From Longicatena caecimuris (GTDB lineage Bacteria; Bacillota_I; Bacilli_A; Erysipelotrichales; Erysipelotrichaceae), in assembly GCF_004341945.1 (NCBI RefSeq), contig NZ_SMBP01000001.1:210001-274000 (forward strand): 64,000 nucleotides of DNA. The letters run 5' to 3'. A program made the translations under genes and the position numbers. Below are positions 1 through 64,000 of this stretch, one piece after another. Under the pieces are notes generated by a model. That model made no database searches. It worked only from the letters and a program-made list of their open reading frames with translations, and had not been told where the DNA came from. The first letter of the stretch is position 1. The number at the start of each line of letters is the position of its first letter.

Positions 1-635
1 CCTACTAAGTCTGCACCAACATCGGCAGCTTTTGTATAAATACCACCACCGACTCTGGCAAATAATGCGATAAAACTACACCCTAAACTGTATCCACTGA
101 TGACGTGTGCTGCCAGATACATATCTTTTGTAAAGAAATAAAAACCGCAAAATAAAACACTTAAACCTAATAAACCAAATCCAACTACACACAACCCCAA
201 AACAGAACCACCACTGAATGCAATACGTAAAGCCTTTGGCATACCGTTGTCATGTGCTGCCTGTGTTACACGGGCATTTGCTTTTGTTGCCGTCAACATA
301 CCACAAAAACCTGCTACACCAGAACAAAGGGTTCCAATAAGAAAACAGAAAGCAGCTCCCGGTCCTACACCATCTGCATGTTGCAAAGATGGAATTAAAC
401 CTAAAGAAGCCAATAAGACAGCTACTACGATAATGAATAGAATAATGATCTTGTATTCACGCGATAAAAAAGCCATTGCCCCCTCGTGAATAAAACTGGA
501 AAGGTTTTCCAGCAGATGCATGTGGATCTTCTCTTTCTTGACACTGCCGTAAAGATAGCGCGCATAGAACAGCGCCGCAATAGATACCCCTATAGCAATG
601 CCAAGAAACGCAAAGACGTTGTCGTCGTTAATCAT
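1..635 (-). CDS. hppA: Membrane-bound ion-translocating pyrophosphatase (N-terminal part)
   Basis: Couples pyrophosphate hydrolysis to proton or sodium export across the cytoplasmic membrane. The reverse strand from ATG at 635 reads 211 codons without a stop and leaves the window, so the 3' part is missing. An N-terminal membrane segment is followed by more hydrophobic helices, and the last visible residues read [21 protein letters not shown], the family's conserved substrate-site segment; [17 protein letters not shown] is diagnostic. The ribosome site AGGAGG lies 9 bases upstream. The residues that separate K+-dependent from K+-independent and H+ from Na+ types lie outside the window. A sigma-A promoter and a perfect cre box precede it, so catabolite repression is likely. 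Identity is firm, ion specificity unknown. Confidence 0.95.
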   Translation of the reverse strand, partial: [211 protein letters not shown]

Positions 636-650
636 TCCAATTCGCCTCCT

Positions 651-664
651 TGTAAGCGATTACA
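651..664 (-). promoter_or_regulatory. Catabolite-responsive element (cre) for CcpA
   Basis: The plus strand reads TGTAAGCGATTACA, matching every fixed position of the Gram-positive cre consensus TGWAANCGNTNWCA. It lies just downstream of the hppA -10 box (672-677) and upstream of its ribosome site (644-650), around +4 to +17 of the transcript. A bound CcpA would act as a repressor or roadblock there. CcpA itself is encoded at 14350-15345. Confidence 0.8.
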
Positions 665-671
665 TGTTTTC

Positions 672-700
672 ATTATACACCTGATTGATGGATATCGCAA
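672..700 (-). promoter_or_regulatory. Sigma-A promoter of hppA
   Basis: On the minus strand TTGCGA (700-695) is separated by 17 bases from a perfect TATAAT (677-672). The predicted start of transcription is near 665, about 30 bases before the hppA start codon. Confidence 0.75.
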
Positions 701-812
701 TGTGTTCTTTTGGTATTCTATCAAAAAAAGTACAAAGAAACCAAGCAGCGTGATGTGTAATTATTTATCGTTTGATATTTTGAAAATAGGGCTATTTAGT
801 TAAATACATTTA

Positions 813-836
813 TAAAAAAACATCCGCATAGGATGT
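813..836 (-). terminator. Intrinsic terminator of the MFS gene
   Basis: On the minus strand the stem ACATCC/GGATGT with a 5-base loop is followed directly by a run of seven T. The stem begins within the TGA stop codon of the transporter gene (838-836). Confidence 0.75.
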
Positions 837-1996
837 CAGGATTGTTTTGCTATCACTTGTTTACGTAAATGTAAATACCAAAGAATTAGTACAACTGGCA
901 AAAGGGTAAAGGCAGCTATCATATACAACGTCATATCATACCCTATTCTCTTGCATAAATAACTTGTGATAATCGGAGTCAGTAAACCACTGACACCAAC
1001 AAAGATTGCCATGGCAAACATTTGTGCACTGCTAAACAATTTGCGTGGTGTAATTTCTTTGATCAATATCTTGCTGCTTAGCATGATAATCGGTAACGTC
1101 ACTAACTGTAAAGATGCTGCTGCGATGATTGCCCATGCAACACTAAACACTCCGTATAAGAAAAACTTTAGGCCATACATCACCGTACCAAACAATAAAA
1201 GCATGCCTGGTTTTACACGTTTTAAAATAGCGGAAGCAAATAAGAAGAGTGGTACTTCCATAAATGACTGTACTGCCCACTTAATCCCTACAGCACTCGT
1301 ATCAGCACCAATCGCTAACATCTTATCAATGACGACATATTGATCTGCCGTACCAATCATGTAAATCATTAAATAAATCAACACGAGTAATAAGTATAAG
1401 CGATTCGTAAGCAATTCTTTTAAACTTTCTAAACGTACATGTTCGCTCTTCTTTTTTTGTGCATCCACGCTTTTCCAAAAAAAGAAGAGCAGGCATATGC
1501 TGACTCCTATTAGCATAAATAGTAAAAAATCATATCCGAAAGCATGAATGACACTGCCTGCGATCGGTGAACCAATGGTCAATCCTAAAGCACCGGCAGC
1601 TCGCAATCTGCCATAATTTTCCTCATCAACCTCTAGCATCCATGTTTCATTCAGTCCCATAATGACCTTTACCATTCCTCCACTAAGCGAAACAGCAAAA
1701 AGATGATAATAAAACAATTGTTTATGTATGATAAACATCATGATACTACCTGCTATCATAAAACCATATGCCAATAAGAAAAAAGGCTTTAATCTCTTAA
1801 ATCGATCGCATAAATAACCAAACAGAAATTGTCCGATGATAGCAATAATAGCACTTCCTGCTAAGATATAACCACGCTCAACTACATCATACCCTACCTT
1901 TCCCAAATAAGGAATTATTTGTGTATTCACCATAGAAATTGCCGCAAACACGAAAAAATTCAAGCTGTAAAGAATCCATCGTTTCTTTTGTTTCAT
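836..1996 (-). CDS. MFS transporter, LacY/NupG-like (MFS_1_like) family
   Basis: Predicted inner-membrane proton-coupled carrier of 386 residues with about 12 hydrophobic helices. The loop between helices 2 and 3 carries the MFS signature GYLCDRFKR at residues 60-68. The segment NETWMLEVDEENYGRLRAAGALG (about 116-138) resembles the helix-4/5 region of the oligosaccharide and nucleoside symporters LacY and NupG. I chose ATG at 1996 because AGGA lies 9 bases upstream; an in-frame start six codons earlier has no ribosome site. It is divergent from the TetR gene at 2119, with a large inverted repeat between them, so that regulator may control it. The substrate cannot be read from the sequence; a sugar or nucleoside is plausible. 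Confidence 0.8.
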   Translation of the reverse strand: MKQKKRWILYSLNFFVFAAISMVNTQIIPYLGKVGYDVVERGYILAGSAIIAIIGQFLFGYLCDRFKRLKPFFLLAYGFMIAGSIMMFIIHKQLFYYHLFAVSLSGGMVKVIMGLNETWMLEVDEENYGRLRAAGALGLTIGSPIAGSVIHAFGYDFLLFMLIGVSICLLFFFWKSVDAQKKKSEHVRLESLKELLTNRLYLLLVLIYLMIYMIGTADQYVVIDKMLAIGADTSAVGIKWAVQSFMEVPLFLFASAILKRVKPGMLLLFGTVMYGLKFFLYGVFSVAWAIIAAASLQLVTLPIIMLSSKILIKEITPRKLFSSAQMFAMAIFVGVSGLLTPIITSYLCKRIGYDMTLYMIAAFTLLPVVLILWYLHLRKQVIAKQS

Positions 1997-2016
1997 ACCA
2001 TCACATCCTATCATTA

Positions 2017-2044
2017 GTATGATTCATAAAGCCTTATGTCATAC
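2017..2044. promoter_or_regulatory. Inverted repeat, candidate TetR operator
   Basis: Arms GTATGA (2017-2022) and CATAA (2025-2029) face TTATG (2034-2038) and TCATAC (2039-2044) around AGCC, with two extra bases in the left arm. It sits in the divergent intergenic region, 20-48 bases before the MFS start and 22 bases before the -35 box of the TetR gene. The size and position suit a TetR-family operator. The assignment is inferred. Confidence 0.5.
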
Positions 2045-2065
2045 CCACAGCAAATGAAAACAACT

Positions 2066-2094
2066 TTGCTATCATAAAAAAAGTAGTGTATAAT
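2066..2094 (+). promoter_or_regulatory. Sigma-A promoter of the TetR-cupin operon
   Basis: TTGCTA (2066-2071), a 17-base spacer and a perfect TATAAT (2089-2094). The -10 box covers an upstream in-frame GTG at 2086, which rules out that codon as the start of the regulator. Confidence 0.7.
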
Positions 2095-2118
2095 AAGATA
2101 CAAGAAACGGGTGATACT

Positions 2119-2706
2119 ATGCAGCAGGAAAGTATGGATACAAAAAGCATATTAGCAACTGCTCTTATGGAATTGACCTCACGCAAGAATTTTGCAAAAA
2201 TTACGATTGCGGATATAACACATGTCAGTGGTTTTAATCGTCAAACGTTTTATTATCATTTCCGTGATAAATACGAGTTGCTGAGCTGGATTTATGAACA
2301 AGAGGCCAGTCAAGTGTTTGATGAAGACATCTCTTTAGAAAACTGGCATCGCTACATGGCTGTATTATTACAACATATTCGTAATAACAAATGGTTTTAC
2401 AGCAATACGATTCGTCATGATGAAAGCTACTTCCAAAATTTTATCTTCACACTAACAAGCACCCTTTTTTATAAAGCTATTGATGCTTTAGATTTACATC
2501 ATCAGCTTGATGCTTCGGATAAAAAATTTTATGCTGAATTTTTCAGTTTTGGTATCAGTGGTGTTGTGATTAATTGGATCAAATCGGATATGAAAGAGAG
2601 TCCCGAACAGGTTGCCAGTGCCTTGAAAAGTTTAGCCCAGGATTCTGAAAAACTGGCTTATGAGAAATATCGCGAATCCTATCGTAAAATGAAAGGAACT
2701 ACCTAA
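2119..2706 (+). CDS. TetR/AcrR-family regulator (DhaS-like)
   Basis: One-component repressor-type protein of 195 residues. The N-terminal TetR helix-turn-helix spans roughly residues 28-50 (ITIADITHVSGFNRQTFYYH), and the all-helical C-terminal half resembles the TetR_C_8 group that includes the dihydroxyacetone-kinase regulator DhaS. The start at 2119 is supported by GGTGAT immediately upstream. The stop TAA is directly followed by the ATG of a cupin gene, so the two are translationally coupled. It is divergent from the MFS gene and probably regulates it and itself through the inverted repeat at 2017-2044. The ligand is unknown. Confidence 0.85.
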   Translation: MQQESMDTKSILATALMELTSRKNFAKITIADITHVSGFNRQTFYYHFRDKYELLSWIYEQEASQVFDEDISLENWHRYMAVLLQHIRNNKWFYSNTIRHDESYFQNFIFTLTSTLFYKAIDALDLHHQLDASDKKFYAEFFSFGISGVVINWIKSDMKESPEQVASALKSLAQDSEKLAYEKYRESYRKMKGTT

Positions 2707-3045
2707 ATGAAACAACCTATTGAACATTATGAAAACCGTGCAGGTGGAAAAGGAACCATGCACATAGAACGTCTTTTATCACCAGAAGAAATGGGTCCAC
2801 ATGTGAAAATGTATGCTCGCGTAACAATTGATGTTGGATCTTCGTTGGGATATCATGCTCATCACGGAGATAGTGAAACTTATTATATTCTTGAAGGAAA
2901 AGCTCGTTATCATGACAATGGCACTATACGTATTTTAGAACCATTTGATGTAACGCATACTCCAGATGGAGCATCGCATGGCATTGAAAACATTGGTACG
3001 ACGCCTTTGGTGTTTATGGCACTCATTATTTCTTCTGTAAGATAA
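2707..3045 (+). CDS. Small single-domain cupin protein
   Basis: A 112-residue beta-barrel cupin. Motif 1 is complete, with H50, H52 and E57 as metal ligands and G64 closing the motif; motif 2 supplies H91 (GASHGIEN). Such proteins bind a divalent metal and a small ligand, acting as isomerases, dioxygenases or sensors. The start codon abuts the stop of the TetR gene, and AAAGGA lies at the end of that gene. The pairing with a TetR regulator and a transporter suggests a small detoxification or sugar-derivative module. The substrate cannot be named. Confidence 0.85.
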   Translation: MKQPIEHYENRAGGKGTMHIERLLSPEEMGPHVKMYARVTIDVGSSLGYHAHHGDSETYYILEGKARYHDNGTIRILEPFDVTHTPDGASHGIENIGTTPLVFMALIISSVR

Positions 3046-3081
3046 AAACAACGTTATGCAATGAAAAACGATTTTCAAAGG

Positions 3082-3110
3082 AAAAGAGCAGATTCCCTGC
3101 TCTTTTGTTG
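3082..3110 (+). terminator. Intrinsic terminator of the TetR-cupin operon
   Basis: A perfect 10-base stem, AAAAGAGCAG (3082-3091) and CTGCTCTTTT (3097-3106), with loop ATTCC and a T-rich tail. Confidence 0.85.
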
Positions 3111-3171
3111 TTCTTATTCAACTCATATACTTGTATTTAATGTTAAACCCATTTTCATTACGCAAATGGCT

Positions 3172-3525
3172 CTATTCATGAAAGGATAAGCAAATACCTG
3201 GTATTATAAACAATACATATGCTGGAACATAAGCGGAGAAAATAGGATATCTTATCATACCAGAGAGCCAAGGCAAGGTATGAAAGAAAAAAGTATCCAC
3301 TAAAACAATCGTATAACACGTCAGCAATATGACACCCATCATGGTCAAAGTTGTATTTACATAAGTGATACGCTTACTACATAATGCATATGTGAGCAAA
3401 GTGATGCCATACGCCATACAGCCATATTTTATGACAGACCAAAAAGAACTAATCAATACTTCTTTATCTATTGCCAAGGCAACTAGAATACAGATACAGG
3501 CAAGCGCAAACAAACCTTTTTTCAT
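3172..3525 (-). CDS. Small membrane protein of unknown function
   Basis: A 117-residue hydrophobic protein with about four predicted transmembrane helices (roughly residues 5-20, 27-48, 58-78 and 92-114) and no motif I recognise. It is the last gene of the minus-strand run that starts with the lipoprotein at 8238. Its start codon overlaps the stop of the nucleoside phosphorylase gene by four bases (ATGA), which indicates translational coupling. A nucleoside-related role is possible only by association. No clear terminator follows before the convergent cupin operon. Confidence 0.7.
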   Translation of the reverse strand: MKKGLFALACICILVALAIDKEVLISSFWSVIKYGCMAYGITLLTYALCSKRITYVNTTLTMMGVILLTCYTIVLVDTFFFHTLPWLSGMIRYPIFSAYVPAYVLFIIPGICLSFHE

Positions 3526-4826
3526 TCACCTAATACCTTATGAATCAAAGACTGTTTTGCTTGTGGAACAGCGGAAAATGTATACGCGTCATAAAAATCC
3601 TGCAACCATTGTTTTGCTAATGGATGATTGCTATGCACATACGCAAGTACATCTCCTGTTTGCACATAATCGCCATCCTTTTTATTTAAAACGATACCAA
3701 CAGAAGGATCTATGCGATCTTCTTTTACCATACGTCCGGCCCCAAGCTGCATCGCTAATGTTCCTAATTGCAAGGCATGCAGTTCTTTTACATAACCATC
3801 ACATAACGCCTTTACCTCAAAAATGGCTTTTGCTTTTGGTAATGTTTCTGGATGTTTAATCTGTTCTACATTGCCTCCTTGGGCCTGTACCATTGCTATT
3901 AATTTTTCAAAAGCCTTCCCATTTTTAATAACTTCCATCAACATCGCCCTAGCTTGTGACTCACTATTTGCAAGATGAGCCTGCTGTAACATAATACTGC
4001 CAGCTTTCAAGCATAATTCAGTAAAATCCTGCGGGCCTTCCCCTTTTAAGGTAGCTATTGCTTCCTTTACTTCTAAGGCATTTCCAATGGCATTGCCTAA
4101 AGGCTGATTCATGCTGGAAATCATGGCTCTAACATCTTTATGGAAATGCTTACCGATTGCTATCATCGTTTCGGCCAATTCTTCTGCTTTTTGTGCAGTT
4201 TCCATAAAAGCCCCTTCACCATACTTTACATCTAACAAAATGGTATCACTGCCAGCAGCTAATTTTTTTGACATGATGCTGGAGGCTATCAACGGTATTG
4301 AATTCACAGTAGCCGTGACATCTCGTAAAGCATATAATTTTTTATCCGCAGGTACTAATCGTTGCGTTTGTCCAATGATTGCCAAACCGATGGTATTGAC
4401 TTGTTCAAGAAATTCCTGTTCATTTAAATCCACGCGAAAACCTTCAATACTTTCTGCCTTATCTAAAGTGCCGCCGGTATGACCTAAGCCGCGTCCACTC
4501 ATCTTTGCTACCTTGGCGCCACAGGCTGCTACCATCGGTGCTAAGGATAAGCTTGTTTTATCACCTACGCCACCTGTAGAATGCTTGTCACATTTCACAC
4601 CAGAAATCGCAGACAGATCCATGACATCTCCACTATACAACATTTCTTCACATAAGCAGGCCGTTTCCTGAGCATCCATACCATTAAAGTAAATAGCCAT
4701 CAAGAGTGCACTCACCTGATAATCAGGGATGGTGCCTTTCACATAACCATCAATGAAAAAATGTAATTCTTCTTTTGTCAAGGATGCTTTTTCTTTCTTT
4801 TTTTCTATGATATCGACAAACCTCAT
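3522..4826 (-). CDS. pdp: Pyrimidine-nucleoside phosphorylase
   Basis: Reversibly phosphorolyses uridine, thymidine and deoxyuridine to base plus (deoxy)ribose-1-phosphate in pyrimidine salvage. The 434 residues match the family length. The signature KHSTGGVGDK stands at residues 81-90 and SGRGLGHTGGT at about 110-120. An N-terminal helical domain, a central phosphate-binding alpha/beta domain and a C-terminal domain follow the known order. The start overlaps the folA stop by four bases and the stop overlaps the start of the membrane protein gene by four. Linkage to DHFR puts two thymidylate-related enzymes in one transcript. The sequence cannot separate the Pdp and DeoA names by substrate range; Firmicute enzymes of this type are usually Pdp. 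Confidence 0.93.
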   Translation of the reverse strand: MRFVDIIEKKKEKASLTKEELHFFIDGYVKGTIPDYQVSALLMAIYFNGMDAQETACLCEEMLYSGDVMDLSAISGVKCDKHSTGGVGDKTSLSLAPMVAACGAKVAKMSGRGLGHTGGTLDKAESIEGFRVDLNEQEFLEQVNTIGLAIIGQTQRLVPADKKLYALRDVTATVNSIPLIASSIMSKKLAAGSDTILLDVKYGEGAFMETAQKAEELAETMIAIGKHFHKDVRAMISSMNQPLGNAIGNALEVKEAIATLKGEGPQDFTELCLKAGSIMLQQAHLANSESQARAMLMEVIKNGKAFEKLIAMVQAQGGNVEQIKHPETLPKAKAIFEVKALCDGYVKELHALQLGTLAMQLGAGRMVKEDRIDPSVGIVLNKKDGDYVQTGDVLAYVHSNHPLAKQWLQDFYDAYTFSAVPQAKQSLIHKVLGE

Positions 4827-5311
4827 AAAGATGCTCCTTTCTTTTTTCGCAATAAGCGAAAAAATTGAAATTTTGTATATCTAATTTGCTCTTTCACCAT
4901 AAAGTCTTTCTCATCAAACTTAGGAAAAAATACCGTTCCTTCATAGGTGTCAGGAAGAAGTGAAAGCCATAACTCATCTGCATATGGTAAAGACTGCTCA
5001 TATGTTTGCGCACCACCACAGATGAGTAATGGCTGTGCTTGTGGTTTCCAATTGAAGATGACTTTTTGCAGGGAAGTTTCGATATATTCATACCCTGGTT
5101 TGCCTGCATAGTCAGGATTCCTAGTTAAAACATGAACGTGTCGTTGCGGCAATGTACTTTCCATCGCCTCCCATGTTTCTCTTCCTATGAGTACATGCTG
5201 ATGGAGGGTTTTCAGTTTAAAAAATGCCAATTCTTCTGGCACATGCCAAGGCATTTTATCATGATTACCAATAAGTCCATGTGCATCCAGAGCAGCCATG
5301 AGAACAATCAT
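4823..5311 (-). CDS. folA: Dihydrofolate reductase
   Basis: Reduces 7,8-dihydrofolate to tetrahydrofolate with NADPH. At 162 residues it is full length. The N-terminus MIVLMAALDAHGLIGNHDKM leads into PWHVPEE, with W22 and E27 where DHFRs have the active-site Trp and the acidic proton donor. LIGRETWEAM (about 41-50) and LICGGAQTYE (near the NADPH diphosphate) are present. It starts in a four-base ATGA overlap with rsuA and ends in the same kind of overlap with pdp. No thyA is adjacent, which is the usual partner of folA, so the setting is unusual. Confidence 0.95.
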   Translation of the reverse strand: MIVLMAALDAHGLIGNHDKMPWHVPEELAFFKLKTLHQHVLIGRETWEAMESTLPQRHVHVLTRNPDYAGKPGYEYIETSLQKVIFNWKPQAQPLLICGGAQTYEQSLPYADELWLSLLPDTYEGTVFFPKFDEKDFMVKEQIRYTKFQFFRLLRKKKGASL

Positions 5312-6006
5312 GCGACTGTCTTAAGAGCAGCAAGCTCTTCCTGTGTCAGCGCTCGCCACTCGCCCACTTCTAAATGATCATCTAATCGCAAAGGCCCCAT
5401 AGCTACGCGTTTTAAATACAGTACCTCATTGCCAACAGCTGAAAACATCCGTTTTATCTGATGATAGCGGCCCTCTTCAATGTGAAAGAAACAGCTTGTT
5501 TCATTAATGACTTCTAATGCAGCACATAATACTGTTTTTTCATCTAAAATGATGCTTCCATTGCACAATGTTTTAATTGCCGTTTCATCTAAACATAGCT
5601 GATGCTCGACATAATAGGTTTTACGTACATGGTGCTTAGGTGATAGTAAGTGATGCGCTAGTTTCCCATCATTGCTAATGAGCACCAGCCCTTCCGTATC
5701 CATATCTAATCTTCCAACTGGGAAGCAGCCTTTGGGCAACATGACATCAAAACAATCTAACACTGTTTCATGTTCACTATCCTGAGTAGCACAAATGACT
5801 CCACTTGGTTTATTCAGCATCAAATAGACGAAAGGTTCATAATAAATATGTTCCCCATCGAGTTGAACCAAATCATCTTCTTCCACATGCATATCATCTT
5901 TTACCACCAATTCACCATTCACACGTACATGTTTTTTGCGAATTAGTTGTTTCACTTCTTTACGTGTTCCCACACCGGCATGGGATAAATATTTATCTAA
6001 TCGCAT
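5308..6006 (-). CDS. rsuA: 16S rRNA pseudouridine synthase, RsuA family
   Basis: Isomerises a uridine of 16S rRNA (U516 in E. coli) to pseudouridine during small-subunit assembly. The 232-residue product has an N-terminal S4 RNA-binding domain (MRLDKYLSHAGVGTRKEV) and the catalytic signature GRLDMDTEGL at residues 98-107, with D101 as the nucleophile. I chose ATG at 6006 because the S4 domain starts there, GAGG lies upstream, and a longer version would intrude into murJ. It starts one base after the murJ stop. The murJ-rsuA pairing is also seen in Bacillus (ytgP-ytzG). Confidence 0.92.
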   Translation of the reverse strand: MRLDKYLSHAGVGTRKEVKQLIRKKHVRVNGELVVKDDMHVEEDDLVQLDGEHIYYEPFVYLMLNKPSGVICATQDSEHETVLDCFDVMLPKGCFPVGRLDMDTEGLVLISNDGKLAHHLLSPKHHVRKTYYVEHQLCLDETAIKTLCNGSIILDEKTVLCAALEVINETSCFFHIEEGRYHQIKRMFSAVGNEVLYLKRVAMGPLRLDDHLEVGEWRALTQEELAALKTVA

Positions 6007-6007
6007 A

Positions 6008-7660
6008 TTATCCTCTCTTCCGTTTCTTAAATAATACAGCAAAATCCAAGTGTAATAACGTTTGTGGCAAATGGAATACATACGTGAACGCAAAGTAGCC
6101 AATACAAGAAATACCGCCAGCAAAGGCCATTTGTATAAATGCCATGCCACGTCCTGCCTCATAATTTCCACGAAGTCCTAAATGAAAGCACAGTTGTGCA
6201 AGTATCCATAAAATACCACAACCGCATAGGATGACGAAAAGTCGATGCAAGGTATATTTCCATTGAATATCATGATGTTTTGTTAGTTCATACAAACTGA
6301 TGCTAATATTCAGCATAGCTGAAATCACCGTGGAAAACACTAAGCCTTGGTAGCTAAATTTTACCAGCATGATATAGCTAAGGGCAAATTTCACAACGAC
6401 TTGAATTGTCGTATTACGCACAGAATTGCGTCGTAACCCCGTAGCCACCATTAAATTGGTAACAATTGGAGTCATCGTATCTAGAAAAGCGACAATGGAA
6501 AACCAGCGAATAATCTGGGCTACTGCCGGGATGTCTTTAGCATGTTCCGGCGGAAATAGTGTAACGATCAGCGGTTCAGCAAACACATATAGGCAAAACG
6601 ATACCGGTAAAGCAATATACAAAACGATATCTATGCAATCGCGGATGTTTTTACGTACCTGTTTCATATTATGTTGCGTTATGGCACTTGTAATATGGGG
6701 AATGATCGCACTGGAAAAACCTGGTGCCAATACCATGGGAATACTCATCAACTTAACAACCTTATAATTAATAGTAGATGAAATCAGGGTGATTTCACTT
6801 CCTGAAAGACCATGCCCCTTTAAACCTTTTTGTAAGAACAATGTGTTAATAATGCTATCACTATAGCCTAATAAAGCTATTAACATAAACGGTATGGATA
6901 CATATAACAATTCCTTTAAAATCTCTCTGCTTTCAATCTTATTTTCAAAGGCTTGTTCATGTGCCAATCGTCGTATTTCTTTCATTCGCTTACGATCATA
7001 AAATTTAAGATGGATCATCGCCGTGATAGCTGCAACGCTCGTTGAGAAAACGCCAAAATATACAGTCCATATATGATCACCATGAAAGATATAAACAGCG
7101 ATGCTGGAAGCAATCAGCACAAACGAAGCATTTGCTAGCTGTTCCAAAACTTGTGACAATGAATAGATTTCCATCTCTTTCAATCCCTGATAAAACCCAC
7201 GCATACTACTCAGAATCGGCACAAAGAACAAAGCAAAACTGGAGCCGACAAATGCCCAACGTAAATCATCTGCACTTCCTGCCCCATCGTACATCATATG
7301 CGCAATTGGTTTGGAAAACAGCATAAATAACAACATCATGACAAATCCTAAAGAAATCATCAATCGCGTGCTGAGCTTTTTCACAAAAATACTTGTCTTA
7401 TAATCACCTTTTGTCGTGTAACGAGCTACCAGTGTTGCTATTGCAAAAGGAAAGCCCGCCTGACATACATTTAATAAATACATATAGAGCGATTGGGTAA
7501 TCGCATAATATTCGACGTTGACATTGGTACCCAAAATATTATTGAATGGTATTGCATAAATCAGTCCAATCAATTTGGCAAAAAAGATACCAGCAGAGCT
7601 TACCAATGCTCCGGCGACGATTGACTGTTTTCTTTTTGTACTTCTTGTGTTATCCTTCAT
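6008..7660 (-). CDS. murJ: Lipid II flippase, MurJ/SpoVB-type MOP-superfamily exporter
   Basis: Polytopic membrane protein of 550 residues with about 14 predicted helices, from the MOP/MATE-like polysaccharide exporter superfamily. Length and N-terminus (basic tail, then SIVAGALVSSAGIFFAKLIG) resemble Bacillus YtgP/MurJ, which flips lipid II to the outer leaflet for peptidoglycan synthesis. SpoVB, a sporulation paralogue, has the same fold, and the sequence alone does not fully separate them. Position next to an RsuA-type gene, as ytgP-ytzG in Bacillus, favours MurJ. It lies 14 bases after the lipoprotein gene. Confidence 0.85.
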   Translation of the reverse strand: MKDNTRSTKRKQSIVAGALVSSAGIFFAKLIGLIYAIPFNNILGTNVNVEYYAITQSLYMYLLNVCQAGFPFAIATLVARYTTKGDYKTSIFVKKLSTRLMISLGFVMMLLFMLFSKPIAHMMYDGAGSADDLRWAFVGSSFALFFVPILSSMRGFYQGLKEMEIYSLSQVLEQLANASFVLIASSIAVYIFHGDHIWTVYFGVFSTSVAAITAMIHLKFYDRKRMKEIRRLAHEQAFENKIESREILKELLYVSIPFMLIALLGYSDSIINTLFLQKGLKGHGLSGSEITLISSTINYKVVKLMSIPMVLAPGFSSAIIPHITSAITQHNMKQVRKNIRDCIDIVLYIALPVSFCLYVFAEPLIVTLFPPEHAKDIPAVAQIIRWFSIVAFLDTMTPIVTNLMVATGLRRNSVRNTTIQVVVKFALSYIMLVKFSYQGLVFSTVISAMLNISISLYELTKHHDIQWKYTLHRLFVILCGCGILWILAQLCFHLGLRGNYEAGRGMAFIQMAFAGGISCIGYFAFTYVFHLPQTLLHLDFAVLFKKRKRG

Positions 7661-7674
7661 GAATAGTTTCCTCT

Positions 7675-8238
7675 CTAATCCACATTTGCTTTACCAGCAT
7701 CCGAAGTAGTCTTTTCTCCAATTGCCGTATCCCCTTTTTCCTGCACATAATTACAGTTGAAAAAAACACGGGATTGGTTTTGCAATGTGCTGTCTTTCCA
7801 AGTCACCATCACATTGACCGTAAATTGTTTCTTTGGTGATATTGCATCTAAAATGATCATTTTAACAAAGCCTTTTTCTCCCCGCGCTTGATAGGGAATC
7901 ATATTATACTGACTGTTGGCATCATCCCCTAATATCCCAATACAAGGATATACATTCGTATTAGAATCCATATTCTGATCCACTGCGATGGCCTGGATAT
8001 CATACATGGCAACCTGTGGATTATACAGCTCTATTTCATATTTATAATCATCCTTTTGTTTAATTACATTCATCTTATATTCAAAGGGAATGATTTTTGA
8101 TTCTATCCCCTTATTGCTAACTACGGCATCAATAAAGCTCTCATATACTTTTATGCTTTCACTATCTTGATGATGCAGATTTTTACATCCGGTAAGAAAT
8201 ACCGTCAACAAGATGCATAAAATCGAAAGTTTACGCAT
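7675..8238 (-). CDS. Predicted lipoprotein of unknown function
   Basis: A 187-residue secreted protein with a lipoprotein signal: basic MRK, a hydrophobic stretch and lipobox LTGC with the acylated cysteine at residue 18. The mature part is hydrophilic and probably mostly beta-structured, with no motif I recognise. It is the first gene of the run leading into murJ, which suggests an envelope-associated role. An extended -10 box (TGGTATAAT, 8262-8257) stands upstream, and GAGGTGAT serves as ribosome site. Confidence 0.8.
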   Translation of the reverse strand: MRKLSILCILLTVFLTGCKNLHHQDSESIKVYESFIDAVVSNKGIESKIIPFEYKMNVIKQKDDYKYEIELYNPQVAMYDIQAIAVDQNMDSNTNVYPCIGILGDDANSQYNMIPYQARGEKGFVKMIILDAISPKKQFTVNVMVTWKDSTLQNQSRVFFNCNYVQEKGDTAIGEKTTSDAGKANVD

Positions 8239-8256
8239 GAAATCACCTCGGTTTTA

Positions 8257-8265
8257 ATTATACCA
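8257..8265 (-). promoter_or_regulatory. Extended -10 promoter of the lipoprotein-murJ operon
   Basis: The minus strand reads TGGTATAAT, an extended -10 element, 18 bases before the lipoprotein start codon. I see no good -35 box, as is common with a TGn extension. Confidence 0.55.
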
Positions 8266-8354
8266 TATGTATGTGAAATGCACCATACCTGTAATATCAA
8301 GGGGCTTTTATCTGTCGATGGGAAAGTATTGATGATTGTCTTAGGAATTCGCGG

Positions 8355-8384
8355 AAAGAAAAAGCGATCGTATGGATCGCCTTT
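8355..8384 (-). terminator. Intrinsic terminator of the dipicolinate operon
   Basis: On the minus strand AAAGGCGATC (8384-8375) pairs with GATCGCTTTT around CATAC, with one G-U pair, and T residues follow. It starts six bases after the DUF1540 stop codon and closes the run that begins at dpaA. Confidence 0.8.
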
Positions 8385-8389
8385 GTTTG

Positions 8390-8554
8390 TTATTTTCCGC
8401 ATTTGCAACGGAAAGAACTGCATTCAGTTTCGCAACAAGCATTTGGTTCAATGCAATTGTCGCAAGTAACACTGATGGTTTCTGCTACACAATGATTGTC
8501 TTTATGATAGACACAATTGTTCACACTACATAAAATTTCGGTTTTTTTCTGCAT
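8390..8554 (-). CDS. Small cysteine-rich DUF1540 protein
   Basis: A 54-residue protein with ten cysteines (C9, C14, C22, C31, C34, C40, C41, C45, C50, C52). The arrangement C-x4-C-x7-C-x8-C and the C-rich end are typical of DUF1540, a family of unknown function common in clostridia and bacilli. The start at 8554 has a strong GGAGGTG ribosome site; in-frame upstream codons do not. It is the last gene of the run dpaA-dpaB-dapA-cse60 and is followed by a terminator. That placement suggests expression late in sporulation, perhaps as a metal-binding or cross-linked spore protein. The function is inferred from context only. Confidence 0.82.
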   Translation of the reverse strand: MQKKTEILCSVNNCVYHKDNHCVAETISVTCDNCIEPNACCETECSSFRCKCGK

Positions 8555-8594
8555 ATTTACACCTCCATCAGTAGTATGCGCAAACACTTTCATG

Positions 8595-8774
8595 TTATGT
8601 GCGATATATGAGTAGTGCTGAAAAGCAATATATTTGTTCTTCCTCCTGTATACTGCAGGAAGTTGAAAATTTAATATCAACTACATCGATATCCGGATTA
8701 TCCTCTAAAAATGCATTGATCATATCGCTGAGATCATCCTCATGCTCCTCATCAAACACTTTGACCTGAACCAT
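8595..8774 (-). CDS. cse60: Sporulation protein of the Cse60 family
   Basis: A 59-residue acidic protein. The N-terminal VKVFDEEHEDDL and C-terminal EEQIYCFSALLIY (residues 45-57) are the hallmark of the Cse60 family, named after a Bacillus protein expressed in the mother cell under sigma-E; its biochemical role is unknown. I chose ATG at 8774 because AGGTG lies six bases upstream. It follows dapA by about 40 bases and precedes the DUF1540 gene by about 40 bases, with no terminator between, so it is probably co-transcribed with the dipicolinate genes. Confidence 0.85.
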   Translation of the reverse strand: MVQVKVFDEEHEDDLSDMINAFLEDNPDIDVVDIKFSTSCSIQEEEQIYCFSALLIYRT

Positions 8775-8813
8775 CTTCATCACCTAAGATGACTCTAACA
8801 TATTCATGAAGGA

Positions 8814-9665
8814 TTACTTGTCGATAAAAGTAGCCTGTAGTTTCTTTTTTAAATGTTCATTTTGCACTTCGATCATAGGTAATCGCAAAACATTTTGAAT
8901 TTCTCCTCTTTGTGCCAAGACATATTTCACACAAGCTGGAGATGGTTCCTGAAATAACAATGTCGCTTCCTGCTTTAATTCCTTACGCAATTCGTTATCT
9001 TTACGATTGCCACATAGAAAATGCTTTAGCTTGGTAAGTGATACATGTCCAAGTACAGATACCAAACCATCCATACCCGCATCCATGCCTTCATCAATGG
9101 TTCCATCTTCCCCGCTATATATTATGAAATGAGGATGCTCTTTTTTTAACTTTTGAACTGCTGCAAAATCATCACATGCCTGCTTTAAAGCAACAATATT
9201 CGGACATGTTGTTATTAATTTTGCGATCGTCTCTGCTTCAAGTTTCACACCTGTCCGAGATGGGATATTATAAAGCATAATATTGACAGAGCTATGTGCA
9301 GCAATGCATGCAAAATGTTCATACAATCCAGCTTGTGAAGGTCGATTATAGTACGGTGCAGCTAAAAGCACACCATCAATAGGCAGCTGTTGAACCTGAT
9401 GCACAGCCCGCAAAGTATCTGCTGTACAATTTGTCCCACAGCCAAACCATATTTCTATCTCATGATGGGTTTCTTGCAAAACAAATTTCACTATTTGCAA
9501 ACGTTCCTCTTCACTTAAACAAGGTGTTTCTGCTGTTGTACCACATACGATAAACCCATCCGCTCCCTCCGCCATTAAGCGGGCAATTAATGCACGCAAT
9601 GCCGGATAATCAACCTCATGTTCTTTGGTAAAGGGAGTAATCAATGCTACCATCAATTTTGCCAT
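8814..9665 (-). CDS. dapA: 4-hydroxy-tetrahydrodipicolinate synthase
   Basis: Condenses pyruvate with aspartate-semialdehyde, the step before dipicolinate synthesis in the lysine/DPA branch. The (beta/alpha)8-barrel protein of 283 residues carries the Schiff-base lysine K161 (NIVALKQAC), Y132 and R137 (YNIPSRTG) and the GTTAE loop with T43 and T44. It begins in a one-base overlap with dpaB (TAATG). As the third gene of a DPA operon it probably supplies precursor to the mother cell during sporulation; a separate housekeeping copy may exist elsewhere. Confidence 0.95.
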   Translation of the reverse strand: MAKLMVALITPFTKEHEVDYPALRALIARLMAEGADGFIVCGTTAETPCLSEEERLQIVKFVLQETHHEIEIWFGCGTNCTADTLRAVHQVQQLPIDGVLLAAPYYNRPSQAGLYEHFACIAAHSSVNIMLYNIPSRTGVKLEAETIAKLITTCPNIVALKQACDDFAAVQKLKKEHPHFIIYSGEDGTIDEGMDAGMDGLVSVLGHVSLTKLKHFLCGNRKDNELRKELKQEATLLFQEPSPACVKYVLAQRGEIQNVLRLPMIEVQNEHLKKKLQATFIDK

Positions 9666-10246
9666 TATACGTTTCCTCCTAATAAGATTGGTTCTATCTG
9701 TTGATCTTGAAGCGCCATATCACAGGTTTCCATTAACAGATCCCATTTGGCGACAATACTGCGTTCTTTTTGGAATGGTGCATCTTGAGCAAATGGAATG
9801 GCATAAAACCCTCGATAATTCAGCAGAGTGAAAATATTAGCTCCACTAATCCCCAGGCCATCATTTGTTGCTATTCCAAAAACAATATTTTTCTTATTTC
9901 GCAGCATAGCTTTGGCAGCTAGTGTAACAGGATGATCGTAAATGCCGTGCACTAGTTTTGCACAAACAGTAGCACTCATCGGGGCAATCACCATTAGATC
10001 GTAACAATTGCATGGGCCGACCTTTTCAGCCTCTACGATTGTATGAATGATACTGTGACCACTTAAATTTACCAAGCGATTCAAAAAATCATCCGCTTTA
10101 AAGAAACGTGTATCACAAGTGTACACATTTTCACTTACCACGATTTGTACATCATTTTCCTGACATAAGATTTCCAACTGCTTTAATACTTTCGCATGAT
10201 TACAAAATGAGCCACAAATACCAAATAAAATGCGCTTATTCTTCAT
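9665..10246 (-). CDS. dpaB: Dipicolinate synthase subunit B
   Basis: Flavoprotein-fold subunit (193 residues) of the enzyme that makes dipicolinic acid from the DapA product in the mother cell; also called SpoVFB. The flavin/phosphate-binding start ILFGICGSFCNH and the conserved block APMSATVCAKL (residues 88-98) followed by GIYDHPVTLAAKAMLRN match the family. It overlaps the end of dpaA by 11 bases and dapA by one, so the three are translated as a unit. DPA fills the spore core and underlies heat resistance. Confidence 0.93.
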   Translation of the reverse strand: MKNKRILFGICGSFCNHAKVLKQLEILCQENDVQIVVSENVYTCDTRFFKADDFLNRLVNLSGHSIIHTIVEAEKVGPCNCYDLMVIAPMSATVCAKLVHGIYDHPVTLAAKAMLRNKKNIVFGIATNDGLGISGANIFTLLNYRGFYAIPFAQDAPFQKERSIVAKWDLLMETCDMALQDQQIEPILLGGNV

Positions 10247-11006
10247 GTAATCTCCTCCTTATATGATCTGCGATAATATTACCGGCACTGATACATGCAA
10301 AACGACCTGGCAGATTACTGATCTTGTAATAGTTCAGATGCAGACGGTGTATTTGTTCCTCATGAAACAAAACGGGAGTTGAAATATCTAAGAATAATGG
10401 TGTTTTTGACCATGAACGTATCTGCGCATCATCCAATATTTGTACCGGAGCAGTATAAATGATGACATCGCCACATTCTTTCCATTCCTTTATTGGTAAA
10501 AATTCCTTACTCATCACACAATCACGGCGTATTACGCGTACATGAGTATGAAGATTTTTTAACATTGTATAAATAGCTTTACCACAATGCCCATATCCAA
10601 CAATATCGATTGTTATAGCATAAATACTTTTACAAGTATGTGAAATTAATTCATTTAAAACACCTTCTGCTGTTAAAATAGCGTTTTGTGTTATGACCTC
10701 TTCCGCATTCATATAATAATCGACTTCTACATTTAATTTTTTGGCAGCTTCATTTTCTATACCCTGGAAAACAACCATTTCTTTTCCCTGAATTTTCCAA
10801 AAGCTACTGGGAATATGCATATAGGAATTCCACATCTGTACATTATGTTCTTCATTCATTCCCTTCACTGGCAAGACAAAAGCATCCAGCTGTGGTAATG
10901 TTAAAAAGTCAGTATCTTCCTGTATCCTATAAACTACATAATCTTTTTTCAGATTATCTGCTACCTGCATCATTCTTTCATCACTACAAACCACACCGAT
11001 TTTCAT
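10236..11006 (-). CDS. dpaA: Dipicolinate synthase subunit A
   Basis: NAD(P)-binding subunit (256 residues) of dipicolinate synthase, SpoVFA. An N-terminal domain is followed by a Rossmann motif G-Y-G-H-C-G at residues 137-142. It is somewhat shorter than the Bacillus protein as I remember it (near 300 residues). It is the first gene of the DPA operon, with a strong GGAGGAG ribosome site and a sigma-K-type promoter upstream. The neighbouring gene on the other side is a divergent TetR regulator with its own promoter. Confidence 0.93.
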   Translation of the reverse strand: MKIGVVCSDERMMQVADNLKKDYVVYRIQEDTDFLTLPQLDAFVLPVKGMNEEHNVQMWNSYMHIPSSFWKIQGKEMVVFQGIENEAAKKLNVEVDYYMNAEEVITQNAILTAEGVLNELISHTCKSIYAITIDIVGYGHCGKAIYTMLKNLHTHVRVIRRDCVMSKEFLPIKEWKECGDVIIYTAPVQILDDAQIRSWSKTPLFLDISTPVLFHEEQIHRLHLNYYKISNLPGRFACISAGNIIADHIRRRLHEE

Positions 11007-11025
11007 AGCACTCCTCCTTTACTTT

Positions 11026-11052
11026 TATACTATGTGAATTGTATCGATTGGT
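11026..11052 (-). promoter_or_regulatory. Sigma-K-type promoter of the dipicolinate operon
   Basis: On the minus strand AC (11052-11051) is followed after exactly 16 bases by CATAGTATA (11034-11026). This fits the sigma-K pattern AC-N16/17-CATANNNTA of late mother-cell genes. The predicted start is about 7 bases beyond, leaving a short leader with the ribosome site. The DPA synthase operon of Bacillus is sigma-K dependent, which agrees. Function is inferred from the match and the position. Confidence 0.7.
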
Positions 11053-11077
11053 TCTATAGCATAGAAAGGTATTCTAC

Positions 11078-11106
11078 TTGACGAGCAGCAATAACGCGTC
11101 TATAAT
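11078..11106 (+). promoter_or_regulatory. Sigma-A promoter of the second TetR gene
   Basis: TTGACG (11078-11083), a 17-base spacer and a perfect TATAAT (11101-11106). The palindrome at 11105-11119 overlaps the -10 box, which would allow direct repression. Confidence 0.85.
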
Positions 11107-11119
11107 GAACAGTGTTCAT
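11105..11119. promoter_or_regulatory. Palindromic operator at the TetR promoter
   Basis: ATGAACAGTGTTCAT is a perfect inverted repeat with 6-base arms and a 3-base centre. It overlaps the end of the -10 box and the transcription start of the TetR gene at 11136. A related site (GAAC-N3-GTTC) occurs at 11723-11735 before the membrane genes. Both are probably bound by the TetR protein. Confidence 0.65.
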
Positions 11120-11135
11120 ATTAGGAGGAATCATT

Positions 11136-11708
11136 ATGAATAAGGTAGTCACATCAAAAGACGAATTATTAGAAGCTGCCGAACAAATCACCTATGAGGA
11201 AGGAATGACTCACCTCAGTATTCGCTCACTCGCCAAAAAACTGGATATATCTGTTGGTGTAGTGTACAATTACTTTCCTTCAAAAGCCGATTTAGTATTG
11301 GCTATCATCGAAAATTTCTGGAAAAAGGTTTTTCATAAAGATCTTTGCACATTCGATGAACCCCCTTGTTTCCCTATCTTCTATGAAACCATCTATCAAC
11401 GTTTAAGCGAACATATAGAGGATTTCCAAGCTGTTTTTTTAGGACAATTGCATGTATTGCGTTCAGAAGATAAGCAAAAGGGGAAAGCCTTGGAACAACA
11501 ATATTTACAGCACATACAGAAAGGGTTTCTTCTTGTCCTATCTCAAGATTCGCATATTCCTGAAAGCTTATGGACAGCAACCTTTACAAAGGAAGCCTTT
11601 CTACAGTTTTTATTTGAACATATGTTGGTAGATCTCTCACATCAACGCAAAAACTGTCAATTCACAAAAGAAATGTTATATCGCTTATTATATGCGAAAT
11701 CAACATAA
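11136..11708 (+). CDS. TetR/AcrR-family regulator
   Basis: A 190-residue one-component regulator. The N-terminal helix-turn-helix spans roughly residues 28-49 (LSIRSLAKKLDISVGVVYNY). The C-terminal ligand domain is not assigned to a known subfamily. ATG at 11136 follows AGGAGG by a good spacing; an earlier in-frame start would fall inside the operator. Its promoter overlaps a palindrome, so autorepression is likely. The same core motif precedes the DUF2871 gene downstream, making these two membrane genes its likely targets. Confidence 0.85.
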   Translation: MNKVVTSKDELLEAAEQITYEEGMTHLSIRSLAKKLDISVGVVYNYFPSKADLVLAIIENFWKKVFHKDLCTFDEPPCFPIFYETIYQRLSEHIEDFQAVFLGQLHVLRSEDKQKGKALEQQYLQHIQKGFLLVLSQDSHIPESLWTATFTKEAFLQFLFEHMLVDLSHQRKNCQFTKEMLYRLLYAKST

Positions 11709-11722
11709 TTTCACGTTACAAC

Positions 11723-11735
11723 GAACAAAGTTCAG
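11723..11735. promoter_or_regulatory. Second GAAC-N3-GTTC operator candidate
   Basis: CGAACAAAGTTCA shares the GAAC-N3-GTTC core with the palindrome at the TetR promoter. It lies 15 bases after the TetR stop codon and about 150 bases before the DUF2871 gene. I could not define a convincing promoter next to it. Confidence 0.45.
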
Positions 11736-11886
11736 CAACAATGCTTTGCAAACAATAAATAATGGAAATAGGCTTTCATATTCTCTATCTAACCATTGGT
11801 ATTTTTTGAAACCCTCTCTATTAAAAAGGCGAAGCATGATAAAGCAATTCCATTATTTAGCATCATAAGAAAGGAGTTCTATCATT

Positions 11887-12303
11887 ATGAAAAGAACAGT
11901 AAACTACGCTATACTTTATGCAATTCTCGCCATGATTGGTGGTATCTTTTATCGCGAATACACCAAATTCATGGGATTTGACGGCAGGACAACACTTGCC
12001 TTTGTACATACCCATCTCTTTCTGCTGGGAATGGTCATGTTTCTCATCGTGACATTTGCCATTCATCAATTTCATATCGAAAAACAAAAACATTATCGGC
12101 TATTTCTTATTCTCTACCATCCCGGTGTCTTATTAACTTCCCTCATGCTCTTTCTGCGCGGTATCACACAAGTAAATGGCAATGAACTAACCAATACTGT
12201 TAACGCTATGATCTCCGGTGTTTCCGGTATCGGCCATATCCTAACAGGTATCGGTCTTCTTCTTTTCCTGTTTATATTGAAAGCGAGTGTGAAAGATGCG
12301 TAA
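11887..12303 (+). CDS. DUF2871-family membrane protein
   Basis: A 138-residue protein with four predicted transmembrane helices. The segments GGIFYREYTKF and LAFVHTHLFLLGMVMFLIV match the DUF2871 family of unknown function; the paired histidines in VHTHL and conserved residues within the helices recall heme-binding membrane proteins, which is only a suggestion. AAAGGAG precedes the start. The last eight bases overlap the next membrane gene. It is probably controlled by the TetR protein encoded upstream. Confidence 0.8.
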   Translation: MKRTVNYAILYAILAMIGGIFYREYTKFMGFDGRTTLAFVHTHLFLLGMVMFLIVTFAIHQFHIEKQKHYRLFLILYHPGVLLTSLMLFLRGITQVNGNELTNTVNAMISGVSGIGHILTGIGLLLFLFILKASVKDA

Positions 12304-12730
12304 ACGAATGTATATCCCTAAAAACTACCTTTTGTTACTAGCCGGCTTCATTTGGTTGCTAGCGGGTATTAATATTCTAAATATCGGCTATCAATCCACT
12401 TCTGTTCTTACTTTATGGATGATGCTAGCAACGATTTTGACCTTTCTTGTTTTCTATTTTGCTATTTTTCGCAAACTCATTCATAAGCATACAAATCGAA
12501 TCTTACGTTATGCCCATGCTTATATGCATATATTACAATTTTTCGATAGAAAATCATACATCATCATGTTTTGTATGATGAGCGGTGGTATTTTATTAAG
12601 AAAAAGCAATGTATGGCCAACAGTATGCATAAAATCTTTTTATACCGGTATAGGTCTAGCCCTATGCATATCAGGCCTGTGTTTTATAAAGCAATTTTAT
12701 CACCAGCAGCTTTCATTCACTAATAAATAA
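12296..12730 (+). CDS. Small membrane protein of unknown function
   Basis: A 144-residue protein with about four hydrophobic helices and a central segment FDRKSYIIMFCMMSGGILLR that looks conserved-type but has no named domain known to me. It overlaps the DUF2871 gene by eight bases (ATG inside GATGCGTAA), so the pair is translationally coupled and likely acts together. A second in-frame ATG five codons in is an alternative start. A terminator follows the stop codon directly. Confidence 0.75.
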   Translation: MRKRMYIPKNYLLLLAGFIWLLAGINILNIGYQSTSVLTLWMMLATILTFLVFYFAIFRKLIHKHTNRILRYAHAYMHILQFFDRKSYIIMFCMMSGGILLRKSNVWPTVCIKSFYTGIGLALCISGLCFIKQFYHQQLSFTNK

Positions 12731-12766
12731 AGCACATCAGATACTATTTCTGTATGTGCTTTTTTC
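12730..12766. terminator. Bidirectional terminator between membrane genes and tyrS
   Basis: AAGCACAT (12730-12737) pairs with ATGTGCTT (12754-12761), extended by CAGA/TCTG across a one-base bulge. A run of six T follows on the plus strand and a weaker T-rich tail on the minus strand, so it may also stop tyrS transcription. Confidence 0.75.
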
Positions 12767-12839
12767 TCATATATATATAATCTTTCATATTGAAACGTGG
12801 GATTTCATAAGCATATCTGTTTGAAATTCTTTGTTTATC

Positions 12840-14063
12840 TTATTGTGTAATTACATAATAATTACGTTTCCCGCGTTTGATGATGGTTTTATTCGTTGTG
12901 ATTGCATGTGTTGAGCTTACGATAAATTCACAGTCTTTTATACGTTCACCATTGATTTGAATAGAACCTTGCTTGATCCATTCTCTTGCTTCACGTTTAC
13001 TACTAGCAATTTTCGCTTGTACTAAGACATCAAGTAACGGCATATGATCATCTACTGCGATACTATCAAAACCATGCAACGCATCCTCGAGTTCATCGCT
13101 GGTTAAATCTTTAATATTTCCTTTGAAGAAAGCATTCGTAATTTTTAATGCTTTTTCATATTCCTCTTCACCATGCAAATCAATAACGACAGCTTTTGCA
13201 AGTGCCTTTTGTGCTTCTCTGCGTCCCGCATCTATCTTTGTCTTTTCTTCTAAATCTTCAATTTCTTCGCGACTTAAGAAGGTCAATGTCTTTAAATATT
13301 CAATAACCTTACTATCTTCACTATTCACCAAGAACTGATACAGTTCATAAGAAGATGTTTTATTTTTATCCAGCCAAATCGCCTTGCCTTCGCTTTTGCC
13401 AAACTTTGTTCCATCCGCCTTAGTTACCAATGGCATTGTAAACCCATATGCTTCTTTACCTAATTTCTTACGAATCAATTCAATACCGGCTGTGATATTC
13501 CCCCACTGATCTTGTCCTGCTACTTGCATGATACAGTTGCGATTTTCATACAAATGCATAAAATCCAACGCCTGTAAGATCATATAAGAAAATTCTGTAT
13601 ACGTAATTCCTTCATCCAATCGACGAGCAACAATATCTTTATTCAACATATAATTAATGTTAAAATATTTCCCATAATCGCGCAAGAAATCCAAAGTATT
13701 GATATCCTTAATCCAATCGTAGTTATTTACAACTTCAAAGCCAAATACATCCTGCGCCTGTTTCTTTAGACATGCAAAGTTATGCGCAACTTCATCTTTT
13801 GATATCATAGCGCGTTCTGCTGTTGGCTTAGGGTCGCCAATTAACCCTGTTCCTCCACCAACTAACAAAATCGGATTGTGCCCTGCCTGTTTTAAACGCT
13901 TAGAAATTAAAAAGGATGAATAATGTCCAATATGCAAGCTGTCTCCGGTAGGATCAGTACCAATATAAAAAGTGACCTTTTCATTATTCAGCATGTTTTC
14001 AATTTTCGGTGAGCTACAATCTTTAATTAAGCCTCTCCATACCAATTCTTCATAAATATTCAT
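12840..14063 (-). CDS. tyrS: Tyrosyl-tRNA synthetase
   Basis: Charges tRNA-Tyr with tyrosine. The class I catalytic domain has HIGH at residues 44-47 and the KMSKS equivalent KFGKS at 220-224. The tyrosine pocket is visible in FYIGTDPTGDSLHIGH and AGQDQWGN. A C-terminal S4 domain (about 345-405) binds the tRNA anticodon arm. Its 407 residues match the TyrRS TyrS type. Transcription is controlled by a tyrosine-specific T-box leader with its own promoter. It follows ccpA, as in Bacillus. Confidence 0.97.
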   Translation of the reverse strand: MNIYEELVWRGLIKDCSSPKIENMLNNEKVTFYIGTDPTGDSLHIGHYSSFLISKRLKQAGHNPILLVGGGTGLIGDPKPTAERAMISKDEVAHNFACLKKQAQDVFGFEVVNNYDWIKDINTLDFLRDYGKYFNINYMLNKDIVARRLDEGITYTEFSYMILQALDFMHLYENRNCIMQVAGQDQWGNITAGIELIRKKLGKEAYGFTMPLVTKADGTKFGKSEGKAIWLDKNKTSSYELYQFLVNSEDSKVIEYLKTLTFLSREEIEDLEEKTKIDAGRREAQKALAKAVVIDLHGEEEYEKALKITNAFFKGNIKDLTSDELEDALHGFDSIAVDDHMPLLDVLVQAKIASSKREAREWIKQGSIQINGERIKDCEFIVSSTHAITTNKTIIKRGKRNYYVITQ

Positions 14064-14086
14064 AGTCTATTCCTTTCTCAGCCATT

Positions 14087-14308
14087 AAAAAAGCGCCCTT
14101 ATCCAAGGACGCCGTTTTTTATTTGCGTGGTACCACCTTAGTTCCTCATAACATGAGGCTCTCTAGCTCATAACGTGAGCATACGGCTTTACTTTTCATA
14201 AAGCAGCTCCAAGGTGTATTCCATAAGTTCCTGACTGCGGCTTTTCACCAGCCAGCCGCTTCTCTGTGCTCATTTCCTTATGTACTCTTTCTTATCATAG
14301 CTGTTGTA
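14087..14308 (-). ncRNA. Tyrosine T-box leader of tyrS
   Basis: An mRNA leader that binds uncharged tRNA-Tyr and then antiterminates. The conserved T-box AGGTGGTACCACG is at 14138-14126 on the minus strand. The specifier UAC (14218-14216), within GGAATACACC, reads as a tyrosine codon. The GC-rich terminator stem GCGTCCTT/AAGGGCGC with six T lies at 14113-14087. The stem I region (near 14300-14200) includes the AGAGAAGCGGCTGG-type apical part. The TSS is predicted near 14308. Confidence 0.93.
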
Positions 14309-14314
14309 GTATTA

Positions 14315-14342
14315 AGTATAATGTAATTTTTTACTTTGTCAA
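14315..14342 (-). promoter_or_regulatory. Sigma-A promoter of tyrS
   Basis: A perfect TTGACA (14342-14337), a 16-base spacer and TATACT (14320-14315). It starts only seven bases after the ccpA stop codon, so tyrS has an independent promoter and no terminator separates it from ccpA. Confidence 0.85.
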
Positions 14343-14349
14343 GCAATGA

Positions 14350-15345
14350 TTACTTGGTTGATTTACGTGGAGTGAAAATATAGCTCAATTCGATTTCTTT
14401 ATCTGGAACATCATTTTCATCCGTTAGCATCTTTGTCAATAAACGCATAGCAACAGCACCTAAATCATAATCTGGAATTTTAAAGCCAGAAATCTGAGGG
14501 CGTGCCATAGAGTTATATTTACTATCTAAGATACATACCAATTCCACATCATCCGGAATATTCATTCCTGCTTCTTTCACGGTGTTCATAACCGCCATAG
14601 CTTGAGAATCACGATACGTAATGACGACATCATAAGGGACGCCATCCTTCACATATTCTTTCAAGAATAAGTAAGAGGAACGATATTCCTTAGGAATTTC
14701 AATATAGCCGTCAAATTCCATACCGTTTTCTTTATAAGCACGTGATAATCCATCACGAAGTTGTTTGATCATTGCTGGATTCTTACGATCCTCAATCAAT
14801 GCCAAACGTTTTTTCCCTTTTGCGATGCAATCCATTGCATAATCATAAACAAGGCTGGAGTAATCCACATAAACAGAACCAACAGTTTCATCACTCATCT
14901 TATTACCGATGACAACAATGGGAACTTGATATTTTGTTAATTGATTCAATTCTTCCTTATTTAGCTTATCATTGAAAATCACAACACCATCCACACGGGA
15001 TTTGATGATATTTTCAATAATATCATTCATTTCAGTAATGCCTTCCGTCGTTGTATGCAGCATCAGATTATATTTATAAATTTTTGCCACATCAATCAAA
15101 CCATTAATAATCTGTCCCGTATAGAAATAGCTTGCTTCTGGTACGATCAGAGCAATCGTCGTCGTTTTCTGAAGTGCCAATCCTTGAGCAATCGCATTCG
15201 GTTTATAGCCTAATTTTTCAATTGCCTCCTGCACTTTCACACGTGTGTCTTCACGGACAACTTCAGAACCGTTGATAACACGGGAAACGGTTGCCAGTGA
15301 AACATCTGCTTCTTTTGCTACATCATAAATGGTAATTCGTTTCAT
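14350..15345 (-). CDS. ccpA: Catabolite control protein A
   Basis: LacI/GalR-family global regulator of carbon catabolite repression, activated by HPr-Ser46-P and binding cre boxes. The 331-residue protein has the LacI helix-turn-helix at residues 5-24 (TIYDVAKEADVSLATVSRVI), a hinge near 50-60 (GYKPNAIAQGLA) and a periplasmic-binding-protein-like core. The gene order murC-ytxG-ytxH-ccpA-tyrS parallels Bacillus, where ccpA also sits near tyrS. Predicted targets in this window are hppA (perfect cre, 651-664) and its own cluster (cre-like site, 18801-18815). Confidence 0.92.
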   Translation of the reverse strand: MKRITIYDVAKEADVSLATVSRVINGSEVVREDTRVKVQEAIEKLGYKPNAIAQGLALQKTTTIALIVPEASYFYTGQIINGLIDVAKIYKYNLMLHTTTEGITEMNDIIENIIKSRVDGVVIFNDKLNKEELNQLTKYQVPIVVIGNKMSDETVGSVYVDYSSLVYDYAMDCIAKGKKRLALIEDRKNPAMIKQLRDGLSRAYKENGMEFDGYIEIPKEYRSSYLFLKEYVKDGVPYDVVITYRDSQAMAVMNTVKEAGMNIPDDVELVCILDSKYNSMARPQISGFKIPDYDLGAVAMRLLTKMLTDENDVPDKEIELSYIFTPRKSTK

Positions 15346-15363
15346 AACACTTATCCCTTCTGA

Positions 15364-15897
15364 CTAATCGTCTTCATCCTTCGTGTCTAAGACACGTTGT
15401 AACCCTTCAAAGGCTTTTTCCGCTGCTTTCAGCGTACCCTTTTTTAGCTTCTTTACATTCTTCTTAACGCGCTCATCTTCACGAATAGCACTAACCGTGT
15501 CCGTAATGGTATCCATCGTTTTCACAACATAGTCCTTCTTCATAAGCTCATCTACACCATCACTGAATGCATTCGTCACTTTGCCCGTCATTTCATTCAG
15601 TTTTTCCTTGCCATTTTTTACATCCTCACGCTGATTAAAGGCTGCTACTTTCTGTTTCGTTGTTTCCAATAACAAGGCCGTATCAGTCTTCAGTTTTTCT
15701 AAACGCTGTGTTGTTTCCTGCGCATTCACATTATTTTTTATCCACTGACGAAATTCTGCGTACATCCGACTTAGTTCTATTTTGGCATCCGCAAAAATTG
15801 AAGAGGCATTTTCATTATCCTCGTCATCTTCCATTTGAATAATGGTATAACGCGTTTCTTTTTCCATGTCATCAACATGCTGGCTTGCATCGCTCAT
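15364..15897 (-). CDS. YtxH-like coiled-coil protein
   Basis: A 177-residue highly charged, helix-rich soluble protein with an acidic N-terminus and a lysine-rich C-terminal half. It has no catalytic motif. Position and the partner upstream match Bacillus ytxH, a general-stress gene between ytxG and ccpA, though no strong sequence motif identifies it and the usual YtxH membrane segment is not evident. It overlaps the preceding gene by four bases (ATGA). Its role is unknown; stress or envelope support is inferred. Confidence 0.65.
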   Translation of the reverse strand: MSDASQHVDDMEKETRYTIIQMEDDEDNENASSIFADAKIELSRMYAEFRQWIKNNVNAQETTQRLEKLKTDTALLLETTKQKVAAFNQREDVKNGKEKLNEMTGKVTNAFSDGVDELMKKDYVVKTMDTITDTVSAIREDERVKKNVKKLKKGTLKAAEKAFEGLQRVLDTKDEDD

Positions 15898-16289
15898 GAA
15901 GTATGCACCTCCTGCTCACAGGCTTCTTCCTGTTGCTCATCGCTGCCATCTTTTCCCATATGATGTAAAATCCAATCTTTAATCAAAGAGAAATTTTCAA
16001 TCACCATCACCATCGTACTGCGAACAGCATGTTTGCTTGCTTCATGCACACTGTCAACAGTCTCACTTAATTCATTTAAAGTCTGTAAAGGCTTTTCCAG
16101 TGTTTCCAATTCTTTGTTTGTCGTATCGAGTGTTTTTTTCATACTGATCACAGCTTCATTCGCACTTTTTAATAACACGATCAGATGCCTGACAAAGATA
16201 ACCAGAAATATCAGGACAATAACACCTACAATCGGTAATGCCTTAGCGGCAACATTACTCGTTAATTCCAATAACTGATCTAAACCCAT
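15894..16289 (-). CDS. DUF948 membrane protein (YtxG-like)
   Basis: A 131-residue protein with one N-terminal transmembrane helix (about residues 18-38, IVGVIVLIFLVIFVRHLIV region) followed by a long coiled-coil part (about 40-90) and an acidic tail. This architecture is that of DUF948 proteins such as Bacillus YtxG, which is encoded beside ytxH as here. It overlaps the ytxH-like gene by four bases, so the pair is coupled. The function is not known. Confidence 0.75.
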   Translation of the reverse strand: MGLDQLLELTSNVAAKALPIVGVIVLIFLVIFVRHLIVLLKSANEAVISMKKTLDTTNKELETLEKPLQTLNELSETVDSVHEASKHAVRSTMVMVIENFSLIKDWILHHMGKDGSDEQQEEACEQEVHTS

Positions 16290-16338
16290 AGAAACACCTC
16301 TTTTTATATTTTACCTTATTTTGTAAACATTTACAAGT

Positions 16339-17652
16339 TTACTGAAAACTTTTTACAATATTTTTTAATTTATAAATATCTTTACTGCTCATAAACAGAT
16401 ATACTGCAGGGCCGCGATCTGCTAAAAACTTAGCCGCTGTTTCATCTTCTTGAATCACTTGAGCATGCGCGCAACGATCTGCTAAATCTTGTATCGTAAT
16501 ATTGATTCCTGGCTCTTTTGCGGCATTTTCAGGAAAATGGCATAAATATGTCTCGTCAGCTTGATCTAATTCTTGGGCAAAACGATCCATAAAATAATAG
16601 ATACGAGAATAACGATCCGGTTTAAATATCGCAATGATTTTTTTATCAGGATACTTAATGCGAGCAGCCTCAATCATATACTTAACAGCAGTTGGATGAT
16701 GTGCATAATCATCAATATACACATTACCATTTTTTTCTTCTATCGTAAAACGGCGTTTTACTCCCGGAAAACTTGCCAATCCTTCCTGTAACACTGCCGG
16801 TTGTAATCCTTCCATGATTCCTAAAGCGATTACCCCTAGGCTGTTCCACAATAAAGGTTTCCCAACAAACGGTAATTTAAAACTGCCAAAGTACGCTTTT
16901 TTATATAAAACATCAAAAGACATACCTTCTTCATTTTGTATAACATGAACAGCTTGTACGTCATTGTCATCCTGTAAACCATAATACAAATGCTTCGTTT
17001 TGACGTGCAGGCGACGCACTTCTTCATCATCACCAAACAGTACAATACCTTTTTTTACTTGATTGGCAAAGGTTTCAAATGCATCGCGATAATCTTCCAT
17101 ATCTTTATAATAATCCACATGATCCAATTCAATATTCGTAATGATCGCGTATTGCGGTTTATAAGCCAAAAAGTGACGCTGATATTCACAGGATTCTAAG
17201 ACAAAATATTCACCATCATCCGGCATATCTCCTGTACCATCACCAATCAAAAAACCAGTTGGTGCTACTTCGGCCATCACATGAGAAATCATGCCTGTCG
17301 TTGTGGTCTTACCATGGGTACCGGCAACACTGATACTTGTATATTCTTCGACCAACTGCCCTAAAAAATCATGATACCAGTATACCTGCACTTTTCCTTG
17401 CTTGGCCAATTCCATGGCTTTTTTCACTTCCGGATTGCTTTCATTAAAAGCATTGCCAATGATGATTGTCATTCCTTCTTTAATGTTATTCTCATCAAAA
17501 TGGTAAATCGGAATATGTCGTTCCTCTAAAGGTTTTTGGGTAAAGATATATTTATCAATATCCGAACCGCTCACTTGTTCATGGCGGTCAAAGACGATCG
17601 TAGCTAAAGATGCCATACCGCTTCCCTTGATACCAATAAAATAATATTCCAT
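16339..17652 (-). CDS. murC: UDP-N-acetylmuramate--L-alanine ligase
   Basis: Adds L-alanine to UDP-MurNAc, the first amino-acid step of peptidoglycan precursor synthesis, using ATP. The 437 residues show the N-terminal UDP-binding GIKGSGMASLA (7-17), the P-loop GTHGKTTTT at 111-119 and the downstream YAHHPT motif. It starts 18 bases after the disordered-protein gene and leads into the ytxG-ytxH-ccpA genes, an order shared with Bacillus. Confidence 0.96.
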   Translation of the reverse strand: MEYYFIGIKGSGMASLATIVFDRHEQVSGSDIDKYIFTQKPLEERHIPIYHFDENNIKEGMTIIIGNAFNESNPEVKKAMELAKQGKVQVYWYHDFLGQLVEEYTSISVAGTHGKTTTTGMISHVMAEVAPTGFLIGDGTGDMPDDGEYFVLESCEYQRHFLAYKPQYAIITNIELDHVDYYKDMEDYRDAFETFANQVKKGIVLFGDDEEVRRLHVKTKHLYYGLQDDNDVQAVHVIQNEEGMSFDVLYKKAYFGSFKLPFVGKPLLWNSLGVIALGIMEGLQPAVLQEGLASFPGVKRRFTIEEKNGNVYIDDYAHHPTAVKYMIEAARIKYPDKKIIAIFKPDRYSRIYYFMDRFAQELDQADETYLCHFPENAAKEPGINITIQDLADRCAHAQVIQEDETAAKFLADRGPAVYLFMSSKDIYKLKNIVKSFQ

Positions 17653-17670
17653 ATTACGTTTACACTCCCT

Positions 17671-18426
17671 TTATTTTTCCGTTACATCTTTTATATTAGA
17701 TTCAGCCTCTTTGATTGGCGTAGAATCGCCAAACAGCGAAATTTGCAACAAATCTTCAGTATCCGTATCATCATCTGCTAAAATAGCTTCCAAGGGTAAC
17801 GTATGTTCTTCCTCTTCTTCTACCTTTTGTAATAAATCTGCCGGCATTTCTTGTGATGAAAGCTCATCCCTTGTTTCCGTCATGATGATTTCTTCCTGCT
17901 TACTTTTGGCTTTTTTTTCAATATCTTTTTTCGCTTCTTCTTCAAATTCTTCCAATTCATTCACACCATAATACGGTGATATAATTGTCCCTAACGGATT
18001 TTCCTTACGTTTGCGAGCGCGTGGCATATTGACATTAGGTGTCTTCGTTGAAGTCTTCGCTTTTGCGTTTTCTTCTTTCGCTCCAAAAATCGGCGAAATC
18101 ACCGGTGTAAACTCATATTCTTTCTTTTCTTCTTTTTTCATAACAGGTCGACTTTTTATTGTCTCTTTTGGTTGTTTTACTTCTTTTGCTGGTTCTTTTT
18201 TTGTCTCTAAATCAATACTGACAAACTTTCTCGTCTCCTGCTTGATTGGCGTCTGTTCCTTTTTAACACTTTCTAGATCCGCTTGTTTCGGCGTATTCTG
18301 CGGTTCTTTATCCACTGTTTTTGCTTCTTTCTCTTTTAAAGAAATTGCTTCCAAATCATCTTCTGCAATGATATCTGCCTCTGTTTCTTCAAACAGAAAG
18401 GAAGTAACTTTTTTCCATAACGACAT
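17671..18426 (-). CDS. Disordered charged protein with two SP(I/Y)(F/Y)G motifs
   Basis: A 251-residue, lysine/glutamate-rich, probably unstructured protein. A short amphipathic start (MSLWKKVTSFLFEE) could bind membrane. Two related islands stand out: VISPIFG at about residues 109-115 and IISPYYG at about 148-154. I do not recognise a domain. It lies directly before murC, the place that SftA, an FtsK-type translocase, holds in Bacillus; no ATPase domain is present here. ATG at 18426 was preferred to an upstream GTG because GTGAGG gives it a ribosome site. A scaffold role in cell division is a guess from context. Confidence 0.7.
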   Translation of the reverse strand: MSLWKKVTSFLFEETEADIIAEDDLEAISLKEKEAKTVDKEPQNTPKQADLESVKKEQTPIKQETRKFVSIDLETKKEPAKEVKQPKETIKSRPVMKKEEKKEYEFTPVISPIFGAKEENAKAKTSTKTPNVNMPRARKRKENPLGTIISPYYGVNELEEFEEEAKKDIEKKAKSKQEEIIMTETRDELSSQEMPADLLQKVEEEEEHTLPLEAILADDDTDTEDLLQISLFGDSTPIKEAESNIKDVTEK

Positions 18427-18445
18427 TTTCCTCACCCTTTCTGCG

Positions 18446-18784
18446 TCATTGATTTACTTGATTCAAGAATTGTTCTATTTCTTCTCTAGTCTTGCGCTGC
18501 TTCGATACAAACCGATTACTTTCTTTCCCATTTAGATAAATGACAAAGCTGGGTATGCCCATGATCATCAAGTCTACACATACATCCATGCATTGATCAC
18601 GGTCAACATAGTAAAAGGTAAAGCCTTTTGCCGTATATTCTTTTACGACGTCTTCAAAAAAGCCTTCTAAAAAACGACAGTCAGGACACCAATTCGCAGA
18701 AAAGACAAAGACATTTTTGCCTTCGCTGGCACATGCTTTATAAAACGCTTCTGCATTGTTAATTACATTCATATATTCTTTCAT
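18446..18784 (-). CDS. ytpP: Thioredoxin-family protein (YtpP-like)
   Basis: A 112-residue thioredoxin-fold protein for thiol-disulfide exchange. The active site is WCPDC (residues 32-36) in place of the usual WCGPC, a variant typical of YtpP proteins; the cis-proline is in GIPSFVIY. The start at 18784 has AGGAG eight bases upstream. It is the first gene after the promoter at 18822-18827, and the operon continues to murC and ccpA. In Bacillus ytpP also lies upstream of murC. Confidence 0.85.
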   Translation of the reverse strand: MKEYMNVINNAEAFYKACASEGKNVFVFSANWCPDCRFLEGFFEDVVKEYTAKGFTFYYVDRDQCMDVCVDLMIMGIPSFVIYLNGKESNRFVSKQRKTREEIEQFLNQVNQ

Positions 18785-18800
18785 GGTATGACTCCTTTTG

Positions 18801-18815
18801 TTGAACCGTTTACAT
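18801..18815 (-). promoter_or_regulatory. cre-like site at the promoter of the ytpP-murC-ccpA cluster
   Basis: The minus strand reads ATGTAAACGGTTCAA, matching the cre consensus WTGNAANCGNWNNCA with one mismatch (A in place of C at position 14). It begins at the predicted transcription start below the -10 box at 18827-18822. CcpA could therefore limit transcription of the cluster that includes its own gene. The mismatch keeps confidence moderate. Confidence 0.5.
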
Positions 18816-18821
18816 GTTCTT

Positions 18822-18830
18822 ATTATAGCA
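18822..18830 (-). promoter_or_regulatory. Extended -10 promoter before ytpP
   Basis: On the minus strand TGCTATAAT gives a perfect -10 box (18827-18822) with a TGn extension, 38 bases before the ytpP start codon. The -35 region is weak. Confidence 0.6.
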
Positions 18831-18865
18831 TCATTCGATGAAAATTTACTTTTTATTTTCATTAT

Positions 18866-19525
18866 TTATGCATTCTTTTCATTCATAGGATATTTCTTCC
18901 AAATGGCACGATAAATAGGCTGCCCTTTTTCCATGAAGCGATGCTCATATTCCGTAATTACATCTTCATCATGAGCAACACGGCGAAAATCCACACTGAA
19001 ATCATGAAGAAACCAACCTGCATTTTGGAATTCTATTATACTATATTCAAATAATGAGCTATTATCTGTTTTCATCTGAATTTCCCCATCATCTGCCAAG
19101 ATTTTCGCATATTGGGCAATAAATTTCTGATTTGACAATCGCTTTTTATGTGCTCGTTTTTTAGGCCAAGGATCACTGAAATTCAAATGGATGACTTGAA
19201 TTTCACCTTCTGCAAACCAAGAAGCAAGCTGCTCAGCATCATCGTTGATGAATCGCATATGTGCTTTTTCTTTTTCTTGTTTTGTATATTTACGTACCGC
19301 CAGAGCAGCTACATTGTTATTTTTCTCAACACCGATCCAACCGTATTCTGGATATTGCAAAGCCATCTTTGTCCAATAATCCCCTTTGCCACAGCCAATC
19401 TCTAAATGTAGCACATCACGTTTTAGCGTTTCTTTCCATTTGCCTTGCAAAGCAGCGGGTTCTTTAATAACGACATCCTGCTCCTTTAAAAAGTCTTCTG
19501 CCCATGGCAATTTTCGCATTCTCAT
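18866..19525 (-). CDS. trmB: tRNA (guanine-N7-)-methyltransferase
   Basis: Methylates G46 of tRNAs at N7 with S-adenosylmethionine. The 219-residue Rossmann protein has motif LEIGCGKGDYW with GCGKG at residues 44-48, then the tRNA-binding segment LNFSDPWPKKRAHKKR, a diagnostic TrmB block, and a C-terminal EYE motif. It starts eight bases after pepV and precedes ytpP. Bacillus has the same group of genes (ytmQ near ytpP and the dipeptidase). Confidence 0.95.
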   Translation of the reverse strand: MRMRKLPWAEDFLKEQDVVIKEPAALQGKWKETLKRDVLHLEIGCGKGDYWTKMALQYPEYGWIGVEKNNNVAALAVRKYTKQEKEKAHMRFINDDAEQLASWFAEGEIQVIHLNFSDPWPKKRAHKKRLSNQKFIAQYAKILADDGEIQMKTDNSSLFEYSIIEFQNAGWFLHDFSVDFRRVAHDEDVITEYEHRFMEKGQPIYRAIWKKYPMNEKNA

Positions 19526-19533
19526 AGATCGTC

Positions 19534-20925
19534 CTACTTCTTTCCCAGCTTTTCCACAGCTGCTGTATAAATAGCGATAGAAGTCATTAAATCTTCTAGT
19601 TTTACCCCTTCATCTTTTTGATGACATCCTCCGACATATAATCCTTCAGGAATCTCGGTTTTCGGAAACTCAGGTCCAAAGGCGACAAAGTTTTTAAATT
19701 TCTTCGCATAGGTACCTCCGCCAATTGTCTTATTTGGTGTAAAGGTGTCCTTGCTGTATTCTTGATATACTTCACTTAATGTACTTACCAAGGTAGATTG
19801 TGGATCAACAAACAAAGGTTTTGTATCGTGTTCTAATAGTACATCTAAAGCATATTGACGTTTTTCGGCACTTTTTTTCATATTATCTATGATCAGATTT
19901 GCATCCGCATCATTTGGATAACGGATATCAATGGTAATATCCGCCTTTCCATCAGCAATATGAATGATCCCGGTATTCATTGTCAAAAATCCCATATAAG
20001 CGCCCTCAATGGCAATATTCAATGGTTTTCCCTGCCAATCATGCAGCAGTGCATACGTATCATACGCAAATTTATCCTGCATAGCACTTCCTACAAAATT
20101 CAAGAGATGCAAACCAGCATTTACTCCATTGTATGGCATCGCTGCATGTGCGGATACCCCCTCCATGGTTAAAACAGCTTGTTTTCCATCATAGGCAACA
20201 CTGCCTTTTAACCCATTCGATTTTAGGTAAAAATCAAACATATCCATATAGGCATCGTTCCATTTATCCACGCATAAACTAGCTTTACCGATGACGATAT
20301 TTGGACGTTCACCGGCATGCATGCTGGTTATACACGTTTGCACATCGCCTTTTAACCTAACATGCAAGCCGCCTTTTTCACCATAAATCACAGGAAAATC
20401 AGCATCGGGTGTAAAGCCCATGGTAGGTATTTCTCCATGTTGTGTATAATACTTCATGCATTCCATTCCCGTTTCTTCATTGCACCCTAAGATCAACATG
20501 ATCTTGCGATCCAATTGGATACCTTTATCTTTTAACATCTTTAAGGCATAAAAACCCGCCATAGCAGGACCTTTATCATCCAAAGCCCCTCTGCCAAACA
20601 AATAGCCTTGTTCAATTTCTCCTCCATAAGGATCTTTGGTCCAGCCATCACCTAAAGGCACAATATCCAAATGTGCTAATACACCAACACTTTCCGTACC
20701 TTCACCATAGCTGATCACGCCAGCATAGCCATCATAATCCTTTACTTCAAAGCCTTCCTTACGTCCCAGCTCTAACATATAATCCAAAGCTTTGCGGCAC
20801 CCTTCGCCAAAAGGAGCACCTGCTCGAGCACTTGCTTTATCTTCTATTGAAGCAATGGCAATCAAGCCTCTTAAATCACGAATAAAATCTTCTTTATATG
20901 TTTCCAATTCCTGTAACCAGTTCAT
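19534..20925 (-). CDS. pepV: M20 dipeptidase, PepV family
   Basis: Zinc dipeptidase (463 residues) that releases amino acids from dipeptides in the cytoplasm. The metal-site motif AHLDIVPLGDGW gives H85 and D87; GRGALDDKGP gives the bridging Asp near 116-117; NEETGMEC supplies E150 and E151. The length and the inserted lid domain fit PepV. ATG at 20925 was chosen because GAGGTG lies at a good distance; the GTG three codons earlier lies too close to it. It is the first gene of a run ending at ccpA, although ytpP has an extra promoter. Confidence 0.93.
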   Translation of the reverse strand: MNWLQELETYKEDFIRDLRGLIAIASIEDKASARAGAPFGEGCRKALDYMLELGRKEGFEVKDYDGYAGVISYGEGTESVGVLAHLDIVPLGDGWTKDPYGGEIEQGYLFGRGALDDKGPAMAGFYALKMLKDKGIQLDRKIMLILGCNEETGMECMKYYTQHGEIPTMGFTPDADFPVIYGEKGGLHVRLKGDVQTCITSMHAGERPNIVIGKASLCVDKWNDAYMDMFDFYLKSNGLKGSVAYDGKQAVLTMEGVSAHAAMPYNGVNAGLHLLNFVGSAMQDKFAYDTYALLHDWQGKPLNIAIEGAYMGFLTMNTGIIHIADGKADITIDIRYPNDADANLIIDNMKKSAEKRQYALDVLLEHDTKPLFVDPQSTLVSTLSEVYQEYSKDTFTPNKTIGGGTYAKKFKNFVAFGPEFPKTEIPEGLYVGGCHQKDEGVKLEDLMTSIAIYTAAVEKLGKK

Positions 20926-21076
20926 GTTTTTCACCTCGCATATTATTTTATCATAAAGCGAATTGAATACCTACGCTTTTTTTCATAAATTTTCATTAAG
21001 ATGACAAATTGGTTGTAACCTTTGCAGCCCCTTTTTTTGCTGCTTTGTACCTATCGTGTAAGAAATATCCATCCAC

Positions 21077-21106
21077 AAAAAAAGGACAAGTGTATAACAC
21101 TGTCCT
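21077..21106 (-). terminator. Intrinsic terminator of pnp
   Basis: On the minus strand AGGAC...GTCCT enclose AGTGT-TAT-ACACT with one bulged base, followed by seven T. It lies 13 bases after the pnp stop codon. Confidence 0.8.
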
Positions 21107-21118
21107 CACGTATTCACC

Positions 21119-23326
21119 TTATGATTCTACAGCCGGTGTTTCTTCTTTTTTTGTTTCAACCGTTTCTTCTGCAGGTACTTCATCTTTTTTCACAAGCTGT
21201 TTTTCTTCTTTTTTAGGTCTTGGCAATAATGCTTTCGCACTGACATTGACACGTCCGCGATCATCGATTTCCATCACCTTAACTTTTATGGTATCACCAA
21301 TATTCAGCTTGTCTTCAACCTTTTCAACACGCTCATGACAAATCTTTGAGATATGCAATAAGCCATCTGTACCCGGGAACAGATTTACAAAGGCTCCGAA
21401 TTTTTCAATACGTACAACCTTACCTTCGTAAATATCACCGACTTTTGCAACACGTACAATGTCACGGATCATATTCGCAGCTTTGGTAATAGCCTCGCGG
21501 TTCATATGATAGATGACCACATGTCCATCGTCTTCAATATCAATTTTGACCTCATCGCAAGCTTCGATGATCTTATTAATCATCTTACCATTAGGTCCAA
21601 TGACTTCGCGAATCTTTTCTGGGTCAATATAGAATTGTTCGATCTTAGGTGCATATGTACCAACATCTTCACGTGGTTTATCAATAGCAGTCATCATATT
21701 TTCCAGAATCTGTGCACGCGCACCTTTGGCCTGTGACAAAGCTTCTCGGAAGACATCTTCTGTAATTCCAGCAACTTTGATATCCATCTGCAGTGCCGTA
21801 ATACCTTCACTTGTTCCCGCTACCTTAAAGTCCATATCGCCAAAATGATCTTCCATACCCTGAATATCGGTCAATACGGTATACTTCCCGCTATCCTCGT
21901 CCATGATCAAGCCCATTGCAATACCCGCAACAGGTGCCTTAATAGGAACTCCAGCAGCCATCAAAGACATTGTGCCGGCACAAATAGATGCCTGCGAACT
22001 AGAACCGTTTGATTCCAAAACTTCCGCTACTGTACGAATCGTATATGGGAATTCTTCTTCACTAGGCAATACCTGTGATAAAGCACGTTCTCCCAAAGCA
22101 CCATGACCGATTTCACGACGGCCTGGATTGCCCATTCTTCCTGTTTCACCAACAGAATATGGTGGGAAATTGTAATGATGCATAAAACGTTTATATTCTA
22201 CATCGGTAACATCATCAATGATCTGATTATCATTCATCGGACCTAACGTCGTTACCGATAATACCTGTGTTTCCCCACGTGTAAACAACGCACTGCCATG
22301 CACTCTTGGTAAAATATCAACCTGTGAATCCAATGGACGGATTTCATCAATCTTACGTCCATCTGGGCGTACTTTATCTTCAATGATCAAACGACGTACT
22401 TCATTTGCCTCAATGCCATGACAGATTTCTTTTACCTGCTTCAAAGCTTTGGCCTTAGCACTCTCTGATGCATATTCTTTTTCTTCAAAGCGAGCTAGCG
22501 CTGCTTCTGTTAATTCATCAATCTTACCATAGCGCTCCAATTTCTTTTCAATAGACACCGCTGCGCGAATATCGGCTTCAAAGTTTTCCCGTACTTCCTG
22601 ATCAATTGCTTCATCTACAGTATACAGTGTTACTTCCATTTTCTCTTTACCGATAGCTGCCGCAATTTCTTCTTGGAAAGCAACTAATTTTTTAATATGT
22701 TCATGACCGAACATGATAGCTCCTAGCATAGCGTCTTCATCGACTTCTTTTGCTCCAGCCTCTACCATGTTTACAGCATATTTTGTACCGGCAACAGTCA
22801 AGTGAATATCACTTTTTTCTAATTGTTCCGGTGTTGGATTAATGACATATTCGCCATCTACACGTCCAACGATTACTCCGGCAATCGGACCGTTGAAAGG
22901 AATATCCGATACACATAATGCCAAAGATGCGCCGAACATTGCAGTCATTTCCGGTGTGCATTCCTGATCAACAGAAAGCACCGTATTCACAACCTGTACC
23001 TCATTACGGAAACCTTCCGCAAATAATGGACGAATCGGACGATCGATCATACGAGCCGTCAATGTTGCATGTTCACTAGGTCTTCCTTCTCTTCTTAAAA
23101 AGCCTCCGGGAATCTTACCAACAGAATATAGTTTCTCTTCAAATGAAACAGTCAATGGAAAGAAATCGATCCCTTCTTTTGCCTGTTTGCTGGCAGTAGC
23201 TGTTGATAAAACAACGGTGTCATTATATCTTACCAGAGCACTTCCTCCGGCCTGTTTTGCTACTTCTCCAGTTTCTACTGTGAGCACCCGCCCACAGAAC
23301 TCTAAACGAAATGTTTGTTTAGCCAC
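21119..23326 (-). CDS. pnp: Polynucleotide phosphorylase
   Basis: Phosphorolytic 3'-5' exoribonuclease of mRNA turnover. Two RNase PH domains are joined by a helical domain and followed by KH (VIGPNGKMI) and S1 ([20 protein letters not shown]) RNA-binding domains. The C-terminal tail is rich in Lys and Glu. The 735-residue length is normal. GTG at 23326 was chosen because AGAGGTG lies six bases upstream, giving the start [10 protein letters not shown]. The rpsO-pnp order is shared with most bacteria; a terminator lies between them. Confidence 0.96.
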
Positions 23327-23385
23327 GTTTTTCACCTCTTAATTTTTCTATCTTTTAAATGATATCATAAATTAAACACTTAGGA

Positions 23386-23416
23386 AAGAAAAAAAGCCGC
23401 AAATTCATGCGACTTT
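23386..23416 (-). terminator. Intrinsic terminator after rpsO
   Basis: The minus-strand RNA can form a 9-base stem, AAAGUCGCA with UGCGGCUUU including one G-U pair, around a 6-base loop, followed by T residues. It separates rpsO from pnp, so pnp depends on readthrough or an unseen promoter. Confidence 0.8.
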
Positions 23417-23436
23417 CTGTTTCCTTTACTAATAAA

Positions 23437-23703
23437 TTACTTACGCAGTCCTAAGCGAGCGATCAGTTCTTTGTAACGGTTCAGGTCTTTGTTCTTTAAG
23501 TATGTTAATAAGTTTCTACGACGACCTACCATTTTCATCAAACCTCTTTGAGAATGGTAATCGTGCTTATGTTCTTTGAAGTGTTCTGTCAGCTGATTGA
23601 TTCTAGCTGTTAATACAGCGATCTGAACTTCTGGAGAACCTGTATCCCCTTCAAATCTTGCATACTCTTTCATGATTGCCTGTTTTTCGCTTTTTAATAA
23701 CAT
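23437..23703 (-). CDS. rpsO: 30S ribosomal protein S15
   Basis: Binds the 16S rRNA three-way junction early in small-subunit assembly. The 88-residue protein matches the family throughout ([39 protein letters not shown]). ATG at 23703 is preceded by CAGGAGG. A promoter and a leader with a 10-base stem lie upstream, compatible with S15 autoregulation. It is followed by a terminator and pnp. Confidence 0.98.
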
Positions 23704-23729
23704 GTTATTTCCTCCTGTATTTTCATAAT

Positions 23730-23782
23730 GTTTCATACTGAGTGAGCCGTCGAGGAATACACGTGCAGACCAAGTATAAAAC
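23730..23782 (-). ncRNA. Structured leader of rpsO, candidate S15 autoregulatory element
   Basis: The rpsO leader RNA can form a 10-base stem in which GUUUUAUACU (23782-23773) pairs with AGUAUGAAAC (23739-23730), including one G-U pair. The stem encloses about 33 bases and ends some 14 bases before the ribosome site. S15 represses its own mRNA in several bacteria through leader structures of this kind. The assignment is an inference from position and pairing. Confidence 0.5.
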
Positions 23783-23789
23783 CTTGTTA

Positions 23790-23818
23790 ATAATAGCATA
23801 CTCCCTACCGTATCGCAA
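23790..23818 (-). promoter_or_regulatory. Sigma-A promoter of rpsO
   Basis: TTGCGA (23818-23813), a 17-base spacer and TATTAT (23795-23790) on the minus strand, giving a leader of about 80 bases. Confidence 0.7.
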
Positions 23819-23954
23819 GTGTTTTTCAATATTTTTACACTTCATCTTATACGTCATTGCATTATTTCTTTGCTCTTTGCAAGTATTTTAATACCCTTTT
23901 CTGTATTATCTCTTACCTAAAGTAAAAAACGCTTGATTTTCATGCATATCTTAT

Positions 23955-25064
23955 TTATCCATGTGCTTCATCATCACCTAAAAACTCTACCAACACATCA
24001 TTTAATAGATGAAAGCCTCTTTCACTTGCCCAAATTTTCTCTTCATCTACTAAAAGCAAGCCTTTCTCTTTTTGTTTTTCGATTATTGACCCATATACTT
24101 CGCTGATATCCTTTCCAAAACGCTCAAAAAAAGCTTGTCGGGAAATACCCTGTTTCATTCGTAACGACATCATGATCATCTCAAACATCTGAGCCTTCGT
24201 ATCTAGCTTTTCATATACTGAAGATGCCCCTTGTTGCAGATAGGTTTCTAAATTGCGTGTGTTTTCATAGCGACCTCGCTTGTCTTTTCCACTTGCTCCA
24301 CAGCCAATGCCATAAAAATCTTCATATCGCCAGTAAACTTGGTTATGTAAAGAGGCATACTTGGGCTTTGCAAAATTGCTGATTTCATATTGTTGAAAAC
24401 CATATTGTTGTAACAAGGTTATCGCAAGATCATACATATCCGCTTCTATATCCTCATCAATATTCTGTATACCTTGACGACCAAATTCCGAATGAGGTTC
24501 TATTGTCAGTCCATACAAAGAAATATGCTGAATGGGAAAGGATGATACGATGGTATGTAAATCTTCCTCCCACATAGCCAAGCTTTGCTTAGGTAAACCA
24601 TAGATCATGTCAATAGAAATATTATGAATACCATGTGCATGAATACGTTTTATACAAGCAAGGACATCTTCGCTCGTATGATGACGATGCATCTGATTCA
24701 GCAAAGATGGTTGCAAGCTTTGCACTCCCAGAGAAATACGATTCACGCCATAACGCTGACATATATCTAACTTTTCATCCGTTAAGGATTCAACATTGGC
24801 CTCGATCGTATATTCGTTTACTTCTTTTGTATAAGGAACTAGTAAGGATAATAGTGTTTCCAGTTGATGCGGCTGTAATGCACTCGGCGTCCCACCACCA
24901 ATATACATCGTCGTTAGCGGTGATAACTTTTTTATCGTCAATTCCTTTGCCATCGCCGCCAACCATTTTTCGGCAAGCCCAACATGATAACGGCATCGAA
25001 AAAAATCACAATAGGCGCAGATATCCTGACAAAATGGCACATGTAAATAAGCAGCTTTGCACAT
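23955..25064 (-). CDS. hemW: Radical SAM heme chaperone HemW
   Basis: A 369-residue member of the HemW/HemN-like radical SAM group, formerly annotated as anaerobic coproporphyrinogen oxidase but thought to insert heme into target proteins. The 4Fe-4S motif is C12-x3-C16-x2-C19 within HVPFCQDICAYCDF, followed by MYIGGGTPSAL and IDMIYGLPKQ. It starts 22 bases after the Spo0A-like gene. In many Firmicutes hemW is followed by hrcA-grpE-dnaK; here it ends the run. lepA, its usual neighbour, is nearby but separated by two genes. Confidence 0.92.
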   Translation of the reverse strand: MCKAAYLHVPFCQDICAYCDFFRCRYHVGLAEKWLAAMAKELTIKKLSPLTTMYIGGGTPSALQPHQLETLLSLLVPYTKEVNEYTIEANVESLTDEKLDICQRYGVNRISLGVQSLQPSLLNQMHRHHTSEDVLACIKRIHAHGIHNISIDMIYGLPKQSLAMWEEDLHTIVSSFPIQHISLYGLTIEPHSEFGRQGIQNIDEDIEADMYDLAITLLQQYGFQQYEISNFAKPKYASLHNQVYWRYEDFYGIGCGASGKDKRGRYENTRNLETYLQQGASSVYEKLDTKAQMFEMIMMSLRMKQGISRQAFFERFGKDISEVYGSIIEKQKEKGLLLVDEEKIWASERGFHLLNDVLVEFLGDDEAHG

Positions 25065-25086
25065 AAGGTTCCTCCTTAAAAAGCAA

Positions 25087-25806
25087 TTAATAGGTCAACA
25101 TCGTTAATTTCAAATGTTCACTCACATAATGAATGATCTGTGAGCAGGTTGGCTTGGTATTATAGACGCAGATTAATTCCGGACAATGACGATACGCATA
25201 GGCAATCGCTGTACGCATACATTTTTCAACACGTATTTGGGTCGTAGCATGAACTTTTGCCACCATAGCGTATAAGGTCCCCATCTTTAACTGTAACGGA
25301 TCTTCCTGCTGTGAAAATAAAATCGCAGCGGTACGTAAATAATTATAGCCTTTTAAGTGCGCCGGCAGGCCAAGTTCTTCCAGGATCCTGCCAGCCACAC
25401 TTTCCGAGGTCCAGTTGCCATTTTCCACAAGCTTATGATAGCGATTCTTGCTATGGATGGCTTCCATCAATTCATGAGGATTATAAGGTTTTGCTAAAAA
25501 AGTATGTAGATCATATTGTGCCATAAGTTGAAAAACATCGCTATCCATTTCATCAAACATCATGATAATTTGCAAGTTCACTAACGCTTCGCTCAGCGCA
25601 ATTTCTTCTAATAAATATTTCGCCTTTTGCTGGTCGATGGCATAACGCATGATAAAAATATCTGCATCTTGTTGTATGAGTTCTGTGGCAGACTGTGGAA
25701 TGGATGTGGTAATACCAACGATTTTAAGATCTTGTTCCTCCATGCTCATATCCATAACTTGTTTCAGCAATACAATGTCATCCAGACAAACATACACTCT
25801 TGCCAT
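25087..25806 (-). CDS. Spo0A-like transcription factor with degenerate receiver
   Basis: A 239-residue protein in two parts. The C-terminal half (about 138-235) matches the Spo0A DNA-binding domain: GLPAHLKGYNYLR at 146-158, TTQIRVEKCMRTAI at 188-201 covering the recognition helix, and TKPTCSQIIHYVSEHLKL at 217-234. The N-terminal half resembles a CheY-type receiver, but the phosphoacceptor position in ADIFIMRYAI is R54 and the switch Thr is lost, while the lysine of FLAKP (K106) remains. It probably cannot be phosphorylated in the normal way. It is either this organism's divergent Spo0A or a paralogue. It lies between an unknown winged-helix-like gene and hemW, not beside spoIVB. Confidence 0.8.
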   Translation of the reverse strand: MARVYVCLDDIVLLKQVMDMSMEEQDLKIVGITTSIPQSATELIQQDADIFIMRYAIDQQKAKYLLEEIALSEALVNLQIIMMFDEMDSDVFQLMAQYDLHTFLAKPYNPHELMEAIHSKNRYHKLVENGNWTSESVAGRILEELGLPAHLKGYNYLRTAAILFSQQEDPLQLKMGTLYAMVAKVHATTQIRVEKCMRTAIAYAYRHCPELICVYNTKPTCSQIIHYVSEHLKLTMLTY

Positions 25807-25823
25807 TGTTTTATTCCCCTTTA

Positions 25824-26690
25824 TCAGCTGTTTATATAATACACAAATTTACGACCGACTTTTTCTTTGGTATACCAACCTAAAGCTACCAAGCCATCCA
25901 TAGAAGTGCGGGCTGTTTCATAACATACATCATGTTCTTGCATACATTGGGCAATCGTATAATAATGATGTGCTTCATGATGCTTTGCATAAAAGGCGGC
26001 CTGTATCAAGGACATTGCCGGACATACTTCTTGTAAAGTTTGAGCATCATAGGTAAGAAATTGCCGGCTTTTCCGTTTTAATGATACCATTCTGTTTGAA
26101 ATTTGCAACTGTAAATCTTCAAGAAACCTTAGCAGCGCATAGGTCAAATCATGTTCCTGATGTTCGATCAGTATATCACGATATAGCGATTGCAATAATT
26201 CCCCATCTCCTAAACCACAAAGTCCTTCACAACGCAACATGAGTTCAGCTGCTCGTAAAAGCGATTCCTTATGTTCTTGCAAGAGAAAAAATAAACGTAA
26301 TATCACATGGATAGATGTATTACAGATCAGCTGTACATACATTTGAGGAATCGCTATATGAAAGCATTTCACTGTTTCTGATATATCACAGGGCCATTGC
26401 TGCTCGATATAAAAGCGCTGTGCCTGTGTTAATGTAGATGAATGTGTTGGTTTCTTATGCCGTTGTTGATATTGCAGAAGTAGCCTTTCACAAAAGGAAA
26501 GCTTTTGTATTACATATGGGTTTAAGGTAACATAGTATGGTTTTTCTTTATATGGTGTAAAACGAAAGATTCGTCGATATTCTTGAATTTGTTGCCATAC
26601 GCTTTCCAATACGACGCCTGATAATTCTTTCCTTAATTCCTCTTTCTTGATATATTGATCTTCACTATATGTCCTTGTTGTTTCAAACAT
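25824..26690 (-). CDS. Unknown protein with winged-helix-like C-terminus
   Basis: A 288-residue protein that I do not recognise as a whole. The middle is helical. The last 50 residues (YETARTSMDGLVALGWYTKEKVGRKFVYYI) look like a winged-helix unit of the kind seen at the end of some Fic proteins or MarR-like regulators, but no Fic motif is present. ATG at 26690 has GGAG nine bases upstream; a TTG start 17 codons earlier would coincide with the -35 box. It ends 17 bases before the Spo0A-like gene, so the two are probably co-transcribed and may work together. Confidence 0.7.
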   Translation of the reverse strand: MFETTRTYSEDQYIKKEELRKELSGVVLESVWQQIQEYRRIFRFTPYKEKPYYVTLNPYVIQKLSFCERLLLQYQQRHKKPTHSSTLTQAQRFYIEQQWPCDISETVKCFHIAIPQMYVQLICNTSIHVILRLFFLLQEHKESLLRAAELMLRCEGLCGLGDGELLQSLYRDILIEHQEHDLTYALLRFLEDLQLQISNRMVSLKRKSRQFLTYDAQTLQEVCPAMSLIQAAFYAKHHEAHHYYTIAQCMQEHDVCYETARTSMDGLVALGWYTKEKVGRKFVYYINS

Positions 26691-26711
26691 ACCATCACTC
26701 TCCAAGGCAAT

Positions 26712-26741
26712 AGTGTAGCATGTTTTTACAGGAATCCTCAA
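26712..26741 (-). promoter_or_regulatory. Promoter of the winged-helix/Spo0A-like/hemW operon
   Basis: TTGAGG (26741-26736), an 18-base spacer and TACACT (26717-26712) with a TGn extension on the minus strand. It lies just before the chosen start at 26690. Confidence 0.5.
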
Positions 26742-26837
26742 AGTTTCGACAAAACTAGCGAAAAACAGACCTTTTACAGCCTGTTTTTCTTATCTTCCTC
26801 GTATTATGCATTCACATAAGTGATATGTTTGCTTATT

Positions 26838-28643
26838 TTAAGATTCATCATCCATGGATAGAACCGCCATAAATGCTTCCTGTGGAACCTCCACACTGCC
26901 TACCGCCTTCATCCGTTTCTTTCCTTCTTTTTGTTTCTCTAATAATTTTTTCTTACGGGAAATATCCCCACCATAACATTTTGCCAAGACATTTTTGCGC
27001 AAAGATTTAATATCTGCACGAGCAATGATTTTCCCATTGATTGCTGCCTGAATAGGAATTTCAAATTGCTGTTTAGGAATCAATTTCTTTAATTTTTCAC
27101 AAATAGCTCTTCCTCTTGGATATGCAAACTCCCGATGCACAATGCTGCTTAAGGCATCGACAACTTCTCCATTTAACAAAATATCCATCTTCGCTAACTT
27201 ATTGGGCTGATAACCGATTAATTCATAATCAAAGGATGCATAGCCCTTCGTACAAGATTTCAGTTTATCAAAGAAATCATAAACAATTTCTCCTAAAGGT
27301 AATTCATAAATCAGATTCATTCTCGTATCATCAATATACACCATATCCGTATAATTGCCACGCTTGCGCTGACACAGTTCCATGATTGCCCCGACATATT
27401 CTTTTGGTGTCATGATGCTGGCTTTGACAAATGGCTCTTCAATATGGTCGATTTTCTGCACATCAGGTAACAGGCTTGGATTATCAATAGCAAGCATGCT
27501 GCCATCTGTCAGATAAGCATGATAGACAACTGAAGGCGCGGTTGCAATCAGATCAATATGATATTCACGCTCAATGCGTTCTTGAACAACATCCATATGT
27601 AGTAAACCCAAGAAACCACAACGAAAACCAAAACCTAAAGCCTGTGAAGTTTCCGCTTCAAATTGCAAAGAAGCATCATTTAATTGTAATTTTTCCAAAG
27701 CATCACGAAGATCATTATATTTTGCCGAATCAATCGGATATAAACCACAATATACCATAGGGTTCATTTCCCGATATCCATGCAGTGGTGCACTAGCAGG
27801 ATATTCGACATTGGTTATGGTATCACCGACACGCACATCTTGAATGGATTTGATTGACGCACATAACCAACCAACTTCTCCACATTCCAAACTGTCTTTC
27901 TTGACCTCTTTCGGTGTACGTACACCACATTCCAACACTTCATACTCTGCATCACTCGCCATAAAACGCACCTTATCACCAACGCGAATACGACCTTCCT
28001 TTACCCGCACAAAGGCAATGACACCACGATAGGCATCATAAACAGAATCAAATACCAAGGCCTGTAAAGGCGCATTAGGATCACCCTTTGGTGCCGGTAC
28101 ATTGGCTACGATATCTTCTAACACATCACGTATATGCAAGCCATTTTTAGCTGAGATCAATGGTGCACAAGAAGCATCCAAACCAATCACATCTTCAATT
28201 TCTTTTTTAACGACATCCGGTTGTGCACTAGGTAAATCTATCTTGTTGATGACAGGTAAAATTTCTAAGTCATTATCCAATGCTAAATACACATTTGCCA
28301 GTGTCTGTGCCTCAATTCCCTGAGCCGCATCTACGACTAAAACAGCACCTTCGCAAGCTGCTAAAGAACGAGATACTTCATAAGTAAAATCGACATGACC
28401 TGGTGTATCAATCAAATGAAAAATATAAGTCTTTCCGTTTAATGCTGTATATTGCAGCTGTACGGCATTTAGTTTAATGGTGATGCCACGTTCACGTTCC
28501 AGATCCATCGTATCCAACAGCTGTTCTTTCATTTCTCTTTGCTCAACGGTTTCCGTCAATTCCAAAATACGATCCGCAAGCGTTGATTTTCCATGATCAA
28601 TGTGGGCGATGATGGAAAAATTACGTATATATTTTTGTTCCAC
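26838..28643 (-). CDS. lepA: Elongation factor 4 (LepA)
   Basis: Ribosome-associated GTPase implicated in translation quality and ribosome biogenesis. The G1 motif AHIDHGKST spans residues 13-21, followed by the switch I block [16 protein letters not shown] and NKIDLP. The C-terminal LepA-specific domain ([22 protein letters not shown]) is intact; length 601. I chose GTG at 28643 since AGGAG lies upstream at a good spacing; a TTG seven codons earlier sits on the ribosome site. It has its own promoter. Confidence 0.96.
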
Positions 28644-28671
28644 AGGTATCACTCCTAACAACACAGACCTA

Positions 28672-28700
28672 ATTATAACAGAGTTTTAATGGGATGCAAA
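28672..28700 (-). promoter_or_regulatory. Sigma-A promoter of lepA
   Basis: TTTGCA (28700-28695), a 17-base spacer and a perfect TATAAT (28677-28672) on the minus strand. Confidence 0.65.
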
Positions 28701-28720
28701 CAGAAATTGTGCAGGCGTTC

Positions 28721-28750
28721 TTGACGAAAGCGCACAGGCAGTGCTATAGT
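28721..28750 (+). promoter_or_regulatory. Sigma-A promoter of the candidate small RNA
   Basis: TTGACG (28721-28726), an 18-base spacer and TATAGT (28745-28750), with TGC before the -10 box (TGCTATAGT). It points along the plus strand in a region where both neighbouring genes are on the minus strand. Confidence 0.65.
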
Positions 28751-28756
28751 TATGTT

Positions 28757-28827
28757 TGTAAAGGATGAGAGAGCATCTCTTACACGAAAAAGAGCCATCT
28801 AGCTTGTATGCAGATAGCTCTTTTTTT
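28757..28827 (+). ncRNA. Candidate small RNA ending in an intrinsic terminator
   Basis: A 71-base transcript is predicted from the promoter at 28721-28750. Hairpin 1 pairs GTAAAGGATG (28758-28767) with CATCTCTTAC (28774-28783) around AGAGAG, nine of ten positions pairing. Hairpin 2 is a terminator: AAAAAGAGC/GCTCTTTTT and ATCT/AGAT with one mismatch (28787-28827), ending in seven T. No ribosome site or open frame starts within it. No known RNA family is recognised. The terminator could also act on the minus strand for rpiA. Confidence 0.6.
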
Positions 28828-28897
28828 CTTATTCTAGCAGATGCCTATAATACTCATACAAAGAACTTCCATCCATCATGAATCGATTGATCTATCT

Positions 28898-29581
28898 TTA
28901 TACATCACGCACAGGATGAATACATACCCCCTTTGACGAGGCAATGATACATAGATTGTCTTCATCATGGAAGTAACCGGTTTGGACGATAGCAGCAAAA
29001 GACATAAGAAAGGTATGTGCCTGTGCCAACGTTACTTGCTTCGGCACGAAAACATCAAGAATATAATGCTGATTATCTGTCAGAAAAGGTTGTGTTTCGG
29101 CCATACGCAAACTCGTTTTATAACCATGTTCGTTAAGCATATGGCGCGTATGAGCAAGTGTAAAAGGCAGAACCTCAACTGGCAAAGCATAACAATGACA
29201 GTCATCAACCAGTTTTTCATCGTCGCAAATCCAAATCGTCTTATCGGCCCATTGAAATAACATTTTTTCTCTAACCAAAGCTCCACCACCGCCTTTGATG
29301 ATATCGCCATGATGATTCAAGACATCAAAGCTGTCTACATAAACATCTAATGTTTGTACATACGTATCTGCCAGCAAAGGGATCTGATATTGCTTCGCCC
29401 ATTGCTGCGTACATAGCGAGCTTGCCATTGCCCGAATTTGTAATCCTTTGGCACATCGTTGTTGCAATGCTTGTAAAAAGTAATTAACTGTTGTTCCACT
29501 TCCTAAGCCGATATGCATGCCATCTTTTAGATACGCTATAGCCGCTAGTGCTGCCTGTTTTTTCTTTTCTTCCTTTGTCAT
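28898..29581 (-). CDS. rpiA: Ribose-5-phosphate isomerase A
   Basis: Interconverts ribulose-5-phosphate and ribose-5-phosphate. The 227-residue protein has the phosphate loop GLGSGTT at residues 25-31 and the catalytic KGGGGALVREK block (K96 to K106, E105). ATG at 29581 follows AAGGAG. It lies four bases after zwf and ends the pgl-gnd-zwf-rpiA operon, completing the oxidative route to ribose-5-phosphate. The bidirectional hairpin at 28787-28827 can stop its transcript. Confidence 0.94.
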   Translation of the reverse strand: MTKEEKKKQAALAAIAYLKDGMHIGLGSGTTVNYFLQALQQRCAKGLQIRAMASSLCTQQWAKQYQIPLLADTYVQTLDVYVDSFDVLNHHGDIIKGGGGALVREKMLFQWADKTIWICDDEKLVDDCHCYALPVEVLPFTLAHTRHMLNEHGYKTSLRMAETQPFLTDNQHYILDVFVPKQVTLAQAHTFLMSFAAIVQTGYFHDEDNLCIIASSKGVCIHPVRDV

Positions 29582-29585
29582 AAGA

Positions 29586-30974
29586 TTATTCTCCTTGCGG
29601 CTGCATAGTGAAGAGTTCATAACTTGCTTGAGGTCCTTCACTGCCAGATGGATAGATATATACAGGAAGCTGCGCGTTTTCATAACGCTCTTTCAATGCA
29701 TCGACATAGGCCCAGCTTGTTTCAATTTGATCCCAGCTGGAAAACCAGGATGTATCTGCATGCCAAACTGCCTGCAATAAGCGTTCATATGCTTCTGGTG
29801 TATTGATGCGATGAATATCGCTACAACTTTGACAAAAATCCATACTCACTGGCAAAATTTCTTCACTGTTCCCTGGCTTTTTGATGTTAAAGCGTACATA
29901 AACTCCTTCGGTCGGCTGAATCTTGATGATTAATACGTTTGGTTCCACATTAGGAAATGGAGCCTTAAAGGTAATGATAACTTCCATTTCTCGTTTATTC
30001 AGTTTCTTACCGGTACGAATCAGAAACGGTGTGTTTTGCCAACGTTCATTATCAATATATAAACGCAATGCCGCAAACGTTTCAGTCGTGGAATCATGTG
30101 CGACATGAGCTTCTTTTTGGTAACCAAAATATTGACCTAGTACCATAGTATCCTGTATATTCAGCTGATCTACGGGACGTAGTTGTTGTAGAAGCGTAAG
30201 CTGCTTCTCATGCAAATCTTCTTGGGTAAAGGCTTCTAAAGGTTCCATGGCGAGGATACTGAGAATTTGAAACAAATGATTTTGAACCATGTCTTTTAAT
30301 GCCCCGCTTTGATCATAATAGGCACCACGCGTTTCTACTCCGACTTCCTCCATAGCAGATATTTGTACATGGGCAATACATTCATGATTCCAAACATTAG
30401 CAAATAATGGATTCAAAAAACGAATCGTTTGAATGTTACGCACCATTTCTTTGCCTAGATAATGGTCAATATGATAAATATGACTTGCCTTGAAGAACGA
30501 TTCCAATTGTTCATTTAAGCGTTTGGCACTCTTGCGATCTTCTCCAAAAGGCTTTTCTATGACCACTCTGCCTTGTTTTGCATGCGGCACACGAAGCAAT
30601 CCTTGGGCAATCGTTGAAAAGAATCGAGGAGCGACAGCAAAGTAGAAAATATGCTGTGTATCCTGATGTTGTTTGTAGAAGGCAGCCAGTGTATCATAAG
30701 CCTCCTCTTTCGTAAAATCCATACATACATAAGATATCTTTTCACAAAACGATTGAAAAAGGGTTTCACGATATGGTAATCGCGCAAATTGCATTACCCA
30801 GTCTTTTATGATCGTACAATACTGTTCATGATCATAGGGTCGTCTGCCAAGCACAACAATCTTCGCATGCTGAAAAGCTTGATTGGCATATAAATTATAA
30901 AAAGCCGGTAATAATTTGCGATACGCTAAATCCCCAGTGCCTCCAAAAATCGTAAACGTGACTTGTTCATTCAT
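29586..30974 (-). CDS. zwf: Glucose-6-phosphate 1-dehydrogenase
   Basis: Oxidises glucose-6-phosphate to 6-phosphogluconolactone, making NADPH. The nucleotide motif GGTGDLA lies at residues 11-17, EKPFG at 140-144, and the catalytic IDHYLGKE at 169-176. Length is 462, somewhat short but complete. ATG at 30974 has GGAGGAGAG upstream and overlaps the end of gnd by eight bases. Operon order is pgl-gnd-zwf-rpiA. Confidence 0.96.
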   Translation of the reverse strand: MNEQVTFTIFGGTGDLAYRKLLPAFYNLYANQAFQHAKIVVLGRRPYDHEQYCTIIKDWVMQFARLPYRETLFQSFCEKISYVCMDFTKEEAYDTLAAFYKQHQDTQHIFYFAVAPRFFSTIAQGLLRVPHAKQGRVVIEKPFGEDRKSAKRLNEQLESFFKASHIYHIDHYLGKEMVRNIQTIRFLNPLFANVWNHECIAHVQISAMEEVGVETRGAYYDQSGALKDMVQNHLFQILSILAMEPLEAFTQEDLHEKQLTLLQQLRPVDQLNIQDTMVLGQYFGYQKEAHVAHDSTTETFAALRLYIDNERWQNTPFLIRTGKKLNKREMEVIITFKAPFPNVEPNVLIIKIQPTEGVYVRFNIKKPGNSEEILPVSMDFCQSCSDIHRINTPEAYERLLQAVWHADTSWFSSWDQIETSWAYVDALKERYENAQLPVYIYPSGSEGPQASYELFTMQPQGE

Positions 30975-32382
30975 GATCTCTCCTCCATTCATGATGAAAA
31001 CTTCCTGACATATCACATCTTTCGAATGTATGTGCACCAAAATAATCACGCTGCGCCTGAATCAGATTGGCACCGCTATGAGATGAGCGAAACATATCCA
31101 AGTAACTGACAGCATTTGCCATCGCCGGAATTGCCAGACCCTGTGTGATTGACATGGCTACCATATCACGCAAAGCTTGCTGATGTGTCTGCAATTGTTT
31201 GGCAAAGAAAGGATCAAATAGAAGGTGCGATGCTGGATTCTCTTTGGTAAAGGCCTGTTGAATATCGTTCAAAAAACGTGCCTGAATAATACAGCCAGCC
31301 CGGAAAATAGCGGCTATCTCACCTAATGCCAGCTGCCAATCATATTGTGAAGAAGCATGTGCTAACAAAGCAAACCCCTGTGCATAGGCAAGTATCTTTC
31401 CTGCATATAACGCCTGGCGTACAGTTTCTACAAATGCATCATTTTTTCTTTGCAAAGGTTTTCTGTCGGGATAAAGGATTTGCGCTTGATGACGCTGTGC
31501 TAACAAATTTGACATGACACGAGCATTACAGGAAGCCGTAATCATGGAAACATCCACTCCCTGTTTCAATGCTTCTATGCTCGTCCAGCGTCCAGTCCCT
31601 TTCTGTGCAGCACTATCTGCAATAACATCTAGCAAATCCTGAGAGGAACGATCATCTGAAGCAAGAAAAATATCTGCTGTTATACGGATAAGAAAGCTCT
31701 CTAATTCGCCGGCATTCCATTCTTTAAAAATTTTTGCGATTTCCGTATTTGTATAGCCACCTATATATTTTAATTGTAAATACGCTTCACTGATCAATTG
31801 CATATCGGCATATTCAATTCCATTGTGGACCATTTTCACATAATGTCCTGCTCCATTTTCTCCTATATACGTACAACACGGCTTCCCATCACTTGCCTTA
31901 GCCGCTATTGTTTCTAAGATAGGGCGTATTTTATCATAGGCCTGCTTATTTCCACCGGGCATAATACTAGGGCCAAAGCGGGCACCTTCTTCACCGCCGG
32001 ATACACCTACTCCAAAATAATGCAAACCATTTTTGCGTAATGCTTGTTCTCTTCGTATCGTATCCTCAAAAAATGAATTACCACCATCTAAAATGATATC
32101 CCCTTCCTCTAATAAATCCACTAACTGTTCTATCACCATATCCACTGCTTTACCGGCCTTTACCATCAGCATTACTTTCCTTGGCTTTTTCAGTGCCGCA
32201 ACACAATCTTTTAATTCCTTATAAATGTGTATATGAGGATGAGGGTGGTTTTTAGCCATCTGCTCACTAACCGCATAACTACGATTATACGCAGCCACAG
32301 CAAAGCCGTGATCTGCCATATTCAACGCTAAACTTCTTCCCATGACGGCTAAGCCGATCACAGCGATATCCTGTTGTTTCAT
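30967..32382 (-). CDS. gnd: 6-phosphogluconate dehydrogenase (decarboxylating)
   Basis: Converts 6-phosphogluconate to ribulose-5-phosphate, CO2 and NADPH. The Rossmann motif is GLAVMG (10-15), the substrate signature GVSGGEEGARFGPSIMPGG is at 126-144, and the catalytic K183 with H186, N187 and E190 lies in KMVHNGIEY. The 471 residues match the long, dimeric type. It begins immediately after the pgl stop codon and overlaps zwf by eight bases. Confidence 0.97.
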   Translation of the reverse strand: MKQQDIAVIGLAVMGRSLALNMADHGFAVAAYNRSYAVSEQMAKNHPHPHIHIYKELKDCVAALKKPRKVMLMVKAGKAVDMVIEQLVDLLEEGDIILDGGNSFFEDTIRREQALRKNGLHYFGVGVSGGEEGARFGPSIMPGGNKQAYDKIRPILETIAAKASDGKPCCTYIGENGAGHYVKMVHNGIEYADMQLISEAYLQLKYIGGYTNTEIAKIFKEWNAGELESFLIRITADIFLASDDRSSQDLLDVIADSAAQKGTGRWTSIEALKQGVDVSMITASCNARVMSNLLAQRHQAQILYPDRKPLQRKNDAFVETVRQALYAGKILAYAQGFALLAHASSQYDWQLALGEIAAIFRAGCIIQARFLNDIQQAFTKENPASHLLFDPFFAKQLQTHQQALRDMVAMSITQGLAIPAMANAVSYLDMFRSSHSGANLIQAQRDYFGAHTFERCDMSGSFHHEWRRDHE

Positions 32383-33336
32383 TTAACTTTCCTCCTGTTC
32401 AAATACGATACAAACACCTTCCTGTACATGTAATTTTGCACGTAATGGCTGTAATAAACCGCTTTTTTCATCTCTTTCAAAAACACGGATGTCATGACTG
32501 AAACGATGTATGACAAAGACAAAACGTCCATCCTTTGACAGTTGCATATCACGAGGATGATCTCCCATAGTCGATAAACGTTGAACGATACGTTTCGCTT
32601 TTCTGTCGAATACGATGATCTGGTTGACTTCTCGTAAAGTGATATACAAGAATTTTTCCTGTGCATCTATACGTATAGCGGCAGCTGCTGCTTTTTGATT
32701 TTGTGTATCCCAAAGTTTCTGGACAACTTGCACATTCCCTTGCATCTTTTCATTCATATGACACATAAATAACTCATTGCTTAATTCACTGACGACATAC
32801 AAGTACTTATTCTTGGTAAAGACGCCATGCCGCGGTCCACTATGCGCAGGGAAAGGCAAAATGTGAACACAGGCAAAATCTTTTCGACGATCAAACACAT
32901 ATATGGCATCCAATAATAAACATGGCACGAGCAGATAATTTTCCAGTAATAAAACCTGATGACACCCTGCTGCTTCTTGAATATAAATACGTTTGATCAA
33001 AGGCAGATCTTGAACCTTTTTATAAACTGATATCGTACCTTCATGATAATTAGCTGTATAAATATAGCTATCATCCTGCGTAATAAAACACGATGTTTTG
33101 GTTTCACTCAAATGTGTCATTGTTTTATCGCAAGAAATGTCCCATAAAGTGATTCCCGCAGCATTTCTATGACATACCGCTGCCAATTTCTTGTTAGCAT
33201 AAGAGAGATATTTGGCATCTTCAAAGCCAGGAAGCTCTTTGCGCTTTGTGAATTGCTTCGTAGTCTCATCAAAGCAAAACTGTATCAGACATTGGCTTTG
33301 TTCACTGGCATAGCTTCCTGCATAACCTTTGATCAT
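32383..33336 (-). CDS. pgl: 6-phosphogluconolactonase, beta-propeller (YbhE) type
   Basis: Hydrolyses 6-phosphogluconolactone between the Zwf and Gnd steps. The 317-residue protein is a seven-bladed propeller of the YbhE/lactonase family, recognisable by repeated strands such as YIYTANYHEGTISVYK, HSGPRHGVFTKNKYLYVVSEL and GDHPRDMQLSKDGRFVFVIHR. ATG at 33336 has AGGAG eight bases upstream; a GTG three codons earlier overlaps that site. As first gene of the operon it makes the pathway complete. Confidence 0.88.
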   Translation of the reverse strand: MIKGYAGSYASEQSQCLIQFCFDETTKQFTKRKELPGFEDAKYLSYANKKLAAVCHRNAAGITLWDISCDKTMTHLSETKTSCFITQDDSYIYTANYHEGTISVYKKVQDLPLIKRIYIQEAAGCHQVLLLENYLLVPCLLLDAIYVFDRRKDFACVHILPFPAHSGPRHGVFTKNKYLYVVSELSNELFMCHMNEKMQGNVQVVQKLWDTQNQKAAAAAIRIDAQEKFLYITLREVNQIIVFDRKAKRIVQRLSTMGDHPRDMQLSKDGRFVFVIHRFSHDIRVFERDEKSGLLQPLRAKLHVQEGVCIVFEQEES

Positions 33337-33450
33337 CTTACACACTCCTTTCTGTAGTGACTTTACTTTTTAAAGTATCTATCTATATCCTATCATAGTG
33401 TCACCACATACACTATTCATATGCTCTGGAAACCTTTACCAGCATCGCAT

Positions 33451-33497
33451 AAAAAAAGATTTCCACTCAAACACAATTGTTGTGCTGAATCGAAATC
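33451..33497 (-). terminator. Intrinsic terminator of fmt
   Basis: On the minus strand GATTTC (33497-33492) pairs with GAAATC (33463-33458) outside an inner CACAA/TTGTG stem, followed by seven T (33457-33451). Confidence 0.75.
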
Positions 33498-33508
33498 AAT
33501 GAATCTTA

Positions 33509-34438
33509 TTATTCGCAGATACAACCGATAAGCTGTTTCCCCATTCCATTATAGAAGGATTTGGCATCTACTTTGGCTTTCCCTTCCATTTGAATCCTAT
33601 CGACCAGAATATATCCATCTTTTGCCGCAATCGCATAACCATGTTCTAGCCAGCCAATGATTTCACCTGGTGTATAGGAATGGTCACAACGCATCATGCG
33701 CACTTTATGAAATTTTATCTTTTTCCCCTTCACAATCGCATTTCCTACTGGGAAAGGTATTAACCCACGTATATGATCGTATACCTTTTGGACATCCTCT
33801 TGAAAATTGATGTGCTCTTCTTCTTTTTGAATCGTATATGCAAATGTTGCCTCTTCTTCCTTTTGTTCTACAAAGATGGCACTGCCATCAATAATTTTCG
33901 GTATACTTTCACTTAATAAATCAGCACCGGCAACAGCAAGTTTCTCATATAAATCACCGGTCGTATCCTCTTGTGTAATCGCAACACGACACTGTGCCAT
34001 AACCGCACCGGCATCCATTTTCTTCACCATCCGCATAATCGACATGCCACTTTCCTTATCACCTTCTATAATAGCTTTATGAATAGGAGCTCCCCCACGC
34101 CATTTTGGCAATAAAGAAGCATGTACATTTATGCTGCCATAAGTTGGGGCATCCAGTAACACTTGAGGAATAAACTGTCCATACGCACATGTAACAATCA
34201 GATCCATATCTAGTTTTAATAATTCTTGATATTCCGAACGAATAGACAATGGTTGATAAATCGGCAAATGGTTGGCAAGTGCACATTGTTTGACCTCTGA
34301 CATTTTTAACTGCTGTTTTCTTCCGGCTTTTTTATCCGGTTGGGTAACAACTCCAATGACATCATAACCATCTTTTAATAAACGCTTTAACATCACTTGC
34401 GCAATGTCCGGTGTTCCCATAAATAAGATTTTTATCAT
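33509..34438 (-). CDS. fmt: Methionyl-tRNA formyltransferase
   Basis: Formylates initiator Met-tRNA with 10-formyl-tetrahydrofolate. The 309-residue protein has N104 and H106 in the NVHASLLPKWRGGAPI signature and the catalytic D142 (MDAG). A C-terminal OB-fold binds the tRNA. ATG at 34438 lies six bases after AGGTG; the GTG three codons earlier overlaps it. The usual partner def is not adjacent; instead it follows a spore-linked small gene. Confidence 0.95.
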   Translation of the reverse strand: MIKILFMGTPDIAQVMLKRLLKDGYDVIGVVTQPDKKAGRKQQLKMSEVKQCALANHLPIYQPLSIRSEYQELLKLDMDLIVTCAYGQFIPQVLLDAPTYGSINVHASLLPKWRGGAPIHKAIIEGDKESGMSIMRMVKKMDAGAVMAQCRVAITQEDTTGDLYEKLAVAGADLLSESIPKIIDGSAIFVEQKEEEATFAYTIQKEEEHINFQEDVQKVYDHIRGLIPFPVGNAIVKGKKIKFHKVRMMRCDHSYTPGEIIGWLEHGYAIAAKDGYILVDRIQMEGKAKVDAKSFYNGMGKQLIGCICE

Positions 34439-34489
34439 TAACATCACCTCTGCTGTGGGTATTATAGCATGTTTTCAGTTACGTTTCAT

Positions 34490-34780
34490 CTAATTTAGTA
34501 AGGAGTCAAACAAAGACGAAAGCACTTCCACTCCACCATGCAACGTATCAACGACAAAAGCACTGCCATACTTCGCCATGCGACTTGCTTTATTATCTTC
34601 CTTATCTTGTAAATGTACCTTCGTATTTTTAGGAGTAATCCTTTTATGCTGTGCTATGGTATCCTCAAAAGCTTCAACCTCTGCCTCGATGGAAGGAACT
34701 TTTTCATCCTGTTTTTGGACATAGCCTCCTAAGCCTACTAGTATGAGAATCAATATTGCATCCGCTAAAAACCGCTTCAT
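34490..34780 (-). CDS. Small membrane-anchored protein downstream of spoIIP
   Basis: A 96-residue protein with an N-terminal basic residue pair and one membrane helix (about residues 5-22, LADAILILILVGLGGYV), then a mostly helical soluble tail. No domain is recognised. It starts one base after the spoIIP stop codon, so translation is coupled to spoIIP. A role in sporulation (engulfment or septum remodelling) is suggested by this position only. Confidence 0.7.
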   Translation of the reverse strand: MKRFLADAILILILVGLGGYVQKQDEKVPSIEAEVEAFEDTIAQHKRITPKNTKVHLQDKEDNKASRMAKYGSAFVVDTLHGGVEVLSSLFDSLLN

Positions 34781-34781
34781 G

Positions 34782-35696
34782 TTACCATCCCTTCTTCATT
34801 AGCTCATCAATACCCTGTGCAACAATACCTAAAGTGTTTTTTACTTCTTCAAATGTATTATAATCACTTCCACATTCCATTAACACGATACCTTTATGGA
34901 CATATTGATTATAGTAAGCCTCTTGTCTGATCATGACATGCTTCATAATACCATTTTTCCGCTTGTTGACCATGTCGGTTAGTGTCGTTGATATTTTGGT
35001 AGCGCTCTTTACATTCGAAGAACTGCCAGCTACGACCATCATTGCCTTTGCATACGTCTTATTGCCAATCTTGATATAGCTATACGCTCTTGGAACACTA
35101 TCACGATGTAGATCAATGCATAAATCAAAACCACCATAATTCACCAATGCATCATTAAGATATTTATTGGATACGGTATATAGATCATTATAGGTTAACC
35201 CATGCGTATTACAATATGCATTAAAATCATTTGTTTCCAAAACAACCTTATATCCCTTTTTTTCTAAATGTCCTGCTAGGATCACAGCTGCATCCATGAC
35301 TGTTTTACCACCTTGATACTTTTCATCCTGATGGGTATTGTAGATGTATATTTTCTTACCATTTGAAGGGACATTTTGTTTTTTATCCGTAGATGCATCC
35401 GAACTATTTTCCTTTTTTTCCTGTTTATTGTCACCAGGTACGATCATAGGATCCTCAAGTGTTGTTTCGACTTTAATTTCATCTTTGGGCAATGTCAAAT
35501 TCTCGTTATAACTCCAAACATTGAGCTGTTTTTTTAACGAAATATCTTGTGCAACCACCTGTTGATGATAGATCAGATTATGCATGAAATCCTGCGAGTT
35601 TTCAAAACAATTTAACAAGCCATCATAAAACGGTGTCACATAAAGAAAGAGAACTAGCATTGCCAGTTTGACTATGATCTTGGCTGTATTTTTCAT
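34782..35696 (-). CDS. spoIIP: Stage II sporulation protein P
   Basis: Membrane-anchored amidase/endopeptidase that thins septal peptidoglycan and drives engulfment together with SpoIID and SpoIIM. The 304-residue protein has an N-terminal helix (about 5-22), a variable charged linker (about 70-112), and the amidase domain with IYIYNTHQDEKY (H122, E125) and DLCIDLHRDS (H197), the zinc-site residues. ATG at 35696 follows GGGAGTG. A weak sigma-E-like sequence (CATAAAGT) lies upstream but its -35 is poor. It follows gpr by 84 bases, as in Bacillus. Confidence 0.9.
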   Translation of the reverse strand: MKNTAKIIVKLAMLVLFLYVTPFYDGLLNCFENSQDFMHNLIYHQQVVAQDISLKKQLNVWSYNENLTLPKDEIKVETTLEDPMIVPGDNKQEKKENSSDASTDKKQNVPSNGKKIYIYNTHQDEKYQGGKTVMDAAVILAGHLEKKGYKVVLETNDFNAYCNTHGLTYNDLYTVSNKYLNDALVNYGGFDLCIDLHRDSVPRAYSYIKIGNKTYAKAMMVVAGSSSNVKSATKISTTLTDMVNKRKNGIMKHVMIRQEAYYNQYVHKGIVLMECGSDYNTFEEVKNTLGIVAQGIDELMKKGW

Positions 35697-35780
35697 AAAA
35701 AGCACTCCCTTCTCTATACTTTATGAGAAGAAAGTGCGTATCATGTTGGGAAACCATCTTCTAATTTCGACAGTATTTGC

Positions 35781-36656
35781 TTATAGCTTTAAAAAATCGG
35801 GGTGAAGAAAACGATTTAAACTTTGTGATACAATATAGATCAAATGTTTTAATTCATCATCCATTGATTTTGGGGTGACGACAAGATCTAAATGTTTATT
35901 GCCATAAACACTTTCCAAAATTGCTTCTCGATTAATTTCCGCTTGATCAAGAGCTTCGTTTAAGATTGCCCCGATACTTGTAACGGTGGCAACTCCAATA
36001 GCAATCACTGGCACATGTAAGGAATCTTCATTCAATGCCATGCGATGATTGCCAACACCACTTCCCGGTTGGATCCCGGTATTGTTAATTTGAATGACGC
36101 GATTGATACGGTTTAAGTTCCGCGTAGCTAACGCATCGATTGCGATCACCAAATCTGGTTTGTATAAAGCTGTCACACTTTGAACGATCGATAATGACTC
36201 CAATCCGGTCTGCCCCATGACTCCTGGCTGCAGCACTGCTACATTACGCGTTCCTTTCAACATTCGCGACGATTGTTGTGCATAAAGATGTGCTGTCACC
36301 AGAATTTCATTCGCTACTCCAGGGCCTAAAGCATCACTGGTAATAAAACGATTTCCTAAACCAACAACGAGTATCTTCTTCATCTTGATGTTCATATTGG
36401 CACTCATATGTTGTAAGTTTTCCAAAATAGCATCCACCATTTGCTCTCTTATATCGTGATCATACAAATCCTTACATTCAATGGAAACATAATCACCTTT
36501 CGCTTTTCCTAATTCATTTTCATCCAGCAATACTTTGATATAATTGCTTTTGATATTGGCATTTTGTTTTTCAATATGTTCATACGTTTTCGATCGGATA
36601 TCGGCGCTCAATATCTCATCGGCAAAATCGCTACGTATCTGATAACTTTTGCCCAT
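35781..36656 (-). CDS. gpr: Germination protease
   Basis: Degrades small acid-soluble proteins when spores germinate; made as a zymogen in the forespore. The 291 residues show YQIRSDFADE near the N-terminus, the VGLGNRFITSDALGP block, PGVMGQTGLES and DALATRNLNRINRVIQI, all typical. Only about eight residues precede IRSD, so the propeptide is shorter than in Bacillus. ATG at 36656 was chosen because AGGTG precedes it and the two earlier in-frame ATGs fall within or beside the predicted sigma-G promoter. rpsT is divergent. Confidence 0.93.
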   Translation of the reverse strand: MGKSYQIRSDFADEILSADIRSKTYEHIEKQNANIKSNYIKVLLDENELGKAKGDYVSIECKDLYDHDIREQMVDAILENLQHMSANMNIKMKKILVVGLGNRFITSDALGPGVANEILVTAHLYAQQSSRMLKGTRNVAVLQPGVMGQTGLESLSIVQSVTALYKPDLVIAIDALATRNLNRINRVIQINNTGIQPGSGVGNHRMALNEDSLHVPVIAIGVATVTSIGAILNEALDQAEINREAILESVYGNKHLDLVVTPKSMDDELKHLIYIVSQSLNRFLHPDFLKL

Positions 36657-36673
36657 ATTCATCACCTCTACCA

Positions 36674-36703
36674 TAGTATGGAAATTTTTATCGTCCTTAT
36701 TGC
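36674..36703 (-). promoter_or_regulatory. Sigma-G-type promoter of gpr
   Basis: On the minus strand GCAATA (36703-36698) is followed after 17 bases by CATACTA (36680-36674). The -10 matches the forespore consensus exactly and the -35 shares AATA with TGAATA. In Bacillus gpr is transcribed in the forespore by sigma-F/sigma-G. Its -35 region overlaps the -35 box of the divergent rpsT promoter. Confidence 0.65.
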
Positions 36704-36728
36704 TTTTTTAAATTCTTTTTGTTATAAT
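36700..36728 (+). promoter_or_regulatory. Sigma-A promoter of rpsT
   Basis: TTGCTT (36700-36705), a 17-base spacer and a perfect TATAAT (36723-36728), giving a leader of about 25 bases that contains the ribosome site AGGAGGTG. Confidence 0.75.
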
Positions 36729-36759
36729 TTACTGGCAATTAGAATTTAGGAGGTGCAAT

Positions 36760-37026
36760 ATGCCACAGATCCAGTCTCAGAAAAAACGTGTAAAAACTAA
36801 TAACAAGAGAAACCTGGCTGTTAACGCTCAGAAATCAGCTCTGAAAACAGCTATCAAAAACGTTCTGTCTGCTGTTGAAGCAAACGACAAGGAAGCTGCA
36901 GTTGCTGCCCTGAACACAGCAAACTCTAAGTTAGATAAAGCAGTTGCCAAGGGAATCCAGCACAGAAACTATGCCGTTAGACAGAAATCACGTTTAGCTA
37001 AAGCAGTTAACTCCATTGCTGCATAA
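36760..37026 (+). CDS. rpsT: 30S ribosomal protein S20
   Basis: Helical 88-residue protein that binds 16S rRNA in the small subunit body. The sequence begins MPQIQSQKKRVKTNNKRN and is rich in Ala and Lys, with HRNYAVRQKSRLAKAVN near the end, as in the family. AGGAGGTG precedes the start. It is a monocistronic gene with its own promoter and terminator, divergent from gpr; rpsT next to gpr and spoIIP is also the Bacillus arrangement. Confidence 0.97.
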   Translation: MPQIQSQKKRVKTNNKRNLAVNAQKSALKTAIKNVLSAVEANDKEAAVAALNTANSKLDKAVAKGIQHRNYAVRQKSRLAKAVNSIAA

Positions 37027-37028
37027 TG

Positions 37029-37052
37029 TCGATCGTAAGATCGATTTTTTTT
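37029..37052 (+). terminator. Intrinsic terminator of rpsT
   Basis: TCGATC (37029-37034) and GATCGA (37039-37044) with loop GTAA, followed by eight T. It starts two bases after the stop codon. Confidence 0.85.
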
Positions 37053-37175
37053 ATTCTCGAAAAAGAGTTGTACTTTTGCTATCCAGTTTAGTAAAATAGA
37101 ACTAATGAGGTATGATAAAATCTCATTTAAGAGGAAAGCAATCAGTGAACTCACATCTTCATCTTTTATAAATGA

Positions 37176-37212
37176 TATCAACCGTTATCAACCGCGGTGA
37201 GAAAGGTTGATA
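37176..37212. repeat. Direct and inverted copies of TATCAACC upstream of a lipoprotein gene
   Basis: TATCAACCG at 37176-37184 and 37186-37194, and the inverted GGTTGATA at 37205-37212. The group sits about 70-105 bases before the lipoprotein start. It could be an operator for an unknown regulator. In the 254-base gap (37027-37280) I see nothing else firm; a short frame ATG...TGA at 37221-37274 has no good ribosome site. Confidence 0.45.
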
Positions 37213-37280
37213 GAAAGGAAATGTATATTGTAAGTATGACTGCTTTGATGCGTTATGTACAATATATCAAGTGAACGTAT

Positions 37281-38378
37281 ATGAAAAAATTAGGCGTCCT
37301 ATTGTTGTGTGCGGGTTTATTGCTAAGTGGGTGTTCATCAGCTGTTAAAGAGCCAATAGCTGCAACAGCTGAAACCATGAAGATGTATCAATGTGGCAGA
37401 GATCATCTGGATAAGAAAATACAACCTTCTTATGATGCTGTCTTACAAGGATATAAAAATTTAGATAAAGAAATTATCTTAAAAAATGTTACGATTTCTG
37501 ACGTGAATGATATTCATGCAGCTATTAAGATGGATCATCCTGAACTTTATTATCTTGAAGACAGTTTTGATTATGTAACAGATAAAAACGAATATGAAAG
37601 CAAAGCTACGTATTTATTCTTAAAACCAAGTTATCGTATGATCAAAAGTGAAATCGAAAGTCGTGATAAAGAAATCAAGCAAGTAACAGAAAAAATAATC
37701 AATACTGCAAAAAAGAAAAAAAGCGATTATGAAAAAGTAAAATATGTATATGATTATTTAATCGATCATACCTCCTATGATGAAAAAGCCAAAGAGAATC
37801 AAAATATATTAAGCACCTTTCTTGAACATAAAACGGTTTGTGCCGGTTATGCAAAAGGTATGCAATATTTATTGAATCAGATAGGTGTTCCCTGCACGTA
37901 TATCACCGGTTTTACACGACCGGACAAAGGAGATGTATCTCATGCGTGGAACATGGTAAAAATGGATGGCAATTACTATTATATGGATGTTACCAATGGA
38001 GATATGTTAAATAATACAAAAGAATCACGATATATGTATTTTGCTATGACCAAGAAACAGATTCTTGCGGAAAATCGACCATTCACAGATGATTATATGG
38101 AAGACACACCTTCCCGCAAAGATTCTTACTTCATGAAAGAAGGAGCTTATTTCACTTCTTGTGATAAGCAGCAGATGACAAAGCTTATCCAAAAAAGTGC
38201 AAACAAAGGATATCGTTTGGTTTTCCAATGTTCCAGCAAAGCATTAGGTGAACAACTCGATCAGATGCTGACAGCGAATAACTTTATTTTTAATATGACT
38301 GGATATGATTATTATGCTTATTATCGTTACGAAGATACCAACACTTATATTTATGTACCAGATCATCAAAAGCTTTAA
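37281..38378 (+). CDS. Lipoprotein with transglutaminase-like domain
   Basis: A 365-residue exported lipoprotein. The signal ends with lipobox LSGC (C18). The core carries a transglutaminase/cysteine-protease-like triad C186 (KTVCAGYAKGM), H220 (VSHAWNMV) and D235 (YYMDVTNGD). Such proteins act on peptides or cell-wall material outside the membrane; the substrate is unknown. The ribosome site is weak (AAGTGA). A repeat group upstream suggests regulation. It is a single gene, followed by a terminator shared with the convergent rseP operon. Confidence 0.88.
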   Translation: MKKLGVLLLCAGLLLSGCSSAVKEPIAATAETMKMYQCGRDHLDKKIQPSYDAVLQGYKNLDKEIILKNVTISDVNDIHAAIKMDHPELYYLEDSFDYVTDKNEYESKATYLFLKPSYRMIKSEIESRDKEIKQVTEKIINTAKKKKSDYEKVKYVYDYLIDHTSYDEKAKENQNILSTFLEHKTVCAGYAKGMQYLLNQIGVPCTYITGFTRPDKGDVSHAWNMVKMDGNYYYMDVTNGDMLNNTKESRYMYFAMTKKQILAENRPFTDDYMEDTPSRKDSYFMKEGAYFTSCDKQQMTKLIQKSANKGYRLVFQCSSKALGEQLDQMLTANNFIFNMTGYDYYAYYRYEDTNTYIYVPDHQKL

Positions 38379-38413
38379 TCCTTCTATTACACATTCATGA
38401 TAACACGCATATG

Positions 38414-38473
38414 AAAAAGGTCCCTACACGCACCGTTTGATGAAACATTGGTGGTTGAAGAGGACCTTTTTTT
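38414..38473. terminator. Bidirectional terminator between the lipoprotein gene and rseP
   Basis: AAAAAGGTCC (38414-38423) and GGACCTTTTT (38462-38471) form a perfect 10-base outer stem. The 38-base loop can fold further (CACC/GGTG and GTTT/AAAC). T runs flank it on both strands, so it can stop both convergent operons. Confidence 0.75.
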
Positions 38474-38512
38474 ATGTGATTAGAGAACAACGCACAATAC
38501 TAGCAATAGAAA

Positions 38513-39583
38513 TCAAAATAAGCGAACTATATCATTCCAGGTTGCTAGCACCATGATACCTACGATCATTAATAAACCAGCCATCATGATAACCGACTGC
38601 ATACGCTCACTCAATTTTTTCCCTATCAGTGTCTCGATCAGAATGATGAATATACGTCCACCATCTAAAATGGGAATCGGAATCAAATTGACAATACCTA
38701 CATTTACTGATAATAAAGCAATTAAGGCTAAGGTTGATAATAAACCATCCTGTGTTGTCTGTGCCGTAATCTGGAAGATTCCGACCGGACCACTCAGATT
38801 ATTTAAACCGACGCCACGAACAAGTTTTCCCAAGGAATCCATAATACTGGTAACAGAGCTAACCATCCGCTGCGTTCCATATGGAATAGCTTCCCAGAAA
38901 GAAATTTCTTTAGCGGCACTTTGCGGATAGCCAATACCTAAAATATATAAGTTTTCATCTTTATGAAAGGCGGCTGTTCCTTGTAGGGTTACCTGCTTTC
39001 CATCCCGTAGGACGGTATAGGTAATTTCTCCTGGATAATATTGCAAAAACTCCATGATTTCACGTGTAGAATCAGGTGTTAATGTTTCCTTTTTACTTTT
39101 GTTTTCTAAACGGATGATTTCATCCCCTACGTGAAAACCGGCTTTCTGTGCAGGTGAATTTTCTACAACACTTGCCACGATTGGCTTTGGCGGTACACTT
39201 ACACTACCCTGATATGCAGTGATACCGATAAAGATCAGCCATGCCAACAATACATTCATAAAGGCTCCGGCAGCCATCACGATGACCTGTTTCCAAGGCT
39301 TAATTCCATTTAAGGTTCGCTCAAAAGGAATATCTAATTCATCTTTTTCATCACTTTCTTCATCTTCTCCAGCCATGGCCACAAACCCACCGATAGGCAA
39401 AGCACGAATAGACCAAGCAGTTTCTCCTTTCTGCTTCTGCCACAGCAAAGGACCCATACCAATCGAAAATTCTTTACAATATACACCAAACTTCTTAGCC
39501 GCTAGCAAATGTCCAAACTCATGAACAATGACAATTGCGCCTAGAATTAATACAAACCACAATAAATTTACAATACCACTCAT
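38513..39583 (-). CDS. rseP: Site-2 zinc metalloprotease RseP/RasP
   Basis: Intramembrane protease of 356 residues that cleaves anti-sigma factors and leftover signal peptides. The zinc motif HEFGH is at residues 21-25, the third ligand in NLIPIPILDGG near the C-terminus, with a PDZ domain between (about 130-210). ATG at 39583 overlaps the dxr stop by four bases and has AGGGG upstream. Last gene of the uppS-cdsA-dxr-rseP operon, the same order as in Bacillus. Confidence 0.94.
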   Translation of the reverse strand: MSGIVNLLWFVLILGAIVIVHEFGHLLAAKKFGVYCKEFSIGMGPLLWQKQKGETAWSIRALPIGGFVAMAGEDEESDEKDELDIPFERTLNGIKPWKQVIVMAAGAFMNVLLAWLIFIGITAYQGSVSVPPKPIVASVVENSPAQKAGFHVGDEIIRLENKSKKETLTPDSTREIMEFLQYYPGEITYTVLRDGKQVTLQGTAAFHKDENLYILGIGYPQSAAKEISFWEAIPYGTQRMVSSVTSIMDSLGKLVRGVGLNNLSGPVGIFQITAQTTQDGLLSTLALIALLSVNVGIVNLIPIPILDGGRIFIILIETLIGKKLSERMQSVIMMAGLLMIVGIMVLATWNDIVRLF

Positions 39584-40740
39584 TCCATAGCCCCTTTCCA
39601 CATATCTTTTACAAACCGTCTGGCGGCTGCATCACTTTCTATAATATCTTGCAATGTTGGTTCAGCAATAAAACGTACACCTTCCACTGCCTTAATTACG
39701 GATGTTTCAATATCCAAAAAGGCAATTTTCTTATTTAAGAAAAGACGAACGGCCTCTTCATCTGCAGCATTCATAATAGCACCGAGATTTCCACCTTTTT
39801 TGCCTACTTCAAATGCCAATTTTAATAAAGGATATCGTTCCATGCTTGCCGGTTCAAAATGCAAGGTAGCAAATTTGCCAAAATCGAATGGTTCATCATT
39901 ATACATCTTCAAACGTTGCGGATAAGAAAGGGCATATTGAATTGGCAGACGCATATCCGCTGTTCCTATTTGCGCAATAATAGCATGATCCTGAAACTGA
40001 ACCATTGAATGAATGGCACTTTCGCGATGAATGAGTACATCGATTTTTTCATAAGGGATATCAAACAAATAATGTGCTTCTATCACTTCAAAGCCTTTAT
40101 TCATCATGGTAGCAGAATCAATCGTGATTCTTCCACCCATATTCCAGTTTGGATGATGCAAAGCTGCTTCTACACTGACGTCTTGCAACTGCTCACGCGT
40201 CAGATCACGGAAACTGCCTCCACTAGCAGTGATGATTAACTTATCAATACTATCATGTGTATTGCCTTGTAAACATTGGAAAATGGCAGAATGTTCTGAG
40301 TCAATCGGATATAGAGGAACCTGATGTTTCGCTAATGCCGCTTTCACTAGCGGTCCTCCTGCTACCAAGCTTTCTTTATTCGCCAATGCGATAACCTTAT
40401 GATTTGCGATTGCTGTTAAAGCCGGCAACAATCCACGAAAACCAACAACAGCATCCACAAAAATATCATATTCTGCTAAACCGGCTAACGCTTGCAGACC
40501 TTCATCGCCGCTGTACCATTGTTTATCTGGATATTCTAGTCGTAAGACTTCTTTTACTTGTTCATCTGCTACACAAACATGTTGAATCGATGGTATCTTC
40601 GCTAACAGCATTTTTAATTTTTCGATATTTTTACCGACGCTTACCGCCACAATGGAAAATTCATCCTTGTGATGCAATACGACATCTATCGTTTGGGAAC
40701 CAATGGAACCACTTGCTCCTAATAAAACAATTCTCTTCAT
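39580..40740 (-). CDS. dxr: 1-deoxy-D-xylulose-5-phosphate reductoisomerase
   Basis: Second enzyme of the MEP isoprenoid pathway, NADPH dependent. The Rossmann motif GASGSIG is at residues 8-14; ALANKESLVAGG, PIDSEHSAIFQCL and ASGGSFRD mark the active site and metal site. Length 386. It overlaps cdsA by four bases and rseP by four. With uppS in the same operon, it couples isoprenoid supply to undecaprenyl synthesis. Confidence 0.97.
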   Translation of the reverse strand: MKRIVLLGASGSIGSQTIDVVLHHKDEFSIVAVSVGKNIEKLKMLLAKIPSIQHVCVADEQVKEVLRLEYPDKQWYSGDEGLQALAGLAEYDIFVDAVVGFRGLLPALTAIANHKVIALANKESLVAGGPLVKAALAKHQVPLYPIDSEHSAIFQCLQGNTHDSIDKLIITASGGSFRDLTREQLQDVSVEAALHHPNWNMGGRITIDSATMMNKGFEVIEAHYLFDIPYEKIDVLIHRESAIHSMVQFQDHAIIAQIGTADMRLPIQYALSYPQRLKMYNDEPFDFGKFATLHFEPASMERYPLLKLAFEVGKKGGNLGAIMNAADEEAVRLFLNKKIAFLDIETSVIKAVEGVRFIAEPTLQDIIESDAAARRFVKDMWKGAME

Positions 40741-41516
40741 AATGTTAACACCACCAGTATTAAGTCAAAACAAATAAAATTAAAAACCAAGGAATCTACT
40801 CTATCTAATACACCGCCATGCCCTGGTAACAAATCAGAAAAATCCTTAATCCCAAAATTACGCTTGATCGCGCTAAAAGCTAAATCACCGATTTGTCCGG
40901 TAATCGTCAATATCAAACTCGCTGCTAAGATTTGTGGCAAAGTCATCGTATCAATTAAAAAGTATGCGAGGGCAAAAGATAAGGCAGCCCCCAATAACCA
41001 TCCCCCAAAGGCACCTTCCCAAGTCTTTTTAGGAGAGATACGAGGGTTCATTTTATGCTTCCCTAAAAATCTACCACAGAAATATGCACCGGTATCACAG
41101 CCATAAGTGGCGACAATGATATACCAGACATATAACGGGTTGCGATCGTATATATGCAAAAAACCTCTAGCAATTATAAAGAAAAAAGTTATATAGGCGA
41201 TACATAAAAATCCATCTTTCGCATGAAAGCGTTCAGTAAAAACAGGAAGGGATAAAAAGCAAAGGACAAAGATTCCTAACAAAGGAAATAATAAGGCATC
41301 TTTTTTGATAAACGTTAATGCAAATACACAGGCGATTGCCAAAGGTTTTATCAGCAAGGGCCATGTTTCGTCCTTCTGCTCACGTAGTGCCATCAATTCC
41401 AAACCACCCGCAATAATGATAAATGATAATAAGGCATATAATAATACACCACCAAACACCAAAGGAGGAATGACACAAGCGATGATAAGAAAAGCTGTTA
41501 TGATTCGCGTTTTCAT
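40737..41516 (-). CDS. cdsA: Phosphatidate cytidylyltransferase
   Basis: Makes CDP-diacylglycerol for phospholipid synthesis. The polytopic 259-residue protein ends with the family signature GQIGDLAFSAIKR...KDFSDLLPGHGGVLDRVDS, which holds the catalytic Asp residues. ATG at 41516 lies nine bases after GGAGG; the ATG two codons earlier is only three bases from it. It lies between uppS and dxr, as in Bacillus. Confidence 0.94.
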   Translation of the reverse strand: MKTRIITAFLIIACVIPPLVFGGVLLYALLSFIIIAGGLELMALREQKDETWPLLIKPLAIACVFALTFIKKDALLFPLLGIFVLCFLSLPVFTERFHAKDGFLCIAYITFFFIIARGFLHIYDRNPLYVWYIIVATYGCDTGAYFCGRFLGKHKMNPRISPKKTWEGAFGGWLLGAALSFALAYFLIDTMTLPQILAASLILTITGQIGDLAFSAIKRNFGIKDFSDLLPGHGGVLDRVDSLVFNFICFDLILVVLTL

Positions 41517-41518
41517 AC

Positions 41519-42223
41519 TCATAAACCTCCAAAGCGGCGATTGCGATGTGTATATTCATCAATCGCTTCTACTAGACAGTCACGGTCAAAATCCGGCCAC
41601 GCAACTGGTGTGAAAATCAATTCGGCATAAGCTAGTTGCCATAACAGAAAATTAGATATGCGAAGTTCCCCACTTGTACGAATCATTAGATCAAGTTCTG
41701 GCATACCTTCACTCATCATATAATGACCAAACGCTTCTTCATCAATTGCGGCATCAGCTATACCACGTACTACATCAGCCGCATAACGTTGTGCCGCCAA
41801 GGTGATTTCTCTTCTTCCGCCATAATTTACGGCAAGACATAAAATAAGTCCGGTATTATCTTTTGTTTGTTCCACTGCCGTAGTAATAACAGAACGTGTC
41901 TCATTAGGAAAACGCTCAATTTCACCTAAAAAGGTAACGCGAATATTGTTTTTCTTTAACTCTGCTAAATAGCGTTGAAAGAAAAGTTTAGGCAGTTTGC
42001 AAAGATATTCTACTTCACTCTCTGGACGTTTCCAATTTTCTGTAGAAAATGCATAGCAAGTTAATGCTTTTACCCCTAACTCATTACATGCTATCGCGAT
42101 TTTTCTTATATTCTCCGCCCCCTGCTTATGGCCAGCAGTTCGCGGTAACCCTCTTTTTTTCGCCCATCGGCCGTTTCCGTCCATGATGATGGCAATATGC
42201 TGCGGGATGATTCTTCCTTCCAT
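41519..42223 (-). CDS. uppS: Undecaprenyl diphosphate synthase
   Basis: cis-Prenyltransferase making the C55 lipid carrier of cell-wall synthesis. The catalytic IAIIMDGNGRWAKKRG gives D15; GELRISNFLLWQLAYAELIF and the final RDRRFGG-type end (HRNRRFGGL) follow. 234 residues. ATG at 42223 lies nine bases after AGGAGG; a TTG three codons earlier overlaps it. First gene of the uppS-cdsA-dxr-rseP operon. Confidence 0.96.
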   Translation of the reverse strand: MEGRIIPQHIAIIMDGNGRWAKKRGLPRTAGHKQGAENIRKIAIACNELGVKALTCYAFSTENWKRPESEVEYLCKLPKLFFQRYLAELKKNNIRVTFLGEIERFPNETRSVITTAVEQTKDNTGLILCLAVNYGGRREITLAAQRYAADVVRGIADAAIDEEAFGHYMMSEGMPELDLMIRTSGELRISNFLLWQLAYAELIFTPVAWPDFDRDCLVEAIDEYTHRNRRFGGL

Positions 42224-42267
42224 GTCCAGCAACCTCCTATAACTACATTGTATAATTTAACTCTGAT

Positions 42268-42276
42268 ATTATATCA
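42268..42276 (-). promoter_or_regulatory. Extended -10 promoter of the uppS operon
   Basis: TGATATAAT on the minus strand gives a perfect -10 (42273-42268) with a TGn extension, about 45 bases before uppS. The rest of the 273-base gap (42224-42496) holds the frr terminator and otherwise nothing I can assign. Confidence 0.6.
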
Positions 42277-42457
42277 TAAAAGATAGAAACATTGTATCTA
42301 TGCGCAGCATTTCATCTAAAAAAGTGTCGAAAACTGCATCTTTTCTTTCAATCTGCAAACAGTCATAAACGGATAATTTCGGATTATTTAATTGTCGCGT
42401 TTTCTTATTAAATCACTGAACTTCAAATAATCACAATGTTTGTTTACACTTATACAT

Positions 42458-42484
42458 GAAAAAAAGGAAAGCTATCCGCTCTCC
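42458..42484 (-). terminator. Intrinsic terminator of pyrH-frr
   Basis: On the minus strand GGAGAGC pairs with GCTTTCC (one G-U) around GGATA, followed by seven T. It starts 12 bases after the frr stop codon. Confidence 0.8.
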
Positions 42485-42496
42485 CCTTCGTTACAA

Positions 42497-43039
42497 TTAA
42501 ACCTTCATAATTTCTTTTTCTTTTTCACTGACTTCTTTTTCAATTTTCTTAGCAAATTCATCTGTTAATTTCTGTACTTTTTCCTGCATTCTCTTCGCAT
42601 CATCTTCTGTTAATTCTTTATCTTTTTTGATTGCATCATTTGCTTCACGACGCACATTACGAACAGCAATCTTTGCTTCTTCTCCCATCTTATCTGCTTC
42701 TTTTGATAGTTGTTTACGACGTTCTTCAGTCAATGCTGGCACATTCAAACGAATGACCTCACCATCACTTTGAGGCACCAATCCGGTGTCACTTGTCGCA
42801 ATTGCACGTTCAATATCTTTTAAAGTAGAACGATCATAAGGTTTGATCATTAATTGACGTCCTTCTACGACCTTAATACTAGCAACCTGATTGATAGGTG
42901 TTTCACTTCCATAATATTCAAAATGTACATGTTCTAACAAAGATGCGTTTGCTACTCCTGTGCGAATCGTTTTTAAATTTTCGTCAAGCTTCTCTACTGC
43001 TTTCTCCATTTTGTGTTTCGTTACATCTAACAGTTCCAT
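42497..43039 (-). CDS. frr: Ribosome recycling factor
   Basis: Splits post-termination ribosomes together with EF-G. The 180-residue tRNA-mimic protein has the family blocks ENLKTIRTGVANASLLE, YYGSETPINQVASI and LNVPALTEERRKQL. It starts 19 bases after pyrH, as in most bacteria, and a terminator follows. Confidence 0.97.
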   Translation of the reverse strand: MELLDVTKHKMEKAVEKLDENLKTIRTGVANASLLEHVHFEYYGSETPINQVASIKVVEGRQLMIKPYDRSTLKDIERAIATSDTGLVPQSDGEVIRLNVPALTEERRKQLSKEADKMGEEAKIAVRNVRREANDAIKKDKELTEDDAKRMQEKVQKLTDEFAKKIEKEVSEKEKEIMKV

Positions 43040-43058
43040 AGTTTCGTGTCCTTTCTTT

Positions 43059-43772
43059 TTATCTATGATCTTTTGAAATTACTGTACCCGTAATGTCTCC
43101 ACGAACAGCTTTCAAAATATTTCCGCTTTCATTCATATTAAATACTACTAGATCAATATCATTATCCATACACATACTGGTAGCTGTAGTATCCATGACC
43201 TGCAATCCTTCCTGAATCAGATCCATATAAGTTAAAGCATCATATTTAACAGCCTCAGGATGTGTTTTAGGATCCGCATTGTATACTCCATCTACACCGT
43301 TTTTGGCCATCAAAATGACATCAGCACCGATTTCACTGGCACGCAATGCAGCCGTTGTATCGGTAGAAAAATAAGGGTTTCCTGTACCTGCGCCAAAAAT
43401 TACGATGCGCCCTTTTTCCAAGTGACGTAATGCACGACGCACAATAAATGGTTCTGCCACTTTTTGCATCTCAATAGCCGTTTGCACACGCGTAGGCACG
43501 CCTTCTTGTTCCAACGCACTCTGAACAGCCAATGCATTTATGACCGTCGCAAGCATTCCCATATAATCCGCCTGTACACGCTCAATTCCCATCGTTTCTG
43601 CCATTTTACCGCGAATGAAATTTCCACCGCCAACAACAATGGCTAAATCCACACCAAGCTCATGAATTTCTTTCAATTCTTTTGCCAACGCTTTTAAAAT
43701 TTGTGGATCAAATGAATTACCAGGTGAAGATAAAGCCTCACCGCTTAATTTCAATAATACTCTTTTGTACAT
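43059..43772 (-). CDS. pyrH: UMP kinase
   Basis: Phosphorylates UMP to UDP. The 237-residue amino-acid-kinase-fold protein starts [14 protein letters not shown] and contains [10 protein letters not shown], the [17 protein letters not shown] block and [18 protein letters not shown] at 43772 has GGTGG upstream; the in-frame extension beyond is intergenic sequence. A -10 box (TATAAT, 43826-43821) lies 49 bases upstream. It is co-transcribed with frr. Confidence 0.97.
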
Positions 43773-43820
43773 GTCTACTTCCACCTTTACTTTTGTCGTT
43801 TTTTTAACTCTCCACTGTAT

Positions 43821-43826
43821 ATTATA
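43821..43826 (-). promoter_or_regulatory. -10 box of the pyrH-frr operon
   Basis: A perfect TATAAT on the minus strand with a poor -35 region. Transcription would begin about 42 bases before the pyrH start codon. Confidence 0.45.
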
Positions 43827-43902
43827 AAGAAAAGATTTACAAAAAGGAAGAGCTATTCTCCTTTTTTTCATTTTTCTTTGGATACTTACAGACAAGACTA
43901 TC

Positions 43903-43953
43903 ATCTTACTGAATAAACTGAAAACCAATCCTCATTTGCGAGCACAGTAAGAT
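43903..43953. repeat. Inverted repeat in the tsf-pyrH gap
   Basis: ATCTTACTG (43903-43911) and CAGTAAGAT (43945-43953) form a perfect 9-base inverted repeat with a 33-base loop. The 287-base gap also holds the tsf terminator and a second repeat at 44001-44028. No function is assigned. Confidence 0.45.
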
Positions 43954-44000
43954 CCAACTATATTCCATATCTATGGTAATTGTGTCTACATATCGTCATT

Positions 44001-44028
44001 CTTTTTTAAGGATATCCCCTTAAAAAAG
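44001..44028. repeat. Second inverted repeat next to the tsf terminator
   Basis: CTTTTTTAAGG (44001-44011) and CCTTAAAAAAG (44018-44028) are a perfect 11-base inverted repeat around ATATCC. Its right arm contains the T-tail of the tsf terminator, so the two structures compete or act as a double terminator. Confidence 0.5.
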
Positions 44029-44049
44029 GAGAAGTCCAATGACCTCTCC
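44020..44049 (-). terminator. Intrinsic terminator of rpsB-tsf
   Basis: On the minus strand GGAGAGGTC (44049-44041) pairs with GACTTCTCC (44036-44028), one G-U pair, loop ATTG, then six T. It begins 10 bases after the tsf stop. Confidence 0.85.
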
Positions 44050-44059
44050 CTATCGTTAA

Positions 44060-44950
44060 TTATCCACCAAATGCCTGGCTCATTACTTCTTCAGCAAAGT
44101 TATCCTGGCGTTTTTCAATACCTTCACCAACTGCATAACGTACAAAGTTTACAACGTCACAGCCATTTTCTTTCAGGTACTGTGCAACCTTCATGTTTGG
44201 ATCCAAGAAGAATTCCTGTTCTACCAAGCACAGATCTTTCAAGTTCTTGCTGATCTTACCTTCAATGATACCAGCCAATACTTTTTCTGGTTTGTTAGCC
44301 AATTTTTCATCGTTTTTAACGATTTCAGTCTGTACTTTTCTTTCATGTTCTACAACTTCTGCAGGCATTTCATCACGGTTTACATACTGTGGAGCCATAC
44401 TTGCAATCTGCATAGCGATGTTCTTAGCAACAGCTTCATCAGCTTTACCCTTTAAGGTAACAAGTGCAGAAATCTTTCCGCCCATGTGCATATAGCAACC
44501 GAAGAATTCATCATCTGCTTTTTCAACTACTGCGATACGACGTAAAGAAATCTTTTCGCCAATCGTAGCTGTTGCTGTTGTTACAGCGTCTGCAACAGTG
44601 CCTTCACTTGCAGCACATGCTAAAGCAGCATCTAAATCAGCAGGTTTGTTTTCAATTAACACAGCCTGGATTTCATCCAACAGACCTAAGAACTTTTCAT
44701 TCTTAGCAACAAAGTCTGTTTCAGAGTTTACTTCAAATACAACACCGGTATTTCCATTGACAGCTGCACGAGTCAAACCTTCCGCAGCGATGCGGTCATT
44801 TTTCTTAGCAGCCTTAGCAATACCTTTTTCACGCAGCCAGTCGATAGATTTTTCCATATCTCCATCACAAGCTGTCAATGCTTTTTTACAATCCATCATA
44901 CCTGCGCCTGTTCTTTCACGCAGTTCTTTTACCATTGATGCAGTAATCAT
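44060..44950 (-). CDS. tsf: Elongation factor Ts
   Basis: Nucleotide exchange factor for EF-Tu. The 296-residue protein begins with the conserved VKELRERTGAGMMDCKKAL block, has the TDFVAKN contact motif, and ends in the C-terminal helical module. AGGAGG lies upstream. It follows rpsB by 24 bases; the pair is conserved in bacteria and ends at the terminator 44020-44049. Confidence 0.97.
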   Translation of the reverse strand: MITASMVKELRERTGAGMMDCKKALTACDGDMEKSIDWLREKGIAKAAKKNDRIAAEGLTRAAVNGNTGVVFEVNSETDFVAKNEKFLGLLDEIQAVLIENKPADLDAALACAASEGTVADAVTTATATIGEKISLRRIAVVEKADDEFFGCYMHMGGKISALVTLKGKADEAVAKNIAMQIASMAPQYVNRDEMPAEVVEHERKVQTEIVKNDEKLANKPEKVLAGIIEGKISKNLKDLCLVEQEFFLDPNMKVAQYLKENGCDVVNFVRYAVGEGIEKRQDNFAEEVMSQAFGG

Positions 44951-44974
44951 TTTTCTATTTCCTCCTTTTCGTGA

Positions 44975-45928
44975 TTATTCAGCAGTATTAGTTTCTGCTG
45001 GTTTTGCTTCTGTTGCAGGTTTTGCTTCAGTAGCTGGTTTTACGTTTTCACGTTTCTGATAAGGAGCTCTGCCTCCACGTCCACCATTGCGGTTACGATC
45101 GAAATTGTTACGACGGTTACGACGTTCTTCATTTCTCTGACGACGACGTCTTTCATTTTCAGCAATCTGCTCTTCAACATTGATGATAACATCTTTCATT
45201 GTTACATCTTCTTCGTTTTCATCAACACTGTGTGCTACGCTTAACAATCCGCCTTTTGCTTCTACGATTGCATCTGCCATCAATGTTGTGATTAATTTTA
45301 CAGAACGGATAGCATCATCATTTGATGCAATTGGGTAATCTACCATTTCTGGATCACAGTTAGTATCTACCATAGCGAATACAGGGATACCTAATTTCTT
45401 AGCTTCTGCAACAGCATTGTGTTCTTCCTTAGGATCGATAACAAACAATGCGTTAGGCAGTTTCTTCATTTCCTTGATACCACCTAAGAAGTTTTCCAAA
45501 CGTGCTTTCTGTTTCTTAACCTGTGCGATTTCTTTCTTAGGATACAGATCTAAAGTTCCGTTTGCTTCCATTTCTTCGATTTCTACTAAACGTTTTACAC
45601 GTTTCTGGATCGTACGATAGTTTGTTAATAAACCACCTAACCATCTCTGGTTTACGAAGAAACTTCCAGAACGTAATGCTTCTTCTACAACTACAGCCTG
45701 TGCCTGTTTCTTTGTACCTACAAATAATACCTTACCGCCTTTTTCAGCGATTTCTCTCATTGCAGCATACGCAGTGTCCAGCTGTTCTAATGTTTTTTCT
45801 AAGTTAATGATGTATACACCATTTCTGCTTGCGTAGATGTTTGGTTTCATCTTTGGATTCCATCTACGTGTCTGATGACCAAAATGTACACCAGATTCCA
45901 ATAATTTTCTCATTGATACTACTGACAT
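44975..45928 (-). CDS. rpsB: 30S ribosomal protein S2 with long C-terminal extension
   Basis: Small-subunit protein at the head-body junction. Residues 1 to about 225 are the usual S2 fold ([54 protein letters not shown]). Total length is 317, about 60-80 more than usual. The extra part has an arginine/asparagine/glycine-rich stretch and a short tandem repeat [15 protein letters not shown] at the end. The extension is in frame and continuous, so it is real; it may bind RNA. Promoter at 46071-46098, long leader. Confidence 0.95.
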
Positions 45929-46064
45929 GAAAATATCCTCACTTTCCGTTTTTATCCTCCATCACTTCAAACTGCAGCAACTTATCATTGACGCTTACTT
46001 AACGCATCTAAAGCACGGGCTGCGGAATCCATGATGTGTGTTGTATGCGAACTTCGTCGCACCG
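45929..46064 (-). ncRNA. Untranslated leader of rpsB
   Basis: A leader of about 136 bases lies between the predicted transcription start near 46064 and the rpsB start codon. Leaders of this length before rpsB often carry an S2-binding element in Firmicutes. I could not resolve a defined fold by eye, so this is only a candidate. Confidence 0.35.
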
Positions 46065-46070
46065 TTGTTT

Positions 46071-46098
46071 ATTATAACATAGAAAAGCCCTAATTCAA
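46071..46098 (-). promoter_or_regulatory. Sigma-A promoter of rpsB-tsf
   Basis: TTGAAT (46098-46093), a 16-base spacer and a perfect TATAAT (46076-46071). The -35 box lies in the loop of the upstream hairpin at 46083-46106. Confidence 0.65.
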
Positions 46099-46106
46099 GG
46101 GCTTTT
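46083..46106. terminator. Hairpin terminator between xerC and rpsB
   Basis: AAAAGCCCT (46083-46091) and AGGGCTTTT (46098-46106) with loop AATTCA. The T tail is long on the plus strand and only four bases on the minus strand. For the minus-strand xerC transcript it is a modest terminator. Confidence 0.6.
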
Positions 46107-46166
46107 TTTATTTTTTTACAGAAATTGGTGCCATTGTTTGCTTCACCATTCATAAATATGATCTTA

Positions 46167-47084
46167 CTATGTGTTTTCTTTGCCGGCACGAGGATGTGCA
46201 TGCTCATATGCACTTTTTAAGCGATCCTGTGTCACATGGACATAGATTTGTGTCGTAGATAAGGAAGCATGTCCCAACAATTCTTGCACAACACGCAAAT
46301 CAGCTCCATTATCCAATAAGTGTGTGGCAAAGCTATGACGAAACATATGCGGATGAATATGCAGATGCAGATGGCACTTTTTAGCAGCCAATTCCATGCG
46401 ATATTGCACACCGCGACTTGTTAATGGCTTGCCCTTCTGATTCACAAAGACATATTCATGTTGCAACGTATTCACCCATTTTGGGCGTACATGTTCAATA
46501 TAATCAACGAGACGTTCTTTTGCCAGATCATAGAAAGGAACCAAGCGTTGTTTATCTCCTTTACCAACGATATGTAAGATATTGTCATGGAAATCAATAT
46601 CGGATAAGCGTAGATTTACTGCCTCACTGACACGCAAGCCACTGGCATACATCAATTCAAATAATGCACGATCACGAACATCTACCGCTTCATGCAAATC
46701 AAACGATGCTAGAAATAATGCAATTTCATCATAAAATAGAAATTCCGGGATCCTGCGTGTTTGCTTGGGTGCTTTGAAATATAAGAACGGATTGTTTTGC
46801 ACCCCAACATACTCATTCAAGTAACGATAATAGGAACGCAATGAACTTAGCTTACGGGCAACCGTGGCATTTTTCATCGTTCCCTGTCGGCCATCTCGCT
46901 CACGCAGATGACTCACATAATTCATCACGATAATGCGATCTACATCATCTAAGCTCATGATATTCTCACTTTTTAGAAAATCCAGAAATTCTGTAATATC
47001 ACGCTGATACGCATCCTTGGTATGTGCACTCCCGCTATTGACCGTATCTAAATAGTCTAAAAACCGCGTCAGATAAGATTCCAT
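46167..47084 (-). CDS. xerC: Tyrosine recombinase XerC
   Basis: Site-specific recombinase for chromosome dimer resolution at dif. The 305-residue protein has the SAM-like N-terminal domain (1-100) and the catalytic set R151, K175, H246, R249, H272 and Y281. It starts in a one-base overlap with trmFO. The order topA-trmFO-xerC matches Bacillus (topA-trmFO-codV), which marks it as the housekeeping enzyme and not a phage integrase. clpQ, clpY and codY, which follow in Bacillus, are absent. Confidence 0.93.
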   Translation of the reverse strand: MESYLTRFLDYLDTVNSGSAHTKDAYQRDITEFLDFLKSENIMSLDDVDRIIVMNYVSHLRERDGRQGTMKNATVARKLSSLRSYYRYLNEYVGVQNNPFLYFKAPKQTRRIPEFLFYDEIALFLASFDLHEAVDVRDRALFELMYASGLRVSEAVNLRLSDIDFHDNILHIVGKGDKQRLVPFYDLAKERLVDYIEHVRPKWVNTLQHEYVFVNQKGKPLTSRGVQYRMELAAKKCHLHLHIHPHMFRHSFATHLLDNGADLRVVQELLGHASLSTTQIYVHVTQDRLKSAYEHAHPRAGKENT

Positions 47085-48376
47085 CAGTCAAACAATTCCC
47101 GATAGCTGTCAATAACTGCCAATGCTTGTTTGCCAAAGGCTTCTTTACGATCTTTTTTCTTCACCTTGGCTTCTAGCTGCATGATGCCAAAATTCGCATT
47201 CATCGGTTGGAAATACTTTGCGGATGCATGCGTAATATAATTGACCATAGAGCCAATTACACAGGTGCTTGGTAAGGTAATAACTGTTTTCCCTCTGATC
47301 AGATTTGCCATGTTTAAGCCCGCCAACAATCCACTGGCAGCACTTTCTACATAGCCCTCCACACCGGTCAATTGCCCGGCAAAGAACAAATCATCCCGCG
47401 TTATATGCTGATAGGTAGGACGCAACACCTTTGGGGCACACAAATATGAATTGCGATGCATGACACCATAACGCACGATGGACACGTGTTCCAATCCCGG
47501 TATCATGGATAAGATACGTTTTTGTTCGCCCCATTTTAAATGTGTTTGAAAACCAACGACATTATACAAGCTGGCAATCGCGTTATCCTGTCGTAACTGG
47601 ACCACTGCATAAGGCAAACTACCATCCGGTTTTTCTAAACCGACAGGCTTCATCGGTCCAAACAGCAACGTTTTCTCGCCACGGCGTGCCATTTCTTCAA
47701 ACGGCATACAACCTTCAAAGAAGGTTTTATCAAAATCATGCAGTTCCGCTGTTTCCGCATGTAATAAAGCATCACAAAAAGCATCAAATTCTTCTTTGTT
47801 CATCGGACAATTAATATAGGCAGCTTCTCCTTTATCATAACGTGATTTTACATAAGCCTTGGAAAAATCAATGGATTCTTTTTCAATGATAGGAGCTGCC
47901 GCATCATAGAAATGGAAATAATCCTCATGGGTCATTTCCTGAATTGCCTTACTTAGAGCATCACTTGTCAATGGTCCACTGGCAATAATCACCGGACCTT
48001 CAGGAATCTTCGTTATCTCTTCACGAACAACCTCCACCAAAGGGTGTTCACTTAAAATTTTAGTGATTGTTTCGCTGAAAGAGGTACGATCCACGGCCAA
48101 GGCACTACCAGCCGGTACACGGTGAGCATCCGCTGCCTTCATGATCAATGAATCCAAATGCCGCATTTCTTCTTTTAAAATACCAACTGCATTTTGTAAT
48201 GAATCACTGCGCAAAGAGTTTGAGCAAACAAGTTCTGCAAACTGATCACTGTGATGGGCATCACTGGATTTTAACGGACGCATCTCTACTAATTTCACAG
48301 GGATCCCGCGTTTGATCAACTGCCAGCAGGCTTCACAGCCTGCCAATCCGGCACCGATTATGGTTACTTGTTTCAT
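47084..48376 (-). CDS. trmFO: Folate-dependent tRNA m5U54 methyltransferase
   Basis: Methylates U54 of tRNA using 5,10-methylenetetrahydrofolate and FAD. The dinucleotide-binding motif GAGLAGCEA begins at residue 8; the conserved [11 protein letters not shown], the [15 protein letters not shown] block and the C-terminal PMNANFG segment are present. 430 residues. It overlaps topA by four bases and xerC by one. Confidence 0.96.
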
Positions 48377-50592
48377 TCTGCTTCCACCTCTGTCGCTTTT
48401 TTCTTAACTGTTTTTTTCACGACTTTTTTAGCCGTTTTCTTTGGTACTGCCTTTTTCTTGTCAGTTGTTTCCTCATCACTCTTTTTCTTTTTTGGCTCTT
48501 TTTTGATATACCGGCATTTAGGATAATTGCTGCAGCCGATGAAGGTTGTGCCAAAGCGTGATTTACGCTGTACAAGTTCATGACCACATTCCGGACACAT
48601 TTCACCGGTTGGTACAGGTTCCTCCTTTGGCTTATTACTTTTAATATATTTACAATCCGGGTAATTGCTACATGCCAAGAAAGAACCATAGCGTCCTTTC
48701 TTCATGACCATCTTACTACCACATTTTGGACAGACTTCTTCACTTTCCGTATTTTCCTCTTCATTTTCACTTTTCGTGTAACGACAAGTAGGAAAATTAA
48801 TACAGGATACAAATTTCCCATAACGTCCGATACGATACACCAATTCGCTGCCACATTCCGGACAAGTTTCCCCGGTACGTTCCAGCTCCTTTTTCTCCAT
48901 ATGCTCATAAGCATTTTCCAGTAATGGTTCAAATTCATTATAGAATGTTCGCACTTCTTCAATGTTGTTACGTTTTCCTGCTGCGATTTCATCTAAGTGA
49001 TGTTCCATGCCTGCCGTATACGAAACATTGATGATGTCCTTGAAGAATTCTTGCAATTTGGCATCCGTCAATTCCCCTTGTTCACTAGGGATAAAGACTT
49101 TGGTCTTACTGCCTTCACTTGGGCGTTCTAATGATACATAACCTCTAGCTTGCAATGTATCAATAATAATAGCATACGTTGAAGGACGACCTATGCCCTT
49201 TTCTTCCATTTCTTTGATCAAGCGAGCTTCACTATAACGTAAAGGTGGTTCTGTGAAGTGTTGTTTACCTTCCAATTCCACATCCTTTAATTGTTCCTGT
49301 TCTTGCAATGGTGGCAACATCTCATCTTTTACTGTTTCATAATCGTGATATACTTTCAAATAACCATCAAATGTCAGAATTGAACCATTGGCACTAAACT
49401 CACAGCCATTTGAAACAATTTGCGCATTCACGACATCACTTTTGCTCGGTGCCATTAAAGAAGCCAGCGTTCGTGCATAAATCAGCTTATACAATTTGTA
49501 CTGATCATTTGTTAAATATGGTTTCACTTTTTCCGGTGTATTAAAAACACTGGTAGGACGAATAGCCTCATGCGCATCCTGTGCATTTTCATTATTTTTC
49601 TGGCGTGCACGACCTTTATACTCCTTACCATAAACTTCTTCAATATATGATTCAGCATCTTTCACGAACACGTCTGATAAACGCGTAGAATCTGTACGCA
49701 TATAAGAGATAAGACCTTCACTCACCCCATCTGCTAAGGGCAGACCTTCATAAAGCTTTTGGGCAATCTGCATCGTCTTTTTTGCTCCGAAATTTAACTT
49801 TGTGCTGGCCTCCTGTTGTAACGTCGAAGTGATAAAAGGCATTCTTGCTTCTTTTTTACGAACCTTTTTTTCAATAGCGGACACAACAAAAGCAGCACAG
49901 CGTTCAATGATAGCATCTACATCTGCCTGTGTTTTTAATTCTGCCTTTTTGCCATCCACTTTATTCAGACTCGCACTGAATTGTTTGCCATTTTTTTCGA
50001 TATTTGCTGCTAACGTCCAATATTCTTCGCTCTTAAAAGCGCGAATTTCATTTTCGCGTTCAACGATCAAACGCAAAGCAACAGACTGTACTCGTCCTGC
50101 TGACTTTGATTTTATTTTACTTTGTAATAACTTTGATAACTTAAAACCGATGATCCGATCCAGCATGCGTCTGGTTTCCTGACTTTTCACCAGATCCTGA
50201 TCAATCGTACGGGGATGTTGAAATGCTTCTGTTACAGCATTTTTCGTAATTTCATGAAAGATGATACGATTTTCTTCTTCCATATCTAGTTCTAATACAT
50301 TTGCCAAATGCCAAGCAATTGCCTCACCCTCACGGTCAGGGTCACTTGCTAGAAAGACATGTTCACTTTTTTTGGCAAGATCTTTTAATTCTTTTACGAC
50401 TGCACGTTTATCAGAGCTTATCTTATACGTAGGTTCAAAGTCATGCTCCACATCAATGCCTAAGCCACCTTTACCTGTTGTCGCAAGATCACGTATATGT
50501 CCCTTGGAAGAAACGACATGATAGTCGCCACCAAGATATTTTTCTATGGTTTTCGATTTGGAAGGGGATTCCACGATTACTAAATTTTTCAT
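48373..50592 (-). CDS. topA: DNA topoisomerase I
   Basis: Type IA topoisomerase that relaxes negative supercoils. The TOPRIM domain has the metal triad in DPDREGE (D84, D86, E88), and the active-site tyrosine is Y297 (SYMRTDSTR). Three C-terminal four-cysteine zinc fingers (each CPxCG...C...C) are followed by a Lys-rich tail. The 739-residue length is normal. It has its own promoter (50626-50654) and starts the topA-trmFO-xerC operon. Confidence 0.97.
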
Positions 50593-50625
50593 TTTTAGCC
50601 TCCTAGCCTAAACTACACGTCTTTT

Positions 50626-50654
50626 ATTATTTGTTTTTTTTTAGCATTTGTCAA
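50626..50654 (-). promoter_or_regulatory. Sigma-A promoter of topA
   Basis: A perfect TTGACA (50654-50649), a 17-base spacer and AATAAT (50631-50626) on the minus strand, next to the dprA stop codon. Confidence 0.75.
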
Positions 50655-50664
50655 ACATTTTATG

Positions 50665-51402
50665 CTAAATCATGCGAATATCTTGTTCATCTACTAAAAT
50701 CATTGCGCCTTGTGCAATTAACGTATTGCTTCCTTTTCCTTCTCGTTGATCCATCGGATGTGGTACACAATAAATTGGTATATCCAGCGAAAGCGCCTCA
50801 TTAACAGTCAGCATTGTGCCACTTCGCATCCCTGCTTCCACAACGATAACAGCATCACTCAAGGCCGCAATTAAGCGATTGCGCCAAGGAAAATGATAGG
50901 GCTTTGGCGGTGTATGGGGTGGATATTCACTTAGGACCAATTGCTTTTTGGCCATGATTTGTTGAATATCGGCATTAACTTTCGGATAATACACATCCAA
51001 TCCACATCCCGTTATACCGATTGTATGCTGAGCAAGAGCTTCGCGATGTGCAATGCCATCGATTCCCTTGGCAAGCCCGCTCACAATGCAATAGCGCAAT
51101 GCTAAGATTTTGGTGATTTGTGCGCACATCTTACTTCCATAAGCGGTTGGCTGACGGCTGCCTATGACAGCCACACTTCGCTGTTCACATAAAGCAAGAT
51201 TACCTTCATAAAACAAAATCCACGGTGGACATTGCAGCCTTCTAAATTTGCAAGGATATGTAGGATCGACAATTGTAACATAGGTACATGAACATGCTGG
51301 TAAATTCCATGCTTTATTTTCCTTAATGGCTTCGCGCATCTTATACCAATCCCCTTTATACTGTATCGCATAAGCTAAAATTTGTTCTCGATATTGCATC
51401 AT
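50665..51402 (-). CDS. dprA: DNA-processing protein DprA (short)
   Basis: Single-stranded DNA binding protein that loads RecA during transformation. The Rossmann-like core shows VAVIGSRQPTAYGS, VSGLAKGIDGIAHREAL, LSEYPPHTPPKPYHFPWRNRLIAALSDAVIVVEA and SGTMLTVNEAL. Length is 245, shorter than many DprA proteins that add an N-terminal SAM and a C-terminal winged-helix domain, so it is mainly the core. AAGGAGG precedes the start. dprA before topA is the usual order in Firmicutes. Confidence 0.93.
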   Translation of the reverse strand: MMQYREQILAYAIQYKGDWYKMREAIKENKAWNLPACSCTYVTIVDPTYPCKFRRLQCPPWILFYEGNLALCEQRSVAVIGSRQPTAYGSKMCAQITKILALRYCIVSGLAKGIDGIAHREALAQHTIGITGCGLDVYYPKVNADIQQIMAKKQLVLSEYPPHTPPKPYHFPWRNRLIAALSDAVIVVEAGMRSGTMLTVNEALSLDIPIYCVPHPMDQREGKGSNTLIAQGAMILVDEQDIRMI

Positions 51403-51475
51403 TTAAACCTCCTTACTTTTATATACGACACAGATAGGTCTTTTTCGTAAAAGTGCTTTATTTTATCAAATAATA

Positions 51476-51504
51476 TAAAAAGAGCCCTATTTTCATAAGG
51501 CTCC
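51476..51504 (-). terminator. Terminator after the 51518-51907 gene
   Basis: On the minus strand GAGCC pairs with GGCTC around a T/A-rich 11-base loop, followed by five T. It closes the gene that ends at 51518. Confidence 0.7.
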
Positions 51505-51517
51505 CATGCAACATAGT

Positions 51518-51907
51518 TTATAAGATTGCTGTACGTTCTTCATAAGAATCAGCACGCAACATTAGCAACATGCTTATCAATAACAACAAGATAGCAATTA
51601 CATTAAACAACAAAGTGCTAGTATGCAGATGTTCAACAAATTCGGCCATGATCTTCATGCATGCTCCAGCTATACCGAAGATGTGTCCGGCATGCAGTTC
51701 AAATCGTATGGATACATGTTTTTTCGCATATTGCTTGCGTTGTAGCAAATATACAGCAACAACAAGTGATATACAGACAACATCACTCAAAAGCTGATAA
51801 GATTTCCCAAACGCGTAGCTTTGTGGGTACAAAACATACAAGAGCTGAAAGATTGTTGCTATCCAAAAGCTACACGCTATGGCAATTCCCGTTTTGCGAT
51901 ATTTCAT
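51518..51907 (-). CDS. Small four-helix membrane protein, unknown
   Basis: A 129-residue hydrophobic protein with about four transmembrane helices (residues near 7-27, 38-56, 74-92 and 98-118). No domain or motif is recognised. GAGGAC precedes the start. It follows the SPFH-protein gene by 20 bases and ends in a terminator, so it may belong to the SPFH/NfeD group. Confidence 0.65.
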   Translation of the reverse strand: MKYRKTGIAIACSFWIATIFQLLYVLYPQSYAFGKSYQLLSDVVCISLVVAVYLLQRKQYAKKHVSIRFELHAGHIFGIAGACMKIMAEFVEHLHTSTLLFNVIAILLLLISMLLMLRADSYEERTAIL

Positions 51908-51927
51908 GTCCTCTTCCTCAGGACAAA

Positions 51928-52866
51928 TTAATTTTTCTTTTTCAAATCTGGCAGAAAGTCTTTTTCTGCATCGTCAATCAGAATTTCACGAGCACTCGTC
52001 AACAATGAGGCCATATTCTGTAATTCACTAGGTACAACGATCTTCGTAGCCTTGCCATCTGCCATTTTTTCATAGGTTTCCAAGCCTTTTAAGCTTAAAT
52101 ATTCCTTGGTTGGATTCGCTGTCTTGATCATTTCAATACCACGTGCCTGTGCCTCATAAATACGTTCCATTGCCTGTGCCTGACCTTCTGCTTCAGCAAT
52201 CATCGCTTCTTTCTTAGCTGTTGCGCGTAAAATGACTGCTTCTTTTTCACCTTCAGCTGTTAAAATAGCACTTTTCTTTTCACCTTCCGCACGTAAGATG
52301 GACTCACGACGTTCACGTTCTGCACGCATCTGTTTTTCCATCGCTTCTTGTATATCGCGCGGTGGGATGATATTTTTTACTTCCACTCGGTTGACTTTAA
52401 TTCCCCAAGGATCGGTTGCTTCATCCAAAATTGAACGCATTTTCGTATTGATGATATCACGTGATGTCAAAGTTTCATCCAATTCAAGATCACCAATGAT
52501 ATTACGTAATGTTGTAGCAGTTAAATTTTCAATAGCCGTAATTGGTCCGACAACTCCATAAGTATAAAGTTTAGGATCGGTAATCTGAAAATAAACAACC
52601 GTATCAATTTGCATTGTTACATTATCCTTTGTGATAACCGGCTGTGGAGCAAAATCTTTCACAACCTCTTTTAACGTTACCTTATTAGCTACACGATCAA
52701 CAAAAGGTACTAAAAAATGTACACCGGTATTCCAAGTTGTATGATATGCACCTAAACGTTCAATTACAAAAGCCTTTGCTTGTGGAACAATACGCACCAA
52801 ATAGGCAAACAGCCCAATGACAATCAATGCCACTACTACTAAAATAATAATTGTAAAAATATTCAT
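51928..52866 (-). CDS. SPFH/band-7 membrane protein (QmcA-like)
   Basis: Stomatin/prohibitin-type protein of 312 residues: an N-terminal membrane helix (about 4-24), an SPFH domain (about 28-180, with VEVKNIIPPRDIQEAMEKQM), then a long Ala/Glu/Lys coiled coil with repeated RAEGEKKSAILTAEGEKEAV-type segments. Such proteins form membrane microdomain scaffolds. ATG at 52866 or the adjacent one three bases earlier both suit the AAGGG site. It lies 25 bases after an NfeD gene, the standard partner of QmcA-type proteins. Confidence 0.9.
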   Translation of the reverse strand: MNIFTIIILVVVALIVIGLFAYLVRIVPQAKAFVIERLGAYHTTWNTGVHFLVPFVDRVANKVTLKEVVKDFAPQPVITKDNVTMQIDTVVYFQITDPKLYTYGVVGPITAIENLTATTLRNIIGDLELDETLTSRDIINTKMRSILDEATDPWGIKVNRVEVKNIIPPRDIQEAMEKQMRAERERRESILRAEGEKKSAILTAEGEKEAVILRATAKKEAMIAEAEGQAQAMERIYEAQARGIEMIKTANPTKEYLSLKGLETYEKMADGKATKIVVPSELQNMASLLTSAREILIDDAEKDFLPDLKKKN

Positions 52867-52891
52867 CATTTACCCTTCTTTCTTTTTTATG

Positions 52892-53317
52892 TTAAACCGC
52901 TTTACGAACAAGCAGTTTAGCACCTTCGATTGCAATTACTTTCACTCTTGCAGCTTTTTCAATTGGTGTACCATCTACACTTATGGCATGCCATAAGGAG
53001 CCATTCACCTTTACTTCTCCCCATTCATCTGCCATGATCGGTTTTACCACAACACCAAATTCACCAATGCAGCGATCCGCATTTGTGGCAATTGTATTCC
53101 CACGTAAATAACGGGATGCAATTGGTCTTACCACAAGCATACTGACAATAGAAACAATAGCAAAGCCGGCTATTTGTACCCATATAGGAAGATTTAACAG
53201 ACTAAGCAAAACAGCAATGATACCGCCAACGGCGAACCAGATAGAAACCAAGGCTGTCGGTGTGATTAATTCTACTACCAGTGCCGCAATACTGATGCCA
53301 ATCCAGATTACTACCAT
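52892..53317 (-). CDS. NfeD-family membrane protein (short form)
   Basis: A 141-residue protein with about three membrane helices (first 70 residues) and a C-terminal OB-fold (about 85-140, GEFGVVVKPIMADEWGEVKVNGSLWHAISVDG). This is the short NfeD form that always accompanies QmcA-like SPFH proteins. ATG at 53317 follows GAGGGGTGA; six codons upstream a second ATG is inside the end of the preceding gene. The pair with the SPFH gene is conserved; the function is membrane quality control or domain organisation by analogy. Confidence 0.88.
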   Translation of the reverse strand: MVVIWIGISIAALVVELITPTALVSIWFAVGGIIAVLLSLLNLPIWVQIAGFAIVSIVSMLVVRPIASRYLRGNTIATNADRCIGEFGVVVKPIMADEWGEVKVNGSLWHAISVDGTPIEKAARVKVIAIEGAKLLVRKAV

Positions 53318-53324
53318 GTTTTCT

Positions 53325-53705
53325 TCACCCCTCATTCTTGTTGATCAGGTCTTTTAAATCTGCTATCAACATATTTTCTTTTTCATCAAAGCGAGCATTG
53401 ACTTTTAAACCATCCATCTTCTGATGCGTCAGTAATGCGATTTCCTCCATGATTGCCTTGTTTGTGATTCGGGCATAACCTTTACCCAGTGATATTTTAT
53501 GCAATTGATCCATTTCTACTAAATGCAAATCTATTTCGCGCTTACTTACCGGACGTATTCCCAATTGACTGTTTTCCGCATCAATACCAATCATGCACCA
53601 TCGCACATCTTCAAAGTAACTGGCTGCGCTACTATTCAGCGTGATATTACTGGGATATAACGTCAAAATCAGCGTATATACATTACCTTTGACCCATGTA
53701 AACAT
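53325..53705 (-). CDS. Unknown small soluble protein upstream of nfeD
   Basis: A 126-residue hydrophilic protein without signal or membrane helix. The segment ASYFEDVRWCMIGIDAENSQLGIRPVSKREID looks like a compact beta-rich fold, but I know no family name. Its stop TGA overlaps the extended reading frame of nfeD, and the nfeD ribosome site lies in its last codons, so it is co-transcribed with nfeD and the SPFH gene. It has a strong promoter upstream. Association with the membrane scaffold system is suggested by position alone. Confidence 0.7.
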   Translation of the reverse strand: MFTWVKGNVYTLILTLYPSNITLNSSAASYFEDVRWCMIGIDAENSQLGIRPVSKREIDLHLVEMDQLHKISLGKGYARITNKAIMEEIALLTHQKMDGLKVNARFDEKENMLIADLKDLINKNEG

Positions 53706-53729
53706 CCTGACACCACCTTTCTTATTTAT

Positions 53730-53758
53730 ATTATATTATTTTTCTTATTTTTTTGCAA
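53730..53758 (-). promoter_or_regulatory. Sigma-A promoter of the unknown-nfeD-SPFH operon
   Basis: TTGCAA (53758-53753), a 17-base spacer and a perfect TATAAT (53735-53730) on the minus strand. The surroundings are a T-rich stretch with several TTTCTTAT units (53719-53799). Confidence 0.75.
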
Positions 53759-53883
53759 CCACTATTCTTACTTTTCTTATTTTTCTTATAATACAAACAA
53801 TTTACTCACAGTGTTCTCAAAACTTCTCATCTCAGGTGATGTTCTAATGCAATCGTCTAATGCGATTCTATGCTAACCTTAGT

Positions 53884-53910
53884 AAAAAAGAAGCAGGCAC
53901 ATACTGCTTC
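53884..53910 (-). terminator. Intrinsic terminator of rnhB
   Basis: On the minus strand GAAGCAG (53910-53904) pairs with CTGCTTC (53896-53890) around TATGTGC, followed by T residues. Confidence 0.8.
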
Positions 53911-53918
53911 CTTATCTG

Positions 53919-54542
53919 CTAAAGATCAAATACCAATTGTTGCATAGCCGCAACCGGACCATAACTTTTTCGATAGATATCGTTAATCACTCCATAAGTA
54001 TGCATTGCCTCAAGATGCCCTTTCGTAGGATATCCTTTATGCTTTGCAAAACCATATTGTGGATACTGTTTATCATACGCGCACATAATACAATCCCTTG
54101 TGACTTTTGCCAAAATACTGGCAGCCGCAATACTAACACTTTTCTGATCTCCCTTTACTAAAGATATAACATCCAATGACGCATTGGGCAAGGGCATGGC
54201 ATCTGTCAAAACACCATCAGCATCATGAAAGCTGTTCGATAATTCCAGCATCGCCAACTGTGTTGCTCGATAAATATTTTGTTCATCGATTATTTGAGGA
54301 GAAACAATCTTAATATGATATTCACTAGCCAATTGAATGATTTCTTGAAACAAGGCCTTGCGTTTCTTCTCACTGAGTTTTTTTGAATCATAAATACTTT
54401 CATGCGAAAAACCAACAGGAAAGCTGACTGCTGCTACAACCAATGGTCCAGCAATAGGACCACGTCCAGCTTCATCAATACCAATGATTTTCTTTTTACC
54501 TTCTTTCCACCAAGCTATTTCATAAGCATTCTCACACTGCAT
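53919..54542 (-). CDS. rnhB: Ribonuclease HII
   Basis: Removes RNA from DNA:RNA hybrids and misincorporated ribonucleotides. The 207-residue protein shows IIGIDEAGRGPIAGP with D23 and E24, then D114 (LTDAM) and the SVSIAAASILAKVTRD block. ATG at 54542 has GGAGG upstream at good spacing and overlaps the rbgA end by 11 bases. It ends the rplS-linked block lepB-lepB-rbgA-rnhB, as in Bacillus (rplS, ylqF, rnhB). Confidence 0.95.
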   Translation of the reverse strand: MQCENAYEIAWWKEGKKKIIGIDEAGRGPIAGPLVVAAVSFPVGFSHESIYDSKKLSEKKRKALFQEIIQLASEYHIKIVSPQIIDEQNIYRATQLAMLELSNSFHDADGVLTDAMPLPNASLDVISLVKGDQKSVSIAAASILAKVTRDCIMCAYDKQYPQYGFAKHKGYPTKGHLEAMHTYGVINDIYRKSYGPVAAMQQLVFDL

Positions 54543-55392
54543 CTGGAACCTCCCAGCTAATTGGACCAAGCTTATCATCACGCAATTCACGCAAAAACGT
54601 TTCAATGGTGCGCTTTTCATCGATTTCATGATTACGCATGTAGCCACGCTTTTGCGCAATTCGATTTAACATTTCATAAGGGTCTGAGCACAATGCGATA
54701 TCATAACGTTTCGTTAATGCTTGCGCATGATGCTGCAACAGATAGCGCATAGCCCAAGCTGCAATTTCCTCTAAAGGCAATATTTCATCTCGGATAGCAC
54801 CGGTGATGGCCAACAAGATACCAACACGTTCATCTTCAAACTTCGGCCATAAAACACCTGGTGTATCTAATAATTCCAAATCTTTATTGATTTTTGACCA
54901 TTGCAGCGATTTCGTAACACCCGGGCGATCTCCGGTAACAGCAATTTTTTTCTTTGAAATCTTATTGATAAATGTAGATTTTCCTACATTGGGAACACCA
55001 ACCACCATAGCACGCATCGCACGCGGTTTCATGCCTCTTCGTATCATACGCTCAATTTTCGCCTGCATCAGTGTCTGTACAGCTTTTACGATCTTTGGCG
55101 TAATATTTTCAGTTATGATATCCAAAGCTAAGACCATTGTGGACGCATTGCTCAAAGTCTGAATCCAGGCCTTTGTAATAGCCGCATCAGCCTTATCTTT
55201 TTTAGAAAGAATGATGAGTCTTGGCTTTTGCTGAATCAATTCTTCAATCATCGGATTCTTGGAAGCATTAGGAATACGGGCATCTCTTAATTCAATAACC
55301 AAATCCACCATCTTCATCTTATCTTGCATTTCACGTTTTGCTTTGGTCATATGACCCGGAAACCATTGTATTCTTATCTTATCATTTTCCAT
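54532..55392 (-). CDS. rbgA: Ribosome biogenesis GTPase A
   Basis: GTPase required for late assembly of the 50S subunit. It is circularly permuted: the G4 motif SKKD is at residues 63-66, before G1 (GVPNVGKST, 132-140) and G3 (DTPG, 176-179). The N-terminal IQWFPGHMTKAKR motif is typical. 286 residues. It overlaps the following rnhB by 11 bases and the preceding signal peptidase gene by 11 bases. Confidence 0.96.
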   Translation of the reverse strand: MENDKIRIQWFPGHMTKAKREMQDKMKMVDLVIELRDARIPNASKNPMIEELIQQKPRLIILSKKDKADAAITKAWIQTLSNASTMVLALDIITENITPKIVKAVQTLMQAKIERMIRRGMKPRAMRAMVVGVPNVGKSTFINKISKKKIAVTGDRPGVTKSLQWSKINKDLELLDTPGVLWPKFEDERVGILLAITGAIRDEILPLEEIAAWAMRYLLQHHAQALTKRYDIALCSDPYEMLNRIAQKRGYMRNHEIDEKRTIETFLRELRDDKLGPISWEVPDAV

Positions 55393-55960
55393 AATTTACA
55401 TACCTCGCTTGTTCAAAAGGATAATAGACAAACATGCCTTTCGCAAGTATTTGACTTCGCTTAAAAGGCCCCACACTCTCTGAGCGTGAATCCAAAGAAT
55501 TAACGCGGTTATCACCAACCAACAAATATTCATCTGCTTTTAATGTATGCTTAGGATAATCTGCTGTAAACATACCTTTTTCTTTCTCAATACGTTTTCT
55601 ATACGTGTTGTCTAAAAAGGGTTCTTTAACCTCTAAATCATTGATAAACAGTTTGTTATCTTTATATTCTACGGTTTCATTGGGCAAACCGATAACACGT
55701 TTCACCCATAAATCATCATCAGATGCATGTTTTACTACAACGATATCAAAACGTTTGATATCGCTTAAATAAGATGCTGCAACATTGATAAAAACCTGTT
55801 CCCCATCCTTTAAGGTCGGATACATAGATTCCCCCACGATTGTCTTACCTCGCAACACAAAGGTAAACATCAATAAGACGATCAGCATACAGACGGCAAA
55901 CATTCTCACAGTATCTATAACTTGATAAAATCTATCCCATTTTGTTTTTTTCTTTTGCAT
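55382..55960 (-). CDS. lepB: Signal peptidase I (second of two)
   Basis: Membrane serine protease that removes signal peptides from exported proteins. The 192-residue protein has one N-terminal membrane helix (about 19-38), the nucleophile S45 in VGESMYPT and the general base K87 in WVKRVIGLPNE, followed by VGDNRVNSLDSR. It lies eight bases after another signal peptidase gene, so the two are tandem duplicates. It overlaps rbgA by 11 bases. Confidence 0.95.
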   Translation of the reverse strand: MQKKKTKWDRFYQVIDTVRMFAVCMLIVLLMFTFVLRGKTIVGESMYPTLKDGEQVFINVAASYLSDIKRFDIVVVKHASDDDLWVKRVIGLPNETVEYKDNKLFINDLEVKEPFLDNTYRKRIEKEKGMFTADYPKHTLKADEYLLVGDNRVNSLDSRSESVGPFKRSQILAKGMFVYYPFEQARYVNYGK

Positions 55961-55968
55961 GAACTCAC

Positions 55969-56568
55969 CTACTTTGGTATATGTATCTTATGAAAAGGGA
56001 AAATGACCAACGCATCCTTTCCTTTGATCTGGCTGCGTTTAAAAGGTCCAAAGTCACGCGAATCACGTGAATTGATCCGATTGTCTCCCATTAGCCAATA
56101 CTCATCTTCCTGTAAACACACTTCGGTAAAATCTTCCGTAAATGCATCGACAGTATCACGTATGCCATTTGCCCATTCATTATCTAAATACGGCTCATCT
56201 AATGCCTTATCATTCACATATACTTTATCATCTTTACAAGATATGCGATCCCCCGGTAAACCAATTACGCGTTTAATGATCATGCGATGCATCTGCTTAT
56301 TCTCATAAGCTATAACGATATCCCCACGCTCTATTTCTTGAAATTTTGCACTGAACGCATTGCTTAGCGCAAAGTCGCCTTCTTCAATCGTAGGAAACAT
56401 GCTTTGTCCACTGACGTGAATTGGTCTTACAGCAAAATTAATGGTTAGGTATACAAGCACGAAGCATGCCAAAAAAATCTTCAATAACGATAGAAGATTA
56501 CTGCCGATAACTCTTCCCAGAGTCTCGTCACGTTCTTGTCTGTGTTTGCTGTTCACAGATTTGTGCAT
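55969..56568 (-). CDS. lepB: Signal peptidase I (first of two)
   Basis: Paralogue of the adjacent signal peptidase, 199 residues. A membrane helix (about 27-46) precedes S56 in VSGQSMFPT and K99 in IIKRVIGLPGDR; MGDNRINSRDSRDFGP closes the active-site region. The two copies share the catalytic boxes but differ in the beta-insert, so they may divide substrates. It lies between the rplS terminator and the second copy. Placement between rplS and rbgA is as in Bacillus-type genomes. Confidence 0.95.
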   Translation of the reverse strand: MHKSVNSKHRQERDETLGRVIGSNLLSLLKIFLACFVLVYLTINFAVRPIHVSGQSMFPTIEEGDFALSNAFSAKFQEIERGDIVIAYENKQMHRMIIKRVIGLPGDRISCKDDKVYVNDKALDEPYLDNEWANGIRDTVDAFTEDFTEVCLQEDEYWLMGDNRINSRDSRDFGPFKRSQIKGKDALVIFPFHKIHIPK

Positions 56569-56590
56569 TGCGACTCCTCCACAATCTATA

Positions 56591-56620
56591 AAAGAAAAAG
56601 CCGGAACATATCCCGACTTT
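56591..56620 (-). terminator. Intrinsic terminator of rplS
   Basis: Minus-strand stem AAAGTCGG/CCGGCTTT with one T-G pair, an 8-base loop and a T-rich tail, nine bases after the rplS stop. Confidence 0.75.
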
Positions 56621-56628
56621 TCTCATTC

Positions 56629-56976
56629 TTAACGAATTTCTTTAATACGAGCAGCTTTACCTGAACGTCCGCGAAGATAATATAATTTATTTCTTCTAAC
56701 CTTACCGTGACGGACAACTTCAATCTTCTCAACAATTGGAGAGTGGATTGGGAAAGTTCTTTCTACCCCAATCTGGTTAGAAATCTTACGAACTGTAAAT
56801 GTTTCAGCGATTCCTCCACCCTGACGTGCGATTACCAGACCTTCAAAAACCTGGATACGTGATTTGTCGCCTTCTTTAATCTTAACGTGTACACGAACGG
56901 TACTACCAGATTTAAAGAAAGGGATGTCTTTCTTCAATTGAGATTTTGTTACTTCATTAACTAACTGTAAATTCAT
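56629..56976 (-). CDS. rplS: 50S ribosomal protein L19
   Basis: Large-subunit protein at the subunit interface. The 115-residue sequence matches the family ([72 protein letters not shown]). It has its own strong promoter and a leader of about 85 bases that carries L19-leader-like sequence. The trmD gene upstream ends 260 bases away. Confidence 0.98.
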
Positions 56977-57062
56977 ACTCTCGGCGCTCCTTTTCTACAA
57001 TATATTTACGTTGGGCTCATAAACAATTAAGACGTCCAGCGGAACCTCGTTTGCCAATAGGC
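56977..57062 (-). ncRNA. L19 leader region of rplS
   Basis: The transcript from the promoter at 57069-57098 has about 85 bases before rplS. The middle, GAGGTTCCGCTGGACGT at about 57044-57028, resembles the conserved part of the L19 leader described in Firmicutes, thought to mediate autogenous control. I recognise it by sequence impression, not by a fold calculation. Confidence 0.5.
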
Positions 57063-57068
57063 TTATTG

Positions 57069-57098
57069 ATTATAGCACACTTTCGTTTCTCTTGTAAA
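57069..57098 (-). promoter_or_regulatory. Sigma-A promoter of rplS
   Basis: TTTACA (57098-57093), an 18-base spacer ending in TGC and a perfect TATAAT (57074-57069). A perfect palindrome TGTAAAATTTTACA (57107-57120) lies just upstream of the -35 box and could be an operator or an A/T-rich UP element. Confidence 0.8.
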
Positions 57099-57236
57099 TA
57101 GGAATTTGTAAAATTTTACAGTCATTCATGAAGACACTGCTCTTTGGAAAGTTCGGGTTCTTTCCCTTATAATCATACCATTTTTCATGCCCATCTGAAA
57201 AGAAATTACATAAATTTCGCAAATTCTTTATATTTC

Positions 57237-57992
57237 TTAAGATTTATCATTTTTTGTATGCAAATCTTCCTTTGCTTCTTTTCGCACTTCTTCCATCAAT
57301 TCTTGTTCTTCTTTAGTAAAAACACGTGTAGCCAGCAAATCCGGACGGCGCTCCAGCGTTTTCTTTAAAGACTGTTTTAGCCGCCAGCGTCGGATATTCG
57401 CATGATGACCACTCAGCAATACCTCTGGCACCCGCTGCCCTTCAAATTCAATCGGACGCGTATATTGTGGATATTCTAAAAGACCATTTTCAAAAGAATC
57501 ATCCGCATGACTATCTTCTAAAATCACACCATCCAGCAAGCGAATGATGGCATCGCTCATCACCATTGCTGCAGGTTCACCACCTGTTAAGACAAAATCC
57601 CCTAAAGAAAGTTCTAAATCGACATACGAGCGAATGCGTTCATCAAAACCCTCATAATGTCCACAAAGAAAAATCAAATGATCATATGTTTTCACAAAAT
57701 GATGTGCTGTTGCTTGCGTAAAAGTCTCTCCTTGCGGTGATAACATCACCACATAGGAAGATGGCGTACGAATATCCTTCAGGCAATCAACAATCGGCTG
57801 ACAAGATAAAACCATTCCCTGTCCACCACCACATGGGGTATCATCAACATGGTTATGCTTATCTTTCGTATAAGCGCGAAAATCAATCGTTTCAAAGGTA
57901 ACCAATTCACGTTCAATTGCCCGTTTAATGATAGAGGTCGTAACAAAACTGTCAAAAAATTCAGGAAACAATGTCATGACTGTAATCTTCAT
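57237..57992 (-). CDS. trmD: tRNA (guanine-N1-)-methyltransferase
   Basis: Makes m1G37 in tRNAs, which prevents frameshifting. The SPOUT-knot protein of 251 residues starts MKITVMTLFPEFFD, has the SAM-knot block ELSLGDFVLTGGEPAAM and the catalytic YTRPIEFEGQRVPEVLLSGHH. It overlaps rimM by four bases (ATGA). No clear terminator follows. Confidence 0.97.
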   Translation of the reverse strand: MKITVMTLFPEFFDSFVTTSIIKRAIERELVTFETIDFRAYTKDKHNHVDDTPCGGGQGMVLSCQPIVDCLKDIRTPSSYVVMLSPQGETFTQATAHHFVKTYDHLIFLCGHYEGFDERIRSYVDLELSLGDFVLTGGEPAAMVMSDAIIRLLDGVILEDSHADDSFENGLLEYPQYTRPIEFEGQRVPEVLLSGHHANIRRWRLKQSLKKTLERRPDLLATRVFTKEEQELMEEVRKEAKEDLHTKNDKS

Positions 57993-58492
57993 AATAACCC
58001 ATCCATCAGCTTAATCACAATGCATTTCTCTTCACGCTTAAATTCCTGCACAAATGCTTTTACATATGGAACTAAAAATTCGCGTTCTTCATTGCGAACA
58101 CGCAAGATGGCATTGGCACTAGTTTCTAACACCTCGATTACATCTCCTAAATATCTTCCCTCTTCATCCAATACTTGACAATCTTGTAATTCAAAGAAAT
58201 ACGCCTCATCTTCTTCTAATGCATGCAGTTGTTCCTCGCTGATAGAAAGAAGACTGCCTTTCCATGTCTCAACCTGATTGATATCATCATATCCTGCAAA
58301 CTTCACAATCAACAACTGTTTCGCCCATTTTGCATACTCCACGCAGACATCAAGAAGCTGTTGCTGATATTGAATATGAATATGTTTTCCTTTCGCAAAA
58401 CGGATATCGACAAAATCCGTTGTAGGTTTCACTTTAACTTCGCCACGTAAACCATGTGTATTTACCAGTATTCCTATGTTGATTTCGTTCAT
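57989..58492 (-). CDS. rimM: 16S rRNA processing protein RimM
   Basis: Helps assemble the 30S head by binding S19. The N-terminal beta-barrel has the hallmark VNTHGLRGEVKV, and the C-terminal PRC barrel carries DCQVLDEEGRYLGDVIEVLE. 167 residues. AGGAGG precedes the start. A terminator-like hairpin separates it from khpA. Confidence 0.95.
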   Translation of the reverse strand: MNEINIGILVNTHGLRGEVKVKPTTDFVDIRFAKGKHIHIQYQQQLLDVCVEYAKWAKQLLIVKFAGYDDINQVETWKGSLLSISEEQLHALEEDEAYFFELQDCQVLDEEGRYLGDVIEVLETSANAILRVRNEEREFLVPYVKAFVQEFKREEKCIVIKLMDGLL

Positions 58493-58503
58493 ATGATCCT
58501 CCT

Positions 58504-58529
58504 GAAAAAAGGATGCTTTCCTGCATCCT
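58504..58529 (-). terminator. Internal terminator between khpA and rimM
   Basis: On the minus strand AGGATGC (58529-58523) pairs perfectly with GCATCCT (58516-58510) around AGGAAA, then six T. The stem includes part of the khpA stop codon and ends just before the rimM ribosome site. It probably lowers rimM-trmD expression relative to rpsP. Confidence 0.75.
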
Positions 58530-58776
58530 AATAAGATTCGAATTTAATTGTAACTCGTTTATCTTCTTTTCTTGATGCCACAGACATCATCTGACGAATT
58601 GAAGATGCCATGCTACCGCGTCTTCCGATCAATCTGGCTACATCTTCACTGTTTGCATATACATACAATAAGATTTCATTTTCATCCAATGTATCCATTT
58701 TCTTCACAGAAACACTCGCTTTATCTTCAACCATCGGTGTTACAAGATCCAATAACACTTTTTCGTAATCAATCAT
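58528..58776 (-). CDS. khpA: KH-domain RNA-binding protein
   Basis: Small RNA-binding protein (82 residues) of the KhpA/YlqC family. The KH GxxG loop is GRRG at residues 51-54 in ARLIGRRGSMASSIRQ. In pneumococci KhpA pairs with KhpB in cell elongation and division. It starts two bases after the rpsP stop. The order rpsP-khpA-rimM-trmD is conserved in Firmicutes. Confidence 0.94.
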   Translation of the reverse strand: MIDYEKVLLDLVTPMVEDKASVSVKKMDTLDENEILLYVYANSEDVARLIGRRGSMASSIRQMMSVASRKEDKRVTIKFESY

Positions 58777-58778
58777 AC

Positions 58779-59048
58779 TTACTTAGCGTTTTTTTCTTCG
58801 TGCAGACGTTTCATGATGCCCTGTTTAGACAGAATGTTACGTACTGTATCAGAAGGCTGTGCTCCATCTTTCAGCCATTTTACAGCTAATTCTTCATTTA
58901 CTGTGATAGATGCTGGATTGGTTGTTGGATTGTAAGTACCGATTGTTTCAATGATACGTCCATCTCTAGGTGAACGAGAGTCAGCAGCTACTATTCTGTA
59001 GAAAGGTTTTCTTTTAGAACCCATTCTTTTTAATCTTAATTTTACCAT
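58779..59048 (-). CDS. rpsP: 30S ribosomal protein S16
   Basis: Small-subunit protein of 89 residues: [30 protein letters not shown] followed by IETIGTYNP, typical of S16. AGGAGG precedes the start. It is the first gene of the rpsP-khpA-rimM-trmD operon with its own strong promoter. In Bacillus ffh lies directly upstream; here a dehydrogenase gene is inserted between. Confidence 0.97.
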
Positions 59049-59082
59049 GTATTTTTCCTCCTATATTGCGTTATGCTTGTTT

Positions 59083-59110
59083 ATTATACCATATTTTTAT
59101 AAGGTGTCAA
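59083..59110 (-). promoter_or_regulatory. Sigma-A promoter of the rpsP operon
   Basis: A perfect TTGACA (59110-59105), a 16-base spacer ending in TGG and a perfect TATAAT (59088-59083) on the minus strand. Confidence 0.85.
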
Positions 59111-59207
59111 GTATTTTTCCTTTACACCTTTTATTTTTTATACATGTTTCATTCGTTCAACAATAAAATATTGCTTTTAGCCAAAAAGCTATCTCTCGGA
59201 TTGGCAT

Positions 59208-60188
59208 TTATAAGATTCGCATAGCATCTTCTTCCCCTTCCATAAACGCAAGACAGCTTTCCATTGAGTGATAGACCATATCGCGATTAGAATCATCTGT
59301 CAGAAATGCCATATGTGGAGATAAGATTACATTAGGATAACTATTTAAAAGCAACATTTCTCGTGAAGGCAACACTCTTCCCTTTTGTTTTTGATAATAA
59401 ATACCTGTTTCCCCTTCTACCACATCGAAAGCAGCTCCTTGAATCTTACCCTTTTCAATGCCTTTTATCAGAGCTTCATTATCAATCAAAGCGCCTCGCG
59501 CCGTATTAATCAAAATCACACCATCTTTCATCATAGCGATACGTTCTTGATTAATGATATGATAAGTTTCCTCATGCAATGGCAGATGCAGTGTGATGAT
59601 GTCACTTTTTTTCAACAAAGTTGCTAAATCGCAAAACTGCGCATACGGAAGTAGTTCTGGTTTTATATGTCGATTATAAGCCAAAATATCACATTCAAAA
59701 CCTGCCAAATGACGTATCAGCGTCGTGCCAATATTGCCGCAACCGATGACCCCTACTATCTTCCCCTTTAAATTTCTGCCTTGTACAGATTCAAAGGAAT
59801 AATCTTGCAATTCCGTGCTCTTCATAATAAGTTTCATTTTTCTAAGCGTCATCAGAATCAGCATAATTGTATAATCGGCAACACTTTCCGGGGCATAATT
59901 GGCATTTCCTATTCCCATACCTACTTTTTTAGCAGCTGCCAAATCAATATGATCATAACCTATCGTACGTGTTGAAATGAAACGCACACCCTTACGATGA
60001 AAGGATTCAATAAGGGCCGCATCACAAGGTGTCGATAAGATGCTGATACATGGATAACCACATGCCAAATGAGCATTTTCTAAGGTTGGACGTTTACTGC
60101 ATGTAGCATACGCAATTCCATATTGTTTTGCACATTCTTCAAAATATACACGTTCTTCTTCTCGAAAACCATAAACAAACACTTTCAT
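59208..60188 (-). CDS. D-2-hydroxyacid dehydrogenase (D-lactate dehydrogenase type)
   Basis: NAD-dependent reductase of 326 residues, probably making D-lactate from pyruvate in fermentation. The NAD motif GCGNIG is at residues 149-154; the catalytic set is R231 (TARGAL), E260 and H292 (SPHMAF). It resembles the D-LDH/VanH branch. GGAGGATG precedes the start. It lies between ffh and rpsP, where it has no functional link to either; the gene was probably inserted there in this lineage. D-LDH and hydroxyisocaproate dehydrogenase cannot be told apart here. Confidence 0.88.
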   Translation of the reverse strand: MKVFVYGFREEERVYFEECAKQYGIAYATCSKRPTLENAHLACGYPCISILSTPCDAALIESFHRKGVRFISTRTIGYDHIDLAAAKKVGMGIGNANYAPESVADYTIMLILMTLRKMKLIMKSTELQDYSFESVQGRNLKGKIVGVIGCGNIGTTLIRHLAGFECDILAYNRHIKPELLPYAQFCDLATLLKKSDIITLHLPLHEETYHIINQERIAMMKDGVILINTARGALIDNEALIKGIEKGKIQGAAFDVVEGETGIYYQKQKGRVLPSREMLLLNSYPNVILSPHMAFLTDDSNRDMVYHSMESCLAFMEGEEDAMRIL

Positions 60189-60204
60189 GAGACATCCTCC
60201 TTAT

Positions 60205-60231
60205 AAGAAAGACAAGGTTCTTTACCTTGCC
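60205..60231 (-). terminator. Terminator of ffh
   Basis: On the minus strand GGCAAGG pairs with CCTTGTC (one G-U) around TAAAGAA, followed by TTTCTTAT. It lies between the ffh stop and the dehydrogenase start; the T tail is interrupted. Confidence 0.6.
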
Positions 60232-60235
60232 TTAT

Positions 60236-61639
60236 TTAAAATCTTCTGCCTTTTTTTCCTGCACGCATAGCTTTGTTCATAGCACGCATATTTTTCATGC
60301 CTCCCATGGCTCCCATATTAGGCATTTTTCCATTTTTTGACATTGACATCATCTGTTTCATCACCGTCTTCATCTTTTCATATTCGGAAATGCAACGATT
60401 TACATCAGCCACCGTAGTTCCACTTCCCTTAGCAATACGATTTTTTCTTCCTGCTCTAAGAATATTAGGATTTTCTCTTTCTTCAGGCGTCATACTCTGG
60501 ATGATAGCCTTGCTTTTTTTCAATTTATTATCTGCCTTTGCCTCATCAATTTGATTTGCCATCTGTCCCATACCAGGCAACAATTTCATCATGCCGCCTA
60601 AAGACCCCATCTTTTCTATTTGTTCATATTGAATTAACATATCACTCAATGTAAATTGTCCACTCATCATACGATTTGCTGATTTGGTGCTAGCTTCCAT
60701 ATCCATTTTTTCCTGAGCTTTTTCTACCAGTGAAAGAATATCACCCATTCCTAAGATACGATCTGCCATACGATCTGGATGGAACACATCCAAATCCTCA
60801 ATTTTCTCACCTAAACCAACAAATTTTACAGGCACTTGTGTGATGCTTCGTACAGATAAAATACCACCGCCGCGAGAATCACCATCTAGTTTCGTTAAGA
60901 CAAGTCCAGTAACACTTAGCTGTTCATGAAAGCTACTTGCGACATTCACAATATCCTGTCCAGTCATAGCATCAACGGTTAACAAAATGTCATCCGGATG
61001 AACAAACGCTTTAATATCAGACAATTCTTGCATCAATTCTTCATCTATATGCAAACGCCCAGCGGTATCAAAGACAACCGTATCATAGCCTTGTTCTTTG
61101 GCATAATCCATCGCTTTTTGCGCTGTTTCTAATGCCTTTGTTTCAACCCCTAAAGAAAACACCTCGACATCAATGCTTTCACCAAGTGTTTTCAACTGTT
61201 CAATCGCCGCCGGACGAATTACATCACAGGCAACCAATAATGGCTTACGACTTTGTTTCTTCTTCATAACATTAGCGATTTTAGCTGCCGCCGTTGTTTT
61301 ACCAGTACCCTGTAAACCAACCATCATGACGGTTGTTATGCCCGTTTTCTTATAATTGATAGGAGCTTCTTCATTTCCTAATAAGGCAACTATTTCATCA
61401 TGAACGATCTTAACGACCATTTGCCCAGGGTTTAAAGAAGTCATCACTTCAGTGCCCAATGCTTTTTCTTTTACACGAGCGATAAAATCTTTTACAACAC
61501 CATAATTCACATCAGCTTCTAATAATGACATGCGCACTTCCCGCAACATATCATTCATATTTTTTTCGCTTAATTTACCTTTACCTGTTATATTTTTAAA
61601 CGCCTTTCCCAGACGTTCACTCAAACTTTCAAATGCCAT
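60236..61639 (-). CDS. ffh: Signal recognition particle protein Ffh (SRP54)
   Basis: GTPase that binds signal sequences and 4.5S/6S-like RNA to target membrane proteins. The N domain (1-90) precedes the P-loop GLQGTGKTT at 108-116, with DTAGR and TKLDGDSRGGG following; the Met-rich M domain ends the protein (about 300-467, with GMGQM and MGAMGGMKNMRAMNKAMRAG). 467 residues. ylxM and ftsY, the usual neighbours, are missing here. Confidence 0.97.
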   Translation of the reverse strand: MAFESLSERLGKAFKNITGKGKLSEKNMNDMLREVRMSLLEADVNYGVVKDFIARVKEKALGTEVMTSLNPGQMVVKIVHDEIVALLGNEEAPINYKKTGITTVMMVGLQGTGKTTAAAKIANVMKKKQSRKPLLVACDVIRPAAIEQLKTLGESIDVEVFSLGVETKALETAQKAMDYAKEQGYDTVVFDTAGRLHIDEELMQELSDIKAFVHPDDILLTVDAMTGQDIVNVASSFHEQLSVTGLVLTKLDGDSRGGGILSVRSITQVPVKFVGLGEKIEDLDVFHPDRMADRILGMGDILSLVEKAQEKMDMEASTKSANRMMSGQFTLSDMLIQYEQIEKMGSLGGMMKLLPGMGQMANQIDEAKADNKLKKSKAIIQSMTPEERENPNILRAGRKNRIAKGSGTTVADVNRCISEYEKMKTVMKQMMSMSKNGKMPNMGAMGGMKNMRAMNKAMRAGKKGRRF

Positions 61640-61675
61640 TCTTCTATTTCCGCCTTTCTTCCTGAATTCTTGTTT

Positions 61676-61705
61676 ATTATATCATAGCCAATTCTTATTT
61701 GGAAA
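61676..61705 (-). promoter_or_regulatory. Promoter of ffh
   Basis: TTTCCA (61705-61700), an 18-base spacer ending in TGA and a perfect TATAAT (61681-61676). The -35 box touches the end of the rlmA gene. Confidence 0.6.
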
Positions 61706-61707
61706 GG

Positions 61708-62502
61708 CTATTTCATGGATTCTTTGCGATACAACGCAATATGAAAAGATATCTGTGTCGTCAATTCCTTGCATTGTTTTAATGCCTCTGCTTGCTGTTT
61801 AGGAGTTCTCCAATAATATGGAGTCATTTGAAACAGTGCCCAAATATCCTGAGCATCCTGAATTGTAATGGTATCTTCTACAATTTCTTCATGTAGTAAG
61901 GTAAAACCGGAATAACCTGTTTCAATTTCATTTTCATACACATCCGTATATAACAATTGTTTCAGCTCATATAGATGCTTTGGACCAGGCCCTACCTTTA
62001 AAAAATAACCACCTGTTTTTAATACTCTATAATTTTCTTTGCTATCCACAGGGGCAAAAACAGACACCACCCCATCTGCACAATGCTTGGCTATTGGTAA
62101 ATGGAAGATGTTACACACCCCATAAGTTACACCACGATGCGCTTTACAAGCCTCATCAATCGCATGCTTGCTTAAATCAAAGCCATAAATTTGTGTGGCA
62201 GGCAATACTTCCTGAAAATAATTTGTATAATAACCTTCTCCACACCCTGCATCTATCAGCGTTTCCAATGCTAATTTCTGTAACATTGTCGCTAATCGTT
62301 TTTGCAGAATATGATAATAACCATGGGATAAAAAACGGGTACGAGAGCGTACCATCGCTTTATCATCACCGCTTGCCTTATGGGAACCAAGCACCAGATT
62401 AACATATCCGCGACGAGCTATATCATAACTATGCCCTTTTGCACAGCGCCATACGTGTTCTTCTTTTTTTAATTGTTCATGACATTTCGGACATATGAGC
62501 AT
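61708..62502 (-). CDS. rlmA: 23S rRNA (guanine-N1)-methyltransferase, RlmA family
   Basis: SAM-dependent enzyme methylating a guanine (G745 or G748) in hairpin 35 of 23S rRNA. The N-terminal zinc ribbon has C4, C7, C20 and H24; the Rossmann motif DAGCGEG is at residues 84-90, followed by VFAPVDSKENYRVLKTGG. 264 residues from ATG at 62502, which follows AGGTGG; a GTG three codons earlier overlaps it. RlmA(I) and RlmA(II) cannot be separated by eye. It stands alone between ffh and secDF. Confidence 0.88.
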   Translation of the reverse strand: MLICPKCHEQLKKEEHVWRCAKGHSYDIARRGYVNLVLGSHKASGDDKAMVRSRTRFLSHGYYHILQKRLATMLQKLALETLIDAGCGEGYYTNYFQEVLPATQIYGFDLSKHAIDEACKAHRGVTYGVCNIFHLPIAKHCADGVVSVFAPVDSKENYRVLKTGGYFLKVGPGPKHLYELKQLLYTDVYENEIETGYSGFTLLHEEIVEDTITIQDAQDIWALFQMTPYYWRTPKQQAEALKQCKELTTQISFHIALYRKESMK

Positions 62503-62531
62503 TCGTTCCACCTCATTCTCTTTGTCTTAGG

Positions 62532-62560
62532 ATTATATCATAAATACATGGCAAGTGTAA
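62532..62560 (-). promoter_or_regulatory. Promoter of rlmA
   Basis: TTACAC (62560-62555), a 17-base spacer ending in TGA and a perfect TATAAT (62537-62532) on the minus strand. Confidence 0.6.
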
Positions 62561-62575
62561 ATGTAGACAACATAT

Positions 62576-62617
62576 CAAAAAGAAAAGCGCAATACTCTAA
62601 ACAAAGAGTATTTGCGC
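62576..62617 (-). terminator. Intrinsic terminator of secDF
   Basis: On the minus strand GCGCAA and TACTCT pair with AGAGTA and TTGCGC around TTGTTT, with one bulged A, followed by a T-rich tail. It starts 11 bases after the stop codon. Confidence 0.85.
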
Positions 62618-62627
62618 AAATGTTTGG

Positions 62628-64000
62628 TTAATAATCATTTAAGCCTGGAACGATCATTTCTTCTACAGCTTCTTTTTTATGTTTTTTATGCACCTTTTTG
62701 CTCTTAGGTTTTTCACGCATACGCAGTTGATACCATACTTGTGCAGCAATAAACAAAGAACTTCCAGCACCGGCAATTAAACCGATAAACAAAGCCAAAC
62801 AGAAGGTGAAGATTGCGTTACTACCCAAACCTAGCAGACAGATAACCGGTAATACAGTCGTAAAAGTAGATAAAATTGATCGTGTTGCCGTATTCTGCAA
62901 GGCAATGTTCACAATTTCCTTATATTTTACCTGATCCAGTTTTTCATGTCGGTTTTCTTTAACCTGATCTCGAATACGGTCAAAGACAACAATGGAGTTA
63001 TTAATAGAATAACCAATGATTGCCAACATTACAGCTATGATTTCCGTATTCACCTCTAAACGGAAGATAGCACAGAAACATAAGATGATAAAGACATCAT
63101 GTATCAATGCAATGATACCACTTAATGCATAATCCCATTTAAAACGCAGGGAAATGTAAATCATAACACCAATCCATGCCAATACAGAAATAACAATAGC
63201 TTTTCTTACTAATTCACGACCGATGACTGGTGTAACAGTACTATCGCTGACATCATGTTTGTATGTTGCCTTCAAAGCCGTTTTCGCTTTTTCCATCGTG
63301 CTTGTATTAACCGCTTCCTTAACAAAGACATGTGCAATCTCATTCTTATCACCATTGATCTTCACACTGTTCGCATGAATACCCAAAGATTTTAATTGTG
63401 TTTTTAATTCATCAGCTTTGATTGCACTGTCACTTTGTACCGTAATTTTTGTACCACTGGTAAAATCAATACCGAAGTTTAAGATACCATCGCCTTTGAA
63501 ACCATTAAAGCCCATACAGCCAATGGCAATGACCATAATAGTCAAAGAAGTAAAGATGAAATATTTTGCTTTACCAACAAAGTCAAATCCTTTAAAGCGT
63601 CCATAATAGAAACGTGATTCTCCGTTAGCAACGCTTGGAATCTGATTTTTCTTGACACCAAACCAACTCTTCTTATCATCCAATTTGCCACTGTCCACGA
63701 GCATCTTCAAAAGGAATTTAGCTACAAAGACAATAACCAGTAATGTAGAAATCGTTGACACGATCAACATGGTCGCAAAACCTTTTACACTACCTGTACC
63801 GAAGATGAACAGAATCAATGCGGAAATAAAGGTCGTAAACTGAGCATCAAAAATCGTGACAAATGATTTGGAACTACCTTCGTAGAAGGCTGTTTTGACA
63901 CTTCTGCCACTATATAAAGCATCGCGAATACGCTCGAATGTCAAAATATTAGAATCGACTGCCATTCCGACACCCAATACCAAGGCAGCGATACCTGATA
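62628..64000 (-). CDS. secDF: Protein translocase SecDF (fused; 5' end outside the window)
   Basis: Proton-driven accessory of the Sec translocon that pulls exported proteins through the membrane. The visible 457 codons begin inside SecD, with the RND-type segment LVLGVGMAVDSNILTFERIRD. They run on without a stop into a complete SecF half (periplasmic loop, about 150-235; IIGYSINNSIVVFDRIRD near 320; GLGSNAIFTFCLALFIG). SecD and SecF are therefore one polypeptide, as in Bacillus. The frame is open to position 64000, so the start lies beyond the window. The tail is Lys-rich (KKVHKKHKKEA). Confidence 0.95.
   Translation of the reverse strand, partial: SGIAALVLGVGMAVDSNILTFERIRDALYSGRSVKTAFYEGSSKSFVTIFDAQFTTFISALILFIFGTGSVKGFATMLIVSTISTLLVIVFVAKFLLKMLVDSGKLDDKKSWFGVKKNQIPSVANGESRFYYGRFKGFDFVGKAKYFIFTSLTIMVIAIGCMGFNGFKGDGILNFGIDFTSGTKITVQSDSAIKADELKTQLKSLGIHANSVKINGDKNEIAHVFVKEAVNTSTMEKAKTALKATYKHDVSDSTVTPVIGRELVRKAIVISVLAWIGVMIYISLRFKWDYALSGIIALIHDVFIILCFCAIFRLEVNTEIIAVMLAIIGYSINNSIVVFDRIRDQVKENRHEKLDQVKYKEIVNIALQNTATRSILSTFTTVLPVICLLGLGSNAIFTFCLALFIGLIAGAGSSLFIAAQVWYQLRMREKPKSKKVHKKHKKEAVEEMIVPGLNDY

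Follow-up and report, generated by a model that had tools for sequence, protein, structure and literature searches.

A Spo0A paralogue with a pseudo-receiver domain behind a predicted Spo0A-type promoter in Longicatena caecimuris and other Erysipelotrichaceae

Introduction

Entry into sporulation is usually described in terms of kinases and phosphatases acting on Spo0A. The spores of gut bacteria matter for transmission (PMC8340488). A locus in Longicatena caecimuris raises the question of what a Spo0A-like protein can do when an arginine occupies the place of the phosphoacceptor aspartate in its receiver. The window analysed here, 64,000 nucleotides of contig NZ_SMBP01000001.1, encodes such a protein of 239 amino acids on the reverse strand (positions 25087–25806), which we call PSR (Spo0A paralogue with pseudo-receiver). 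A sequence-only reading of the gene had left two branches: PSR is the only Spo0A, and sporulation entry is controlled in another way, or it is a paralogue that could antagonise true Spo0A at its DNA sites. In a 2025 review, receivers without at least one of five active-site residues are termed pseudo-receivers, those without the aspartate form an aspartate-less class, and the workings of pseudo-receivers are called a mystery (PMC12632262). PSR offers a concrete, testable case.

Results

PSR combines a receiver fold with a Spo0A-type effector. It scored 64 bits against Pfam Spo0A_C (cut-off 25), 25.2 bits against Response_reg, below the cut-off of 30.2, and 63.6 bits against the Spo0A equivalog TIGR02875, which requires 200. 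Both domains were recovered in an AlphaFold2 model built from 13 sequences (mean pLDDT 89.3), their relative placement being unsure because the pTM was 0.56. With VIA-align, the best match of the receiver (residues 1–123; 25438–25806, reverse strand) was the Spo0A receiver 5wq0 (Z 16.3, rmsd 2.2, 123 aligned). The C-terminal half, with the DNA-binding domain at residues 132–236 (25099–25413, reverse strand), matched 1lq1, the Spo0A effector on DNA (Z 16.0, rmsd 2.4, 104 aligned, 35% identity). The likeness of this half to Spo0A, proposed from sequence alone, was thus confirmed.

Residue alignment with the B. subtilis receiver paired D10 with L8, D11 with D9, D56 with R54, T86 with a phenylalanine and K108 with K106. 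R54 (codon 25645–25647, reverse strand) is the C-terminal end of strand beta3 (residues 50–54) in the model, and the pairing of PSR 1–123 with 5wq0 3–125, given as ranges only, is consistent with R54 lying on the phospho-aspartate of Spo0A. The earlier description of this receiver, with an arginine at the phosphoacceptor position, the switch threonine gone and K106 kept, was therefore accurate; the first aspartate of the acidic pocket is missing as well. D58, considered as a substitute phosphorylation site, pairs with P60, four residues beyond the aspartate at the start of alpha3, and no other aspartate fills the site. Judged from its sequence, PSR is a paralogue of Spo0A in which the receiver has turned into a pseudo-receiver. 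It was not filed as Spo0A proper because defining features of Spo0A were tested for and found lacking. We are highly confident of this identity and of the promoter assignment described below.

The source genome (2.95 Mb in 45 contigs, 99.96% complete) contains five Spo0A_C matches. One of them, at C1:166128-166439, is a canonical Spo0A of 276 amino acids that has its DD, D, T and K residues intact and adjoins a spoIVB-like gene, as opposed to the hemW-side location of PSR. The branch in which PSR is the only Spo0A is thereby discarded, which leaves the paralogue branch. The remaining three matches are short and receiver-less; two of these proteins (L002, G000:C5:90635-90946; L003, G000:C36:4835-5113) resemble the Spo0A carried by phages (PMC10294663). 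PSR is also a warning that Spo0A_C matches by themselves should not be taken as evidence of sporulation. A phage origin of the PSR locus was considered and rejected: viral contigs yielded no relative of its neighbour WH305 and just three distant Spo0A-domain matches for PSR. A different arrangement occurs at L008/L027 (G026:C1:27492-28653), where a 247-aa Spo0A paralogue lies convergently beside canonical spo0A.

The genes around PSR are all on the reverse strand; the partner gene, the conservation of the operon and its 0A-box promoter had escaped the sequence-only reading. Directly downstream, after a gap of 22 bp, lies hemW (23955–25064; TIGR00539, 277.9 bits), which is probably co-transcribed with PSR. 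Upstream lies WH305 (25824–26690; 288 aa from a conserved ATG), and the three genes form an apparent operon. The next gene upstream, lepA (26838–28664), was identified from its sequence; LepA homologues are 79–91% identical in relatives.

WH305 most likely is a shrunken, Fic-derived and catalytically dead DNA-binding protein with a C-terminal winged helix. Its Pfam matches are all sub-threshold, with none to PF02661. A genome scan with the WH305 alignment returned 23 loci and drew in true Fic proteins from genomes of Clostridium, of a Negativicutes and of one more member of the Bacillota; the three that were scanned score 67–72 bits against Pfam Fic. These proteins align along the length of WH305 through its N-terminal segment, a D-x-T helix and the winged helix; the Fic core with HPFxxGNGR (motif HPFx[DE]GNGR) is absent from WH305. 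The top Foldseek matches of the WH305 model were Fic proteins, at a weak E of 0.013 and with no Fic protein in the model's alignment. A second fold comparison returned mostly winged helices for residues 210–288 and barely covered the N-terminal part; in it, 8cil gave a Z of 8.6 with an rmsd of 11.8 over 230 residues. A 512-aa protein of a rumen MAG, located between lepA and hemW (L142:5648-7183), has a degenerate Fic motif (VKPFRDFNEE) and a long acidic insert, and its score of 21.9 bits against Fic falls short of the cut-off; it resembles a transitional form on the way from Fic to WH305. A Fic-derived origin of WH305 is considered most likely in view of the Fic alignment, this apparent intermediate and the Foldseek matches. 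An order-wide search found WH305 outside Erysipelotrichaceae only as one chance-level match. A stand-alone protein of 80 amino acids in a MAG labelled Mycoplasmataceae (L145:6977-7216) matches the winged helix of WH305 alone, with 41% identity.

Orthologues were sought in 273 genomes of the same family, the loci of which were then read. Syntenic PSR orthologues occur in 19 genomes from nine genera of Erysipelotrichaceae, usually in the order lepA, WH305, PSR, hemW; carriers include Dielma fastidiosa, Merdibacter massiliensis, Ca. Merdibacter merdigallinarum, Bacterium c-19 and a Traorella MAG. They are 17–40% identical to PSR of the source genome, and the copies of the Traorella group are shortened to 214 amino acids. 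A scan of genome contigs with PSR alone gave no match. WH305 is present in 28 genomes and lies directly before PSR or hemW wherever the contig allows; it stands beside PSR in 18 of the 19 PSR genomes. This constancy is what might be expected if PSR worked with WH305 alone, as a ligand-gated regulator of hemW or of a small local regulon with WH305 as sensor or DNA-binding partner. Such a local unit is improbable in our estimation, since ten genomes have WH305 with no PSR beside it, PSR occurs without WH305 in G006, and hemW, a housekeeping gene, has no known role in sporulation. In genomes that have WH305 and lack PSR at hemW (L044, L050 and L051 of genus g21, also L023 and L032), other Spo0A-like proteins of about 231–236 amino acids are encoded elsewhere. 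These have degenerate receivers (Asp56 replaced by K, Q or E in g21) but keep segment 229–236, so that their receivers apparently degenerated by independent loss.

Among 16 aligned PSR orthologues, the aspartate position is occupied in turn by R, Q, E, R, E, D, D, D, D, Q, Q, E, Q, D, D, D; aspartate is thus absent in nine, PSR of the source genome included, and kept in seven. All 16 have lost the first acidic residue, the switch threonine is a serine in two and lost in the rest, and the lysine is kept in three. As none has all five active-site residues together, all 16 are pseudo-receivers, and nine are aspartate-less receivers, under the definitions in the review (PMC12632262). The seven aspartates and three lysines that persist could mean that a phosphate or some other modification, placed on a different residue, still switches PSR. 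We regard this as very improbable given that the first acidic residue has disappeared throughout, that the five residues never occur together and that PSR itself carries R54. A related erosion was seen in a sister family of the same order (f2; L008, L010-L015, L017, L018), whose main Spo0A has a near-canonical DNA-binding domain. There, the lysine equivalent to B. subtilis K108 is I, Q or Y in 9/9 proteins (motif CF/YK[YQI]P); many of them have lost the first acidic residue too, with Asp56 and Thr/Ser86 kept. Formally, this Spo0A too is a pseudo-receiver protein under the review's definition (PMC12632262).

Fast divergence, reflected in the low identities and the shortened Traorella copies, might suggest that PSR is a decaying, functionless duplicate. 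Such a relic is largely refuted by dN/dS values of close PSR pairs of 0.09–0.26 over the whole gene and by synteny; with frames open in nine genera and the promoter conserved, we attach almost no weight to it. For the receiver part, dN/dS was 0.09–0.20 where it could be estimated, indicating that this domain is maintained and not decaying. By these ratios, PSR is under purifying selection. In a tree of DNA-binding domains, PSR groups with 12 orthologues (90/97, drawn open), and L074, L077 and L078 sit unplaced on long branches. Because the tree leaves these three unplaced, a single-duplication origin of all PSRs rests on synteny and on a shared missing segment of the effector domain.

This segment corresponds to residues 230–236 of B. 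subtilis Spo0A, absent in all 16 PSR orthologues, and to residue 229, absent in 15; the canonical Spo0As and other paralogues compared have it. It includes S231, S233 and F236, at which mutations in B. subtilis leave DNA binding intact and prevent the activation of sigma-A promoters. If this role holds, PSR should bind DNA and not activate. The recognition helix is largely preserved (V212 and R217 in 16/16 orthologues, E213 in 15/16), with R214 changed to lysine in 15/16 and H218 lost in 16/16. Because these two changes may shift DNA specificity, PSR need not compete for Spo0A boxes. They also point to changed DNA contacts and thus bear on the main rival to antagonism, in which PSR, as a Spo0A heterodimer or in a complex with WH305, steers to a second set of promoters and serves as a coincidence detector, not a brake. 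Purifying selection on the receiver fold suggests an interaction surface, and the WhiI heterodimer with BldM in Streptomyces sets a precedent (PMC12632262). Against such a selective co-regulator stands the missing segment, which argues against activation as long as its assumed role is right; moreover, no second promoter set was identified. We consider this role rather unlikely.

A promoter element TTTGTCGAA-N24-TGCTACACT lies upstream of WH305 (26712–26753, reverse strand), with a 0A box at 26745–26753 and an extended −10 at 26712–26720. Between it and lepA, a terminator-like hairpin (26760–26789, reverse strand) matches the consensus and is not enriched over shuffles. The box is present as TTTTGTCGAA at a conserved position; its core, TGTCGAA, is known from B. 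subtilis and C. difficile as the Spo0A box (PMC3485338). Should the TG-extended element be the −10, the 0A box would lie at about −48 to −40, a position usual for activators. The spoIIA operon of the same genome has two 0A boxes, and N24 and TGCTAAGAT come after the second. The composite TTTGWCGAA-N24-TGNTANNNT occurs at exactly two sites in the source genome, before WH305 and before spoIIA, and its reversed control at none. It precedes WH305 in 14 genomes from five genera; family-wide, the identifiable genes behind it are WH305 or spoIIA, and most other matches examined lie inside unrelated ORFs. Exact TTTTGTCGAA was rejected as a marker by itself (14 genome sites, several inside ORFs, and fewer than its reversed control). 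It does not discriminate; box plus spacing plus −10 was the sole informative pattern. The operon promoter is predicted to be of the Spo0A-activated type.

Among 13 representatives covering 12 genera, 7 have an exact TTGTCGAA no more than 150 bp upstream of WH305, compared with a mean of 0.075 and a maximum of 2 in 1000 shuffles; the box is absent or partial in four of the 12 genera. It accompanies WH305 even without lepA upstream (G233, G012) and without PSR (G124, G134), and none was found in G006, the PSR genome without WH305. As the box also occurs where WH305 lacks PSR, the promoter cannot tell the role of PSR.

The PSR family is nearly restricted to spo0A-positive genomes. Canonical Spo0A, counted at 140 bits or more, is encoded by 18/19 PSR carriers and 26/28 WH305 carriers, SpoIVA by 16/19 and 25/28, respectively. 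Fisher p values for Spo0A were 3e-17 or smaller over genomes and 4e-9 at the genus level, where all 12 WH305 genera are Spo0A-positive; both are inflated because many of the genomes are MAGs and related.

Discussion

Antagonism of Spo0A at its DNA sites is our leading mechanism for PSR because segment 229–236 is missing, the recognition helix is kept and the promoter is of the Spo0A type; DNA binding and antagonism are both inferred. Rising Spo0A~P would turn on the WH305-PSR-hemW operon together with spoIIA. PSR might then bind 0A-like boxes with no need for phosphate, be it by itself, together with WH305 or in a mixed dimer that includes Spo0A; WH305 may assist it. Lacking the activation segment, it would give no help to sigma-A RNA polymerase and would compete with or re-target Spo0A, providing delayed negative feedback or a timer on the commitment to sporulation. 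That PSR is a Spo0A~P-induced, phosphorylation-independent and activation-defective DNA binder with such a feedback function strikes us as nearly an even call. More tentatively, Erysipelotrichaceae may possess a dedicated anti-Spo0A that is expressed from a spoIIA-type promoter, paired with a dead Fic-derived DNA-binding protein and part of a self-limiting loop. To our knowledge, no such loop is known in Bacillus or Clostridium. A conserved aspartate-less Spo0A, probably under the control of Spo0A itself, would represent a different layer of control, exerted by a paralogue acting at DNA.

Aspartate-less regulators in general have already been described (PMC4395418, PMC12632262). In the open-access literature, we found no report of a conserved aspartate-less Spo0A, of its 0A-box operon or of a Fic-derived partner. 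WH305 shares the N-terminal segment, D-x-T helix and winged helix of Fic/DOC proteins with a C-terminal winged helix but, unlike these, is devoid of the Fic core. Compared with Spo0A itself (TIGR02875), PSR has the receiver and Spo0A_C effector in common, and both halves match Spo0A structures best; it differs in lacking the phosphorylation site and segment 229–236, in its locus and in scoring far under the family cut-off. In C. thermocellum, another full-length Spo0A homologue, Clo1313_0637, is described in addition to the main Spo0A; this second protein is 49% identical to B. subtilis Spo0A, and the accessible part of that report mentions neither an aspartate loss nor a promoter of the PSR kind (PMC4890492). 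Phages carry truncated, receiver-less Spo0A, in which the effector is freed from phosphorylation control as in PSR (PMC10294663). In contrast to these, PSR has a folded receiver according to model and structural match, is chromosomal and is syntenic. WhiI/BldM, CmrT and ChxR resemble PSR in having a receiver fold without phospho-chemistry, and WhiI and CmrT also in having a paralogue or partner regulator; on the available text, they have no Spo0A effector and are not Spo0A targets, which sets PSR apart from them (PMC12632262, PMC4395418).
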